This document shows positions 1 through 64,000 of a DNA stretch of 64,000 nucleotides, piece after piece. The first letter of the stretch is position 1; each line of letters starts with the position of its first letter. The stretch is from assembly GCF_001595965.1 (NCBI RefSeq), contig NZ_LOJI01000035.1, positions 71,770 to 135,769 on the forward strand. The letters run 5' to 3'. This DNA comes from Polynucleobacter yangtzensis. Its GTDB lineage: Bacteria; Pseudomonadota; Gammaproteobacteria; Burkholderiales; Burkholderiaceae. Under the pieces are notes generated by a model, which was not told the origin of the DNA, searched no databases, and saw only the letters and a program-made list of their open reading frames with translations. Both the position numbers and the translations under genes were made by a program.

Positions 1-1
1 A

Positions 2-946
2 GTGGTTAAGACTGTTACCCATGAAGACGTCACTGCCGAAGAATTAGGTGGTGCTGTAACTCACTCAACAGTTTCAGGCGTATGTGATCTAGCTTTTGAT
101 AATGATGTCGATGCAATCATGATGCTGCGTCGCTTCTTTAACTACTTGCCGCTCTCTAACCGCGAGAAGCCACCTTTGATTAAGGGTGCTAATCGCACCG
201 AAGAGCCAGATTTCTCCTTAGATACATTAGTGCCATCAAATCCAAATCAACCTTACGATATGAAGGAGTTGATTGAGAAGATCGTTGATGATGGCGAGTT
301 CTTTGAATTGCAGCCTGACTACGCAAAAAATATTGTGATTGGCTTTGCCCGTATTGAAGGACGCTCAATTGGTATTGTTGCCAATCAGCCTTTGGTATTG
401 GCTGGCTGTTTAGACATTAAGGCCTCTATTAAGGCAGCGCGTTTTGTGCGCTTTTGTGATGCCTTCAATATTCCAGTGGTTACTTTGGTTGATGTTCCAG
501 GCTTTATGCCAGGAACCGCACAAGAATACGGCGGCATCATTAAGCATGGTGCGAAATTACTCTATGCGTACGCAGATTGCACGGTACCTAAAGTAACCTT
601 GATTACACGTAAGGCCTACGGTGGTGCTTACGACGTGATGGCCTCTAAGCATCTACGCGGCGACGTGAATTTCGCTTGGCCTTCAGCTGAGATCGCTGTG
701 ATGGGCCCTAAAGGCGCTGTTGAAATTATTTTCCGTGAAGAGAAATCCGATCCTGCAAAAATTACAGCTCGTGAAGCTGAGTACAAATCTAAGTTTGCTA
801 ACCCGTTTGTAGCGGGTCGTCGTGGCTATATTGACGATGTCATTTTGCCGCATGAGACTCGTAAGCGGATTGCTCGTTCACTAGCAATGCTTAAAGACAA
901 AGACTTGAAGAATCCTGCGCGTAAACACGGCAATATTCCTCTGTAA
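2..946 (+). CDS. pccB: propionyl-CoA carboxylase beta chain (carboxyltransferase), 5' truncated by window edge
   Basis: ORF open from the window edge; carboxyltransferase motifs ([52 protein letters not shown]); followed by the biotin-carboxylase subunit. Confidence 0.93.
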
Positions 947-961
947 AGGCGCTGACAAATT

Positions 962-2998
962 ATGACTACGAAAATGTTTAAGAAAATTTTGATTGCTAAC
1001 CGCGGTGAGATTGCTTGCCGTGTCATGGCTACTGCCAAGAAGATGGGCATTAAGACTGTTGCTGTTTATTCTGAAGCGGATAAAGAGGCGCGTCACGTGC
1101 AGTTGGCCGATGAGGCTGTATGTATTGGGCCAGCACCTTCACGTGAATCCTATCTGGTGATGGATCGCATTATTCAGGCCTGTAAAGATACTGGCGCTGA
1201 AGCCGTACATCCTGGCTATGGCTTCTTGTCTGAAAACGAGCAGTTTGCTAAGCGTTGTGAGGAAGAGGGCATTGTATTTATCGGTCCTAAGTATCAGTCT
1301 ATTGCCGCAATGGGTGACAAGATCGCCTCTAAGAAGCTCGCTCTAGAAGCGAAGGTCAATACCATTCCTGGTTACAACGAGGCGATTGATACTAATGAAG
1401 AGGCCGTGAAGATTGCCCAAGGTATCGGATATCCGGTAATGATTAAAGCCTCTGCAGGTGGAGGTGGTAAAGGTCTGCGTGTTGCTTTTAATGACAAAGA
1501 AGCCGCCGAAGGTTTTGCTGCCTGTAAAACAGAGGCGATGAATAGCTTTGGTGATGACCGTATCTTCATTGAGAAGTTTGTAGAAGGCCCACGCCATATT
1601 GAGATTCAGGTTTTGGGCGACTCTCATGGCAATGTGGTTTACCTCAATGAGCGTGATTGCTCAATCCAACGTCGTCATCAAAAGGTAATAGAAGAGGCGC
1701 CGTCTCCTTTTATCGATCCTGCTACTCGTAAAGCGATGGGTGAACAAGCGGTTGCGTTAGCTAAAGCCGTTAATTACCAATCTGCAGGCACTGTGGAGTT
1801 TGTGGTCGGCAAGGATAAGTCATTCTACTTCCTCGAAATGAATACCCGCTTGCAAGTTGAGCATCCAGTTACCGAAAGCATCACTGGTCTTGATTTAGTT
1901 GAGCAAATGATTCGTGTTGCCGCTGGTGAGAAGCTGGCCTTTAAACAGGAAGATGTGAAGCTTGACGGTTGGTCGATGGAGTGCCGTATTAATGCCGACG
2001 ACCCATTCCGCAACTTCCTGCCTTCAACAGGCCGCCTCGTTAAATACCGTCCACCAGAGTCAGTGAATGGTGTCCGTGTGGATACTGGCGTGTATGAGGG
2101 TGGTGAGATTCCGATGTACTACGACTCCATGATCGCTAAGTTGATCGTTCATGGCAAGGATCGCACAGAGGCAATTGAAAAAATGCGTGCCGCACTGAAT
2201 GATTTTGTCATTCGCGGAATTCATTCAAACATTCCTTTTCAGGCTGCATTGCTGCAGCATCCGCGCTTTGTAAATGGCGACTTTACCACTGGCTTTATTG
2301 CAGAAGAGTATCCAGAAGGCTTTAAGAAGGATTCAGTACAGCCTGCTGATCCTAAGCGCCTGGCTGCATTAGCTGCATTTATGCGCTACCGCTATCTCGA
2401 ACACATACAGATGATTGATGGTCAATTAGCCGGCCATGAAATGATCATTGGTAAGAAATTTGTAGTTGTTACCGGCAAAAAAGCGGGATCCATGAATGAT
2501 CCTTATGAGGTGCCTATTCGGGTTGAGCTTAAGGATGGTGTTTATTCCGTCTATATCGAAGATGCAGATGGTGTAAGTCGTTATGACATCGTAAGTGAAT
2601 GGCGTCCAGGTCAAATTTGTCTACACGCAACTATTAACGGCACTCACAAAATCACTGCGCAAGTTGAACGTCGCGGCGTGCGTTATGTGTTGATTCTTGA
2701 TGGCGTTCATTACGAGTGCATGGTGTTAAGTCCATTAGGAGCCGAGCTCCAGCGTCGTATGCCAGTTAAGTTACCGCCAGATACTTCCAAATTGGTGATG
2801 TCTCCAATGCCAGGGTTATTAACAAAGATTGCCGTTAAAGTGGGTGAGGTAGTTACTGCTGGTCAGAAATTAGCCTCCATCGAAGCGATGAAAATGGAAA
2901 ACACACTATCGGCTGTTCAAGATGGTGTGGTTGCTGAAATTTGCGCTAAAGAGGGTGATAGCTTGGCGGTTGATCAATTGATCATTCGCTTCGAATAA
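962..2998 (+). CDS. pccA: acetyl/propionyl-CoA carboxylase alpha subunit (biotin carboxylase + biotin carrier domain)
   Basis: N-terminal [19 protein letters not shown]-grasp [13 protein letters not shown]-terminal biotinylation motif EAMKMEN. Confidence 0.95.
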
Positions 2999-3012
2999 AA
3001 AGGTTGACGACT

Positions 3013-3480
3013 ATGAGCGCTAAGCCATTCAAAATTTTAGGCATTCAGCAAATCGCCATTGGTGGTGAGAACAAGGATCGACTCAAGAAATTATGGGTTG
3101 ATATGTTGGGCTTTGAATACAAGAGCACTTTTGTCTCTGAGCGTGAAAACGTGGATGAAGATATCTGTGCCATCGGTAAAGGTGCGCATGAGATTGAGGT
3201 TGACCTCATGCAGCCATTTGATATTGAAAAGAAGCCGGCAGTTCATCAAACACCCCTAAATCACATTGGTTTGTGGGTCGATGACCTGCCTAAAGCTGTT
3301 GAGTGGCTTACCGCGAATGGCCTACGTTTTGCACCTGGCGGCATTCGCAAGGGTGCAGCGGGCTATGACATTACCTTTGTACACCCAAAAGGAAATGACG
3401 AGTTTCCAATTAGTGGTGAAGGAGTGCTTATTGAGCTAGTTCAGGCCCCTCCAGAAGTGATTGCAGGATTAAGTTCATAA
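3013..3480 (+). CDS. VOC family protein, methylmalonyl-CoA epimerase-like
   Basis: VOC fold pattern ([17 protein letters not shown] ... FVHPKG ... [10 protein letters not shown]); directly downstream of pccA; ATG at 3013 preferred over upstream TTG at 3004. Confidence 0.7.
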
Positions 3481-3513
3481 TTTGGACTAGTAAGCAAATT
3501 AACGGGATTTAAA

Positions 3514-4218
3514 TTGGCAAATATATTAGCCATCGACACCTCCTCAGCTTGGTGTTCGGTGGCTTTATCGTTAGAGGGTCAGGCAGTGCAATTCAGGCAT
3601 GAGACTGTCACAGCTGGTGCCAGTCAATTGTTGTTGCCATGGATAGAGTCGCTCTTAAGTGATGCAAAATCTTCCCTGAAAGACCTTGATGCGATTGCTG
3701 TATGTATCGGCCCTGGTGCGTTTACTGGCGTACGTTTGGGGGTAGCCGCAGTGCAGGGCTTGGCTGTATCGCAAAACATATCTGTAGTGCCGGTATGCAG
3801 CCTTGATGCTATCGCCGCCCAACTTTTAGATTCAGCAGCGCTCCAATCCTCTCAACCTCAGCGCTTGATGATTGCGATTGATGCCCGGATGGAAGAGGTC
3901 TATTGGGCTTCTTACGATATTCAAGACAGACGCTTGCCAAATCGTATTGGTGATATTCACCTGACCAAGCCAGAAGATCTGAATTTAGAAGGAGTGCAAT
4001 TTCTGGCTGGTAGCGCTTTAAATGCCTATAGCCAACGCTTACCGCAATTCACAGGCCTAATCGATCCAGATATCTCTATTTCCGCATTGGGTATTTTGAA
4101 ATGTGCGCAGCAGTCCCTGCAAGACGGGGTGCATTGCGAAGTTCGACAACTAGAGCCCCTCTATGTGCGAGATAAGGTGGCATTTACTACCGCTGAACGA
4201 GAAGAGGTTAAGAGGTAA
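3514..4218 (+). CDS. tsaB: tRNA threonylcarbamoyladenosine biosynthesis protein TsaB
   Basis: ILAIDTSSAWCSVAL start, AVCIGPGAFTGVRLG motif; upstream of rimI. Confidence 0.93.
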   Translation: MANILAIDTSSAWCSVALSLEGQAVQFRHETVTAGASQLLLPWIESLLSDAKSSLKDLDAIAVCIGPGAFTGVRLGVAAVQGLAVSQNISVVPVCSLDAIAAQLLDSAALQSSQPQRLMIAIDARMEEVYWASYDIQDRRLPNRIGDIHLTKPEDLNLEGVQFLAGSALNAYSQRLPQFTGLIDPDISISALGILKCAQQSLQDGVHCEVRQLEPLYVRDKVAFTTAEREEVKR

Positions 4219-4748
4219 TGTCGGATCTCACAACAGCCAAAGGTGTGGCGGAGCTTTCCTTTTTGCCAATGCAGCAAGCTGACTTAGATGATGTCCTGAA
4301 GATCGAATCTGTCTCTCATGTTCATCCTTGGACAAAAGGCAACTTTTCTGATTCTCTCGCAGCGGGTCATTGGGCTTATTGCATTCGACCGCAAGCAGAT
4401 CAAGTGGTGAAGGGGTCCTATTTGGATCCGGCAGTTCTATGGGCATATTGCATCTTGTTTCCTGCTGTAGATGAATTACATCTCCTCAACATCACTGTTT
4501 CCCCGCATTTACGTAAGTTAGGTCTGGGACAAAGAATGATGGCTGCTATTGAGGGCGTAGCTTTTCAGCAGATGATGCCGCGAATTATTCTTGAAGTAAG
4601 GCCAACCAATGAAGCTGCATTAGCCCTTTATCAAAAATTGGGTTACGAGCAAATTGGTATTCGTAAGAATTATTACCCTGCAAGCCCAGAAACTGGTGGA
4701 CGAGAAGACGCTCTTGTATTGGCTAAATCGATTAAGCTAGAGGTATGA
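4218..4748 (+). CDS. rimI: ribosomal protein S18-alanine N-acetyltransferase
   Basis: GNAT motif LHLLNITVSPHLRKLGLGQRMM ... LEVRPTNEAALALYQKLGYEQIGIRKNYY. Confidence 0.93.
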   Translation: MSDLTTAKGVAELSFLPMQQADLDDVLKIESVSHVHPWTKGNFSDSLAAGHWAYCIRPQADQVVKGSYLDPAVLWAYCILFPAVDELHLLNITVSPHLRKLGLGQRMMAAIEGVAFQQMMPRIILEVRPTNEAALALYQKLGYEQIGIRKNYYPASPETGGREDALVLAKSIKLEV

Positions 4749-5266
4749 GCAATAATTCAAGCTTCTTAAAAGAAATGGGCATCACCGAGTGGACATCTCG
4801 TGATGCAATTCAAGCGCAGCCTGAAGCCTTTGTTGTAGCAAGTTCTCAGGCCGCTCCACAGGAGGCGCAATCCTCGCCAAGGGTGGGCAATGGTATGTGG
4901 TGGTTTTTTGGGAATGAACCCCAGGGCGATGCCAAAATTCTGTTTCAAAACCTCATACGAGTTCTGGGTTTAGCCAAGAATGAGTGGTCTTGGAAGAATC
5001 CCTCGGAAAAATTAGGTCAGCTTGAAAATCCTGGATCGCCAGTTGTTGCGATCGCATTTGGTGGGCCAGTTGCTCAAAAGATTACTGGCGAAAGAGATCC
5101 GCTGCCACAGTTGCGCGAAACGGTGCTTGCACTAAATATGGGTAATGATGAAGAAATTCCGGTAATTGCTTCTTTTGAGTTAAATCAAGTACTAACAAAA
5201 CCTAAAGAGAAGGCCATGCTTTGGCAGGATTTGTTAATGGCTCGATCAGTGCTGCAAAACATCTAA
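4745..5266 (+). CDS. hypothetical protein resembling Pol III psi subunit (HolD) / degenerate family-4 uracil-DNA glycosylase fold
   Basis: ATGA overlap with rimI; N-terminal FLKEMGITEWTSRD and C-terminal LTKPKEKAMLWQDLL; contains no cysteine. Confidence 0.5.
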   Translation: MSNNSSFLKEMGITEWTSRDAIQAQPEAFVVASSQAAPQEAQSSPRVGNGMWWFFGNEPQGDAKILFQNLIRVLGLAKNEWSWKNPSEKLGQLENPGSPVVAIAFGGPVAQKITGERDPLPQLRETVLALNMGNDEEIPVIASFELNQVLTKPKEKAMLWQDLLMARSVLQNI

Positions 5267-5287
5267 AGAAGACTGCCGTGGATAAGC

Positions 5288-6607
5288 TTAGTGCTTATGC
5301 TCGCCGATAAGATGCATGGAGTCATACTCCGCTTGGTTTCTGGCGTGACGTTTGATAACTAGCCACATAATCAAACTCACAGCTACACCAAATCCAACGA
5401 TCACTATTTGAATGGGCACATCCAACCAAATGAGTAGTGAGTAGATCAATAGCATCATCAGCACAGAAATATTTTCATTGAAGTTCTGCACAGCAATAGA
5501 GTGGCCTGCGGACATGAGTACATGTCCGCGATGTTGCAGTAGTGCGTTCATTGGCACTACAAAGTAACCCGCTAGCCAGCCCACCAGAACTAGTAACATA
5601 TAAGCCGGTAATAAATTGAGGGTAACTTCAAACTTACCGAAGCTAAAAATGCTCGTATTGGGTAATAAATCAGAGTTGTAGACTGCCATCACGCAGACCA
5701 CTAAGCCCATCGCAATGCCGTAAGGCAATACGTTCAAGGATTTGCGCAAAGGAATACGCCATGCGGCATAGACGGCACCACCAGCTACGCCCACAGCTGA
5801 GATAGCTTGCAAAATGGCGCCCTGAGATAAATTCATATGAAGAGCTACTTGTGCCCACTTAATCACAATAAATTGCAGAGTAGCTCCGGCACCCCAGAAT
5901 AAAGTGGTGACAGCTAAGGAGATTTGACCAAGGCGATCATTCCAAAGTGTTTTAAAGCAAATGGCGAAATCTTTAATCAATTCAATTGGATTTGTCTTTT
6001 GAGAAACGTAACGTGCGCCAGTATCTGGAATCTTTAAGTTGATAAGTGCTGCCACAACATAAATCATCATGATGATCATGATTGCTGATTCAGCCGGTGT
6101 ATCAATGCCAGTTTCAAAAGTCGGCATATCCAAGGCAAGCAGACTTTGGGAGACTGTGGTGCTAATCAGAACGCCGCCCAAAACCGTGCCCAAAATAATG
6201 GATCCAACTGTTAATCCTTCGATCCAGCCGTTGGCGGCAACCAATTTTTCAGGCGGAAGCAGTTCAGTCAAAATTCCGTACTTTGCAGGTGAGTATGCAG
6301 CTGCCCCCAAGCCAACAATGGCATATGAGAGCAAAGGGTGGCTTCCAAAGAGCATGGCCACGCAACCGACGAACTTAATCGTGTTGGTAATGAACATGAC
6401 GTTGCCCTTAGGGCGGGAATCAGCAAAGGCGCCAACAAAGGCTGCTAAGAGGACGTAGGACAGCACAAAGAACAATTTGAGCAAAGGAGTCATCCAGGCC
6501 GGAGCATGGAGCTGGGCCAGGAGGGCGATAGCCGCTATCAGGAGAGCATTATCAGCAAGCGACGAAAAAAATTGCGCCGCCATAATGATGTAAAAGCTAC
6601 GGTTCAT
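5288..6607 (-). CDS. lplT: lysophospholipid transporter LplT (MFS)
   Basis: 12-TM MFS protein with LplT-like N-terminus (MAAQFFSSLADNALLIAAIALL) and SPAKYGILTELLPPEKLVAANGWIEGLTV. Confidence 0.9.
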   Translation of the reverse strand: MNRSFYIIMAAQFFSSLADNALLIAAIALLAQLHAPAWMTPLLKLFFVLSYVLLAAFVGAFADSRPKGNVMFITNTIKFVGCVAMLFGSHPLLSYAIVGLGAAAYSPAKYGILTELLPPEKLVAANGWIEGLTVGSIILGTVLGGVLISTTVSQSLLALDMPTFETGIDTPAESAIMIIMMIYVVAALINLKIPDTGARYVSQKTNPIELIKDFAICFKTLWNDRLGQISLAVTTLFWGAGATLQFIVIKWAQVALHMNLSQGAILQAISAVGVAGGAVYAAWRIPLRKSLNVLPYGIAMGLVVCVMAVYNSDLLPNTSIFSFGKFEVTLNLLPAYMLLVLVGWLAGYFVVPMNALLQHRGHVLMSAGHSIAVQNFNENISVLMMLLIYSLLIWLDVPIQIVIVGFGVAVSLIMWLVIKRHARNQAEYDSMHLIGEHKH

Positions 6608-6657
6608 TCGTACAATCTAGTCATTACTACAATTAAAACATGAAAGGAGGGGTGATT

Positions 6658-7773
6658 ATGGGTGATTCAGCTAACGGCCTGATTAATAGGCCAATTTTGG
6701 CATCTATTCATACTGCCGCCTTTCAGCATAATTTAAACCGAGTTCGAGAATTGGCGCCCGAGTCCAAAATCTGGTCGGTTATTAAGGCACGTGCCTACGG
6801 CCATTGCTTTGATGCTGCCCTAAAAGGTCTTGCCTCTACAGATGGCTTTGCTCTATTGGATATTCAAGATGCGGCATGGTTGCGTCAACATGGCTGGAAG
6901 GGCCGAATACTGCTTTTAGAGGGCTTTTTTCATGAAAACGAGCTCAGTCTTGCGCAAGAGCTGGCCTGCGACTTAGTGGTTCATTGCGAAGCCCAAGTTG
7001 AGTGGCTTGAGCGCTTTAAAGCCAAAAACCATAAGCCATTTAATGTCTTTCTCAAAATGAATACTGGCATGAACCGTTTGGGGTTCAAGTCAGATGCTTA
7101 CAGAATGGCATTTCACCGTTTGCATGCTGCTGGCTATCAGATGCACCACATGACTCATTTTGCTAATGCGGATCAGATTGATCAATCTCCGACAGTTGGC
7201 GCTCAGCAAGAGTTGTTTAACCAAACTATTGAAGGGTTGGAAGGCTCTACTTCACTGGCCAATTCTGCAGCTATTTTGTGGCATCGAAATGCATTGGGTG
7301 ATTGGGTTCGTCCCGGCATCATGCTTTATGGTGCATCACCAACTGGTCTGCATGCCGATATTAAGCATGCCAATCTACAAGCGGTTATGCAGTTACATAG
7401 TGAAATTATTGATATTCAGGACCTACAAAAGGGTGATCGCATTGGTTATGGTGGTCGCTATGAAGCAACGGCAGCAATGCGTGTAGGTATCGTAGCTTGT
7501 GGTTATGCAGATGGATATCCGCGTCATGCCAAAGATGGCACACCAGTTTGGGTTGCCCAAGGCAATGAAGGCGTTGTTTGTCCTTTGGTGGGAAGAGTTT
7601 CTATGGACATGTTGGCGATTGATTTGCGCAAGGCACCTAATGCAAGGATTGGCACCGCTGTTCAGCTTTGGGGAGACAAAGTACCGGTGGATGATGTTGC
7701 GCAAATGAGTGACACGATAGGCTACGAATTACTCTGTGCCGTAGCGCCAAGAGTGCCTGTAGCCATTAAATAA
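6658..7773 (+). CDS. alr: alanine racemase
   Basis: VIKARAYGH PLP-Lys motif region, VGRVSMDMLAID, GDKVPVDDVA; start at 6658 preceded by GGAGGGG. Confidence 0.93.
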   Translation: MGDSANGLINRPILASIHTAAFQHNLNRVRELAPESKIWSVIKARAYGHCFDAALKGLASTDGFALLDIQDAAWLRQHGWKGRILLLEGFFHENELSLAQELACDLVVHCEAQVEWLERFKAKNHKPFNVFLKMNTGMNRLGFKSDAYRMAFHRLHAAGYQMHHMTHFANADQIDQSPTVGAQQELFNQTIEGLEGSTSLANSAAILWHRNALGDWVRPGIMLYGASPTGLHADIKHANLQAVMQLHSEIIDIQDLQKGDRIGYGGRYEATAAMRVGIVACGYADGYPRHAKDGTPVWVAQGNEGVVCPLVGRVSMDMLAIDLRKAPNARIGTAVQLWGDKVPVDDVAQMSDTIGYELLCAVAPRVPVAIK

Positions 7774-7799
7774 AAAATCCTCCAGTACGGAGGATTTTT
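7773..7799 (+). terminator. Rho-independent terminator of alr
   Basis: aaaaatcctcc-agtac-ggaggattttt perfect hairpin with flanking A/T tracts immediately after the alr stop. Confidence 0.88.
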
Positions 7800-7823
7800 G
7801 CTATGTAAGTTAATACAAATAAA

Positions 7824-8738
7824 TTACTTATTCCAGAACTGCCACCATCTACGCTCTTTTTTAACGCGTTGCCCCGTTAGCATCATCTCACTATCAGGGA
7901 AGTTCAGCTTAAATACACGTGCAGAGTCGTTACTTAATTGCGTCATGCCAAGTTTTTCGTATGACTTAGTCAAAATATAAAGCGCCTCTTCGACAGCGGG
8001 TGCGCGGTCATAATCTCGAATGACCAATTGAGCGCGATTAGCAGCAGCCAGATAGGCGCCACGTTGGTAGTAATAACGCGCTACGATGACATCTGCTTCA
8101 GCTAGAGAGTTCACGATATAGCGCATACGATCCAAGGCATCTGGCGCATATTTGCTATTAGGGAAGCGCTCAACAACTACCTTGAACGATTCAAAAGCTT
8201 CTTTAGCTGCTTTAGGATCACGTTCGCTGAGATCTTGTCCGGTAAATTTACCCAGCCATCCCAAGTCATCATTAAAGGTAATGAGACCTTTTAAGTAGTA
8301 AGCGTAATCGAGGCTCGGACTACCTTGGTGCAATTTAATAAAGCGATCAATAGCTACGAGAGCTTGAGTTTGTTCCTGAGCTTTCCAATAGCAATAAGCC
8401 GCATTAATTTGCGCTTGTTGAGAATAAGGTCCAAATGGGAAGCGAGCTTCAAGCTTTTCAAAGTATTTTCCACACTTAGCAAAGTCAGCGTCGTTTAACT
8501 TATCTGTAGCTTCTGAATAAAGTTTTGCCTCTGACCAGATATCGGTATCGTCTTTATTGCCGTCACTACCTGCGCATCCACTTAAGAGCGTTAAGGCAAA
8601 AAGTAAGGCTGAAAGTAGGGCGATGGGCATGCTGCTTAAATTGCGACTCTTCTTTTGTGTGGAAGAATTCCCAGCAAGCCTTAAACTGGCGTCTGATATT
8701 ACGTCGGACATAACTGAAAGGCTCTCTAAGCGTGGCAT
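7824..8738 (-). CDS. bamD: outer membrane protein assembly factor BamD (lipoprotein)
   Basis: Lipobox LTLLSGCAG, TPR-like repeats (LEARFPFGPYSQQAQINAAYCYWK); divergent to rluD. Exact start uncertain. Confidence 0.9.
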   Translation of the reverse strand: MPRLESLSVMSDVISDASLRLAGNSSTQKKSRNLSSMPIALLSALLFALTLLSGCAGSDGNKDDTDIWSEAKLYSEATDKLNDADFAKCGKYFEKLEARFPFGPYSQQAQINAAYCYWKAQEQTQALVAIDRFIKLHQGSPSLDYAYYLKGLITFNDDLGWLGKFTGQDLSERDPKAAKEAFESFKVVVERFPNSKYAPDALDRMRYIVNSLAEADVIVARYYYQRGAYLAAANRAQLVIRDYDRAPAVEEALYILTKSYEKLGMTQLSNDSARVFKLNFPDSEMMLTGQRVKKERRWWQFWNK

Positions 8739-9772
8739 TGCCGCAAACTCCTGAATCGAATCCCATTGATTATATCGATGATGAGGATTTCATCTCCTTA
8801 GAAATACCTTTGGAGATGGCTGGCGAGCGCTTGGACAAGGTACTGGCGGGCTCTTTGCCAGATTATTCGCGAAATCGTCTCAAGGCTTGGGTTGAGGCTG
8901 GGGCGGTTATGGTCGATGGAAAGGTCACCAAAGCCCGCTATCTCCTTAGGGGTGGTGAGAGTATTAAGGTGTTTCCACAGGAAATGCCTGAGCAATTTGC
9001 ATTTAGCCCAGAAAATATCCCTCTAGATGTGGTTTATGAGGATGAAGACATTATTGTGGTTAATAAACCGCCTGGTTTAGTGGTTCACCCAGCTGCTGGG
9101 AACTGGTCCGGCACTTTGCTAAATGGACTCCTTTTTCACTATCCTGAGCTAAAAATGCTTCCTAGGGCAGGCATTGTTCATCGTTTAGATAAAGACACGT
9201 CAGGCTTGATGGTGGTGGCAAGAACATCACAAGCGCAAACCTCCTTAGTGCGCCAATTGCAAGATAGAACAGTAGGGCGTCGCTATTTAGCTTGGGTTTG
9301 GGGGGATGCGCCAAGTCAAGGGAAGGTTTTGGCTTCCGTTGGTCGTGATCAACGGGATCGCCTCAAAATGGCTGCAGGCAGCCCGCAAGGTAAGCCCGCG
9401 GCTACTTTGTTTCGTCGTTTATCCAAAGGGCTTGTAAAGGGGTCCCCGGTCACTCTGTTGGAGTGCCGACTAGAAACTGGACGTACTCATCAAATTCGAG
9501 TTCACCTAGAGTCACTAGGATTTCCATTGGTGGGCGATCCCGTCTATCGGAAAAAGACACCAGGAGTAGCAAAAGATATTCAATTTAGTCGTCAGGCCTT
9601 GCATGCTTTTGCATTGAGTCTTCAGCATCCAGTGAAAAACGAATTGATGACTTGGTTTCGACTACCACCACAGGACATATTAGATTTGTTGCCTCAATTA
9701 GAGATGGACGATGAAGTGCTTCCCAAAGAGGCTGTGGTCCTAGCCTCTATACAAAATGAATCACAAACATGA
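8732..9772 (+). CDS. rluD: 23S rRNA pseudouridine synthase RluD
   Basis: S4 domain plus HRLDKDTSGLMVVART catalytic motif and ECRLETGRTHQIRVHL; GTG start. Confidence 0.93.
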   Translation: MALPQTPESNPIDYIDDEDFISLEIPLEMAGERLDKVLAGSLPDYSRNRLKAWVEAGAVMVDGKVTKARYLLRGGESIKVFPQEMPEQFAFSPENIPLDVVYEDEDIIVVNKPPGLVVHPAAGNWSGTLLNGLLFHYPELKMLPRAGIVHRLDKDTSGLMVVARTSQAQTSLVRQLQDRTVGRRYLAWVWGDAPSQGKVLASVGRDQRDRLKMAAGSPQGKPAATLFRRLSKGLVKGSPVTLLECRLETGRTHQIRVHLESLGFPLVGDPVYRKKTPGVAKDIQFSRQALHAFALSLQHPVKNELMTWFRLPPQDILDLLPQLEMDDEVLPKEAVVLASIQNESQT

Positions 9773-10530
9773 GCCTAATAAACCCTCAGTGGCAAGTGCC
9801 AGCTTCTGTAAAAGCGCAAGTTAGTACGCGAACTGGTGGGGTGAGTGCATCTCCCTTTGAATCTTTAAACTTGGGCGATCATGTCGGCGACCATATTGAA
9901 AACGTATTGGCAAATAGGGCAATCTTCACCAAGACCCTGCCTAATAAGCCTTTGTGGCTAAAGCAAACACACAGCACGGTAGTAAGCACCCCTGAAACAC
10001 GTAAAACAAAATCTGGCGATGTGATCGATGCTGATGCATCAGTCACTAATATCGCGAACGAGGTCCTGGTGATCATGACTGCGGATTGTTTGCCAGCGTT
10101 GTTTACTAATTCAAAAGGAACTGTTGTTGGTGCAGCCCATGCAGGATGGAGAGGGCTTTGCGCTGGAGTTTTGGAAAACACCGTCGCTGAAATGCTTCGC
10201 CTATCTAAAGAAAGCTCGGCATCTGATTTGCTAGTCTGGCTCGGTCCTGCAATAGGGCCAGAGTCATTTGAAGTGGGCGAAGATGTTGTAAAGGCGTTTA
10301 GAGATTCTGGGTTACCTTTTTCAGAGGAGGCATTTCAGCCTATTGCTGGTAAATCTGGAAAATTTTTAGCTGATATTTATCGTTTGGCTGGCGATCGTCT
10401 GGAAGCCTGTGGAGTGACATCAATATTCGGCGGTGAATACTGCACTGTGAGAGATAGTGAGCAGTTTTTCTCATACCGACGTGATGGTGAAACAGGCAGA
10501 TTTGCTTCTGCTATCTGGATAGCAAAATAA
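9769..10530 (+). CDS. pgeF: polyphenol oxidase / multicopper 'laccase-domain' purine nucleoside hydrolase family (YfiH/PgeF)
   Basis: STRTGGVS, MTADCLPAL, AAHAGWRGLCAGV, GPAIGPESFEVG; overlaps rluD by ATGA. Confidence 0.92.
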   Translation: MSLINPQWQVPASVKAQVSTRTGGVSASPFESLNLGDHVGDHIENVLANRAIFTKTLPNKPLWLKQTHSTVVSTPETRKTKSGDVIDADASVTNIANEVLVIMTADCLPALFTNSKGTVVGAAHAGWRGLCAGVLENTVAEMLRLSKESSASDLLVWLGPAIGPESFEVGEDVVKAFRDSGLPFSEEAFQPIAGKSGKFLADIYRLAGDRLEACGVTSIFGGEYCTVRDSEQFFSYRRDGETGRFASAIWIAK

Positions 10531-10646
10531 TTAACACATCATTCTATGAGGGTAACTACTAGATTCTCTCTAGGGCTAGGGTTATTGCGTATAACTCTAT
10601 AGTGCTTATGGGCGGAGAATGTCTCTAACTAATTGAAGAGACTATT

Positions 10647-12284
10647 ATGTTTGCAGGCATGAATACCGGTGCAACGCCTTCTTTGGCGCCGCATCATATG
10701 GCGCTAATTCCGCCAGAGCGTTTATCTGAAATTCAAAAAGAATATTTCACGGAACTAGCGCACATCGCAACCAATCCTGAAGCGATTGAAGTTAAAGATC
10801 GTCGTTTTGCAGGAAAGGCATGGCACTCCTCATGGAGCAAAGTCATTGCCGCAACTTACTTGCTGAACTCTAAGCATTTAATGGCTTTAGCTAAAGCCGT
10901 GGAAACCGACGAAAAGTCCAAACAGAAAATTCTGTTCACAACTGAGCAGATGATTGATGCGCTTTCACCATCCAACTTTATTGCTACCAACCCAGAAGTT
11001 CTGGAGAGCATCATCAGCTCCCAAGGTCAGTCCATTCAAAAAGGGATTGTGAACTTATTGGGGGATATGAAAAAAGGCAAGGTCTCTCAAACGGACGAGT
11101 CTGCCTTTGAGGTTGGAAAAAATATTGCCACAACCGAAGGTTATGTGGTGTTCCGCAATGATCTCTTTGAATTAATTCAATACACACCATTAACTGAGCA
11201 AGTATTTGAGCGCCCCTATTTAATGGTGCCCCCTTGCATTAATAAATACTACATTCTCGATTTGCAACCAGACAATTCGGTAGTTCGACATATGGTGAGC
11301 CAGGGTCACACCGTGTTCTTGGTGTCTTGGAAAAATCCAGATGCTTCCATGGCTGAGGTCAGCTGGGATGACTATGTTGGTAAGGGCGTCATTAAAGCGA
11401 TTGACGTAGTTAAAGATATTGGCGACACCAAACAAATCAATATCTTGGGATTCTGTGTTGGAGGCACCTTAACCACCTCCGCATTGGCGGTGTTGGCGGC
11501 GCGCGATGAGCATCCGGCTGCTAGCTTGACCCTATTTACTACCTTATTAGATTTCACCAATACAGGCATTCTGGATGTCTTTATTGATGAAGGCATGGTC
11601 GAGATGCGTGAGAACACCATCGGCGGCAAGGGCGGCAAGTACGGCATGATGTCTGGCTTAGACTTGGGCAATACCTTCTCTTTCTTGCGCCCCAATGATT
11701 TGGTGTGGAATTACGTTGTAGAGAATTATCTGAAAGGAAATTCGCCGCCACCATTTGATTTGCTTTATTGGAATGGCGATTCAACAAACTTGCCTGGTGC
11801 AATGTATTGCTGGTATTTGCGTCACACTTATTTGCAAAATGATTTGGTAAAACCAGGCAAAGTCAAAATTTGTGGCGAGAAGATTGATCTCGGCAAAATT
11901 AAGTGCCCAGCATATTTATATGCGTCACAAGAGGATCATATTGTTCCTTGGCAATCAGCTTATGAATCCACTCATATTCTTAAAGGCAAAAACCGATTTG
12001 TTTTAGGTGCTTCAGGACACATTGCCGGTGTAATTAATCCGCCAGCAAAAAACAAGCGCTATTACTTTGAAAACAATAAGCTTGCGCCTACAGCAGCAGA
12101 GTGGCTAGAGGGCGCCAAACAAATTCCTGGAAGCTGGTGGCCTGATTACACCAAATGGCTTGAACAATTTGGTGGCGAGAAGAAATCAGCAAGCGTTACC
12201 TTTGGTAATGCCAAGTACAAAAAAATGGAAGCAGCGCCTGGTGTGTATGTCAAAGAAAAAGCAACGCCGGAACTCGATAAATAA
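10647..12284 (+). CDS. phaC: class I poly(R)-hydroxyalkanoic acid synthase
   Basis: Lipase-like box GFCVGGTL, VPPCINKYYILDLQPDNS, EDHIVPW, SGHIAGVINPP. Confidence 0.96.
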   Translation: MFAGMNTGATPSLAPHHMALIPPERLSEIQKEYFTELAHIATNPEAIEVKDRRFAGKAWHSSWSKVIAATYLLNSKHLMALAKAVETDEKSKQKILFTTEQMIDALSPSNFIATNPEVLESIISSQGQSIQKGIVNLLGDMKKGKVSQTDESAFEVGKNIATTEGYVVFRNDLFELIQYTPLTEQVFERPYLMVPPCINKYYILDLQPDNSVVRHMVSQGHTVFLVSWKNPDASMAEVSWDDYVGKGVIKAIDVVKDIGDTKQINILGFCVGGTLTTSALAVLAARDEHPAASLTLFTTLLDFTNTGILDVFIDEGMVEMRENTIGGKGGKYGMMSGLDLGNTFSFLRPNDLVWNYVVENYLKGNSPPPFDLLYWNGDSTNLPGAMYCWYLRHTYLQNDLVKPGKVKICGEKIDLGKIKCPAYLYASQEDHIVPWQSAYESTHILKGKNRFVLGASGHIAGVINPPAKNKRYYFENNKLAPTAAEWLEGAKQIPGSWWPDYTKWLEQFGGEKKSASVTFGNAKYKKMEAAPGVYVKEKATPELDK

Positions 12285-12313
12285 TTAACGAAGGTTTTTA
12301 AAAGGGGAAAGTA

Positions 12314-13054
12314 ATGTCTCAAAAAGTCGCATATGTAACTGGTGGTATGGGTGGTATTGGTACCGCTATTTGTCAACGTCTTGCTAAAGACGGCTTTAAG
12401 GTGATCGCTGGTTGTGGTCCAAATTCACCACGTAAGGACCGTTGGCTGGGTGAACAAAAGGCCCTTGGTTACGACTTCATTGCTTCTGAAGGTAACGTTT
12501 CTGACTGGGATAGCACGGTAGCTGCCTTTGAAAAGGTTAAAGCTGAAGTCGGTCGTGTAGATGTTTTGGTGAATAACGCAGGTATTACACGTGATAGCGT
12601 ATTCCGCAAGATGACTCCAGATGCATGGAAAGCCGTTATTGATACCAACCTCAATTCATTATTTAACGTAACCAAACAGGTTATCGATGGCATGGTTGAT
12701 AACAACTGGGGCCGCATTATTAACATTTCTTCTGTGAACGGTCAAAAAGGCCAGTTTGGTCAATGCAACTATTCAACCGCAAAAGCAGGCTTACATGGCT
12801 TCACAATGGCTTTGGCTCAAGAGGTAGCTACTAAAGGCGTTACAGTGAACACTGTATCTCCTGGTTATATCGGTACAGATATGGTTAAAGCAATCCGTGA
12901 AGATGTTTTAGAGAAGATTGTTTCTGGCATCCCTGTAAAACGTTTAGGCACTCCTGAAGAAATCGCGTCAATTTGCTGCTGGATTGCATCTGAAGATGGT
13001 GGTTACGCTACTGGTGCTGATTTCTCATTAAACGGTGGTATTCATACCGGCTAA
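12314..13054 (+). CDS. phaB: acetoacetyl-CoA reductase
   Basis: SDR fold: GGMGGIGTAICQRL, NNAGITRD, YSTAKAG; located between phaC and phaR. Confidence 0.94.
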   Translation: MSQKVAYVTGGMGGIGTAICQRLAKDGFKVIAGCGPNSPRKDRWLGEQKALGYDFIASEGNVSDWDSTVAAFEKVKAEVGRVDVLVNNAGITRDSVFRKMTPDAWKAVIDTNLNSLFNVTKQVIDGMVDNNWGRIINISSVNGQKGQFGQCNYSTAKAGLHGFTMALAQEVATKGVTVNTVSPGYIGTDMVKAIREDVLEKIVSGIPVKRLGTPEEIASICCWIASEDGGYATGADFSLNGGIHTG

Positions 13055-13055
13055 T

Positions 13056-13071
13056 ATTGCACTGCAGCAAT
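13056..13071. promoter_or_regulatory. candidate PhaR operator upstream of phaR
   Basis: ATTGC-ACTGCA-GCAAT inverted repeat containing TGC-N3-GCA in the phaB-phaR intergenic region. Confidence 0.35.
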
Positions 13072-13172
13072 TATTAGAGTATTTGTAGTGCGCAACACAG
13101 CGTATTTACCTTTTGGTCAAACTAGGAATAAACTACGCTGATGTTGCGATGCAGTAAAGAGTAAGGATAAAA

Positions 13173-13733
13173 ATGGTAACCCGTGCAAAACGAGCAGGCG
13201 AAGATCGGCTCATTAAGAAATACCCAAATCGTCGTCTCTACGATACACAGACAAGCACCTATGTCACGCTGTCAGACATCAAGAATCTAGTGATGGGCAA
13301 TGAAGTCTTCAAGGTGGTTGATGCTAAGACTGAAGAAGACTTAACTCGTAACATCTTGTTGCAAATTATTCTTGAGGAAGAGGCTGGCGGTGCGCCCGTG
13401 TTCTCATCCCAAATGCTTTCACAAATCATTCGCTTCTATGGAAATTCCATGCAGGGCTTGATGGGTAATTATCTTGAGAAGACCATGCAATCATTTGTGG
13501 ATATCCACAATAAGCTTGGTGATCAAACCAAAGGTTTGGGTACTGGCAGCACTCCAGAGGCCTGGTCTCAGATGATGAACTTGCAGAACCCTCTCATGCA
13601 AGGTTTGATGGGTAACTACATGGAGCAGAGTAAGGACCTCTTCATTAAGATGCAAGAGCAAATGCAGGGTTCTCAGAATCTTTTTGGCAACTTCCCATTT
13701 ACGCCTCAGCCCAATAAAACTGAAAAAGAATAG
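13173..13733 (+). CDS. phaR: polyhydroxyalkanoate synthesis repressor PhaR
   Basis: [32 protein letters not shown]-binding domain. Confidence 0.96.
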
Positions 13734-13735
13734 TT

Positions 13736-15094
13736 GTGGCTGGAAAAATAGGATTTGTATCCTTAGGTTGTCCTAAGGCGCTAGTTGATTCAGAACTCAT
13801 TCTCACGCAACTGAGTGCTGAGGGCTACGAGACTGCTAAAGATTATTCTGGTGCAGATCTAGTGGTGGTTAATACCTGCGGCTTTATAGATTCCGCAGTT
13901 GAAGAAAGTCTTTCTGCAATCGGTGAGGCTCTTGCTGAAAATGGCAAGGTGATTGTTACTGGTTGCTTGGGTGCCAGAAAGAATGCAGATGGCTCTGATC
14001 TTATTCAGAGTATTCACCCTAAAGTCCTTGCTGTTACAGGGCCGCACGCTACAGATGAAGTAATGCAAGCTATTCATTTGCATCTTCCCAAGCCACATGA
14101 TCCATTTATAGATTTAGTTTCGCCGGCTGGCGTAAAGCTGACTCCTAAGCATTACGCTTATCTCAAGATTAGCGAAGGCTGCAATCATCGCTGTACTTTT
14201 TGCATCATCCCAAACATGCGCGGCGATTTGGTATCGCGTCCAATTGGTGAAGTATTGCTTGAGGCAAAGCGTTTATTTGAGTCGGGCGTAAAAGAATTAT
14301 TGGTTGTTTCTCAAGACACTAGTGCATATGGCGTTGATATTCAGTACCGCACTGGTTTCTGGGATGGTAAGCCTGTTAAAACCAAAATGTTTGATTTGGT
14401 AAACGCCTTAAATCAAATCGCGCGTGAACATCAAGCCTGGGTGAGATTGCACTATGTCTATCCTTATCCGCATGTGGATGATGTGCTGCCACTGATGGCA
14501 GAGTTCTCAGAGCATGGTTACGGTGTTTTGCCTTACTTGGATATTCCGTTGCAGCATGCGCATCCCGACGTTCTGAAACGTATGAAGCGTCCAGCTAGCG
14601 GCGAAAAAAATATAGAACGCATCATGTCTTGGCGTAAAGCTTGTCCTGATTTGGTCATCAGAAGTACTTTCATTGCAGGCTTTCCTGGTGAGACTGAGGA
14701 AGAGTTCGAGTATTTACTCAACTTCTTGGATGAGGCGCAAATTGATAGAGCCGGTTGCTTTGCTTATTCGCCAGTAGATGGCGCTACAGCAAACCAGCTA
14801 GACAACCCCGTCCCGGATGAAATTCGTGAGGAACGACGTGCCCGCTTTATGGCAAAAGCAGAAGAAATCTCTATAAAACGACTTGCTAAAAAAATAGGCA
14901 AGCGCGTTCAGGTCATTGTTGATCGCGTGGATGAATCAGGGGGAATCGGCAGAACTATTGGCGATGCCCCTGAAATTGATGGTTTGGTGAGGGTTTTGCC
15001 TGCCAGTAAGCCCTCTAAACGCTATCGTTCCGGCGAAATCATCCGTGCAACAGTCATTAGCTCCCAAGGGCATGACCTAATAGCCGAAACTTGA
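13736..15094 (+). CDS. rimO: ribosomal protein S12 methylthiotransferase
   Basis: [15 protein letters not shown], radical [21 protein letters not shown] start. Confidence 0.96.
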
Positions 15095-15186
15095 CGAATC
15101 GAATAAAACTATTAGTTGGATTGCTTATTTGGTAATTATTTAGTGCAGTGTCAGCCCAATAAAAGGGCTTAGCAAAGGGGATTGAT

Positions 15187-16371
15187 ATGAGTCGTGAAGT
15201 CGTTGTCTTAAGTGCAGTACGTTCTGCAATTGGCACTTTTAATGGTTCACTTAGCAGCTTTGAGCCTTCTGAGCTCGGCGGCATTGTGATGAAAGAGGCC
15301 GTTGCACGCTCTGGTGTAGATCCAGCGTTAATTAATTATGTGACCGTAGGAAATACGATTCCTACAGATAGTCGCTACGCTTATGTTGCTCGAGTAGCAT
15401 CGATTCAAGCGGGTCTTCCAATGGAATCCGTTGCGATGGCCTTGAATCGTTTATGCAGCTCCGGCTTGCAAGCGATCGTGACCACTGCTCAGCAAATTAT
15501 GTTGGGTGATTGTGATTATGGTGTTGGCGGTGGCGTTGAGGTAATGTCACGCGGCATGTATGGTTCACCAGCAATGCGCAGCGGTGCACGTATGGGTGAT
15601 ACCAAGATGCTTGACTTGATGGTTGCTGTTTTAACTGACCCATTTGGCGTTGGCCATATGGGCGTTACAGCAGAAAACCTGGTTGAGAAATGGAAGCTCA
15701 CCCGTGAAGAGCAAGATGCTCTTGCGGTTGAATCCCATCGTCGTGCTGCGAATGCAATTAAAGAAGGCCGTTTCAAATCTCAGATCGTTCCAATCACCAT
15801 CAAAACCCGTAAGGGTGATGTAGTGTTTGATACTGATGAGCACGTCAAGCCAGATACCACTTTGGAAACACTTGGCAAGATGAAGGCCGTGTTTAAGAAA
15901 GAAGGCGGTTCTGTTACTGCTGGTAACGCATCAGGCATTAATGATGGTGCTGCATTCTTCGTCTTGGCAGATGCTGAGACGGCTAAAAAAGCCGGACACA
16001 AGCCAATCGCACGTTTAGTATCTTATGCAGTTGCTGGTGTGCCAAACCACATCATGGGTGAAGGCCCAATTCCTGCAACTAAATTGGCTCTCGAGCGCGC
16101 TGGCCTCAAATTGGATCAAATTGATGTGATTGAGTCTAACGAAGCTTTTGCTGCGCAAGCTTTGGCTGTGACTAAGGGCTTGGGTTTAGACCCAGCTAAG
16201 ACCAACGTGAATGGTGGGGCGATTGCATTGGGCCACCCAATTGGTTGTTCTGGTGCGGCCATTGCAACCAAGGCAATTCATGAGCTACACCGTGTTCAAG
16301 GTAAATATGCTTTGGTAACAATGTGTATTGGTGGCGGTCAAGGTATTGCTACTATTTTTGAGCGTCTCTAA
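15187..16371 (+). CDS. acetyl-CoA C-acetyltransferase (beta-ketothiolase)
   Basis: LNRLCSSGLQAI active-site Cys, NVNGGAIALGHPIGCSGA, CIGGGQGIATIFE. Confidence 0.94.
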   Translation: MSREVVVLSAVRSAIGTFNGSLSSFEPSELGGIVMKEAVARSGVDPALINYVTVGNTIPTDSRYAYVARVASIQAGLPMESVAMALNRLCSSGLQAIVTTAQQIMLGDCDYGVGGGVEVMSRGMYGSPAMRSGARMGDTKMLDLMVAVLTDPFGVGHMGVTAENLVEKWKLTREEQDALAVESHRRAANAIKEGRFKSQIVPITIKTRKGDVVFDTDEHVKPDTTLETLGKMKAVFKKEGGSVTAGNASGINDGAAFFVLADAETAKKAGHKPIARLVSYAVAGVPNHIMGEGPIPATKLALERAGLKLDQIDVIESNEAFAAQALAVTKGLGLDPAKTNVNGGAIALGHPIGCSGAAIATKAIHELHRVQGKYALVTMCIGGGQGIATIFERL

Positions 16372-16381
16372 AAGAATTACC

Positions 16382-16413
16382 CTGATCTCTTGGGTAAAAG
16401 CTTAAGAGATCAG
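16382..16413. terminator. candidate bidirectional terminator between convergent thiolase gene and serB
   Basis: ctgatctctt / aagagatcag perfect 10-bp arms, 12-nt loop, overlapping the serB stop codon. Confidence 0.5.
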
Positions 16414-17289
16414 TAGTAAAGCAGCATCTAAGCCGACTCGGTCAAAAGCCGCGTCGGCTTTTTCTTTGACAACAGGTTTTGCTTGGTAGGCAATGCTAAT
16501 ACCAGAGCCATTCATCATGATCAAATCATTTGCACCATCGCCCATGGTGATGGAATTTGCTTTAGTGCAACCAAGTCGTGCGCATGCGGCATCTAAATGA
16601 GCCGCCTTTGCTGCGCCATCGACGATGTCACCAAGTACTCTGCCGGTCAATTTGCCGTCAATAATTTCTAAGGTATTAGCTTGGGTTTGTTTGAAGCCTA
16701 ATTGCTGGCGTAACTTCTCTGTAAAGAAGGTAAACCCACCGGAAACTAAGAGTGTATAAATGCCGCGCTCATGGGCTCCAGCCAAAAGCTCAGCAGCACC
16801 AGGGTTAGGGCGCAGACGTTCTCGATAAACGGATTCAAGCGCATCTGCATGAACGCCTTCAAGGAGTGCCACACGCTTCCTAAGACTTTCTTGAAAGTCC
16901 TTGATTTCCCCACGCATGGTAGCTTCGGTAATTTCAGCTACTGCCGACTTCTTGCCAGTGAAATCTGCAATCTCATCAATGCATTCAATATTGATCAGTG
17001 TTGAGTCCATATCCATTGCGAGCACGCGAATATCTTGCGGCACGAGATCTGGTTTCAAGAAGCAGAGGTCAGCATTAAACCTTGCAGTTAAGGCGCGCAG
17101 TTGCTCACGTTGAGCTGTTTCAATATGCGCGTTTGATTCAAAACGTTCTGAAAAATAAGCACCATTGCTTACTTGGCCGCCAATGGAGTGCAGAGAGACG
17201 CCATGCTGCAAGGCTTGATCTTTTAGTGAAAAGATCAGTTTTTCAGATAAGGGGTCTCTGGATATCGCTACAAGTACTTGATTGCTCAT
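16402..17289 (-). CDS. serB: phosphoserine phosphatase
   Basis: HAD motifs AMDMDSTLINIECIDEIAD, LLVSGGFTFFTEKLR, MGDGANDLIMM. Confidence 0.95.
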   Translation of the reverse strand: MSNQVLVAISRDPLSEKLIFSLKDQALQHGVSLHSIGGQVSNGAYFSERFESNAHIETAQREQLRALTARFNADLCFLKPDLVPQDIRVLAMDMDSTLINIECIDEIADFTGKKSAVAEITEATMRGEIKDFQESLRKRVALLEGVHADALESVYRERLRPNPGAAELLAGAHERGIYTLLVSGGFTFFTEKLRQQLGFKQTQANTLEIIDGKLTGRVLGDIVDGAAKAAHLDAACARLGCTKANSITMGDGANDLIMMNGSGISIAYQAKPVVKEKADAAFDRVGLDAALLLIS

Positions 17290-17307
17290 GGCTTAATCAT
17301 AATCGGA

Positions 17308-20300
17308 TTATTGACCTGTCTTCATTGGGCTTAAAACAGCGGATTCATTCAGGCGCCTGAGGATATTCCTAATAGCATCAAGGCGTTGCTCTAATTTTTC
17401 AAACTCACGGTCTTTTTGAGGCAGCACTTTTAACTTATCTTGACCATTGAGTTGAATATATTTTGATGATTGGATCAGTTGGATGATCTTCATAGGATCA
17501 ATCGGTGGATTCGGAATAAATTGAATCTGAATAGACATTGGTGTTGCGTCGATCTTTTTAATGCCAAAACCTGTCATTTCTAGGCGTAAACGGTGTGTTT
17601 CATAAAAAGATTTCGCTTGATCTGGCAAATCGCCAAATCGATCCACCAGTTCCTCGCGCAAACCCATTAATTCAGAGAAGTCATGAGTACTGGCAAAGCG
17701 TTTGTACAAAGAGAGTCGCTCATGGACATCGGGACAGTAATCGTCTGGTAGCAGGGCGGGTACGCCAAGATTTACATCTGTTGTCGCTTGGAGCGGTGAA
17801 AGGAGATCTGGCTCTTTACCGCTACGCAATGATTTCACGGCGCGATTGAGCATCTCGGTATAGAGCTGAAAGCCAATCTCATGAATTTCACCCGATTGTT
17901 TATCACCCAAAACTTCACCAGCACCACGAATTTCTAGGTCATGCATTGCCAAATAGAACCCAGAGCCCAATTCTTCCATTGCCTGAATCGCATTCAAGCG
18001 CAACTGCGCTTGCTTGCTGAGCGCTTCCGGATCTGGGACGAGCAGATAGGCATAAGCCTGGTGATGTGAGCGGCCTACACGTCCACGCAATTGGTGAAGC
18101 TGGGCTAGTCCAAACTTATCTGCACGATGCATGATGATGGTATTTGCCGTAGGAACATCAATGCCAGTTTCAATAATAGTCGTGCACAACAAGATATTGG
18201 TACGCTGTGTAACAAACTCGCGCATAACGGATTCAAGTTCACGTTCATGCATTTGTCCATGGGCTACGCTAATGCGCGCCTCTGGAATCAATTCTTGTAA
18301 AGCGTGTTTGCGATTCTGAATGGTCTCTACTTCGTTGTGCAAGAAATAGACCTGGCCACCACGTTTAATTTCACGCAGCACGGCTTCACGTATGACGCCA
18401 TCGCCTTCACGGCGCACAAAAGTCTTAATTGCTAAGCGTTTCTGAGGGGCGGTGGCAATGATGGAAAATTCTCTCAAGCCTTCCATTGCCATACCCAAAG
18501 TTCTGGGAATTGGGGTGGCAGTAAGCGTCAAGATGTCTACTTCAGCGCGAAGAGCCTTGAGAGCATCTTTTTGGCGGACACCAAAGCGATGTTCTTCATC
18601 AACAATCACTAATCCTAAATTTGCAAACTGCGTCTCTTTGGAAAGCAGCTTGTGGGTTCCAATAATGATGTCAGCCTCACCTTTAGCGATGGCTTCTAAG
18701 GCTGCATTAATTTCTTTTGTCGTTTTAAAACGGGATAACTCAACGATGCGAACAGGCCAATCGGCGAAACGATCTTTCCAGGTGGCAACGTGTTGTTCAG
18801 CAAGCAGGGTAGTCGGAGCCAAGATAGCCACTTGTTTACCGCCCATTACAGCAATAAAACTAGCACGCAAGGCTACTTCAGTCTTTCCAAAGCCAACATC
18901 ACCACAAACCAAGCGATCCATTGGTGTACCGCTAGTCATGTCACCAATCACGGCGGCAATGGCATTAGCTTGATCGGGAGTTTCTTCAAAGCCAAAGCTT
19001 TCGGCAAAAGCGGCATAGTCATGGGCCGAGAATTCAAAGGCATGACCCTTACGAATGGCCCTTGCAGCATATAAACCTAGCAATTCTGCAGCTGTGTCAC
19101 GAATTTGCTGAGCCGCCTTACGTTTTGCCTTGTCCCACTGGCCTGAGCCTAATTGATGAAGTGGTGCTGAATCCGGATCTGAGCCAGCATAACGTGTCAC
19201 CATTTCTAACTGCTGAACAGGCACATACAAAGTGGCTTGACCTGCATATTGCAAATGCAAGAACTCTTCGAAAATAGGCGCTTCTTTAGGCGGCGCAAGA
19301 TTTAATAGTACCAAGCCTTGATAACGCCCAATACCGTGCTCAGCGTGCACTACCGGATCGCCTATCTTGAGTTCCGACAGATCCTTAAATAGCATGTCAG
19401 GATCGGCATTCTCGTTAGCTTTGCCTTTGCGTCGTTGTCTTGCGGTAGTAGTAAATAGCTCTGCTTCAGTAACGACGATGAGATTTTCTCTTGGCCAAGA
19501 GAAGCCGTTAAAGAGTGGCGCCGTTACCAAGCCAAATAGCGAGCCACTCTTAATGAAATCGGCAATGCTATCGAAGCCCTCAGGCTTTAATGGGTAGAGG
19601 GGTTTGCCATCTAAACCAGCAACTGAATTACTTTCTTCGAAAAGCTGTCGAATAGATTCTTTGCGTCCCGCACTATCGCTACATATTAGGACACGTGTTT
19701 TTTCTGCTGCAACTATTTTGCGTAAACGGTTAATGGGATCTGCATCTCGACGATGCACAGCAATATCTGGTACCGCCGAAAACTCGTTTTGTTCAGAACC
19801 TTCTTTTTCAAAAGCTAAACGTGCATACGGTTTAGATGTTGTAAAAAATTCATCAACATCTAAAAATAATTCCTTAGGCGGAAGGATGGGGCGATCTAAA
19901 TCATGTTTTAGAAACTCATAACGTGAAAGCGTATCTTTCCAAAAGCTCTTGATAGTTTCTTCAACATCACCAATGCTGACTAGCCAAACGGGGTCACCAG
20001 ACCTAGGGAAGTAGTCAAATAGATTGGATTGCTCTTCAAAAAAGAGTGGCAAGTAGGATTCGATTCCGGCGCTAGGTATGCCTAGGTTGGCATCCTTATA
20101 AATAGAGCAGCGACTTGGATCACCTTCAAAAACTTCCCGCCAGCGTCCTCTGAATGCGGTACGAGAAGTGTCATCGAATGGGAATTCGTGCCCTGGCAGC
20201 AGGCGTATTTCTTTTACTGGGTATAGGCTGCGTTGCGTATCGGGATCAAATGCACGTATTTGCTCAATCTCATCGCCAAATAAATCCAATCGATAAGGAA

Positions 20301-20853
20301 GATTTGATCCCATAGGAAATAAATCGAACAAGCCACCGCGAATACTGTATTCACCAGGGCGCATTACTGCACTTACTGGATCGTAACCAGCTTGTTGTAA
20401 CTGCAGCTTTAATGCTGCCTCATTGAGTTTGTCACCTTGCCTAAAGAAAAAGGTGTGGCCTGACAGAAAACCAGGGGGACCCAGTCTCTGAAGAGCGGTT
20501 GTAACAGGGACCAAAACAATGTCACAGCTGCCATTGAGCAATTCATAAAGAGTAGCAAGTCTTTCTGATACCAAGTCTTGATGCGGTGAAAAATGGTCAT
20601 AGGGAAGAATTTCCCAATCAGGCAGAAGTCTGGTTTTTAGTTGAGGAGCAAAAGCGGGGATTTCCTCTAGCAGGCGTTGGGCTTCTTGTGCTTGAGCACA
20701 AAAAATCACCATCACTGAGAATTTGTCGCGATAGCGAAGGGCGTTTTGCGCTATTAGGGCGGCATCTGCTGAGCCAACTAGCCCTGAAAAGGTAAAGCGC
20801 TGCCCAGCCCGGGGAGCGGGTATAGGGGGTGCTAGATTTAATGCATCAGACAT
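17308..20853 (-). CDS. mfd: transcription-repair coupling factor
   Basis: 1181 aa; helicase motifs (CGDVGFGKTEVALRA, VDEEHRFGVRQK), RID/TRG and UvrB-like N-terminus. Confidence 0.97.
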   Translation of the reverse strand: MSDALNLAPPIPAPRAGQRFTFSGLVGSADAALIAQNALRYRDKFSVMVIFCAQAQEAQRLLEEIPAFAPQLKTRLLPDWEILPYDHFSPHQDLVSERLATLYELLNGSCDIVLVPVTTALQRLGPPGFLSGHTFFFRQGDKLNEAALKLQLQQAGYDPVSAVMRPGEYSIRGGLFDLFPMGSNLPYRLDLFGDEIEQIRAFDPDTQRSLYPVKEIRLLPGHEFPFDDTSRTAFRGRWREVFEGDPSRCSIYKDANLGIPSAGIESYLPLFFEEQSNLFDYFPRSGDPVWLVSIGDVEETIKSFWKDTLSRYEFLKHDLDRPILPPKELFLDVDEFFTTSKPYARLAFEKEGSEQNEFSAVPDIAVHRRDADPINRLRKIVAAEKTRVLICSDSAGRKESIRQLFEESNSVAGLDGKPLYPLKPEGFDSIADFIKSGSLFGLVTAPLFNGFSWPRENLIVVTEAELFTTTARQRRKGKANENADPDMLFKDLSELKIGDPVVHAEHGIGRYQGLVLLNLAPPKEAPIFEEFLHLQYAGQATLYVPVQQLEMVTRYAGSDPDSAPLHQLGSGQWDKAKRKAAQQIRDTAAELLGLYAARAIRKGHAFEFSAHDYAAFAESFGFEETPDQANAIAAVIGDMTSGTPMDRLVCGDVGFGKTEVALRASFIAVMGGKQVAILAPTTLLAEQHVATWKDRFADWPVRIVELSRFKTTKEINAALEAIAKGEADIIIGTHKLLSKETQFANLGLVIVDEEHRFGVRQKDALKALRAEVDILTLTATPIPRTLGMAMEGLREFSIIATAPQKRLAIKTFVRREGDGVIREAVLREIKRGGQVYFLHNEVETIQNRKHALQELIPEARISVAHGQMHERELESVMREFVTQRTNILLCTTIIETGIDVPTANTIIMHRADKFGLAQLHQLRGRVGRSHHQAYAYLLVPDPEALSKQAQLRLNAIQAMEELGSGFYLAMHDLEIRGAGEVLGDKQSGEIHEIGFQLYTEMLNRAVKSLRSGKEPDLLSPLQATTDVNLGVPALLPDDYCPDVHERLSLYKRFASTHDFSELMGLREELVDRFGDLPDQAKSFYETHRLRLEMTGFGIKKIDATPMSIQIQFIPNPPIDPMKIIQLIQSSKYIQLNGQDKLKVLPQKDREFEKLEQRLDAIRNILRRLNESAVLSPMKTGQ

Positions 20854-20876
20854 CTAGGCTCATTATAGAATCAGGT

Positions 20877-21626
20877 ATGGCTTCCGGAAATCCCTCAAAC
20901 AAGAAATGCCACGCGCTTTTGCCGACAGCGGGCACTGGTTCACGTCTTGGCGGTGAGCTGCCTAAGCAATTTCAGCAATTGGCAGGAAAGCCAATGCTTT
21001 GTTACGCAATAGAGGCTTTTTCAAACACCCCTCAAATTGAATCAATTTGGATTGGCGTTAGCCCCGGCTTTATAGATAACCCCATTTTGCAAACGATTGC
21101 CAATGGCGCCAAGGGAATTCAATTTTTACCAACCGGTGGCCCAACCAGGCAAGAAACAGTCAGAAATACTTTGGCGGCAATGCTCAAAGCAGGCATTGCT
21201 GAGGATGACTGGATATTGGTTCACGATGCTGCTAGACCGGGCATCACACCAGCGCTCATTGAGAAATTAATCAACGCTGTTCAGACGTCCAATGCCGGCG
21301 GTATTTTGGCTGTGCCTTTGGCGGACACATTAAAGCAAGCAGATCTGGACTCAGTCATCGCTGGCAACATCCCGCACTCTGAAAGAACGATTCCACGTGA
21401 ACATCTGTGGCAGGCGCAAACTCCTCAGATGTTTGGCTTAAAGCAGTTGCATGACGCTCTAGAAAACGCTATTCGTCTTGAGTCTGACGTTACTGATGAG
21501 GCTAGTGCAATTGAGTTGGTCGGTGCTAAGCCTCTACTGATAGAGGGCGCTGCTCGCAACTTTAAAGTTACTCATCCCGCCGATTGGGATTTAATGCAAT
21601 TGCTTTTAAGCTCAGCCACTCGATAA
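20877..21626 (+). CDS. ispD: 2-C-methyl-D-erythritol 4-phosphate cytidylyltransferase
   Basis: ALLPTAGTGSRLGGELPKQFQQLAGKPML, VHDAARP; precedes ispF; ATG at 20877 more plausible than 20829. Confidence 0.95.
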   Translation: MASGNPSNKKCHALLPTAGTGSRLGGELPKQFQQLAGKPMLCYAIEAFSNTPQIESIWIGVSPGFIDNPILQTIANGAKGIQFLPTGGPTRQETVRNTLAAMLKAGIAEDDWILVHDAARPGITPALIEKLINAVQTSNAGGILAVPLADTLKQADLDSVIAGNIPHSERTIPREHLWQAQTPQMFGLKQLHDALENAIRLESDVTDEASAIELVGAKPLLIEGAARNFKVTHPADWDLMQLLLSSATR

Positions 21627-21635
21627 AGAACCAGA

Positions 21636-22139
21636 ATGACCCAAAGCGCTCCCCACATTCCTCAATTTCGTATTGGTCAAGGGTATGACGTTCATGCCCT
21701 GGTTGCTGACCGCAAACTCATTCTAGGCGGCGTTCATGTCCCGTATGAGAAGGGTTTATTGGGTCATTCCGATGCTGATGCGCTATTACATGCCCTAACG
21801 GATGCCTTATTAGGAGCCGCTGGTTTAAATGACATTGGACAGCTTTTCCCAGATACGGACCCCCAGTTCAAGGATATGGATAGCCGGATTTTGCTCAGGG
21901 CCGCACTCCAAAAGGTTCAGGCAGCAGGGTTCCAAATTGGCAATGTGGATGCCACCATTATTTGCCAAAAGCCTAAATTGGCTGATTTTTTGCCCGAAAT
22001 GGTCCGTAATATTGCATCTGATTTGGCCGTTACCCCCAGCCATGTCAACCTCAAGGCCAAGACCAACGAATCTCTCGGGCACCTAGGCAGGGGAGAGGGC
22101 ATCGCTGTCCATGCGGCAGCTTTGCTCTACAAGGCCTAA
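21636..22139 (+). CDS. ispF: 2-C-methyl-D-erythritol 2,4-cyclodiphosphate synthase
   Basis: [30 protein letters not shown]. Confidence 0.96.
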
Positions 22140-22217
22140 AACAATCTCTAAAACCCTAGGCATTGTAGAATTACGGTCTTTAGAGTGAAGTCTAGGCTTG
22201 GCAGTTTGCGGATATTC

Positions 22218-22304
22218 GCGAGGATGGCGAAATTGGTAGACGCACCAGGTTTAGGTCCTGACGCCAGAAATGGTGTGGGGGTTCGAGTCCCCCTCCTCGC
22301 ACCA
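22218..22304 (+). tRNA. tRNA-Leu (anticodon TAG)
   Basis: Acceptor GCGAGGA/TCCTCGC, class II variable arm, T-arm GGGGGTTCGAGTCCCCC, encoded CCA. Confidence 0.96.
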
Positions 22305-22361
22305 CAAGATTGCTACTTGGCTTGGACTTCACATTTCCAGATCTTCAATTAAGAGACGAGA

Positions 22362-23699
22362 ATGGCTGTGCAGATAGAAAATTTAGGTTCACTAGACCGC
22401 AAAATGACTTTGGAATTCGCTCGTGCCGATTTGGCGAAAGCGCGTGAAGCCCGTTTGGCTAAAGTTGGTAAGACCATGAAAATGGCTGGCTTTCGCCCTG
22501 GCAAAGTTCCAAAGAACCTCGTTGAAAAACAGCACGGCATGCAAGTCGATTTCGAGTTGCAATTCGATAAAGCAGCTGAAATGTTTTATGAGCTAGCCCA
22601 AAAAGAGGGCGTTGCTTTAGCTGGTCAACCACGTCTTGAGCCAAAGAGTGAGATTAATGCTGACAAGATTGTTTTTGATGCTTTCTTCGAAGTCTTGCCT
22701 GAAGTAAAAATTGGCGACTTTTCCAAGGCTGAGGTTACTAAGTATGTAACCGATATTGGTGAAGCTGAAATTGATCGCGCATTAGATGTATTGCGAAAGC
22801 AGCAAGTACATTACCACCCACGCGGTGAGGCTGGTGCCCATGGCGACGGCGGCTCCAATACTGCGGCGCAAAATGGTGACCAAGTGGTTATTGATTTTGT
22901 TGGCAAAATCGATGGCGTTGAATTCGCTGGTGGTAAAGCTGAAAACTTCGAATATGTATTAGGCGAAGGTCGCATGCTTCCTGAGTTTGAGGCTGCAACT
23001 TTAGGTCTAAAAAAAGGCGAAAGCAAATCATTCCCATTAAGCTTTCCAGCTGATTACCACGGTAAAGATGTTGCAGGCAAAACAGCTGAGTTCACGATTA
23101 CTGTGAAATCAGTTAACTGGCCACATTTACCAGCAGTTGATGATGCATTTGCATTGTCATTGGGTGTTACTGAAGGCGGCGTTGCAAAGATGCGCGCTGA
23201 AGTCAAAGAGAATTTAGATCGCGAAGTAAAGCGTCGCATTACTTCACTAATGAAAAACGAAGTGATGGATAAGCTCAACAGCTTGTGTGAATTAGACGTT
23301 CCTAAATCATTGGTTGCTTCTGAGCAAGAGCGTTTGGTTGAAGGTGCACGTCAAGACCTGATGCAGCGTGGCGTTCCTAATGCTAAAGATGCACCAATTC
23401 CTGCGGAGATTTTTGCTGAGCAGGCTACTAAGCGCGTTCGTCTTGGTTTGATCTTAAGTGAGTTAGTTAAAAAGCAAAACTTGGCAGCTACCGCCGATCA
23501 AATTAAGGCTGAAATTGATGAGCAGGCAGCTACATATGAAGATCCAAAGGAAGTAGTTCGTTGGTTCTACAGTAATCCAAGCCGTTTAAAGGATATCGAG
23601 AACCTGGTCCTTGAAGATAACGTCATCAAATATTTCACATCTCAAGCTAAAGTAAGCGATAAGGCTGTGACCTTTGAAGAACTCAGCAAGCTAAACTAA
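22362..23699 (+). CDS. tig: trigger factor
   Basis: Ribosome-binding GFRPGKVPKNLV; FKBP-type domain (GDQVVIDFVGKIDG, FPADYHGKDVAGK); upstream of clpPX. Confidence 0.96.
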   Translation: MAVQIENLGSLDRKMTLEFARADLAKAREARLAKVGKTMKMAGFRPGKVPKNLVEKQHGMQVDFELQFDKAAEMFYELAQKEGVALAGQPRLEPKSEINADKIVFDAFFEVLPEVKIGDFSKAEVTKYVTDIGEAEIDRALDVLRKQQVHYHPRGEAGAHGDGGSNTAAQNGDQVVIDFVGKIDGVEFAGGKAENFEYVLGEGRMLPEFEAATLGLKKGESKSFPLSFPADYHGKDVAGKTAEFTITVKSVNWPHLPAVDDAFALSLGVTEGGVAKMRAEVKENLDREVKRRITSLMKNEVMDKLNSLCELDVPKSLVASEQERLVEGARQDLMQRGVPNAKDAPIPAEIFAEQATKRVRLGLILSELVKKQNLAATADQIKAEIDEQAATYEDPKEVVRWFYSNPSRLKDIENLVLEDNVIKYFTSQAKVSDKAVTFEELSKLN

Positions 23700-23729
23700 G
23701 TAATCCACTTACCTATAAGAGGTTTCAAA

Positions 23730-24359
23730 ATGATCCACAATCACTCTCAGTCTGAAAATCTAGAACCAAAAGGCTTGGGCTTGGTTCCTATGGTGATTGA
23801 AACCTCTGGTAGAGGTGAGCGTGCTTACGACATCTACTCCAGATTATTGCGTGAGCGCGTTGTTTTTTTGGTTGGCGAAGTAAACGACCAAACTGCTAAC
23901 TTGGTGATTGCTCAGTTACTGTTCCTTGAGAGCGAGAACCCCGATAAAGAAATTTCTCTGTACATCAACTCTCCTGGTGGATCTGTATCTGCAGGTTTGG
24001 CTATTTACGACACCATGCAATTTATCAAGCCGCATGTAAGTACTTTGTGCATGGGTATGGCTGCAAGTATGGGTGCATTCTTGTTGTGCGCTGGTGAAAA
24101 AGGAAAGCGTTATGCGCTCCCAAATTCACGTGTGATGATCCATCAGCCTTTGGGTGGTGCGCGTGGCCAAGCATCTGATATTGAAATTCAAGCCCGTGAA
24201 ATTTTGTACTTGCGCGAACGACTCAACAAGATTTTGGCTGACCGCACTGGTCAATCGATTGAAACAATTGCAAAAGATACTGACCGCGATAACTTTATGT
24301 CGGCTGATCAAGCCCGTGATTATGGTTTGATCGATAAGGTTATCGAGAAGCGCCCTTAA
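23730..24359 (+). CDS. clpP: ATP-dependent Clp protease proteolytic subunit
   Basis: [11 protein letters not shown] catalytic Ser, MIHQPLGG catalytic His. Confidence 0.97.
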
Positions 24360-24389
24360 TTTTCTTATTCATTATTTACAGAGCCCATT

Positions 24390-25751
24390 TTGAGCGATAC
24401 AAATACAACTAATTCACCAGATAAAGTTCTGTATTGTTCTTTTTGTGGCAAGAGTCAGCACGAAGTAAAAAAACTTATTGCTGGTCCATCTGTTTTTATC
24501 TGTGATGAGTGCATAGATCTTTGCACCGATATTATTCAAGAAGAGATTGCCAAGCTTCCAAAGGAAGAGGGCGATGACTCCTTGCCAACGCCGCATCAGA
24601 TTCGAGAGAATTTAGATCAGTATGTCATCGGTCAAGATCACGCTAAAAAGACTTTAGCTGTAGCGGTCTACAACCACTACAAACGCTTGCAGTATTTGCC
24701 CAAGCCAAAAAAAGAGAAGCTAGATAAAGACGGTAAGCCGTTAGAGGGCTCAGATAAAAAAGGGTCTAAGGTTCCGGCTAAGGCAATGGTGGATGGTGTA
24801 GAACTTGCTAAGAGCAATATCCTATTAATCGGACCCACTGGTTCAGGCAAGACTCTTTTAGCTCAGACTCTAGCACGCATGTTGGACGTACCATTTGTGA
24901 TGGCTGATGCAACCACCTTAACTGAAGCTGGTTATGTTGGTGAAGACGTTGAAAATATTATTCAAAAGCTTTTGCAAGCTTGTGACTACAACGTAGAAAA
25001 AGCGCAACGCGGCATTGTTTACATTGATGAGATCGATAAGATTTCTCGTAAATCCGATAACCCATCTATTACTCGCGATGTATCCGGTGAAGGTGTTCAA
25101 CAAGCATTGCTAAAGCTTGTTGAGGGCACCATGGCTTCTGTTCCGCCACAAGGTGGTCGTAAGCATCCCAATCAAGATTTCTTACAAGTAGATACAACGA
25201 ATATTTTGTTTATTTGCGGTGGCGCTTTTGATGGTCTTGAAAAAGTCATTCAACAGCGTACTGCTAAAACCGGCATCGGTTTTAATGCCACCGTTCCAGG
25301 TAAAGATGATCGCGGTGTAAGCGACCTCTTGATCGAAGTGGAGCCGGAAGACTTAATTAAGTTTGGTTTGATTCCTGAATTAATTGGTCGTCTGCCCGTT
25401 GTGGCTACCTTGGCCCAATTGGATGAAGAGGCTTTAATTCAAATTCTGACTGAGCCTAAAAACGCTTTAGTTAAGCAATATCAAGCACTCCTGACCATGG
25501 AAGGTTCTGAGCTTGAGGTACGTCGTGAGGCCTTATCAGCCATTGCTAAGAAGGCAATTGCGCGTAAAACAGGTGCTCGCGGACTCAGATCCATCCTTGA
25601 AGGTTCTTTAATGGATGTGATGTATGACCTGCCATCTTTAAAGAATGTCCAAAAAGTCGTTATCGACGAAAGCAGCATTGCTGAGGGTGGAAAACCACTT
25701 TTGGTATACAAACAAGACGCCGAACAAGCAGATTTGAGTAAAAAAGCCTAA
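24390..25751 (+). CDS. clpX: ATP-dependent Clp protease ATP-binding subunit ClpX
   Basis: Zinc finger [27 protein letters not shown]; Walker A GPTGSGKT. Confidence 0.97.
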
Positions 25752-25776
25752 ATTCTTAGGGTTTTCGCTATTTTTC

Positions 25777-25797
25777 GGGCATTTTTGCCTCTTTTTT
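25777..25797 (+). terminator. candidate short Rho-independent terminator after clpX
   Basis: gggca-ttt(t)-tgcct short stem followed by cTTTTTT. Confidence 0.4.
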
Positions 25798-25809
25798 GTC
25801 TTTTTACCC

Positions 25810-25837
25810 CTTGTTTTTCTCTAAAGCCTACCCATAT
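25810..25837 (+). promoter_or_regulatory. candidate sigma-32 (heat shock) promoter upstream of lon
   Basis: CTTGTTT - 14 nt - CCCATAT, close to the RpoH consensus CTTGAAA-N11-16-CCCATNT. Confidence 0.5.
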
Positions 25838-25939
25838 AGGTAGTATGCTACTCATAAATAATGTCTCTATTTAGTGGTTGTTTAATAGCGATCACCATTA
25901 AAGACTTTTGAGGATTGATTACTTTGGAGGATTTGCCCC

Positions 25940-28372
25940 ATGCCTGGCCACTTATTACTACCCTCTGAACCCATTCAACTACCTTTACTCCCATTAAGGG
26001 ACGTAGTTGTATTTCCTCATATGGTGATCCCTTTGTTTGTGGGTCGCCCTAAATCCATTAAAGCCCTCGAAGCTGCTATGGAAACTGGCAAAAATGTCCT
26101 TTTAGTGGCTCAAAAAGCGGCCGCTAAGGATGAGCCTGTTATTGAAGATCTGTATGAGGTTGGCTGTATTGCCAACATTTTGCAAATGTTGAAATTGCCT
26201 GATGGCACTGTCAAAGTATTGGTTGAAGGTGTTCAGCGTGCTGAAGTGAGTCAAATTGAAGATAGCCTTGGCTACTTCAATTGTGAAGCAACACCAACAG
26301 CCATTAACGCTATCGATGCGCATGAAACAGAAGCATTACGTCGCGCAATCATGGCTCAGTTCGATCAATACGTAAAACTCAACAAAAAGGTACCTCAGGA
26401 GATCCTGTCTTCATTAGGTGGGATCGATGATCCAAGCCGCTTAGCCGACACCATTTGCGCACACTTACCAGTAAAGCTTGAGCAGAAACAGCGCTTGCTT
26501 GAAATGACTGATGTTGTCCAGCGCTTAGAAAGCTTGTTAGCTGATCTCGAAAGTGAGATTGATATTCTTCAGGTAGAGAAACGTATTCGTGGACGTGTAA
26601 AGCGTCAGATGGAAAAGAGTCAACGCGAGTACTACTTGAATGAGCAAGTTAAAGCAATTCAGAAAGAATTAGGTGAAGGCGAAGAGGGTGCTGATCTAGA
26701 AGAACTAGAGAAGCGCATTAAAGCTGCACGTATGCCTAAGGAGGCTTTGAAAAAAGCAGAATCCGAACTCAAGAAGTTAAAATTAATGTCACCCATGTCT
26801 GCTGAGGCAACGGTTATCCGTAACTTTATCGACACGCTGGTGAATTTGCCTTGGAAGAAAAAAACCAAGATTAATAATGACCTCACCAATGCTGAAAAAG
26901 TATTGGATGAAGATCACTACGGTTTGGACAAGGTTAAAGAGCGTATCTTGGAGTACCTTGCAGTTCAACAACGAGTTGATCGTGTAAAGGCGCCGATACT
27001 TTGCTTGGTGGGCCCTCCAGGCGTTGGTAAAACTTCGCTTGGTCAATCCATTGCACGCGCCACGAACAGAAAGTTTGTGCGCATGGCTTTAGGTGGAGTC
27101 CGTGATGAATCCGAGATTCGTGGTCATCGCAGAACTTACATTGGTTCAATGCCTGGCAAAATTCTGACAAGCCTTACTAAGGTTGGTGTTCGTAATCCTT
27201 TGTTCCTCTTGGATGAAGTTGACAAGATGGGCATGGATTTCCGCGGAGATCCGGCTAGTGCCTTGTTGGAGGTTTTGGATCCAGAGCAAAACCATACATT
27301 CCAAGATCACTATGTTGAGGTAGATTTTGACCTCTCTGATGTTATGTTTGTGGCGACCTCGAATTCATTGAATATTCCAGGTCCTCTATTGGATCGTCTA
27401 GAAATTATTCGTTTGGCTGGTTATACGGAGGATGAAAAAACTAGTATTGCCGTTAATTACTTGATTCCTAAACAAATCAAAAATAATGGCTTGAAAAAAG
27501 ACGAACTCAAGATTGAAGATAGTGCCGTGCGGAATATGATTCGCTACTACACACGCGAAGCTGGTGTACGTTCTTTAGAGCGTGAAATTAGCAAGATCTG
27601 CCGTAAGGTAGTCAAGCTCTTGCTCTTGAAAAAAGAGGCGGCTCCAGTTGTTGTGAATGCGGATAACTTAGAGAAGTTCCTTTCAGTTCGCATGTATGAC
27701 TTTGGTTTAGCTGGCAAAGAAAATCAAGTCGGTCAAGTCACTGGTTTGGCTTGGACTGAGGTGGGAGGTGATTTGCTCACCATTGAAGCTGCTGTAATGC
27801 CTGGTAAAGGGGTTATTACTCGCACTGGCTCTATAGGTGATGTAATGAAAGAATCAGTGGAGGCGGCTCGAACTGTTGTTCGTTCTAGAGCTAAGCGCCT
27901 AGGTATTGCCGATGAGTCTTTTGAGAAGAAGGATATTCATATCCACTTCCCTGATGGCGCAACACCTAAGGATGGTCCATCTGCAGGTATCGCAATCACA
28001 ACAGCCTTGGTTTCAGTATTTACTGGCATTCCGATTCGATCGGATGTTGCCATGACTGGCGAAATTACTTTGCGCGGAGAAGTGCTTCCAATTGGTGGCT
28101 TGAAAGAAAAACTCTTGGCTGCCCATCGCGGGGGTATTAAGCTGGCCTTGATTCCGGAGGAGAACGTAAAAGATCTCATCGACATTCCAGATAATGTTAA
28201 AAATGCAATTGAGATAGTTCCCGTTCGCTGGATCGATAAAGTGCTGGAGTTGGCACTAGAGCGCATGCCAGAAGCGTTGCCAGACCCTACGCCGGAAGAG
28301 CTTGCTAAAAAGGCAGCAGAGGCCAGCAAGGCAAACGACAAGGGCGCAGCTGCAGACGTTCTTAAGCACTGA
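25940..28372 (+). CDS. lon: endopeptidase La (Lon protease)
   Basis: GPPGVGKTSLGQSIA Walker A; DGATPKDGPSAGIAITTAL catalytic Ser region. Confidence 0.97.
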   Translation: MPGHLLLPSEPIQLPLLPLRDVVVFPHMVIPLFVGRPKSIKALEAAMETGKNVLLVAQKAAAKDEPVIEDLYEVGCIANILQMLKLPDGTVKVLVEGVQRAEVSQIEDSLGYFNCEATPTAINAIDAHETEALRRAIMAQFDQYVKLNKKVPQEILSSLGGIDDPSRLADTICAHLPVKLEQKQRLLEMTDVVQRLESLLADLESEIDILQVEKRIRGRVKRQMEKSQREYYLNEQVKAIQKELGEGEEGADLEELEKRIKAARMPKEALKKAESELKKLKLMSPMSAEATVIRNFIDTLVNLPWKKKTKINNDLTNAEKVLDEDHYGLDKVKERILEYLAVQQRVDRVKAPILCLVGPPGVGKTSLGQSIARATNRKFVRMALGGVRDESEIRGHRRTYIGSMPGKILTSLTKVGVRNPLFLLDEVDKMGMDFRGDPASALLEVLDPEQNHTFQDHYVEVDFDLSDVMFVATSNSLNIPGPLLDRLEIIRLAGYTEDEKTSIAVNYLIPKQIKNNGLKKDELKIEDSAVRNMIRYYTREAGVRSLEREISKICRKVVKLLLLKKEAAPVVVNADNLEKFLSVRMYDFGLAGKENQVGQVTGLAWTEVGGDLLTIEAAVMPGKGVITRTGSIGDVMKESVEAARTVVRSRAKRLGIADESFEKKDIHIHFPDGATPKDGPSAGIAITTALVSVFTGIPIRSDVAMTGEITLRGEVLPIGGLKEKLLAAHRGGIKLALIPEENVKDLIDIPDNVKNAIEIVPVRWIDKVLELALERMPEALPDPTPEELAKKAAEASKANDKGAAADVLKH

Positions 28373-28384
28373 AAATAGGGCGGT

Positions 28385-28429
28385 TTTCCGTTAAATTGAT
28401 CCTATCATTTGAAGTCGATTTAGCGGAAA
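28385..28429 (+). terminator. candidate transcription terminator/hairpin after lon
   Basis: TTTCCGTTAAAT ... ATTTAGCGGAAA inverted repeat (one G-U wobble), extendable inwards; only a weak downstream T tract. Confidence 0.35.
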
Positions 28430-28479
28430 TTTCCCCCGAAATCCACGCATAGGTTACAATCTTACCTTGTAATATTTTG

Positions 28480-28555
28480 GGGCGCTTAGCTCAGTTGGTA
28501 GAGCGTCTGCCTTACACGCAGAATGTCGGGAGTTCGAGCCTCTCAGCGCCCACCA
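28480..28555 (+). tRNA. tRNA-Val (anticodon TAC)
   Basis: Cloverleaf GGGCGCTTAGCTCAGTTGGTAGAGCGTCTGCCTTACACGCAGAATG...CGCCCACCA. Confidence 0.96.
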
Positions 28556-28662
28556 AATTATTACCATCATTACCTCTTCTAAGCCTGCTCAGGCGTTTCA
28601 ATACCAAGCTCATTACCCGAGTACACTCCTAGTATTCATATTTTTTACTAGCGAACTTTTTC

Positions 28663-30126
28663 ATGTTTGATACCGTCCGTAAACACCAGCGAATTCTGCA
28701 ATTTGTATTAATGCTTTTGATTGTTCCGTCATTTGCTTTTTTTGGCATCTCAAGCTATTCCAGCTTTTTAGACAAAGAGACGGATCTAGTCAAAATCAAC
28801 GGCAAGCCCATTACTGCTCAAGAGGTAGATACAGCAGCTAAACGCCAAGCAGAACGAGTAGGTGGTAATGCGCAGATTGCTCAAAGCCTCCAATTTAGAC
28901 AGGCTATATTGAATGAGTTGCTGCAACAACGAATTTTAGGTTTTGCTGTTGGTGATCTTCGTTTGCAAGTAGGCAAAGAGGCTCTGGTTAAAAGCTTACA
29001 AAATATTCCACAGATTCGCGCTCTGTATAAGCAAGATGGTAGTTTTGATGACGCTCGTTTCAAGCAATTGCTAGCAAGCAATGGAATGAATGAAGAGCAG
29101 TTTTACGCTAGCCAAGCATTTGATTTAAAGATTGGTCAGCTGGTGAACTCAGTGGCGCGCACTGAAATCGGTAGCCCTAAATTATCTGAAATTATCTCAA
29201 CTCTATATGAGACGGAGCGTCAAGTGCAAGCGATGTCTTTTGATGCCAAGGATTACCTATCCAAAGTAAATCCTTCGCAAGAGGAGTTGCAAGCCTTTTA
29301 TACCGCAAATGCCAAGCTGTTTGAGAGTCCTGAGTATGTGGATGTTGAGTACATTGTTCTTAAAGCCGATCCAAAGGAAGATGCTAAGGTATTTAGTGAA
29401 AAGGCTGATCAGTTTGCCAACATGACTTATGACCAATCAGATAGTCTTAAGCCGGCCGCAGATAAATTGAAGCTGAATGTTCAAATTCAAAAGGGCGTAA
29501 CCCGCTCTGGCGCCTCTGGTGTTGCAAAGGATCACCCGCTAGCCAATCCAAAGGTTGTTCAATCTCTCTTTGGTGATGAGGCCGTTAAGAACAAACGCAA
29601 TACTGAAGCAGTGCAAACATCCCCAGGCGTATTTGTTTCTGCTCGAGTAGTAACTTTTCATCCTGCGCAAACGCTTCCATACAAAGATGTTGCTGCGGAA
29701 GTGAAGCGTCAAGTGAGTCAGCGTTTGGCTGAGAAGCTGGCAATTAATGCCGCTGCCGATCGTTATGCTGCATTAGAAAAGGATCCTAAAAGCGCATCAG
29801 GTTTTGCTAGCCCAGTTTGGGTTTCCAGAAATAAACCAGCTAATTTAGTTGGTGGTGCGCTTGATCAGATAATGTCCATTAGCCAAGATAAATTCCCGGC
29901 CCTCGTATCAGTTAGCAACCCTGGCGTTGGAGCCACCCTGTATCGTGTTGATCAAGTTCGTCAACCAACTGTTGTTGATGCCAAAGTTCATAAAGCACAA
30001 GCCCAACAAATCCAGGCTTTAGCAGCCCAGTCTGAGTTTGCAGGATTCATGGCTTACTGGAGGGATGTTGCTGGAGTGAAAGTAATCAATCCACTGAAGC
30101 CAATGTCATCTGGTTCCGGAAGCTAA
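28663..30126 (+). CDS. PpiD-like periplasmic folding chaperone (SurA_N-type), apparently lacking the parvulin domain
   Basis: Single N-terminal TM (FVLMLLIVPSFAFFGI), VKINGKPITAQEVDTAAKRQAER, C-terminal TYDQSDSLKPAADKLKL; no GGDLGW-type parvulin motif. Confidence 0.85.
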   Translation: MFDTVRKHQRILQFVLMLLIVPSFAFFGISSYSSFLDKETDLVKINGKPITAQEVDTAAKRQAERVGGNAQIAQSLQFRQAILNELLQQRILGFAVGDLRLQVGKEALVKSLQNIPQIRALYKQDGSFDDARFKQLLASNGMNEEQFYASQAFDLKIGQLVNSVARTEIGSPKLSEIISTLYETERQVQAMSFDAKDYLSKVNPSQEELQAFYTANAKLFESPEYVDVEYIVLKADPKEDAKVFSEKADQFANMTYDQSDSLKPAADKLKLNVQIQKGVTRSGASGVAKDHPLANPKVVQSLFGDEAVKNKRNTEAVQTSPGVFVSARVVTFHPAQTLPYKDVAAEVKRQVSQRLAEKLAINAAADRYAALEKDPKSASGFASPVWVSRNKPANLVGGALDQIMSISQDKFPALVSVSNPGVGATLYRVDQVRQPTVVDAKVHKAQAQQIQALAAQSEFAGFMAYWRDVAGVKVINPLKPMSSGSGS

Positions 30127-30127
30127 G

Positions 30128-30760
30128 CTAGCTACCTTTAAGCATTGTTTGATATGGGGTCATAGCGCCCCATACGTTTTTAAAGAGAATGGTTTGTGCT
30201 TTTTCATTTGGATGAATGCGGTCAGCTTGGAATAGGCTGATATCGGATGCAACTCCACTTAAAAAGAAGGGGAGTAATTGCACTTTCTCTTGAGCCGCTA
30301 GTTTTGCATAAAGATCCTTAAATTCCCGGGTGTATTCTTGACCATAGTTTGGTGGAATCTGCATTCCGAATAGAAGTACTTTTGCCCCAGCTTGTTTACT
30401 CATTTGAATCATCTTGCGCAAATTCTTACTGGATTCTTGGATGGACAAACCGCGCAAGGCGTCATTTGCGCCTAGTTCAAGAAACACAATGCCAGGCTTT
30501 TTTTGCTCCAGCAGCTTGGGAAGTCGGGAAAGACCGCCAGAGCTTGTTTCCCCGCTGATGCTGGCATTAAACACATTCCATGGGCTGCTTTGTTTTTGAA
30601 GCTGCTCTTCCAATAGCTTGACCCAGCCAGATCCACGGACGAGACCGTATTCTGCAGACAGGCTATCACCCATCACCAAAATGGTCTGGTTTGTCTGAGC
30701 TAAGGTGCCAAATGAAATAAACAGGCAAAATAGAGCAATAGCCGACGTTAGGGCTTTCAT
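30128..30760 (-). CDS. tesA: arylesterase / multifunctional acyl-CoA thioesterase I (SGNH hydrolase)
   Basis: Signal peptide, VMGDSLSAEYGL (GDSL), ELGANDALRG, DRIHPNEKAQ. Confidence 0.9.
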   Translation of the reverse strand: MKALTSAIALFCLFISFGTLAQTNQTILVMGDSLSAEYGLVRGSGWVKLLEEQLQKQSSPWNVFNASISGETSSGGLSRLPKLLEQKKPGIVFLELGANDALRGLSIQESSKNLRKMIQMSKQAGAKVLLFGMQIPPNYGQEYTREFKDLYAKLAAQEKVQLLPFFLSGVASDISLFQADRIHPNEKAQTILFKNVWGAMTPYQTMLKGS

Positions 30761-30801
30761 TTTTTTACTCAAGAAGCTCAACCCAATATATCGATTCATT
30801 T

Positions 30802-31476
30802 ATGAGTAATCCAGTAAAGGTCCTTAGTGCGATACATCTAGGTAAACAAGTTTTATCTAGCGACGGATCGTTAACTATTTTGCACGACATTAGCTTCGAT
30901 GTCTTTCAAGGCGAGAGTGTTGCCATTACAGGAGCGTCGGGTTCCGGTAAGAGCACCTTACTCAGTCTTTTGGCTGGATTAGATATTCCTTCTAGCGGTT
31001 GCGTTGAGCTGGTATCACAAAACCTAAGTGAATTGGATGAGGATGGTAGGGCGCTTTTGAGGGGCCAAAAAGTAGGGTTTGTATTTCAATCATTTCAATT
31101 ACTTTCACATCTAACGGCACTTGAAAATGTAATGCTGCCTGCCGAGCTCAATGGCTTGGATATGCCCAAGGAAAATGCCCTGCATTGGCTGGGGCAAGTA
31201 GGCTTACGGGAGCGCGCTAACCATTTCCCTAAGACCCTATCAGGCGGAGAGCAGCAACGTGTTGCGTTGGCAAGGGCTTTCATCATGAAGCCCGCCATCT
31301 TATTTGCGGATGAGCCAACTGGCAGCCTGGACGAGGCCAGCGGAAATAGGGTGATTGAGCTCCTTTTTGAGCTAAATCAGGCTAATAATTCAACCCTTAT
31401 TTTGGTTACCCACGACCAGGCCTTGGCTGATCGGTGCCAGCGGCAACTGCACCTTCAGGGCGGTCGCTTGCTGTAG
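30802..31476 (+). CDS. ABC transporter ATP-binding protein (YbbA/LolD-like)
   Basis: GASGSGKSTLL, LSGGEQQRVALARA, ILFADEPTGSLD; divergent from tesA; no permease follows. Confidence 0.93.
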   Translation: MSNPVKVLSAIHLGKQVLSSDGSLTILHDISFDVFQGESVAITGASGSGKSTLLSLLAGLDIPSSGCVELVSQNLSELDEDGRALLRGQKVGFVFQSFQLLSHLTALENVMLPAELNGLDMPKENALHWLGQVGLRERANHFPKTLSGGEQQRVALARAFIMKPAILFADEPTGSLDEASGNRVIELLFELNQANNSTLILVTHDQALADRCQRQLHLQGGRLL

Positions 31477-31497
31477 GCAAAACCTTATAATCTAGGG

Positions 31498-34400
31498 ATG
31501 TCTTTTTTCCACTTTTTGCCCGGCGCTGACGCGCTTTCCCCCTTCCGCCAACAACGACTTTTAGCGTCTTTGGCTGCTCAAGGGGTTGATCTTGAGTCTA
31601 TAGAGGCTCAATACCTTCATTTTATTTGGTCTGAGGCAGAGTTAGGCTCCAAGAATCAGGAAGTCATGGCAAGTCTATTGACCTACGGTCAGCCTTTTCA
31701 ATCCAAAATAAACCCAGGTAAATCCTTGTTTAGAAAAGGTAAAGCAGAGGACCAATCTGCGATTGTTATTCCTAGGTTTGGAACTGTTTCACCTTGGGCT
31801 AGTAAGGCAACTGATATTGCTCGTCAATGCGGATTGGATGTTCTGCGACTTGAGCGCGGTGTTCAGTTTTCATGGAAGAGCAAAAAGACTCTAACTCCAG
31901 AGCAAAAACAATTGGTGTTGGCTGCGGTCCACGACAGAATGACTGAAGCGGTTATCGATTCAACCGATGCGGCTAATGCTTTGTATCAATCTTTAGAGGA
32001 CAAGCCTTTAGCACGCATTCCAGTAATGACTGAGGGCAGAGCAGCTCTTGATAAGGCAAATCAAGATTTAGGTCTTGCCTTATCGGATGATGAAGTTGTT
32101 TACCTTGTAGAAAGTTTTACTCGTCTTCAACGCAACCCATCTGATGTTGAGTTGATTATGTTTGCTCAGGCAAATAGCGAGCATTGCCGTCACAAGATCT
32201 TTAATTCAAGCTGGACAATTGATGGCGATGATCAAGAACGCTCATTGTTCGCCATGATTCGCAACACTCATCAGCTACATCCAGAGGGTACGATTGTTGC
32301 CTACTCCGATAACTCTGCAGTAATGGCTGGATGTGAGGCAGAGACTTGGGCTCCCCAGGGTGCAGATCATCGCTATCAAAAAGATACGCGTTTAGTTCAT
32401 ACCTTAATGAAGGTTGAAACTCATAATCACCCCACAGCCATTGCGCCATTTCCTGGTGCTTCTACTGGTGCTGGTGGAGAGATACGCGATGAGGGTGCAA
32501 CTGGTGTTGGTGGTCGCCCTAAAGCAGGTCTTACAGGATTCTCTGTCTCTAATTTAAATATTCCAGGTACAGATCTTCCATGGGAAGCTGAGAAATATGG
32601 CAAGCCAGAACGCATTGCAACACCATTGCAAATTATGATTGATGGCCCCTTAGGTGGCGCTGCATTTAATAATGAGTTTGGTAGACCAATCTTAGGTGGA
32701 TATTTCCGTGTATTTGAGCAGACCTTAGATGGAACTCGTCGCGGTTATCACAAGCCCATCATGATTGCAGGTGGTATTGGTAGCATCGACTCAATTCATA
32801 CTGAGAAAAAAGCAATTCAAGCAGGGCATTTACTTATTCAACTCGGCGGACCTGGAATGCGTATTGGTATGGGCGGAGCTACTGGTAGCTCTGTTTCAAC
32901 AGGCACGAATACTGCAGATCTGGATTTTGATTCTGTGCAACGCGGTAATCCAGAAATGGAACGTAGAGCACAAGAAGTAATCAATGCTTGTCGTGCGCTT
33001 GGCGATCGCAATCCGATTGTTTCCATTCATGATGTCGGTGCAGGCGGATTATCAAACGCCTTCCCAGAATTAGCCGATGGCGCTGGCCTAGGGGCTGCTT
33101 TTAAACTCCGAAACGTGCCCCTTGAAGAAAGTGGCATGAGTCCTGCGGAGATTTGGTGCAACGAGTCTCAAGAGCGATATGTTTTAGCAATTGAAGCGAA
33201 AGATTTAGATTTATTTAAATCATTTTGCGAGCGTGAGCGCTGTCCATTTGCCGTTGTTGGAGAAGCAACTTCTGAGCGTCAGTTAACACTGAGTGATTCT
33301 AAGCAGGCTGCCGGCTCAGACGCTGCTTCACCAATTGATATGCCGATGGAGGTATTGCTAGGCAAGCCTCCGAAGATGCATCGAGACGTCAAACGTGTTG
33401 CGCAAGAGTTTAAAGAGCTAGACGTAACCGATGCTGATCTAGCCCAATCTATTGCTTGGGTATTACAGCAACCAACGGTTGCTAGTAAATCTTTCTTAAT
33501 TACGATTGGCGATAGAACTGTTGGCGGTCTTAATGCTCGTGATCAGTTTGTCGGTCCATGGCAGGTTCCTGTCGCTGACTGTGCCGTCACTATGATGGAT
33601 TACAAGGGCTATCGTGGCGAAGCGATGTCCATGGGAGAAAGAACTCCATTGGCGGTTATCGATGCTCCCGCAGCAGCCCGTATGGCTGTTGGTGAGGCCG
33701 TTACAAACCTTTTGGCTGCAGATATTGCAAATCTTCAGGGTGTGAAACTCTCGGCAAACTGGATGGCAGCATGTGGAGCTCCGGGTGAAGATGCCAAGCT
33801 TTATGACTCAGTTAAAGCTATTGGTATGGAGTTGTGTCCCGCTCTTGGAATCTCCATTCCAGTAGGAAAAGATTCCTTATCGATGTCCACTGCATGGCAA
33901 GATGGTAATGAGGCTAAAAAAGTAGTTGCTCCAGTCTCCTTGATTATTTCTGCATTTTCATCAGTGCAGGATGTTCGCAAGACATCAACTCCACTTCTGC
34001 GCTTAAAAGATCAAGCCGGATCTCCTTTGGAGACAGAGCTTATTTTGATTGATTTAGGTCGCGGTAAAAATCGCATGGCTGGAAGTATCTTGGCTCAAGT
34101 CCTAGACCAGTCAGGGAAAACGGCTCCGGATGTTGATCACCCAGAAGACCTCAAATCTTTAGCCTCTGCAATCATCGCGCTCCGTAAAGAAGGCAAGCTG
34201 TTGGCCTATCACGACCGTTCTGACGGCGGATTACTTGCATGCGTTGCAGAGATGGCTTTTGCTTCACATTGCGGCATTTCTATGAACGTCGATATGATTG
34301 CCATGGATGCAGGGCAGGAGCCAGATTACGGTGATGCTAAAAACTGGGCGCAACAGGTTTCAGGCCGCCGCCATGAGCAAACTATGCGCGCTTTATTCAA

Positions 34401-35535
34401 TGAAGAACTTGGTGCTGTTATTCAAGTTCGAAAAGAAGATCGTGACGCTGTATTTGCCACTCTCAGAAAATTAGGTCTCAGCGCTTTTAGCCATGTTATT
34501 GGTAAGCCAAATACCAACGGTCGTATTGAGATCTGGCGTGATGCCAAGAATATTTTTGCCGAGCCACGAGAAGTGCTGCAAAAAATGTGGGCTAACACTA
34601 GTTACCAGATTGCGCGCTTACGCGACAATCCAGCATGTGCCGATAGCGAATTTGCGCTCTTAGATAATATCGCGGACCCAGGCATGAGCCCGAAGCTCAC
34701 TTTTGATCCATCAGAAGATGTCGCAGCACCTTTTATTGCTAAAAATGCGCGTCCAAAGGTCGCCATTTTGCGAGAGCAGGGTGTGAATTCACATGTAGAA
34801 ATGGCTTACTCGGTTAACTGGGCTGGATTTGATAGCTATGACGTCCATATGTCCGACTTGCTTAGCGGCAAAGCAAAGCTTGAGGACTTTAGAGGTTTAA
34901 TTGCTTGCGGTGGCTTTAGTTATGGTGATGTGCTGGGCGCTGGCGAAGGATGGGCGAAAACTATTCTCTTTAATCAACAGCTACGCGATCAGTTCTCTGC
35001 ATTCTTTAATCGCCAGGATAGCTTTGCATTAGGCGTCTGTAATGGTTGCCAAATGATGAGCAATCTCTCCGGAATTATTCCGGGTGCTGAAGCATGGCCT
35101 AAATTTACTCGCAACCAATCCGAGCAGTATGAAGCTCGCTTGGTGATGGCAGAAGTCATGGCATCTCCATCGATCTTTACTCAAGGCATGGAAGGCAGTC
35201 AAATTCCAATTGCGATTGCACATGGTGAGGGTTATGCAAACTTTAGCCAACAAGGTAATCTTGAGCAGATTCAAAAGCAGGGATTAGCTTCTTTCCGGTT
35301 TGTAGATCATCAAGGTATTCCTACGGAAACGTATCCAATGAATCCCAATGGATCTCCCGGCGGCTTAACAGGCGTTACGACAGCAGATGGGCGCTTCATG
35401 GTCATGATGCCGCATCCAGAGCGTGTCTTTAGGGCTGTGCAGATGAGTTGGTGTCCACCAGAGTGGTTAGATACCCCTGATGGCGCTAGCCCATGGTTAC
35501 GCCTTTTCCGCAATGCACGACGTTGGGCTAAATAA
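31498..35535 (+). CDS. purL: phosphoribosylformylglycinamidine synthase
   Basis: 1345 aa; [15 protein letters not shown], glutaminase [18 protein letters not shown]. Confidence 0.97.
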
Positions 35536-35546
35536 TCTTTCTATAG

Positions 35547-36302
35547 ATGGAACCGGTTACATTTTCTGAAAGTGGCGGCATCCGCTATCTTCACTTTGGT
35601 ACAGAATTGATTCAAGGGGCAATGCGCTTGCGCGACCCTGATGAGATTTACCTTGAGTACAACCAGCAGATGATGGCCTGGTTATTGTTTTTGGAGACTA
35701 AACCTGGGATGCGGATTGCTCAATTAGGTTTGGGTACTGGTGCATTGACCAAATTTCAGCATCGTTATTGCCCAGCAGTGAAGACTACGGTTGTTGAGCT
35801 CAATCCTGCAGTTATCGTTTCGGCTAGATCGATGTTTTTTACGCCTGATGACGATCGTAAATTAGAAACACTTCAAACTGATGCAAAACAGTTTGTGAAA
35901 GTTAAGAAATATAAAGGTCTGTTTGATGCCGTCCAAGTTGATTTATATGATGCAATATGTGATGGCCCAGCGGCAAGTTCCCTAGAATTTTATAAAGGTT
36001 GCTTCAATATCCTTAAGGGACCAGGTGTAATGACTGTGAATTTATTTTCACGTCATAAAAGTTTTGAAGTGAATCTAAAGAACATATGCGAAGCATTTGA
36101 TAATAGGGTTCTGTTATTTCCCGAATCTCACGATTGCAATGTCGTTGCCATCGCTTTCAAGGGCCCTAAACTTGAGGCTGAATGGAAAGATGTCTCAAAG
36201 CGAGCTAAATTGATTCTTGAGAAAACTGGGTTACCTACCAATAAGTGGGTTTCCGGCATCAGTCGCGAGAATGCACGCCAAGAATCAAAGCTTTCTATTT
36301 AA
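35547..36302 (+). CDS. spermidine synthase-like protein
   Basis: EYNQQMMAWLLFLE, IAQLGLGTGALTKF (SAM-binding-like), VVELNPAVI, FDAVQVDLYDA. Confidence 0.8.
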   Translation: MEPVTFSESGGIRYLHFGTELIQGAMRLRDPDEIYLEYNQQMMAWLLFLETKPGMRIAQLGLGTGALTKFQHRYCPAVKTTVVELNPAVIVSARSMFFTPDDDRKLETLQTDAKQFVKVKKYKGLFDAVQVDLYDAICDGPAASSLEFYKGCFNILKGPGVMTVNLFSRHKSFEVNLKNICEAFDNRVLLFPESHDCNVVAIAFKGPKLEAEWKDVSKRAKLILEKTGLPTNKWVSGISRENARQESKLSI

Positions 36303-36323
36303 ACTTTCATCAATCAAAGACAA

Positions 36324-36351
36324 AAAAAGGCGATCATCAGATCGCCTTTTT
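36324..36351. terminator. bidirectional Rho-independent terminator between spermidine synthase-like gene and acnB
   Basis: AAAAAGGCGATC-ATCA-GATCGCCTTTTT perfect hairpin. Confidence 0.88.
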
Positions 36352-36388
36352 ATATTCGGCACTTCCGAAGAAGCGCTGAAATACCAAC

Positions 36389-38974
36389 TTATACAGTTAC
36401 TGTATCTGCAACATCGCTAAATGACTTAATCTTGTCAAAGTTCATGTAACGATAAACTTCACCAGATTTAGCATTCAAAGATTCAACTTGCTCGAAATAC
36501 TCTTGCGGCGTTGGTAAACGACCCAAGAGTGCTGCAACAGCAGAAAGCTCAGCAGAAGCCAGGTATACGCGAGTATCGATACCTAAACGATTCGGGAAGT
36601 TACGTGTTGATGTGGAGACTGCAGTAGAGCCTTTACGGATCTGTGCCTGGTTACCCATACAGAGTGAGCAGCCTGGAGTTTCCATGCGCGCACCTGTAGC
36701 ACCCAGAATGCCGTAATAGCCTTCTTCGGTCAGAATCATTTGGTCCATCTTGGTAGGAGGGGCTACCCACAAACGAGTAGGCATATCCTTTTTGCCTTGA
36801 AGAACTTGACCTGCTGCGCGGAAGTGTCCAATGTTAGTCATACAAGAGCCGATAAATACCTCATCAATTTTCTCGCCAGAAACTTCAGATAGGAATTTCA
36901 CATCATCAGGATCGTTAGGGCAGGCCAAGATTGGCTCTTTGATTTCGCTCATGTCGATTTCAATTACTTCAGCATAGTCAGCATTTGCATCGGCCTTGAG
37001 TAAATCCGGCTTGGCGATCCAAGCTTCCATTGCTTTAATGCGACGACCTAAAGTGCGCTTATCTTCGTAGCCATTTGCGATCATCCACTTCATCAATGTG
37101 ATGTTTGAACGCATGTACTCGATGATTGGCTCTTTGCTTAATTGAATAGCGCAACCAGCTGCAGAACGTTCAGCAGAAGCATCAGATAATTCAAATGCTT
37201 GTTCAACTTTCAAGTCAGGTAGGCCTTCAATTTCCAGGATGCGACCAGAGAAAACGTTCTTCTTATTCTGCTTTTCAACAGTTAACAAGCCTTTTTTGAT
37301 GGCATACAGAGGGATCGCATTAACCAAGTCACGCAATGTGATGCCGGGCTGCATTTTGCCTTTGAAGCGAACCAATACAGACTCAGGCATATCCAAAGGC
37401 ATAACGCCAGTAGCGGCAGCAAATGCCACCAGTCCTGAGCCGGCAGGGAAGGAGATACCAATTGGGAAGCGAGTATGGCTATCGCCACCGGTACCGCAAG
37501 TATCAGGCAAGAGCAAACGGTTTAACCAGCTGTGAATTACGCCATCACCTGGACGCAATGCAACGCCGCCGCGGTTAGTCATAAATGCTGGTAACTCATG
37601 GTGCGTACGAATGTCTACTGGTTTTGGATATGCGGATGTGTGACAGAAAGATTGCATTACCAAGTCTGCAGAGAATCCTAAGCAAGCCAAGTCTTTCAAT
37701 TCATCACGAGTCATTGGACCAGTAGTATCTTGTGAGCCTACTGTAGTCATGTGTGGCTCGCAGTATGTATCTGGGCGAACGCCTTGACCTTCTGGTAATC
37801 CACATGCACGGCCAACCATCTTCTGAGCCAAGCTGAAACCTTTTTTGTTATCAGGAGGGCTAACAGGAATACGGAATTCAGTAGAGGCTGGCAAACCAAG
37901 GGCTGCGCGTGCTTTAGCTGTAAGACCACGACCTACGATTAAAGGTATGCGTCCACCTGCGCGAACCTCATCCAGAATCACTGGTGACTTGAGTGAGAAA
38001 GAAGCAATTTCTTTACCGTTTTTAAAGGCTTTACCTTCATAAGGGCGGAGTTCAATCTCATCCCCCATATTCATATCAGAGACATTAAGCTCAATCGGTA
38101 ATGCGCCAGCATCTTCCATGGTGTTGAAGAAGATCGGTGCAATTTTTGTGCCTAAGCAAACACCACCAAAGCGTTTGTTTGGAACAAAAGGAATATCTAC
38201 ACCTGTCCACCACAACACAGAGTTAGTGGCAGATTTACGTGATGAGCCAGTACCAACAACGTCACCTACATAAGCAATTTGGTTGCCTTTTTTCTGCAAC
38301 TCAGCAATTTGTTTCATTGGACCACGAACACCAGTTTCATCCGGCTCAATACCTGGACGTGGGTTCTTCAACATCACTGTTGCATGCAAAGGAATATCGG
38401 GGCGGCTCCATGCATCAGGAGCAGGTGATAGATCATCAGTATTTGTTTCGCCAGTCACTTTAAATACAGTGAGCTTCATGCTTTCTGGAACGGCAGGACG
38501 GCTAGTAAACCATTCGGCATCAGCCCAGCTTTGCAATACTGACTTGGCATTAGCATTGCCTTTTTCCGCCAACTCTTGAACGTCATGGAAGTAGTCAAAC
38601 ATCAATAAAGTTTTCTTGAGTGCAGCAGCTGCAGCGGCGCCACATTCAGCATCACTTAATAACTCAACTAGCGGTTTAATGTTGTAGCCGCCTAGCATGG
38701 TACCCAACAATTCAGTAGCTTTGACTCGTGAAATTAAAGGAGATTTATCTGTTCCTTTAGCGATCGCATCTAAAAACTCAGCTTTTACTTTTGCAGCTTC
38801 GTCAACGCCAGCAGGAACGCGGTTTGTAATTAACTCTACAAGCTCAGCCTCTTTGCCGGCTGGTGGATTTTTTAGCAATTTAACCAATTCAGCAGTCTGA
38901 TCTTTGGTTAAAGGTAGTGCGGGGATGCCAAGGGCGGCACGTTCAGCAACTTGGGCTTTATAGGCTTCTAACAT
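36389..38974 (-). CDS. acnB: bifunctional aconitate hydratase 2 / 2-methylisocitrate dehydratase
   Basis: 861 aa AcnB architecture; Fe-S ligand regions ([25 protein letters not shown]). Confidence 0.97.
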
Positions 38975-39058
38975 TGTGTTTCCTATGAGGTAAAAGTGGT
39001 CAATAGAAAGGCCAAAAGGGAATTCTCTCCCGATTAAGCTAATTATAGTTACTTATTT

Positions 39059-39095
39059 AAGTCTTATATAAGACTTTAAAGGGCAAATTTGCCCT
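39059..39095. promoter_or_regulatory. twin palindromic operator candidate upstream of acnB
   Basis: AAGTCTTATATAAGACTT (39059-39076) and AGGGCAAATTTGCCCT (39080-39095), both perfect; minus-strand TATAAT at 39042-39047 lies just downstream. Confidence 0.55.
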
Positions 39096-39183
39096 GAAAA
39101 CGCTCAATCATTGAAAAAATAAGGGTTTTTCCGAAAAAAATCCTCTATTTCATGAGCTTGACGTGGGGTTATTCGACTCAGTC

Positions 39184-39411
39184 TCAAAGGACTTTCTCTT
39201 CCTTCATAGCCCAAACTAAGGCAACTACCCAGCCAATAAGAGACCAACCAAGGAACAGATTCAAGGCAAAGATGGCGCCAGAATTCGCTCTTTTCTTGTT
39301 AAATGCGATGGCAAAAGGTAAAAAATAGAAAAGGGAGAGGAAGGTAAGCAGTGCGGCGAATAGAAGGCGCATAGGATCTAAAAATGGGCTAATTTTTATA
39401 AGAAACCCCAT
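39184..39411 (-). CDS. small membrane protein of the superinfection immunity (Imm_superinfect-like) family
   Basis: YFLPFAIAFNKKRANSGAIFALNLFLGWSLIGWVVALVWAMK; likely true start ATG at 39372. Confidence 0.65.
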   Translation of the reverse strand: MGFLIKISPFLDPMRLLFAALLTFLSLFYFLPFAIAFNKKRANSGAIFALNLFLGWSLIGWVVALVWAMKEEKVL

Positions 39412-39428
39412 ATTACAGATTTTCAGTT

Positions 39429-39458
39429 TTGTCCTGGGTGACCCTCTATCGTTATAAT
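39429..39458 (+). promoter_or_regulatory. candidate sigma-70 promoter of pyrG
   Basis: TTGTCC - 18 nt - TATAAT about 25 bp upstream of the pyrG ATG. Confidence 0.4.
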
Positions 39459-39480
39459 TACTTTTTCCAACAGAGCTTAA

Positions 39481-41145
<1,665 letters not shown>

Positions 41146-41154
41146 AGGAAAAAT

Positions 41155-42018
41155 ATGAGCACATTTAAGCTATGCGGCTATGACGTGGGTTTAGATCGTC
41201 GCTTCTTTTTAATTGCTGGTCCTTGTGTAATTGAGTCAGAGCAATCTGCTATTGATATTGCCGGCCAATTGAAAGAAATCACTGCCGCTTTAAAGATTCC
41301 ATTTATCTATAAATCTTCATTTGATAAAGCCAATCGCTCATCCGGTACATCTTTTCGCGGCTTGGGGATGGAAAAGGGCCTTGAGATATTGGCTAAGGTA
41401 AAGAAACAGGTTGGTGTATCTGTTCTGACGGATGTTCATGACATCAGCGAAATCGAAGCTGTTGCAAGTGTTGTAGATGTATTACAGACGCCAGCATTTC
41501 TTTGTAGGCAAACTGATTTCATTCGCGCCTGTGCTCAGAGTGGCAAGCCAGTGAATTTCAAAAAAGGGCAATTCCTCTCTCCGCATGAGATGTTGAATGT
41601 GATTGAAAAAGCTCGCGCTGCAGCATTAGAAAAAAACCTTCCAGACCAATTTATGGTTTGTGAACGTGGCGCATCTTTTGGATACAACAACCTCGTTTCT
41701 GATATGCGCAGCTTGGCAATTTTGCGCGAATCTAAGGCGCCAGTAGTTTTTGATGCAACGCATTCAGTTCAGTTGCCAGGCGGCCAAGGAAGCTCTAGTG
41801 GCGGTCAACGAGAATTCGTCCCAGTTCTAGCTCGCGCTGCGGTTGCTGTTGGTATCAGCGGGCTTTTTATGGAAACACATCCAGATCCTGCCAAGGCATT
41901 ATCTGACGGTCCCAATGCTGTGCCACTCGATCGCATGAATGAGTTACTTGCATCATTGGTCGCGCTTGATGACGTTGTTAAATCAACCGGAAATTTTTTA
42001 GAAGACAGCTTTAAGTAA
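41155..42018 (+). CDS. kdsA: 3-deoxy-8-phosphooctulonate synthase
   Basis: [30 protein letters not shown]; between pyrG and eno. Confidence 0.97.
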
Positions 42019-43356
<1,338 letters not shown>

Positions 43357-43374
43357 TCTTAAGTTCTAAAAGCG

Positions 43375-43680
43375 ATGCGTATTGTTATCTATTCCATGCT
43401 GGTATTGCTGATAGCAATCCAGTACCCGCTTTGGCTGGGTAAGGGTGGATGGCTCAAGGTATACGAGATGGAACGGCAAGTAGAGCTTCAAGAGGCTAAA
43501 AATAGCCTCTTGGCTCTGCGTAATGCCAAGTTAGCTGGCGATGTAAAAGATTTAAAGGATGGCACCCGCGCAATTGAAGAGCGTGCCCGTGTTGAGCATG
43601 GTCTCATTAAAGAAGGTGAGTTCTTTGTGCAAATTCTGCCAGCAGACAAATCAGCCGACACTAAGGCTACAAAACAGTAA
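43375..43680 (+). CDS. ftsB: cell division protein FtsB
   Basis: Short bitopic coiled-coil protein directly after eno (LVLLIAIQYPLWLGKGGWLKVYEMERQVELQ). Confidence 0.9.
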   Translation: MRIVIYSMLVLLIAIQYPLWLGKGGWLKVYEMERQVELQEAKNSLLALRNAKLAGDVKDLKDGTRAIEERARVEHGLIKEGEFFVQILPADKSADTKATKQ

Positions 43681-43693
43681 GTCGAAGTATTTC

Positions 43694-44659
43694 TCAGTGG
43701 CCGCTAGAAGGCGGTCTTGTGGCATCACTCAATAAATCCGTTTTAAATACCTGCAGACAATCAACTGCATCAAAGCGATAAGGCTTTGCGCAAAAATCAC
43801 ACACAGTTTCAACAGCGCCTTGTTCCTCAAGAATGCTCTGAACTTCTTCCTCACCAAGCATACGCAAGATATCTGCCACTTTACTGCGGGAGCATCTGCA
43901 TGAAAATCGTATAGGGCGGGCAGGGAAGCTGCGCACACCGTTTTCAGCAGACTCTTCCAAAAATAGACGTCTCAAAATAGTCTCTGGCGGAAGCGTTAAT
44001 AACTCTTCATTGGTAATTGTTTCACCAAGAGTTTGAATACGAGACCATCCTTCCGCGGCAACCTGTGGATCCAAGTGAGCATGCCCACCTGAGTTTGGTA
44101 GTCGCTGAAGTAGTAAGCCGCCAACCTGGGTATCGTTCGACGCAAGCCAAATCTTTGTATCCAACTGCTCAGAATTTTGCATGTAGAGGGCAATCGCTTC
44201 CGCAGCACTAGAAACTGGCTTTATGACCGCGCCTTGATGGTCTTGTAAGGCCACAATACCTTGATAGGGAGCTTGGCCAGGTTCACGATCGGAGGGGTCT
44301 AGAGTAATTACGAGTCTGCCACTCTGACTGACGTCCAAAAGTTCTGCCAGGCTTGCATCAGGCGCAATTTCGGAAGGATCTACAGACAATTTCACTGTAG
44401 CCCTCATGGATAAATCTGATTTACATTCAACTACCAAAAGCTGGATAGGGCCCTTGCTTTGGGCTTGAATAATGAGGGTGCCATCAAACTTAAGGCTGGC
44501 GCTTAACAAGGTGGCAGCACCCACGAAATCCCCCAGTATTCGACGGACAGCTGGCGGGTCATTACGGCGCTCTAAAACAGCCTGCCAAGCGCTACCAATA
44601 GAGACAATTTCTCCCCTAACTGGGGCGCCATCACACATAAATACAAGTAATTCATTCAT
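43694..44659 (-). CDS. hslO: redox-regulated chaperone Hsp33
   Basis: C-terminal zinc motif CRCSRSKV ... CDFCAKPY; start MNELLVFMCDGAPVRGE. Confidence 0.94.
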   Translation of the reverse strand: MNELLVFMCDGAPVRGEIVSIGSAWQAVLERRNDPPAVRRILGDFVGAATLLSASLKFDGTLIIQAQSKGPIQLLVVECKSDLSMRATVKLSVDPSEIAPDASLAELLDVSQSGRLVITLDPSDREPGQAPYQGIVALQDHQGAVIKPVSSAAEAIALYMQNSEQLDTKIWLASNDTQVGGLLLQRLPNSGGHAHLDPQVAAEGWSRIQTLGETITNEELLTLPPETILRRLFLEESAENGVRSFPARPIRFSCRCSRSKVADILRMLGEEEVQSILEEQGAVETVCDFCAKPYRFDAVDCLQVFKTDLLSDATRPPSSGH

Positions 44660-44724
44660 AGGGCAAAGTATCCACTTTTTTTGGCATTTAGTCATATGAA
44701 GCACGACCTGAGATAATGTGATTT

Positions 44725-46122
44725 ATGCATATACGTACACGTTTCGCCCCTAGTCCCACGGGCTTCATTCATCTGGGAAATCTTCGTAGCGCGCTCTATC
44801 CATGGGCTTTTGCGCGCCACAATAAAGGAGACTTCATTCTTCGGATTGAAGACACAGACCTTGAGCGCTCCACTCAAGAGGCTGTAGATGTCATTATCGA
44901 AGGCATGGCCTGGTTAGGCCTGGATTTAGATGAGGGTCCGATTTATCAGATGCAGAGGATTGATCGGTATCGCGAAGTTGTAAAGCAGATGCTCGAATCT
45001 GGACTGGCTTACCCATGCTATATGAGCGAGGAAGAGCTTAACCAATTGCGCGACCAACAAATGGCTAATAAAGAAAAGCCTCGTTACAACGGTCTGTGGA
45101 GGCCTGAGCCTGGCAAAACATTGCCTCCTGTGCCAGAGGGTGTGAATCCTGTTATTCGTTTTAAAAATCCTATTGGCGGCTCAGTGATTTGGAATGATGC
45201 AGTTAAAGGTCAAATTGAGATTAGCAATGATGAGTTAGATGACTTAGTGATTGCAAGACCTGATGGAACGCCAACCTACAATTTCTGTGTTGTGATTGAT
45301 GACATGGATATGAAGATTACTCACGTTATTCGCGGCGATGATCACGTTAATAACACTCCTAGGCAGATCAATATTATGAAGGCGCTAGGTGGTACGCCGC
45401 CTGTTTACGCTCATTTGCCAACAGTTCTGAATGATTCAGGTGAGAAGATGAGCAAACGAAATGGTGCAATGAGTGTTCGCGATTACCAGAAAGCGGGCTA
45501 TTTACCCGAAGCTATCCTTAATTATTTAGCTCGCCTCGGATGGTCGCATGGCGATGCTGAAGTCTTCACTAAAGAGCAATTTGTTGGCTGGTTTGATTTA
45601 GAAAGTTTGGGACGCTCACCGGCGCAACATAACCCAGAAAAATTACTTTGGCTAAATCATCAATACATTCAGAATGCAGATCCTGAGAAATTGGCGGCAG
45701 CCACAAAACCTTTTGCTCATGACTTAGGTATCGATACTGAATCAGGGCCAGATTTTGTAAAAGTAGTGGGTTTACTAAAAGATCGCGCGAATACTTTGAT
45801 TGAAATTGCAGAGGGTGCAAAGCTGTTTTACTTGCCAGCTCCCGATTTAAGCGCAGATCAAATCAAAGAAAATATCTCTGAATCTGTAGTTCCAGCACTC
45901 AAAGATTTGGTAATTGCTATTTCATCGGCAGAGCCTACAAAAGAGGGGTATGCCGCTGCATTTAAGCAAGTTTTAGCACAGCATCAACTCAAAATGCCGG
46001 CCTTGGCAATGCCTGTTAGATACGCTTTATTTGCCACCACCCAAACCCCAGCAATTGATTCTGTGCTTGTCGTATTGGGTAAGGAAGAGGCTATCCAAAG
46101 GCTCTCCAAGGTCATCCAATAG
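44725..46122 (+). CDS. gltX: glutamate--tRNA ligase
   Basis: [35 protein letters not shown]. Confidence 0.97.
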
Positions 46123-46200
46123 AGAATTTGCGCACCTGCACAAAAATAGGATAAAATCTTGGATTGTTTTGAATGTCTTGTAGTTTTATTGCGAGATTTC

Positions 46201-46276
<76 letters not shown>

Positions 46277-46308
46277 AGCATTTAAAATAGTAGTTTGTTG
46301 TAGTCCAG

Positions 46309-46384
46309 GTCCCCATCGTCTAGAGGCCTAGGACATCACCCTTTCACGGTGAGTACGGGGGTTCGAATCCCCCTGGGGACGCCA
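46309..46384 (+). tRNA. tRNA-Glu (anticodon TTC)
   Basis: GTCCCCATCGTCTAGAGGCCTAGGACATCACCCTTTCACGGTG...GGGGACGCCA. Confidence 0.96.
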
Positions 46385-46437
46385 GATTCTTCTGGCAGCT
46401 GTAAAGATGTATGATGTTGAGTTACTCGATGTATTTT

Positions 46438-46514
46438 GGAGCGGTAGTTCAGTTGGTTAGAATATCGGCCTGTCACGCCGAGGGTCGCGGGTTCGAGTCC
46501 CGTCCGTTCCGCCA
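46438..46514 (+). tRNA. tRNA-Asp (anticodon GTC)
   Basis: GGAGCGGTAGTTCAGTTGGTTAGAATATCGGCCTGTCACGCCG...CGTTCCGCCA. Confidence 0.96.
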
Positions 46515-46522
46515 AGACAATT

Positions 46523-46552
46523 AAAAAGCCCCCTTAATAGGGGGCTTTTTTT
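46523..46552. terminator. Rho-independent terminator after the tRNA cluster
   Basis: AAAAAGCCCCCT-TAAT-AGGGGGCTTTTTTT hairpin. Confidence 0.9.
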
Positions 46553-46596
46553 ATTACTTCAATTCTTTGAGTTAATCAAAGAATGAAAGGTCGAGC

Positions 46597-47196
46597 TTAC
46601 TTCTTAGGGGTGGTAATGGAAGCAGCCATTGCATCAAAGTAAATCACTTTAACCTGTTCGCCAACCTGAACATCTGCCAATAGAGCAGGGTTCTTTACTG
46701 TAACGGTAGTAATTTTACCGCTTGGCCCCTTCACAGAAACCAATTTCTTCTCACGATTGACTTCAACAATATCGGCGATGATGGTTGTCTTGTTCGTAAT
46801 AGTTTCAGATGGTTTTTCAGTTGATTTAGATTTTGTTACTGTATTTGTCTCTGTCTTAGAGCGTATGCCATCGCTCTTGGTTTTAATCAACTCAATTGCA
46901 ACTGCTAACTCGTAGTTAACGTTAACGCGGTCACCTTTTTTGATCTGATCAAAATTCTTAATATCCGGACCGGCTACAAATTTAGACTCACCCTCTTTAT
47001 TTTTGAAGGTAATGGTACGTGTTTTCTTATCAATCTTAACAACTTCACCTTCATATAGCTGATAGACATTATCAGTAACAGCAGCATCGATTACAACTGG
47101 CTTAGCGGCACCAGTTGCGGATGGGGACTGGGCGTTAACTGCCGTTGTTCCTGCGAAAAACACAGCAAGCATCATGGCAATCGGAGCAAATTTCAT
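46597..47196 (-). CDS. exported hypothetical protein with two similar small beta domains
   Basis: Signal peptide (MKFAPIAMMLAVFFAGTTAVNAQ); repeated pattern YEGEVVKIDKKTRTITFKNKEG... and IIADIVEVNREKKLVSVKGPSG... Confidence 0.75.
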   Translation of the reverse strand: MKFAPIAMMLAVFFAGTTAVNAQSPSATGAAKPVVIDAAVTDNVYQLYEGEVVKIDKKTRTITFKNKEGESKFVAGPDIKNFDQIKKGDRVNVNYELAVAIELIKTKSDGIRSKTETNTVTKSKSTEKPSETITNKTTIIADIVEVNREKKLVSVKGPSGKITTVTVKNPALLADVQVGEQVKVIYFDAMAASITTPKK

Positions 47197-47350
47197 ATTA
47201 GTTTTCCTTATTTAAATAACTACTAAATTCAATCTTAGCCTATTTGTAAGCCAATGAGACCCATAAATGGGCTCATGCCTCTGCAAGACCAAGCCGCCTG
47301 AGGGTTTGTTAAGATCAACCAGTACGTTAATTCACTCTAAAGGATGTGAA

Positions 47351-48127
47351 ATGCCCCAGTTTGCAGCCAATCTGACCATGCTATTTAATGAGTATCCTTT
47401 TATTGAGCGCTTTGAGAAAGCCGCTAAATCGGGATTTCAGGCAGTGGAATTTCTTTTTCCTTATGCATACTCCCCAAATGAGATTCGCCAACAGCTAGAT
47501 CAAAATCATCTTCGCTTGGTTCTTCATAATCTGCCGGCAGGAGACTGGGATGCAGGGGAGCGTGGTATAGCTTGTTTGCCAGATCGTGTAGAGGAATTCC
47601 GGGCGAGCGTTACAAAGGCAATTGAATATGCAACAGTGCTTGGCGTAAACCAACTGAATTGTTTAGCGGGAAAAACTCCCGAAGGAATTGAGCCGGGATT
47701 ACTGCGAAAAACATTTATTGCAAACTTAAAATACGCTGCTGCGGAGCTTAAAAAATTCAATATTAGATTACTTATTGAGCCAATTAATAGTTTTGATATT
47801 CCCGGATTTTATTTATCAAAAACTGAGCAGGCATTAGATATCCTGAATGAAGTTGGTTCTGATAATTTATATATCCAATATGATATCTATCATGCGCAAC
47901 GCATGGAAGGTGAGCTGAGTAAAACGCTAGAGAAAAATCTTTCTAAGATTGCCCATATTCAGCTGGCTGATAATCCAGGTCGAAATGAGCCCGGTACAGG
48001 CGAAATAAATTTCGCATACTTATTTAAGTTGATCGATAGAATTGGCTATACAGGTTGGATAGGTTGCGAATACAAGCCAGCTAATCAGACCGAGTCAGGG
48101 CTGGGCTGGATCAAAGCACTCAATTAA
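47351..48127 (+). CDS. hyi: hydroxypyruvate isomerase (TIM-barrel, Hyi family)
   Basis: MPQFAANLTMLFNEYPFIERFEKAAKSGFQAVEFLFPY; YDIYHAQRMEGEL; start ATG at 47351. Confidence 0.88.
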   Translation: MPQFAANLTMLFNEYPFIERFEKAAKSGFQAVEFLFPYAYSPNEIRQQLDQNHLRLVLHNLPAGDWDAGERGIACLPDRVEEFRASVTKAIEYATVLGVNQLNCLAGKTPEGIEPGLLRKTFIANLKYAAAELKKFNIRLLIEPINSFDIPGFYLSKTEQALDILNEVGSDNLYIQYDIYHAQRMEGELSKTLEKNLSKIAHIQLADNPGRNEPGTGEINFAYLFKLIDRIGYTGWIGCEYKPANQTESGLGWIKALN

Positions 48128-48160
48128 ATGAAATTAATCAATACACCCTAGGATTTACAT

Positions 48161-48748
48161 ATGTCTTCAACCTTAATCGTTTACCTTCACGGCTTTCGCT
48201 CTTCACCGCGCTCAAGTAAGGCTGTAATGACGGGCGACGCAATTAAATCCTTGTCTACTTCAGAATATCCCATTGAGTGGTATTGCCCTCAGCTTGTAGC
48301 TTCACCTAAGGTAAGCATGGATATGGTTAATTCGCACATTACAAGATCTCAACATGATCGTTTGGTGGTAATTGGCTCTTCTTTGGGTGGCTACTATGCA
48401 AATTACTTGGCAGAGAAGTATGGATGTAAGGCTGTCGCGCTGAATCCCGCCGTTAGAGCCCCCAGAGAGTTGGCAGCACATGTAGGCATGCTTACTTCTT
48501 ACGATACTGATGAGCCATACGATTTTCGGCCAGAATATATTGATGAATTAAAAGCCCTGCAGGTAGAGTCAATCACCGATCCTTCCCGCTATTTCTTAAT
48601 GGCAGCCAAAGGAGATGAGCTTCTTGATTGGCATGAGATGGTCGATTTTTATAAGGGTGCCGAGCAACTAGTGCTTGAGGGTAGTGACCATGGAATTGCA
48701 GATTACCCAGAACATTTACCAAAGGTATTGAAGTTCATAGCCAAATAG
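48161..48748 (+). CDS. YqiA/YcfP family alpha/beta esterase
   Basis: LIVYLHGFRSSPRSSKA, VIGSSLGGYYANYLAEKYGCKAVALNPAVRP-like. Confidence 0.88.
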   Translation: MSSTLIVYLHGFRSSPRSSKAVMTGDAIKSLSTSEYPIEWYCPQLVASPKVSMDMVNSHITRSQHDRLVVIGSSLGGYYANYLAEKYGCKAVALNPAVRAPRELAAHVGMLTSYDTDEPYDFRPEYIDELKALQVESITDPSRYFLMAAKGDELLDWHEMVDFYKGAEQLVLEGSDHGIADYPEHLPKVLKFIAK

Positions 48749-48830
48749 GTTTATTGATCGCAGCTATCTTCTTCTGTAAGATGATCCAAACGACCGCTAT
48801 CCACTCGATGCGGTCTAGAAAGGAGAGTTT

Positions 48831-49400
48831 GTGCTGAGCATCTTGAAATTAGACGCAGGTGGAATTCCCCAGGGTTGGGTCAACCCAGAAGAGGCTACGA
48901 AGCAATATGCTGATAGCAGCGTCTTATGGACTTTAGGCGATCCCATATTCAAAATGCGCGGCGGCATTTCTCGCGCGACTGGTAAACAATCCGTCATTGA
49001 GCTTCACTCTATCATTGCGGTTAAAGGTAGCCCAAAAATTAATCTCTTTGATGTTGTGCCTGTTATAACTAAACATAAGCTCTATAAACGGGACAAAGGA
49101 CTATGTGCCTATTGCGGTGATGCCATTCATGAAAACCATGCAGAAGCAGAGCACATCATTCCCAATAGTCGTGGTGGTCAATATAGCTGGATGAATTTAG
49201 TAATTTCCTGCAGGCCATGCAATCAACGTAAAGGTAATCGAACCCCAGAGCAAGCCGGAATGGGCTTGTTGTACACACCCTATTTACCAAGCCTCTATGA
49301 AGACATGATTCTTAAGGGGCGTAATATTTTGGCCGATCAAATGGATTTTTTAGCGGCCAACCTCCCTAAAACTAGCCGCCTTTTGGAGGGCTTGTCCTGA
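48831..49400 (+). CDS. HNH endonuclease family protein
   Basis: CAYCGDAIHENHAEAEHIIPNSRGGQYSWMNLVISCRPCNQRKGNRTP zinc/HNH motif. Confidence 0.9.
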   Translation: MLSILKLDAGGIPQGWVNPEEATKQYADSSVLWTLGDPIFKMRGGISRATGKQSVIELHSIIAVKGSPKINLFDVVPVITKHKLYKRDKGLCAYCGDAIHENHAEAEHIIPNSRGGQYSWMNLVISCRPCNQRKGNRTPEQAGMGLLYTPYLPSLYEDMILKGRNILADQMDFLAANLPKTSRLLEGLS

Positions 49401-50404
49401 GTCTAAAAAGAGGGTGGGGTAGTGATCTTCACTTTCCCAAAATTAAATCATTACGAATTTTTCTTGCTGCCCTGCTACTTTCGATAGTTGGACATTTCGT
49501 ATTGTTTTTTGGCATACCGTTTTTCTCATACAAGGATCCTCAGCCTATTGCGGAAGATCTCATCATTAGAACGGAGCTAAAAACAGAGCCGCCCAAGAAG
49601 ATTCAGATGACTAGGGCGCCTAAAAAACAGGTTGATAAACAAAACTTATCTTCGAATTCTCAAGCTGAAGCCATTTCAAGTGGCAACGGAAACCTAGGTG
49701 CAAATGGCGATCAGCCTGGAGTTGCATTTAAATTGCCAGAATCAGGAATTATTTATTACGACACATATGTTGATGGCCAACAGTATCAAACCGGCGAGAT
49801 TGATTGGATTGTTGAGGGGAATAGCTATCGCCTATACATCAACATTCCGTACGCATTTGTTGGCCCATTTATTTTTGAATCACGTGGATCGGTAGATTCC
49901 TATGGCATTGCGCCAATCATTTACTGGACGCAACGTGGTACGAAAGCACCACGCTACTCTCGATTTGATCGAAACGATAAAGGGGAAGGGCGGATGTTCT
50001 TTTCTGAAAAACCTGAATTTACCCCTGTAATTCTGCCTGGCACCCAAGATCGTTTTAGCCTCATGTTTCAACTTGCCTCGCTATTGAATGGTGATAGCAA
50101 AATGGATGAGGCTGGCAGTATTCGAGCAATTCCAGTTGTCGATTACAACACTCTTGAGATGTGGAATTTCAAAAGCTATGGCGAGTCCTTGTCTGATGAC
50201 ATCCCAAGTATGGGCAAGACTATCAATCGTCACTATGCTCTTATGCAACGTGAAAACGATCCGTACAAGCGCCAGGTGGATATCTGGCTTGCCAAGGACC
50301 TAGAGTGGCTCCCAGGACGCATTCGCTCCCTTGAGTCGAATGGCAGGGTGCTGGAGCTTGTTTTTAAGCAAAAAAACCCACTGCCTCCAAGCCTAAAACC
50401 GTAA
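49397..50404 (+). CDS. DUF3108-like envelope protein with N-terminal signal anchor; probable CTG start
   Basis: Open frame from the HNH stop; GGAGGG at 49385-49390 placed 6 nt before CTG; encoded LRIFLAALLLSIVGHFVLFFGIPFF anchor; no ATG/GTG in frame and first TTG at 49502 cuts the anchor. Confidence 0.65.
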   Translation: MSLKRGWGSDLHFPKIKSLRIFLAALLLSIVGHFVLFFGIPFFSYKDPQPIAEDLIIRTELKTEPPKKIQMTRAPKKQVDKQNLSSNSQAEAISSGNGNLGANGDQPGVAFKLPESGIIYYDTYVDGQQYQTGEIDWIVEGNSYRLYINIPYAFVGPFIFESRGSVDSYGIAPIIYWTQRGTKAPRYSRFDRNDKGEGRMFFSEKPEFTPVILPGTQDRFSLMFQLASLLNGDSKMDEAGSIRAIPVVDYNTLEMWNFKSYGESLSDDIPSMGKTINRHYALMQRENDPYKRQVDIWLAKDLEWLPGRIRSLESNGRVLELVFKQKNPLPPSLKP

Positions 50405-50406
50405 GT

Positions 50407-50964
50407 CTAGAATCCTGTTCCGGATTTTGGGCTCTGGTTAGATCGTCCCAATAGCGCACCCATCATAGAATATAGTGCAGCTCCTGACATTGAAACCGCA
50501 AAAATACCAGAGAATGAAATAATGATTGGTAGGATTCTCCAATGCTCAGAGAGTGTGTAGTCGCCATAGCCTACCGTTGTATACATTTCACCAGCAAAAT
50601 AAAAAGTTTGTGGATTGGTGGTAAATACCTTGAGAGCTACGCAAATGTAGGCCCAAGCAATAATCTCCACAAAATGACTTCCAATGATCAACAGTATTGC
50701 GACAAAGTACGACAGGAAGTTTGCGCCATAAACGCGCTTATTTTCGAGTTTACGGTCAATCCAATGGAAAGCACCGGCAATCATCAATACAGCGACACCG
50801 TGGAATGTCAGCATTAAACATGCCAAGATCAGAACTACCCAGATCTGACTATTACCCATATCTGTATTGATTTCTGAAAACAGGGTGGTAAAGCTAGGAA
50901 GATCTGCATTTTGCAATAGGTTAACTATTGGGAGCTTGCCGTCATGAAGGAAGTTAATTGACAT
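50407..50964 (-). CDS. two-TM potassium-channel-like (ion channel family) membrane protein
   Basis: Pore-like segment FYFAGEMYTTVGYGDYTLSEHWRILP. Confidence 0.8.
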   Translation of the reverse strand: MSINFLHDGKLPIVNLLQNADLPSFTTLFSEINTDMGNSQIWVVLILACLMLTFHGVAVLMIAGAFHWIDRKLENKRVYGANFLSYFVAILLIIGSHFVEIIAWAYICVALKVFTTNPQTFYFAGEMYTTVGYGDYTLSEHWRILPIIISFSGIFAVSMSGAALYSMMGALLGRSNQSPKSGTGF

Positions 50965-51033
50965 GGGATTAGGTGATATAAGTTACAAAGATATCTTATT
51001 TGACATAATAATGATTATACGCAGATAGTCAAA

Positions 51034-51741
51034 TTAAGACTTCAGGGGCTCAACTCCTTTAGGCCACTTATAAGGCTGCTTGTATAGCCTTTGCCAGCGT
51101 GATAGCAAGCCTTGTGCAATCCATGTCTTCTCATAAATAACAGCTATATCAATTGCGCTAAGACCTTGGGAGTTTCTGAGTTGCAAGTCTGCACCCTTAT
51201 CAAGCAAGAGCTTTACGAGGACCTCATTGCCGGATTGGACGGCCATCATTAATGGAGTTGTATTTCCCTGACTTAAAGAGTCTATAGAGGCTCCATTGGC
51301 AATTAGAAACTGTGCAACATCAAGATGACCTTTAGCGCACGCATAATGCAATGGAGTCCATCCAATATGGTCAATCTGAGCTTTTCGCTGTAAAACAAGG
51401 CTCTTTACTACTGGTAAATCACCATTTATAGAGGCAATCATTAAAGGCGTTTCACCAGACTTGTTGGAGAGATCTACGTCTGTAGCTTTATTTGAAATTA
51501 ACAGATTAATAACGTCTTCAGACCTATCCTTAATGGCCAAATTGAGCATTGGATCGCCCTTTGGATCTGTTGTATTGGGGCTAACGCCTTTTGAAAGCAA
51601 ACTTTTGACTGTGGCTACATCGTTAAACTTTGCCGCTTTTGCAAAATCTGTAATTTGATCTTCTGTTTGGGCGTGCAAAGCCCCATAAAACAATGTTGAG
51701 GTGACAAAAAAAGTAGCATAAATATTAAACTTTAATCTCAT
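51034..51741 (-). CDS. ankyrin-repeat protein, exported
   Basis: Signal peptide and ankyrin repeats (GWTPLHYACAKGHLDVAQFLIANGASI, NTTPLMMAVQSGNEVLVKLLLDKGADL). Confidence 0.9.
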   Translation of the reverse strand: MRLKFNIYATFFVTSTLFYGALHAQTEDQITDFAKAAKFNDVATVKSLLSKGVSPNTTDPKGDPMLNLAIKDRSEDVINLLISNKATDVDLSNKSGETPLMIASINGDLPVVKSLVLQRKAQIDHIGWTPLHYACAKGHLDVAQFLIANGASIDSLSQGNTTPLMMAVQSGNEVLVKLLLDKGADLQLRNSQGLSAIDIAVIYEKTWIAQGLLSRWQRLYKQPYKWPKGVEPLKS

Positions 51742-51743
51742 AA

Positions 51744-52529
51744 TTACGCTCTATCTATTTGAAAACAATCATAAAAATTACTTGAAGTCTGGTTTGCCAA
51801 TACTTCAATAGGCACCCCCTTTAAATCTGCGATAAATTCACCAACCTTAGAGACCCAGGCAGGCTCATTGGTTTTGCCGCGATACGGAATTGGGGCTAAA
51901 TAAGGTGAATCTGTCTCAATAAGCATTCTTTCAAGCGGAACTTGCTTGCATGTTTCTTGCAGGTCTTTGGCGCTTTTGAAAGTCACAATACCTGAAAAAG
52001 AGATATAAAAGCCCATTTCCATAGCAGCCTTGGCCACTTCATAGGACTCTGTAAAACAGTGCATTACCCCACCAACTCTTTGAGCACCCTCTTCTTTGAG
52101 GATTTTGATAGTGTCCTCAGAAGCTGACCGCGTATGAATAATCAAAGGCTTTTTTGAGGCAATTGATGCCCTTATATGTGTCCTAAAGCGGTCACGCTGC
52201 CATTCCATGGATTCGTAACTACGCTCTCCCATGCGATAGTAGTCAAGGCCAGTTTCACCAATGGCAACTATCTTTGAGTGCTTTAAAGCTGTATCCACTA
52301 AAAATTCTAGACTTGGCTCAGGCGTATCCTCGTAATCTGGGTGCACACCAACGGATGCATAAAGATGCGGATGATCCTGGGCTAGCTTTAATACATTCGG
52401 GAAGTCAGGAAGATCTACGGATACACATAATGCATGGCTAACTTTGGCCGACTGCATATTAGCCAGCACTTCTGGCAATCGCGTTTGAAATTCTGGGAAA
52501 TCGAGGTGGCAGTGGGAGTCAATAAACAT
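51744..52529 (-). CDS. tatD: TatD family 3'-5' deoxyribonuclease
   Basis: MFIDSHCHLDFPEF, IGETGLDYYR, LIETDSPYLAP. Confidence 0.94.
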   Translation of the reverse strand: MFIDSHCHLDFPEFQTRLPEVLANMQSAKVSHALCVSVDLPDFPNVLKLAQDHPHLYASVGVHPDYEDTPEPSLEFLVDTALKHSKIVAIGETGLDYYRMGERSYESMEWQRDRFRTHIRASIASKKPLIIHTRSASEDTIKILKEEGAQRVGGVMHCFTESYEVAKAAMEMGFYISFSGIVTFKSAKDLQETCKQVPLERMLIETDSPYLAPIPYRGKTNEPAWVSKVGEFIADLKGVPIEVLANQTSSNFYDCFQIDRA

Positions 52530-52559
52530 AGCGCCTATTTTAGTCCGACCTAGAACAAT

Positions 52560-53681
52560 TTAAGGCCCAAATATTTGCTGATATTGAGAAAGCAGCGACT
52601 CTAGTTGAATTTTATTTGCAAGTGGGTGATTCTCATGACGACGCGCTTGTACAAGAGATTTCCAAAAGTTATGCAACCTTTGTACATTGGCCAGCTTAGC
52701 CAGGCCTTGAAGTACGACTAAATGCTTGGGGTAGTAACGTGGCTCTCCACCCTGCGCCACAGATTGCAGATCAGAAACCCAACGTTGCATACTAGCTAAA
52801 AGGAAGCCATATTGCGCCTTATGTGTTTTTTCGGCAGCATCCAGCCAGTTAAGTCTGGCGCCCTGGGCCATGGACTGAAGTAGGTAGCGGGAGGCTTGGA
52901 TTGATATTGTTAGCTCATCCTTATCGTCTTTATTGTGTCTCGCAATAAGGGAGCTCAGAACCGAATATGGCGCCCCACCCTGCTCGTCATATATGGTCTC
53001 CATATCGGCATCAACCACCTTCAACCCTGCGATTTCATTAAGTTGAGTTTTTAGCCAGGAAATGCCTTGCTCGCGATTTGGCCGCGGGGCCGTTAGGAGG
53101 CGGCAACGAGAACGAATGGTTGGTAATACACGATCCACTCGATCGGCAAGTAATATAAAAATAGTATTTTTTGGTGGCTCTTCCAAAGACTTCAATAATG
53201 TATTGGCTGAATCGGAGCGAAGCATTTCGAGCGGATAAATTAATATCACGCGATTTCCACCGCGATGCGAGCCAATGGACAAATTCTCAATCGCATGTCG
53301 CGTTTCTTCAATCGAGATATTTTTCTTCTCTTTCTTTTCGCTTGATTCACTATCATCATCACGCGCAGCCTTACCTCTCTTGGGCGCATCCTCGCCCTCA
53401 TAGTCAGCATGCGGCAAGAGTTTGCGATGGGTCTCAGGAACGAGAGAAATAAAGTCTGGGTGATTGCCGGTGTCAAACCAATGACAGGCTTCACATTCAT
53501 TACATGGTTTTATAGATTGATCATTGTTTTCGCAAAGTAGCGCTTTTGCTAGCTCAATCGAAAAAGCGAACTTACCAATACCGGACTGACCATGAAGCAA
53601 GATGGCATTAGGAAATTGATTAAAGTCCAGACTCCCCCAAAGAGGTTGAAGCCAAGGCGCTATTTGAGTCTTATGATTCAC
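52560..53681 (-). CDS. holB: DNA polymerase III subunit delta'
   Basis: AILLHGQSGIGKFAFSIELAKALLC, zinc CNECEAC, LLKSLEEPP; upstream of tatD and downstream of tmk. Confidence 0.94.
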   Translation of the reverse strand: MNHKTQIAPWLQPLWGSLDFNQFPNAILLHGQSGIGKFAFSIELAKALLCENNDQSIKPCNECEACHWFDTGNHPDFISLVPETHRKLLPHADYEGEDAPKRGKAARDDDSESSEKKEKKNISIEETRHAIENLSIGSHRGGNRVILIYPLEMLRSDSANTLLKSLEEPPKNTIFILLADRVDRVLPTIRSRCRLLTAPRPNREQGISWLKTQLNEIAGLKVVDADMETIYDEQGGAPYSVLSSLIARHNKDDKDELTISIQASRYLLQSMAQGARLNWLDAAEKTHKAQYGFLLASMQRWVSDLQSVAQGGEPRYYPKHLVVLQGLAKLANVQRLHNFWKSLVQARRHENHPLANKIQLESLLSQYQQIFGP

Positions 53682-54320
53682 TTAAATGGCAATCTGAATC
53701 TGTTTTAAACCATTCCAAATTGCTTCAGGCGTTTGTGTTGCATCCACCAGATGAAAGCGTTTGGAATCTTCCTTTGCTCGACGTAGATATTCTTGACGAA
53801 CTCTTTCAAAAAAAGATAAGTCCATTTTTTCAAATTTATCTGGTGCGCGAGCTTTTGAGCGGCGAGCCTCGGCAACCTCACCTGGTAAATCAAACAAAAT
53901 AGTTAAGTTGGGTTGCAGCAGTGAGCCGTCAGGCTGGCCTTGAACCCAGCGCTCTAATGTGTTCAATTTTTCTAAACTCAAACCCCTACCACCGCCTTGA
54001 TATGCAAAACTAGCATCGGTAAAGCGATCGGATATTAGTATCTTGCCAGCCGCAAGAGCTGGCTCGATGACTTGGGCTAAATGCTCACGCCGCGCAGCAA
54101 ACATGAGTAAGGCTTCCGTCTCCAAATTCATTGGGGCATCTAAAAGCAAGTTGCGAAGCTGCTCACCTAAAGCAGTACCTCCAGGCTCACGCGTCATCAC
54201 TACCTCTTTATCAGGATAACGCTCTTGCATCAAATTTCGAAAAGCATCGACATGCGTACTCTTGCCTGCCCCATCGATTCCTTCGAAGCTGATGAAATAT
54301 CCTGTATGTGCTGATGTCAT
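53682..54320 (-). CDS. tmk: thymidylate kinase
   Basis: [45 protein letters not shown]. Confidence 0.97.
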
Positions 54321-54331
54321 ATGAAGTGAAA

Positions 54332-55372
54332 TTAGTTACTGTTATTTTTAGGCATTATTTTGCGTTGATATCGATCAACCGCAGCTTCATGCTCTTTTAA
54401 GTTTTGTGAAAAATGACTACTGCCATCCCCTTTAGCAACAAAGAATAAAGCATTGCTTTTTGCAGGGTGTGCTGCTGCCAGAATTGACTCTTTACTAGGC
54501 ATCGCAATGGGGGTTGGAGGCAGACCTTTGTGCATATAGGTATTGTAGGGAGTGTCTCTGCGTAAATCCGCTTTCTTTAAATTTCCGTCAAATTTAGGCC
54601 CTATTCCATATATAACCGTAGGATCAGTTTGAAGTGGCATCCCTTTATTAAGTCGGTTGATAAAAACAGCCGAAACTAGATTTCTATCGCTTAGACGGCC
54701 AGTTTCTTTCTCTATGATTGATGCCAATATCAATAGCTCATAAGGTGTTTTAAGAGGCAATCCTGGCTCTCTTTGCTCCCAAATTTGCATAAGCTGTTTT
54801 TGCATGGCTTGCGCTGCTCGACGATAAATATTGAGATCAAGCTCGTCCGGATCGAAAACATATGTATCGGGTAGAAAAAGACCCTCATCGCTTGAATATT
54901 TTAAATTCAACTGCTGGAGTAGCTCCTTATTATTCATGCCCTTGGTTCGATGGATCATTGCCGACTGTGAATCCATTAATGCTCTCAATTGCCAAATTGT
55001 CATTCCAGGAATAATGGCAATGCTCTCTGTAACGCGATCCCCGCGGGCAATTTGCAAAAGCACTTTTCCAAGGCTCGCTCCATTAGGCAATATATATGTT
55101 CCCGGCTTTAGCTTGGAGGCAACCAATAAGCTTCTGGCGCCTAAATGTAGCGCCACTGAATTAACAACCAATCCTTGCGCTCTTAACTGATCAGAAATGC
55201 TTATTAACCCAGAATTGGGGTTAATCTTCACCCTATAACTAGAGCCATCAACAGTATTTGACTGATTAGGGACAACCGGGAATAAAAAAATAGTCCCATA
55301 AAGAAGGCCTAATAGGACAACAGCGAGGGTAAGCCATTTTTTAAGATCTCGGTATGAGGGCCATCGCTTCAT
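54332..55372 (-). CDS. mltG: endolytic transglycosylase MltG
   Basis: N-terminal [43 protein letters not shown]; start at 55372 supported by GAGGGG. Confidence 0.95.
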
Positions 55373-55425
55373 AAAAAAGCCCCTCTTCTGAATTTTTCTA
55401 CTCATCAGGCTATGATAAAAGGGTC

Positions 55426-56433
55426 ATGACATATTCCACCCAAATCCAGCAAAACTGGCTAGAAAACAGCCCATCCCTACCCTGCAGCCTTACTCAGTGG
55501 GGCCTCATCATAGTAGAGGGCTCTGATGCTGCAAGCTTTTTGCAAAATCAATTAACAAACTCTGTCTTGGGGCTCAACCGAACGCTACCTGGTTCAATAG
55601 CTCAGGGCTACTTAGGAAGTCGTCTCGTAGGCTATTGCAATCCAAAGGGTCGTTTGTTGGCAAGTGCTTGGCTAGGCTTATTTCCATCTGCACCTGATGG
55701 AGAAGACCGATTTGCTTTATTTATCTCAAGAGATATTGCGGCTAACACCGCTAAACGTTTGTCTATGTATGTACTGCGTTCAAAAGTCAAAGTGACTGAT
55801 CTTTCTGCAAGCTGGTCAGTTGCAGGTCTTTATGGCTCTGCTGGAATCACAAATAGCGTGAAGCTGGATGACCAGTGTCTAGCTTTGCGATTACCGGATG
55901 TTTTGGTTGGATCCCAGTCTATTGCGCGGCTTTTATTGGCACACTCAAATGAGGCACCTTTACAGACTCAAAACTCCAGCGATGTTTTAGGCATCTGGAA
56001 TGAGCTTGAGATTTTGAGCGCCATCCCAAGGATTGTTCAAGCTACGCAAGAGCAGTTTGTACCGCAAATGATTAATTTTGAATCCGTCGCCGGCGTAGAC
56101 TTTAAAAAAGGCTGTTACCCAGGACAAGAAATTGTTGCGCGCAGCCAATATCGAGGCGCAATTAAGCGAAGACTTCAGCTGGCGCACGTAATTGCTACTG
56201 AGCAGGATGAACAATATGCATTGCCTGGTTCTGAACTTTTTCACAGTAATGATCCTGGACAACCAGCTGGAATGATTGTTTTATCAACCAAGCACCCCGC
56301 CGATTCTGGGCGTATTGATCTACAAATTGAGTGCAAGCTAGAAGCGCTTGAAGGCGGTGAAATTCACCTGGGTAGCGCTACTGGACCTGTGTTAAAAGTA
56401 GATTCATTGCCATATCCTTTGATAGAAATTTAA
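55426..56433 (+). CDS. ygfZ: YgfZ/GcvT-domain folate-binding protein
   Basis: GVDFKKGCYPGQEIVARSQYRGAIKRRL (KGCYxGQE motif). Confidence 0.94.
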   Translation: MTYSTQIQQNWLENSPSLPCSLTQWGLIIVEGSDAASFLQNQLTNSVLGLNRTLPGSIAQGYLGSRLVGYCNPKGRLLASAWLGLFPSAPDGEDRFALFISRDIAANTAKRLSMYVLRSKVKVTDLSASWSVAGLYGSAGITNSVKLDDQCLALRLPDVLVGSQSIARLLLAHSNEAPLQTQNSSDVLGIWNELEILSAIPRIVQATQEQFVPQMINFESVAGVDFKKGCYPGQEIVARSQYRGAIKRRLQLAHVIATEQDEQYALPGSELFHSNDPGQPAGMIVLSTKHPADSGRIDLQIECKLEALEGGEIHLGSATGPVLKVDSLPYPLIEI

Positions 56434-56442
56434 TTCTTTTTT

Positions 56443-57300
56443 ATGTGCCTCATTCTTTTCGCATGGAACTCTCATCCAGATTACTCTCTGGTGGTTGCGG
56501 CCAACCGCGATGAGTTTTATGAGAGGGATACAGAGGGTGTTTCTTGGTGGCCAGAACACCCACACGTTCTTGCAGGGAGAGATCGTGCAGATGTTGTGGG
56601 GAGTCCAGGGACCTGGCTCGGCTTTACTAAGACGGGTAAATTCGCCGCCTTAACCAATGTAAGGGCTCCAAGCGAAAAAAATCCAGATGCTAGAACTCGT
56701 GGCGAACTGTCATTAATGTATTTGGCCAGCAACGATCGTCCAATGGAGTTTGTTCAAGGAAATTCAAAACGATTTTCACAATACAACGGCTTTAATTTGC
56801 TCATGGCCGATCTTAGTGATCCAGCAAAAGCAGAAATGCATTGGGTCAGCAATCGTATGATGATGGGTCAAAACGTTCGTCCCCGTAAAGTGTTTCCACC
56901 TCAACCCCTGGAGCCAGGAGTCTACGGACTATCCAATGCAATGCTTGATACACCTTGGCCTAAGGTAAATCATCGTATTGCAGCATTTGCCCAGACATTG
57001 GCAATGGACCAAGGCAGCCTCAAGAATGCAGATCAGTATTTAAAACTGTTGGCTGACACCCATCATGCAAGCGATCATGAGCTCCCTAATACAGGTGTTA
57101 GCAAGGAATGGGAAAAAGCGCTCTCCCCTGCATTTATTAAAACACCTTCTTATGGAACTCGCTCCAGCACCGTTCTTAGAATTAGGAAAGATGGGCAGTT
57201 TGAATTAGTCGAGCGCCGCTTTGATTCATCCGGAACGGTTGGACATGACGTTGTGACGGGAGCGCTTAGCTCGGCCTCTGACTCTAATTTATCTGTATAG
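56443..57300 (+). CDS. NRDE (TANGO2-like) family protein
   Basis: MCLILFAWNSHPDYSLVVAANRDEFYERDT, GTWLGFTKTGKFAALTNVR. Confidence 0.92.
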   Translation: MCLILFAWNSHPDYSLVVAANRDEFYERDTEGVSWWPEHPHVLAGRDRADVVGSPGTWLGFTKTGKFAALTNVRAPSEKNPDARTRGELSLMYLASNDRPMEFVQGNSKRFSQYNGFNLLMADLSDPAKAEMHWVSNRMMMGQNVRPRKVFPPQPLEPGVYGLSNAMLDTPWPKVNHRIAAFAQTLAMDQGSLKNADQYLKLLADTHHASDHELPNTGVSKEWEKALSPAFIKTPSYGTRSSTVLRIRKDGQFELVERRFDSSGTVGHDVVTGALSSASDSNLSV

Positions 57301-57302
57301 CG

Positions 57303-57785
57303 TTAGTCAAAGCGACCATCGTCGTTCACAATACGTGCACCATCGGCATTACGTGTTGCCAAGCGCTTCAGAAACTTAAATGTCCCGGTGGCCATACAAC
57401 AAATTTCGCCTTGATCGTTATAGAGCTTGGCTTCACAGAAAGCCATGGTTGCAGTTCTTCGAACTGTATCCGCTTTAACACGCAACACCCCAGTTGCGGC
57501 CTGCATGAAATTATTCTTCATTTCAATGGTGACAACACTGCGGTCGCCGGGATCACCAGAGCGAGCGGCAACTGCCATAGCCACATCCATTAACGTTAAC
57601 AATACGCCACCATGGGCTACTTCCCAGGTATTGTTATGTTCAGGTTTAAGGGCTAGCAATATCTCCCCTTTACCCATCTCTGCGCTTAGGCAACGAACCC
57701 CAAGAAGCTTTAAAAATGGGACATTTAATTCTTCCCCTAAATTAGCCAGTTGGGTCTGTGGATTGATTTGGACTTGTTTATTCAT
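57303..57785 (-). CDS. PaaI-type hotdog thioesterase
   Basis: HNNTWEVAHGGVLLTLMDVAMAVAAR hotdog signature. Confidence 0.88.
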   Translation of the reverse strand: MNKQVQINPQTQLANLGEELNVPFLKLLGVRCLSAEMGKGEILLALKPEHNNTWEVAHGGVLLTLMDVAMAVAARSGDPGDRSVVTIEMKNNFMQAATGVLRVKADTVRRTATMAFCEAKLYNDQGEICCMATGTFKFLKRLATRNADGARIVNDDGRFD

Positions 57786-57838
57786 TGAATAATTTTAGAG
57801 GCATGTACGTGTTTTGGTAAATCCCCCTAGAATAGCTT

Positions 57839-59305
57839 ATGGCCTTTATATTCAGTGGCGATGACGTTTGCCAAGTAACCACACCAACACCAATCCCTGC
57901 ACCCTACTGGGTTGCATTTTCACCTTCGTCGGCAAACCTCATTGGCATCGAATTGGATGAAAGTGGTCTACCAGTGGACAAGGAATGGCTAGGAGTTTTG
58001 TCTGGAAACCAATTAAATACTAGTGATCGTCAATTTCCCAATCCAATAGCAACCGTCTATAGTGGTCACCAATTTGGAGTATGGGCCGGACAACTGGGTG
58101 ATGGGCGAGCAATTTTATTGGGTGATATTGCCGATCAAGAGTTGCAACTCAAAGGCGCAGGCATTACTCGTTTTTCACGAATGGGCGATGGGAGAGCAGT
58201 ACTTCGATCTTCAATCAGAGAGTTTCTGTGTAGTGAAGCAATGTACGCTCTAGGCATTCCAACCACAAGAGCTCTATCAGTCGTTGGATCTGATTTGCCG
58301 GTTAGAAGAGAGACTCTCGAAACCGCCGCAGTTTGTGCGCGACTTGCTCCTAGCTTTTTAAGAATTGGCCACTTTGAACACTTTGCTTCGCTAGATGATG
58401 TTGATCGCTTGAGGGAGTTTGCGGATTATTTAATTCAATACCACTACCCTGATTCTCAAAATGCCGATGAGCCTTATTTAAGCCTCTTTCAAGAAATCTG
58501 CACTCGCAATGCTAGACTTGTAGCCCAGTGGCAAGCGGTTGGCTTTTGTCATGGCGTACTTAATAGCGATAACATCAGCGTCCTTGGTCTAACTATGGAC
58601 TATGGACCATTCGGATTCTTGGATCAATTTCAGATTGATCACATTTGCAACCATAGTGATCAAGGTGGAAGATATGCATATCATCGCCAACCTCAGATCA
58701 TGCACTGGAATATGGCATGCCTTGCCAGCGCAATGATCCCTTTGCTGGCATACAAGTCTGATGAAAAATTGGCGCAAGATCGGTTGCGATCTGCTCTAGA
58801 ACAGTTTCCAGTGATATATGCACAGACATGGCAATCCCTATTTCGCAAAAAACTTGGATTTACGACTTCTCAAGAAGGAGATATAGCCCTTATAGAGAGG
58901 TTATTGCAGGCTATGCATGATTCGAAAGTAGATTTCACGACCTTTTTTCGAAGTCTCGGCAAGCTGAGGATTGGTGAGGCAATTTCACAAAACTCATTGA
59001 GGGATGAATTTATAGCTAGAGAATCGATTGATCAGTGGTTCGGTGACTATGTAGAGCGATTAAAAGCTGAATCTTGTCCCGATGAGGTTCGACAGCATGC
59101 TATGAATCAAATAAATCCAAAATACATATTGCGAAATCATTTGGCTCAGACTGCAATTGAAAAGGCCCAAGAAAAAGATTTTTCAGAGGTCACCAAGCTT
59201 CTCCAAATTTTGAGTAAACCCTTTGATGAGCAGTCAGAATATGAAGCGTACTCTATGGCACCACCTCCTAATGCACAGGCAGTAGAAGTAAGCTGCTCAT
59301 CCTAA
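57839..59305 (+). CDS. selO: protein adenylyltransferase SelO
   Basis: VYSGHQFGVWAGQLGDGRAILLGD, LQLKGAGITRFSRMGDGRAVLRSSIREFL, HGVLNSDNISVLGLTMDYGPFGF; C-terminal SCSS. Confidence 0.96.
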   Translation: MAFIFSGDDVCQVTTPTPIPAPYWVAFSPSSANLIGIELDESGLPVDKEWLGVLSGNQLNTSDRQFPNPIATVYSGHQFGVWAGQLGDGRAILLGDIADQELQLKGAGITRFSRMGDGRAVLRSSIREFLCSEAMYALGIPTTRALSVVGSDLPVRRETLETAAVCARLAPSFLRIGHFEHFASLDDVDRLREFADYLIQYHYPDSQNADEPYLSLFQEICTRNARLVAQWQAVGFCHGVLNSDNISVLGLTMDYGPFGFLDQFQIDHICNHSDQGGRYAYHRQPQIMHWNMACLASAMIPLLAYKSDEKLAQDRLRSALEQFPVIYAQTWQSLFRKKLGFTTSQEGDIALIERLLQAMHDSKVDFTTFFRSLGKLRIGEAISQNSLRDEFIARESIDQWFGDYVERLKAESCPDEVRQHAMNQINPKYILRNHLAQTAIEKAQEKDFSEVTKLLQILSKPFDEQSEYEAYSMAPPPNAQAVEVSCSS

Positions 59306-59337
59306 ATTGAATCTAATACATCTACCCTGGATAGAAA

Positions 59338-59751
59338 ATGAAGAAAACCGACCAAGAATATAAGCAATCACTTAGTGACATTGAGTATCGAGTGACTCGT
59401 GAAGCGGCAACCGAAAGACCATTTACCGGGAAGTATTGGGATCACTGGGATAAAGGCCGCTATAAATGTGTCTGCTGCGATACGCCACTTTTTTTATCAG
59501 AAACTAAGTTTGATGCCGGCTGCGGTTGGCCCAGCTATAACGCCCCAGAAGTTGCCTCCTCCATCAAGGAAATTCGGGATACTAGCCATGGCATGATTCG
59601 CACCGAGGTGCGCTGTGCTCATTGTGATGCTCATTTGGGTCACGTATTTGAGGATGGGCCTATGCCAACTGGCTTGCGCTATTGCATCAACTCAGCTTCT
59701 TTAAGTTTTGAGCCAAGCTCCAATGCAATTCCGGTAAAGACGGACAAGTAA
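59338..59751 (+). CDS. msrB: peptide-methionine (R)-S-oxide reductase
   Basis: [51 protein letters not shown]. Confidence 0.97.
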
Positions 59752-59773
59752 AAAATACCGGGATAATCTACTT

Positions 59774-60322
59774 ATGAAATTTTTATTCGACCTCTTCCCC
59801 ATCATTCTATTTTTTGTCGCCTTTAAGCTTGGCGATATCTACACAGCCACGATTGTTGCGATGATTGCCACCATTGGCCAGATACTTTGGGTCTATTATC
59901 GCCATCGCAAAATTGATGCTATGCAGTGGATTAGTTTGGTGATGATTGTTGTGTTTGGTAGCTTGACTATTTTTTTACATGACAAGACATTCATTCAACT
60001 CAAGCCAACCGCTCTTTATTGGCTCTTTTCTGGTGCTCTTTTTGTTAGTGCGCAATTTTTTCAAAAAAATTGGATAAAGGTATTGATGGGCAAGCAGGTA
60101 ACACTGAAAGAAAAAAGCGCTCATTCTGTTTGGCATCAACTTAATATGGCATGGGCCCTTTTCTTTTTTGCGATGGGCGCCCTTAATCTTTATATCGCCT
60201 TTGAGTTTTCTGAGGAAACCTGGGTCAACTTTAAGTTATTTGGTAGCACTGGCTTATTGCTGCTGTTTGTCATTATTCAAGGTGTTTGGCTCTCTAAACA
60301 TATGGAGCACCCTAGCGAATGA
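59774..60322 (+). CDS. yciB: inner membrane-spanning protein YciB (septation protein A)
   Basis: MKFLFDLFPIILFFVAFKLGDIYTAT; WHQLNMAWALFFFAMGALNLYIAF. Confidence 0.95.
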   Translation: MKFLFDLFPIILFFVAFKLGDIYTATIVAMIATIGQILWVYYRHRKIDAMQWISLVMIVVFGSLTIFLHDKTFIQLKPTALYWLFSGALFVSAQFFQKNWIKVLMGKQVTLKEKSAHSVWHQLNMAWALFFFAMGALNLYIAFEFSEETWVNFKLFGSTGLLLLFVIIQGVWLSKHMEHPSE

Positions 60323-60603
60323 ATGTGAATCAACAAAGAATTGAGGCTTTTGACCAAGACTTGCGAAAAGCTTTTCAGGTTCAATCTTTAGTGATTGATG
60401 ATGAAAGCCATCTTCATGCAGGACATGCTGGCGCAGCTAGCGGCGGCGGTCATTTCAAGCTAGAAATCGTTGCTCCGGAATTTAAGGGTTTAAACCTAGT
60501 AGCTCGCCACAGGGCTGTGTATGCCGCTCTAAATCGCCATATTCCCAAGGAAATTCATGCTTTAACCATTGTTGCTTTAGCGCCGGATGAAGTTTCTAAA
60601 TAA
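60319..60603 (+). CDS. BolA family protein
   Basis: ESHLHAGHAGAASGGGHFKLEIVAPEFKG; ATGA overlap with yciB. Confidence 0.93.
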   Translation: MNVNQQRIEAFDQDLRKAFQVQSLVIDDESHLHAGHAGAASGGGHFKLEIVAPEFKGLNLVARHRAVYAALNRHIPKEIHALTIVALAPDEVSK

Positions 60604-60648
60604 GGCTGCCTTAAAATAGCCCCATCTTTTATTAACCTATCAAATACT

Positions 60649-61443
60649 ATGTTCACTAAACATCAATTACTTTCAATCAGCCTTCTGAGCGCCACCCTTT
60701 TGACTTCAGGTGCGTATGCGCAAAATGCAGTCATCGTGAACGGCAAATCTATTCCAAAAGCGCAGCTTGATAAATTGGTTCAACGTTCAGGTCAACCAGA
60801 TAATCCTCAAGTACGCGACCAGGCGCGCGAGATGCTTGTGACTCGTGAACTCATTTTGCAAGAGGCCGACAAACGGGGCGTTATTCAAAAAGAAGCTGTT
60901 CGTGAGCAGTTGGAGCAAGCACGTATTGGCGTATTAGTATCTGCTGTGTTCGAAGATTTTGTTGAAAAAGAAGGTGTTGCCGAGTCCGATCTTAAAGCGG
61001 CTTATGAGTCCGTTAAAGCTCAATACACCGGCAAGGAATATCACGTAGAGCATATTCTGGTTGAAAAGGAATCGGATGCAAAAGCAATTATTGCTCAGTT
61101 AAAGGCTGGCGCTAATTTTGAAGAGATTGCTAAAGCTAAATCAATGGACCCAGGCTCAGCTAAAAATGGCGGGGATCTTGGTTGGGTAAGCGATAAAGCG
61201 CTAGTACCAGAGTTCTCAAAGGCAATGGTTCAGCTGAAGAACGGACAAATTACAGATAAGCCTGTTAAATCTCAATTTGGTTGGCACATCATTAAGATGA
61301 TTGATTCTCGTGATGTAAAAGCTCCAAGCATGGAAGAAATGAAGGATCAGCTTAAACAAATGATCATGTCTGATAAGAATTGGCAAAAAGCGAAATTTGC
61401 AGAGATGATGCAAAAACTCCGTGCCAAGGCAAAGGTTCAATAA
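60649..61443 (+). CDS. periplasmic parvulin-type peptidylprolyl isomerase
   Basis: Signal peptide; VEHILVEKESDAKAIIAQLKAGANFEEIAKAKSMDPGSAKNGGDLGWV. Confidence 0.94.
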   Translation: MFTKHQLLSISLLSATLLTSGAYAQNAVIVNGKSIPKAQLDKLVQRSGQPDNPQVRDQAREMLVTRELILQEADKRGVIQKEAVREQLEQARIGVLVSAVFEDFVEKEGVAESDLKAAYESVKAQYTGKEYHVEHILVEKESDAKAIIAQLKAGANFEEIAKAKSMDPGSAKNGGDLGWVSDKALVPEFSKAMVQLKNGQITDKPVKSQFGWHIIKMIDSRDVKAPSMEEMKDQLKQMIMSDKNWQKAKFAEMMQKLRAKAKVQ

Positions 61444-61456
61444 GAATCTTAAGGTT

Positions 61457-62614
61457 TTATCTGGCGGGGTAACGTCGCGGTCTGAGTTTTTGGATTGCCA
61501 TGCCCGCCAGTCCGCATGCAAATGCAGACATTACAAAAACATCTCTAGGCTGCGACGCCTCCCATATCCAGCCAGCACATAGACCACCTACCGTTCCACC
61601 CAAACCATATGAAATGGTTGCCATTAAGGCTTGGCCTCTAGCCTGTAATGGTCCCGTAAACCAACGCTGCAATAATTTAGTTGCGGCGCTATGGTGAGCC
61701 GCGAATGTACCCGCATGCATTAATTGCGCCACAATTAAGACCGATGTGATGGGCAGGAAGGCAATCAAGATAAAACGAATAACACCAATACCAAAGGCTG
61801 CTTGCAAAATAACTTCAGCATCTAACCTACTCAGCACCTTGCTTTGGAAATAAAAAAAGATGACTTCTGCAGCGACGCCGAGTGCCCAAAAAAGACCAAT
61901 TTCAAATTTATCGTATCCCAAATCAGCGAGATAAAGAGAGTAAAAAACGTATAGCGATGCATGTGCAAAAATCATAAAAAATCCGGACAGCAGAAACCAG
62001 CGAACGTCAGGATTAAAGAGCACAATTAACAACTCTCCTTTCACCATTTTGCGTCGCCCCATCTTTGGCTCGTGCAGGCAAAAGGTAATTAGAGCCAAGG
62101 CAAATAAGACTACCGTGCCTACGATTGGGTATAACTCAATAGTTTTGCGCTGGAATAACTCACCCGCCGCAAGAACCATTGCTATAAAGCCAATTGAACC
62201 CCACAAGCGCAAGCGCCCATAGCGCTTATCAAAAGAATTATCTTTGTATAAAGCATGGATAGTGGCGGACTCACCCAGGGGCATCAAACTACTCAAGATG
62301 GTGTGCAGAACAAACATCCAAATGAAAAAACCAATGTAGTCTTGTAAAAAATAGATGCATAAGAAAATGAGTGCGGCCAGAGAGGCGCAAAAACGAATAA
62401 TGCCAATACGATTAGACAGATAGTCTGACAACCAACCCCAGGAGAAAGGACCAACAATTCTGGTGATCTGCAACATAGACATCAGCGCCGCTATCTCAAT
62501 TACGCTAAAGCCCCTCTCTAAAAAGAAGAGGCTTGCGTACGGCGATACCAATCCAACATAAGCGAAATATAAAAAGAAAAAGGACCCGAAGGCCCAGCGA
62601 AGCGAAGGCGTCAT
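61457..62614 (-). CDS. MFS transporter (HcaT/MFS_1-like)
   Basis: 12-TM ORF; WAFGSFFFLYFAYVGLVSPYASLFFLERGFS, RYGRLRLWGSIGFI. Confidence 0.85.
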   Translation of the reverse strand: MTPSLRWAFGSFFFLYFAYVGLVSPYASLFFLERGFSVIEIAALMSMLQITRIVGPFSWGWLSDYLSNRIGIIRFCASLAALIFLCIYFLQDYIGFFIWMFVLHTILSSLMPLGESATIHALYKDNSFDKRYGRLRLWGSIGFIAMVLAAGELFQRKTIELYPIVGTVVLFALALITFCLHEPKMGRRKMVKGELLIVLFNPDVRWFLLSGFFMIFAHASLYVFYSLYLADLGYDKFEIGLFWALGVAAEVIFFYFQSKVLSRLDAEVILQAAFGIGVIRFILIAFLPITSVLIVAQLMHAGTFAAHHSAATKLLQRWFTGPLQARGQALMATISYGLGGTVGGLCAGWIWEASQPRDVFVMSAFACGLAGMAIQKLRPRRYPAR

Positions 62615-62627
62615 TTAATCAGCCAAA

Positions 62628-63743
62628 TCAATCGCGAAAAGATCCAGGTTGTGCGGCCGGGATCGATGCAGTAGATTCTGAAACATCAGCACATTGAGCG
62701 CGATGGCGTAAAGCATGATCCATCAACACTAGAGCAAGCATTGCCTCGGCAATCGGCGTTGCGCGTATACCAACGCAAGGGTCGTGACGACCCTTTGTTT
62801 GAACGGTTATGGGTTTGCCATTTAGATCTACTGACTGCTTAGGACTCATAATGCTTGAGGTAGGCTTGATCGCAATGGATACGCGTAAATCCTGCCCAGT
62901 ACTAATCCCGCCAAGAGTTCCGCCAGAATTGTTCGTAGCAAAACCATCTGGGTGAAGCTCATCCCCATGCTCGCTACCACGCTGAGCAACAGATTTAAAG
63001 CCTGCACCAATCTCAACACCCTTCACCGCATTAATACCCATCATGGCATGCGCAATATCAGCATCCAACTTATCAAATAATGGCTCGCCTAGACCTACCG
63101 GCACATTGCGAGCGCGAACTTCAATACGCGCGCCACAGGAGTCCCCTGCTTTGCGCAGGTCATCCATATATGTCTCAAGCTGAGGAATCATTTCTGCATT
63201 TGCAGCAAAGAAAGGATTCTTCTCGATTTCTGCGGCGTCTTTGAATGGGATTTCCAGCTCGCCTAATTGACTCATATAGCCATAGAACTCGGTGCCATAT
63301 TTTTCATGCAACCATTTTTTTGCAATCGCAGCAGCAGCTACAACTGGAGCTGTTAAACGTGCAGAAGATCTTCCACCACCTCTAGGATCGCGAATACCAT
63401 ACTTGGTTTGGTATGCATAATCTGCATGACCTGGTCTAAAGGTCTGCAAAATATCACCGTAGTCTTGGCTACGTTGATCAGTATTGCGAATTAATAGTGC
63501 AATCGGAGTACCGGTAGTTTTACCCTCAAAAACACCAGAAAGAATTTCAACCTTATCCTCTTCCTTGCGCTGAGTAACGTGTCTTGAAGTGCCGGGCTTA
63601 CGTCGATCCAAATCAAGCTGAATGTCAGCCTCAGAAAGCTCCATGCCTGGTGGGCAGCCGTCAACCACCGCTCCAATAGCCGGACCATGGGATTCACCAA
63701 AAGTGGTGACTGTAAAGAGGAGGCCTAATGTATTTCCTGACAT
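62628..63743 (-). CDS. aroC: chorismate synthase
   Basis: [36 protein letters not shown]. Confidence 0.97.
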
Positions 63744-63786
63744 ACCGACATTATGTCATTTGTCAGAAAATGAGGGTAAGAACAGC

Positions 63787-64000
63787 TTAAGAGGCTGTTT
63801 TTTCAGTATCTTCAGGCCAGTCGCGAATATAGGCTTTGAGCATTGTATTTTCAAAGTCTTGGGCTTCAACTACGGATTTCGCAACGTCATAGAAAGAAAT
63901 TACACCCATCAACATCTTTTGGTCGACCACCGGCAGATATCGGGCGTGGTCAACCAACATCATGCGGCGCACTTCATCAATCTCAGTTTCCATATTGCAT
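63787..64000 (-). CDS. CBS domain-containing protein, 5' truncated by window edge
   Basis: EVRRMMLVDHARYLPVVDQKMLMGVISFYDVAKSVVE CBS half; frame continues to the window edge. Confidence 0.8.
   Translation of the reverse strand, partial: CNMETEIDEVRRMMLVDHARYLPVVDQKMLMGVISFYDVAKSVVEAQDFENTMLKAYIRDWPEDTEKTAS

Follow-up and report, generated by a model that had tools for sequence, protein, structure and literature searches.

The gene at positions 4745 to 5266 of the forward strand of the window, the whole 64,000-nucleotide stretch of Polynucleobacter yangtzensis DNA that was analysed, encodes a 173-aa protein (P0001) that is best explained, with a probability of about 0.87, as the replication protein psi (HolD), descended from a family-4 uracil-DNA glycosylase (UDG4) that stood beside rimI and already carried a HolD-type N-terminal peptide. 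The peptide and the fold were kept, and the Fe-S cluster and catalysis were lost. The HolD-like and the UDG-derived descriptions, given as alternatives in the initial annotation, are one answer, and the proposal that a UDG-fold protein without its chemistry serves as psi was supported by profile, structure, genome and synteny tests. The psi reading is adopted because the protein is homologous to both families, has lost the catalytic and Fe-S residues, is under selection and is accompanied in its genome by chi (HolC) and by no other detectable psi.

The N-terminus of psi ties the chi-psi complex to the tau/gamma subunits, and the tail of SSB is bound by chi (PMC3290774, PMC3197488). In a 2012 review, chi was placed in the alpha-, beta- and gammaproteobacteria and psi only in the gammaproteobacteria, and it was left open whether psi has diverged beyond detection elsewhere or is absent (PMC3290774); genomes with chi in which psi could not be found have been described (PMC3197488). 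The rimI-adjacent gene supplies a concrete psi candidate in nearly all Burkholderiales genomes surveyed.

The gene, its parts and its conservation

The features of the locus are as follows.

3514..4218, forward strand: tsaB, conserved upstream neighbour, named from its place and its similarity to loci elsewhere, without a profile
4218..4748, forward strand: rimI, conserved neighbour, with an ATGA overlap with the psi-like gene
4745..5266, forward strand: psi-like (HolD-like) gene, probable UDG4-derived pseudoenzyme of 173 aa (profiles, fold, body-only hhalign)
4754..4804, forward strand: codons 4-20, N-terminal helix and FLKEMGITEWTSRD peptide of HolD type, putatively clamp-loader-binding (motif model, invariant residues)
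4805..4891, forward strand: codons 21-49, disordered, fast-evolving linker (pLDDT <50 at 20-45; dN/dS 0.21-0.38)
4892..5263, forward strand: codons 50-173, body of UDG/psi fold without Fe-S cysteines or catalytic motifs (model, hhalign, alignment)
5039..5251, forward strand: codons 99-169, match to the C-terminal part of family-4 UDG with the catalytic HPxYL replaced (UDG_fam4, alignment)
5288..6607, reverse strand: presumably an lplT-like transporter gene (named from general knowledge), convergent neighbour kept across Burkholderiaceae

The open reading frame is real, as originally described, with its start inside the ATGA overlap and no cysteine, so that all four 4Fe-4S ligands of family-4 UDGs are missing from P0001. 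The nearest named loci are those of Polynucleobacter strains (83-90% identity across the protein). Against three close relatives, a dN/dS of 0.08-0.09 was obtained for the gene as a whole, with 0-0.06 for the peptide, 0.21-0.38 for the linker and 0.05-0.06 for the body; peptide and body are thus under strong purifying selection. Every one of the 79 good genomes in the genus sample yielded a match, with identities falling below 30% (22-30% in the most distant congeners). In one congener from an earlier sample (G094), rimI has an internal deletion and the psi-like gene consists of two distant fragments that have an identical stretch of 166 bp in common (714-879 of L206 and 1602-1767 of L015); since the locus is broken, the gene is not indispensable in that strain.

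The complete genome (G000; 2.05 Mb, 100% complete) was searched for further candidates. No second match to PF03603 and no UDG4 match were detected in it; a bona fide holD elsewhere, which had been named beforehand as a refuting outcome, was therefore not found in this genome. HolC is encoded (E 3.2e-28), and the residues F64 and W57 and the motif RERYKAYR of the E. coli protein are conserved in it. F64 of HolC matters for the chi-psi interaction, as judged by yeast two-hybrid analysis, and R128 for SSB binding (PMC4636137, PMC9826845). Among 200 Burkholderiales genomes, HolC was detected in 194 and PF03603 exceeded its cut-off in only three, each time beside rimI. HolC was undetected in all five genomes of one family of the order (f41: G139, G183, G223, G260, G293), a family that could serve as a ready-made control for the psi reading.

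Relationship to psi and to family-4 uracil-DNA glycosylase

Both families were recovered when the protein was compared with curated profiles. The psi profile (PF03603, DNA_III_psi) matched residues 2-87 with an E-value of 2.9e-4 and 21.5 bits, 0.7 bits short of the curated cut-off of 22.2, and the family-4 UDG profile of NCBIfam (TIGR00758, UDG_fam4) matched residues 99-169 with an E-value of 9.1e-4 and 19 bits, not reaching its cut-off of 125.3. The likeness of the N-terminal, middle and C-terminal segments to psi and UDG, initially noticed in the sequence, thereby gained statistical backing. When 25 diverse members of the genus were scanned singly, DNA_III_psi was matched by 24 (E<=0.1; best 2.9e-10) and UDG_fam4 by 20 (best 8.1e-10); the PF03603 cut-off was passed by the ortholog from G012 (22.8 bits) and by P0003 (26.4 bits, over the body). 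A phmmer search of the PDB with P0001 alone returned nothing relevant, and a profile search of the same database gave weak E-values only (0.06-1).

In the N-terminal peptide, L8, G12 and W16 are invariant (alignment A2). The peptide aligns with psi residues 2-23 in 8giy at an E-value of 0.47, which is weak taken alone. It was further assessed with a motif model of 13 residues built from gammaproteobacterial HolD only, in which one inserted residue before the Trp was permitted. The Burkholderiales peptides had scored poorly when the HolD N-terminus was represented by a short HMM or by an ungapped PSSM, because in most of them the Trp is preceded by an additional residue (GLxPxW versus GIxxW); the insertion was introduced after this failure, shuffles and controls were given equal freedom, and the motif was then recovered. 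At p<=0.02, a motif match was obtained in 25/25 genus members and in 89% of 44 UDG proteins beside rimI (median position 7). Among the controls, this threshold was reached by none (0%) of 60 RimI proteins, by 2% of linker segments and, for other UDG4s, by 25% of the pre-cluster regions; most of this last figure is due to UDG4s from other classes, which have a peptide of their own, YLR(E/Q)IGVxTP. This N-terminal peptide is common to UDG4s outside the class (L289, L292, L293, L295-L300, L302, L303, L307, L310, L312, L313 and L315), many of them from family f240, and recalls the HolD peptide minus its Trp.

The AlphaFold model of P0001 (36 sequences; pLDDT 78.9, pTM 0.68) consists of a short N-terminal helix, a disordered segment at residues 20-45 and a body mostly above pLDDT 90. 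In a Foldseek search of the PDB with this model, E-values below 0.01 were obtained for two families alone, UDG4/UdgX (from 5e-5) and E. coli psi, and the next match had an E-value of 0.1. For E. coli psi, 1em8_B was retrieved with an E-value of 7.5e-4 and a TM-score of 0.60 and 3sxu_B with 2.8e-3 and 0.63 (TM-scores on target); the query TM-scores are modest (0.4-0.5), as is to be expected of a protein with a long disordered part. The model of P0003, which is 30% identical to P0001, retrieved the same two families, UDG4/UdgX and E. coli psi. These structural comparisons support the earlier statement that the psi fold is related to that of UDGs. The lack of any profile or structural match to HolD or UDG, also named beforehand as a refuting outcome, thus did not occur. 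With the peptide removed, body-only hhalign gave probabilities of 99.4% for the genus versus UDG4, 97.3% for the genus versus gammaproteobacterial HolD and 97.5% for gammaproteobacterial HolD versus UDG4, the HolD set taking in intermediates such as L081 that may ease this last comparison; the rimI controls remained at or below 0.2%.

In the alignment, the catalytic GE(A/G)PG and HP(A/S)YLL motifs of family-4 UDGs are absent from P0001. Also absent are the Fe-S segment and two loops, ED..GEPFVG and KCRPPGN, all three of which classical HolD lacks equally. Some divergent congeners keep the HP of motif 2 (YHPEHLL versus YHPAYLL in UDG4). For P0001, no glycosylase activity is expected, as it has lost the Fe-S cysteines, two loops, the glutamate of GEAPG and the histidine of HPxYL.

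The rimI locus in other bacteria and the direction of change

The gene after rimI was surveyed for loss of the Fe-S cysteines in 60 Burkholderiales genomes, drawn from most families in the order sample. In 44 of them it encodes a UDG4 in which GEAPG-type and HP motifs are accompanied by four or more cysteines, and in 15 a degenerate protein. The UDGs suspected of being intermediates at this locus thus exist and, as UDG4s with a HolD-type peptide after rimI, are its commonest form in Burkholderiales. The degenerate class was delimited by simple motif rules, and the decay is graded. Five of its members are full-length proteins with damaged motifs (L129, L143, L186, L164, L182), one is full length with a single cysteine (L171) and eight are short (L128, L133, L142, L158, L175, L177, L179, L180). 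Another protein assigned to this class (L165, from G141) retains both catalytic motifs and has three cysteines only, with Ser replacing the cysteine of KCRPP. In the one genome left (G118; locus L144), a 388-aa ORF, named TnpB/OrfB-like by its sequence, lies directly after rimI, where the UDG-psi gene would otherwise stand. In g21 and g22, two other Burkholderiaceae genera that lack UDG4, short psi-like proteins likewise follow rimI. Intact and degenerate forms are both present in families f1, f4 and f26; leaving aside transfer between lineages, this suggests a minimum of three losses.

Outside the order, UDG-psi chimeras that are clearer still stand beside rimI in some gammaproteobacteria; one of them (L086) scored above the curated cut-offs of both families (UDG 136.8 bits; psi 25.3 bits, over residues 2-26). 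The adjacency of holD and rimI on which the initial annotation had relied is conserved as an association; the order is not, holD lying upstream of rimI at the gammaproteobacterial loci examined and the gene described here downstream of it in Burkholderiales (tsaB-rimI-X). The psi/UDG gene and rimI run in the same direction at both the gammaproteobacterial (L069-L089, upstream) and the betaproteobacterial (L127-L186, downstream) loci.

In a tree of all locus proteins, the degenerate proteins were grouped by long branches with few supported forks; the starred branches force only one change, and independent losses are not countable on it. In a reduced tree, a single clade of the genus and the other Burkholderiaceae UDGs was not rejected by the AU test (p 0.57), which is no proof of it. 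Intact motifs are widespread and the decay is graded, which points to evolution from UDG to psi, the tree itself being unrooted. Judging by the relatives of the Polynucleobacter gene, psi may be a uracil-repair enzyme in worn-down form, of which most related bacteria retain an apparently working UDG version with the same clamp-loader-binding tip. As judged from their motifs, the intact-looking UDG-psi proteins would be active. Psi in most betaproteobacteria and some gammaproteobacteria is probably a catalytically active family-4 UDG, the clamp loader's own uracil-excision enzyme at the fork, and classical psi, that of E. coli among them, would be its fossil, the catalytic half having been lost repeatedly. 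From this locus, a repair enzyme is proposed as the source of psi, and a replisome with a uracil glycosylase attached is predicted, testable with purified proteins.

Alternative readings and comparison with known systems

A UDG-derived pseudoenzyme could also sit on the clamp loader through its peptide and do another job, recruiting a partner other than chi or sensing uracil or damage in DNA. Peptide and body are separately selectable, the body is structurally nearest to UDG4/UdgX and the binding of chi by P0001 is a prediction, all of which leaves room for such a role; it is nevertheless unlikely, given that E. coli psi, which ranks next among the structural matches, has this fold and this peptide, that HolC is present with the psi-contact residue F64 kept and that no other psi candidate was found in the genome. 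Still less probable is an active UDG that has dispensed with its cluster, for which the UDG fold and the motif-2 HP of some congeners could be cited: P0001 itself has neither Cys nor HP motif, its GEAPG region is altered, two loops are deleted and its UDG_fam4 score lies far from the cut-off (19 versus 125.3 bits). Hardly any weight falls on a spurious ORF or a functionless, decaying pseudogene. The fast divergence to 22-30% identity in the most distant congeners and the broken locus of G094 would fit it, but the gene is present in 79/79 good genomes, dN/dS is low in body (0.05-0.06) and peptide (0-0.06), and the fold is predicted with confidence.

If P0001 is psi, it should bind DnaX and HolC and act at the replication fork. 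It would dock on the collar of DnaX through its N-terminal helix and GITEW peptide, gain reach from the disordered linker and hold chi, which in turn binds the SSB tail, with its UDG-like body; as in E. coli, the clamp loader would thereby be linked to DNA coated with SSB.

With known HolD/psi (PF03603; E. coli 1EM8, 3SXU, 8GIY), P0001 shares the N-terminal clamp-loader peptide, the disordered linker, the adjacency to rimI, a UDG-like body without catalytic loops and a HolC in the genome. It differs in that its gene lies downstream, not upstream, of rimI, its score is just below the curated cut-off and its C-terminal half carries a clearer UDG4 trace. Family-4 UDGs (TIGR00758; Thermus 1UI0, Sulfolobus 4ZBY) and UdgX (6AIL) resemble it in body fold and C-terminal sequence, and family-4 UDGs occupy the same locus in other Burkholderiaceae; unlike these enzymes, P0001 lacks the Fe-S cysteines, GEAPG, HPxYL and two loops and has the N-terminal HolD peptide in addition. 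No paper on a link between psi and UDGs was found in the open-access papers searched, a set outside which the original chi-psi structure paper (subscription) falls; neither "uracil" nor "glycosylase" is mentioned in the report on the cryptic psi of Pseudomonas aeruginosa (PMC3197488). That protein differs from P0001 in being almost twice the size of E. coli psi, and it binds chi (PMC3197488), as P0001 is predicted to do. Like P0001, it was missed by sequence comparison and has a long disordered N-terminal region (PMC3197488).
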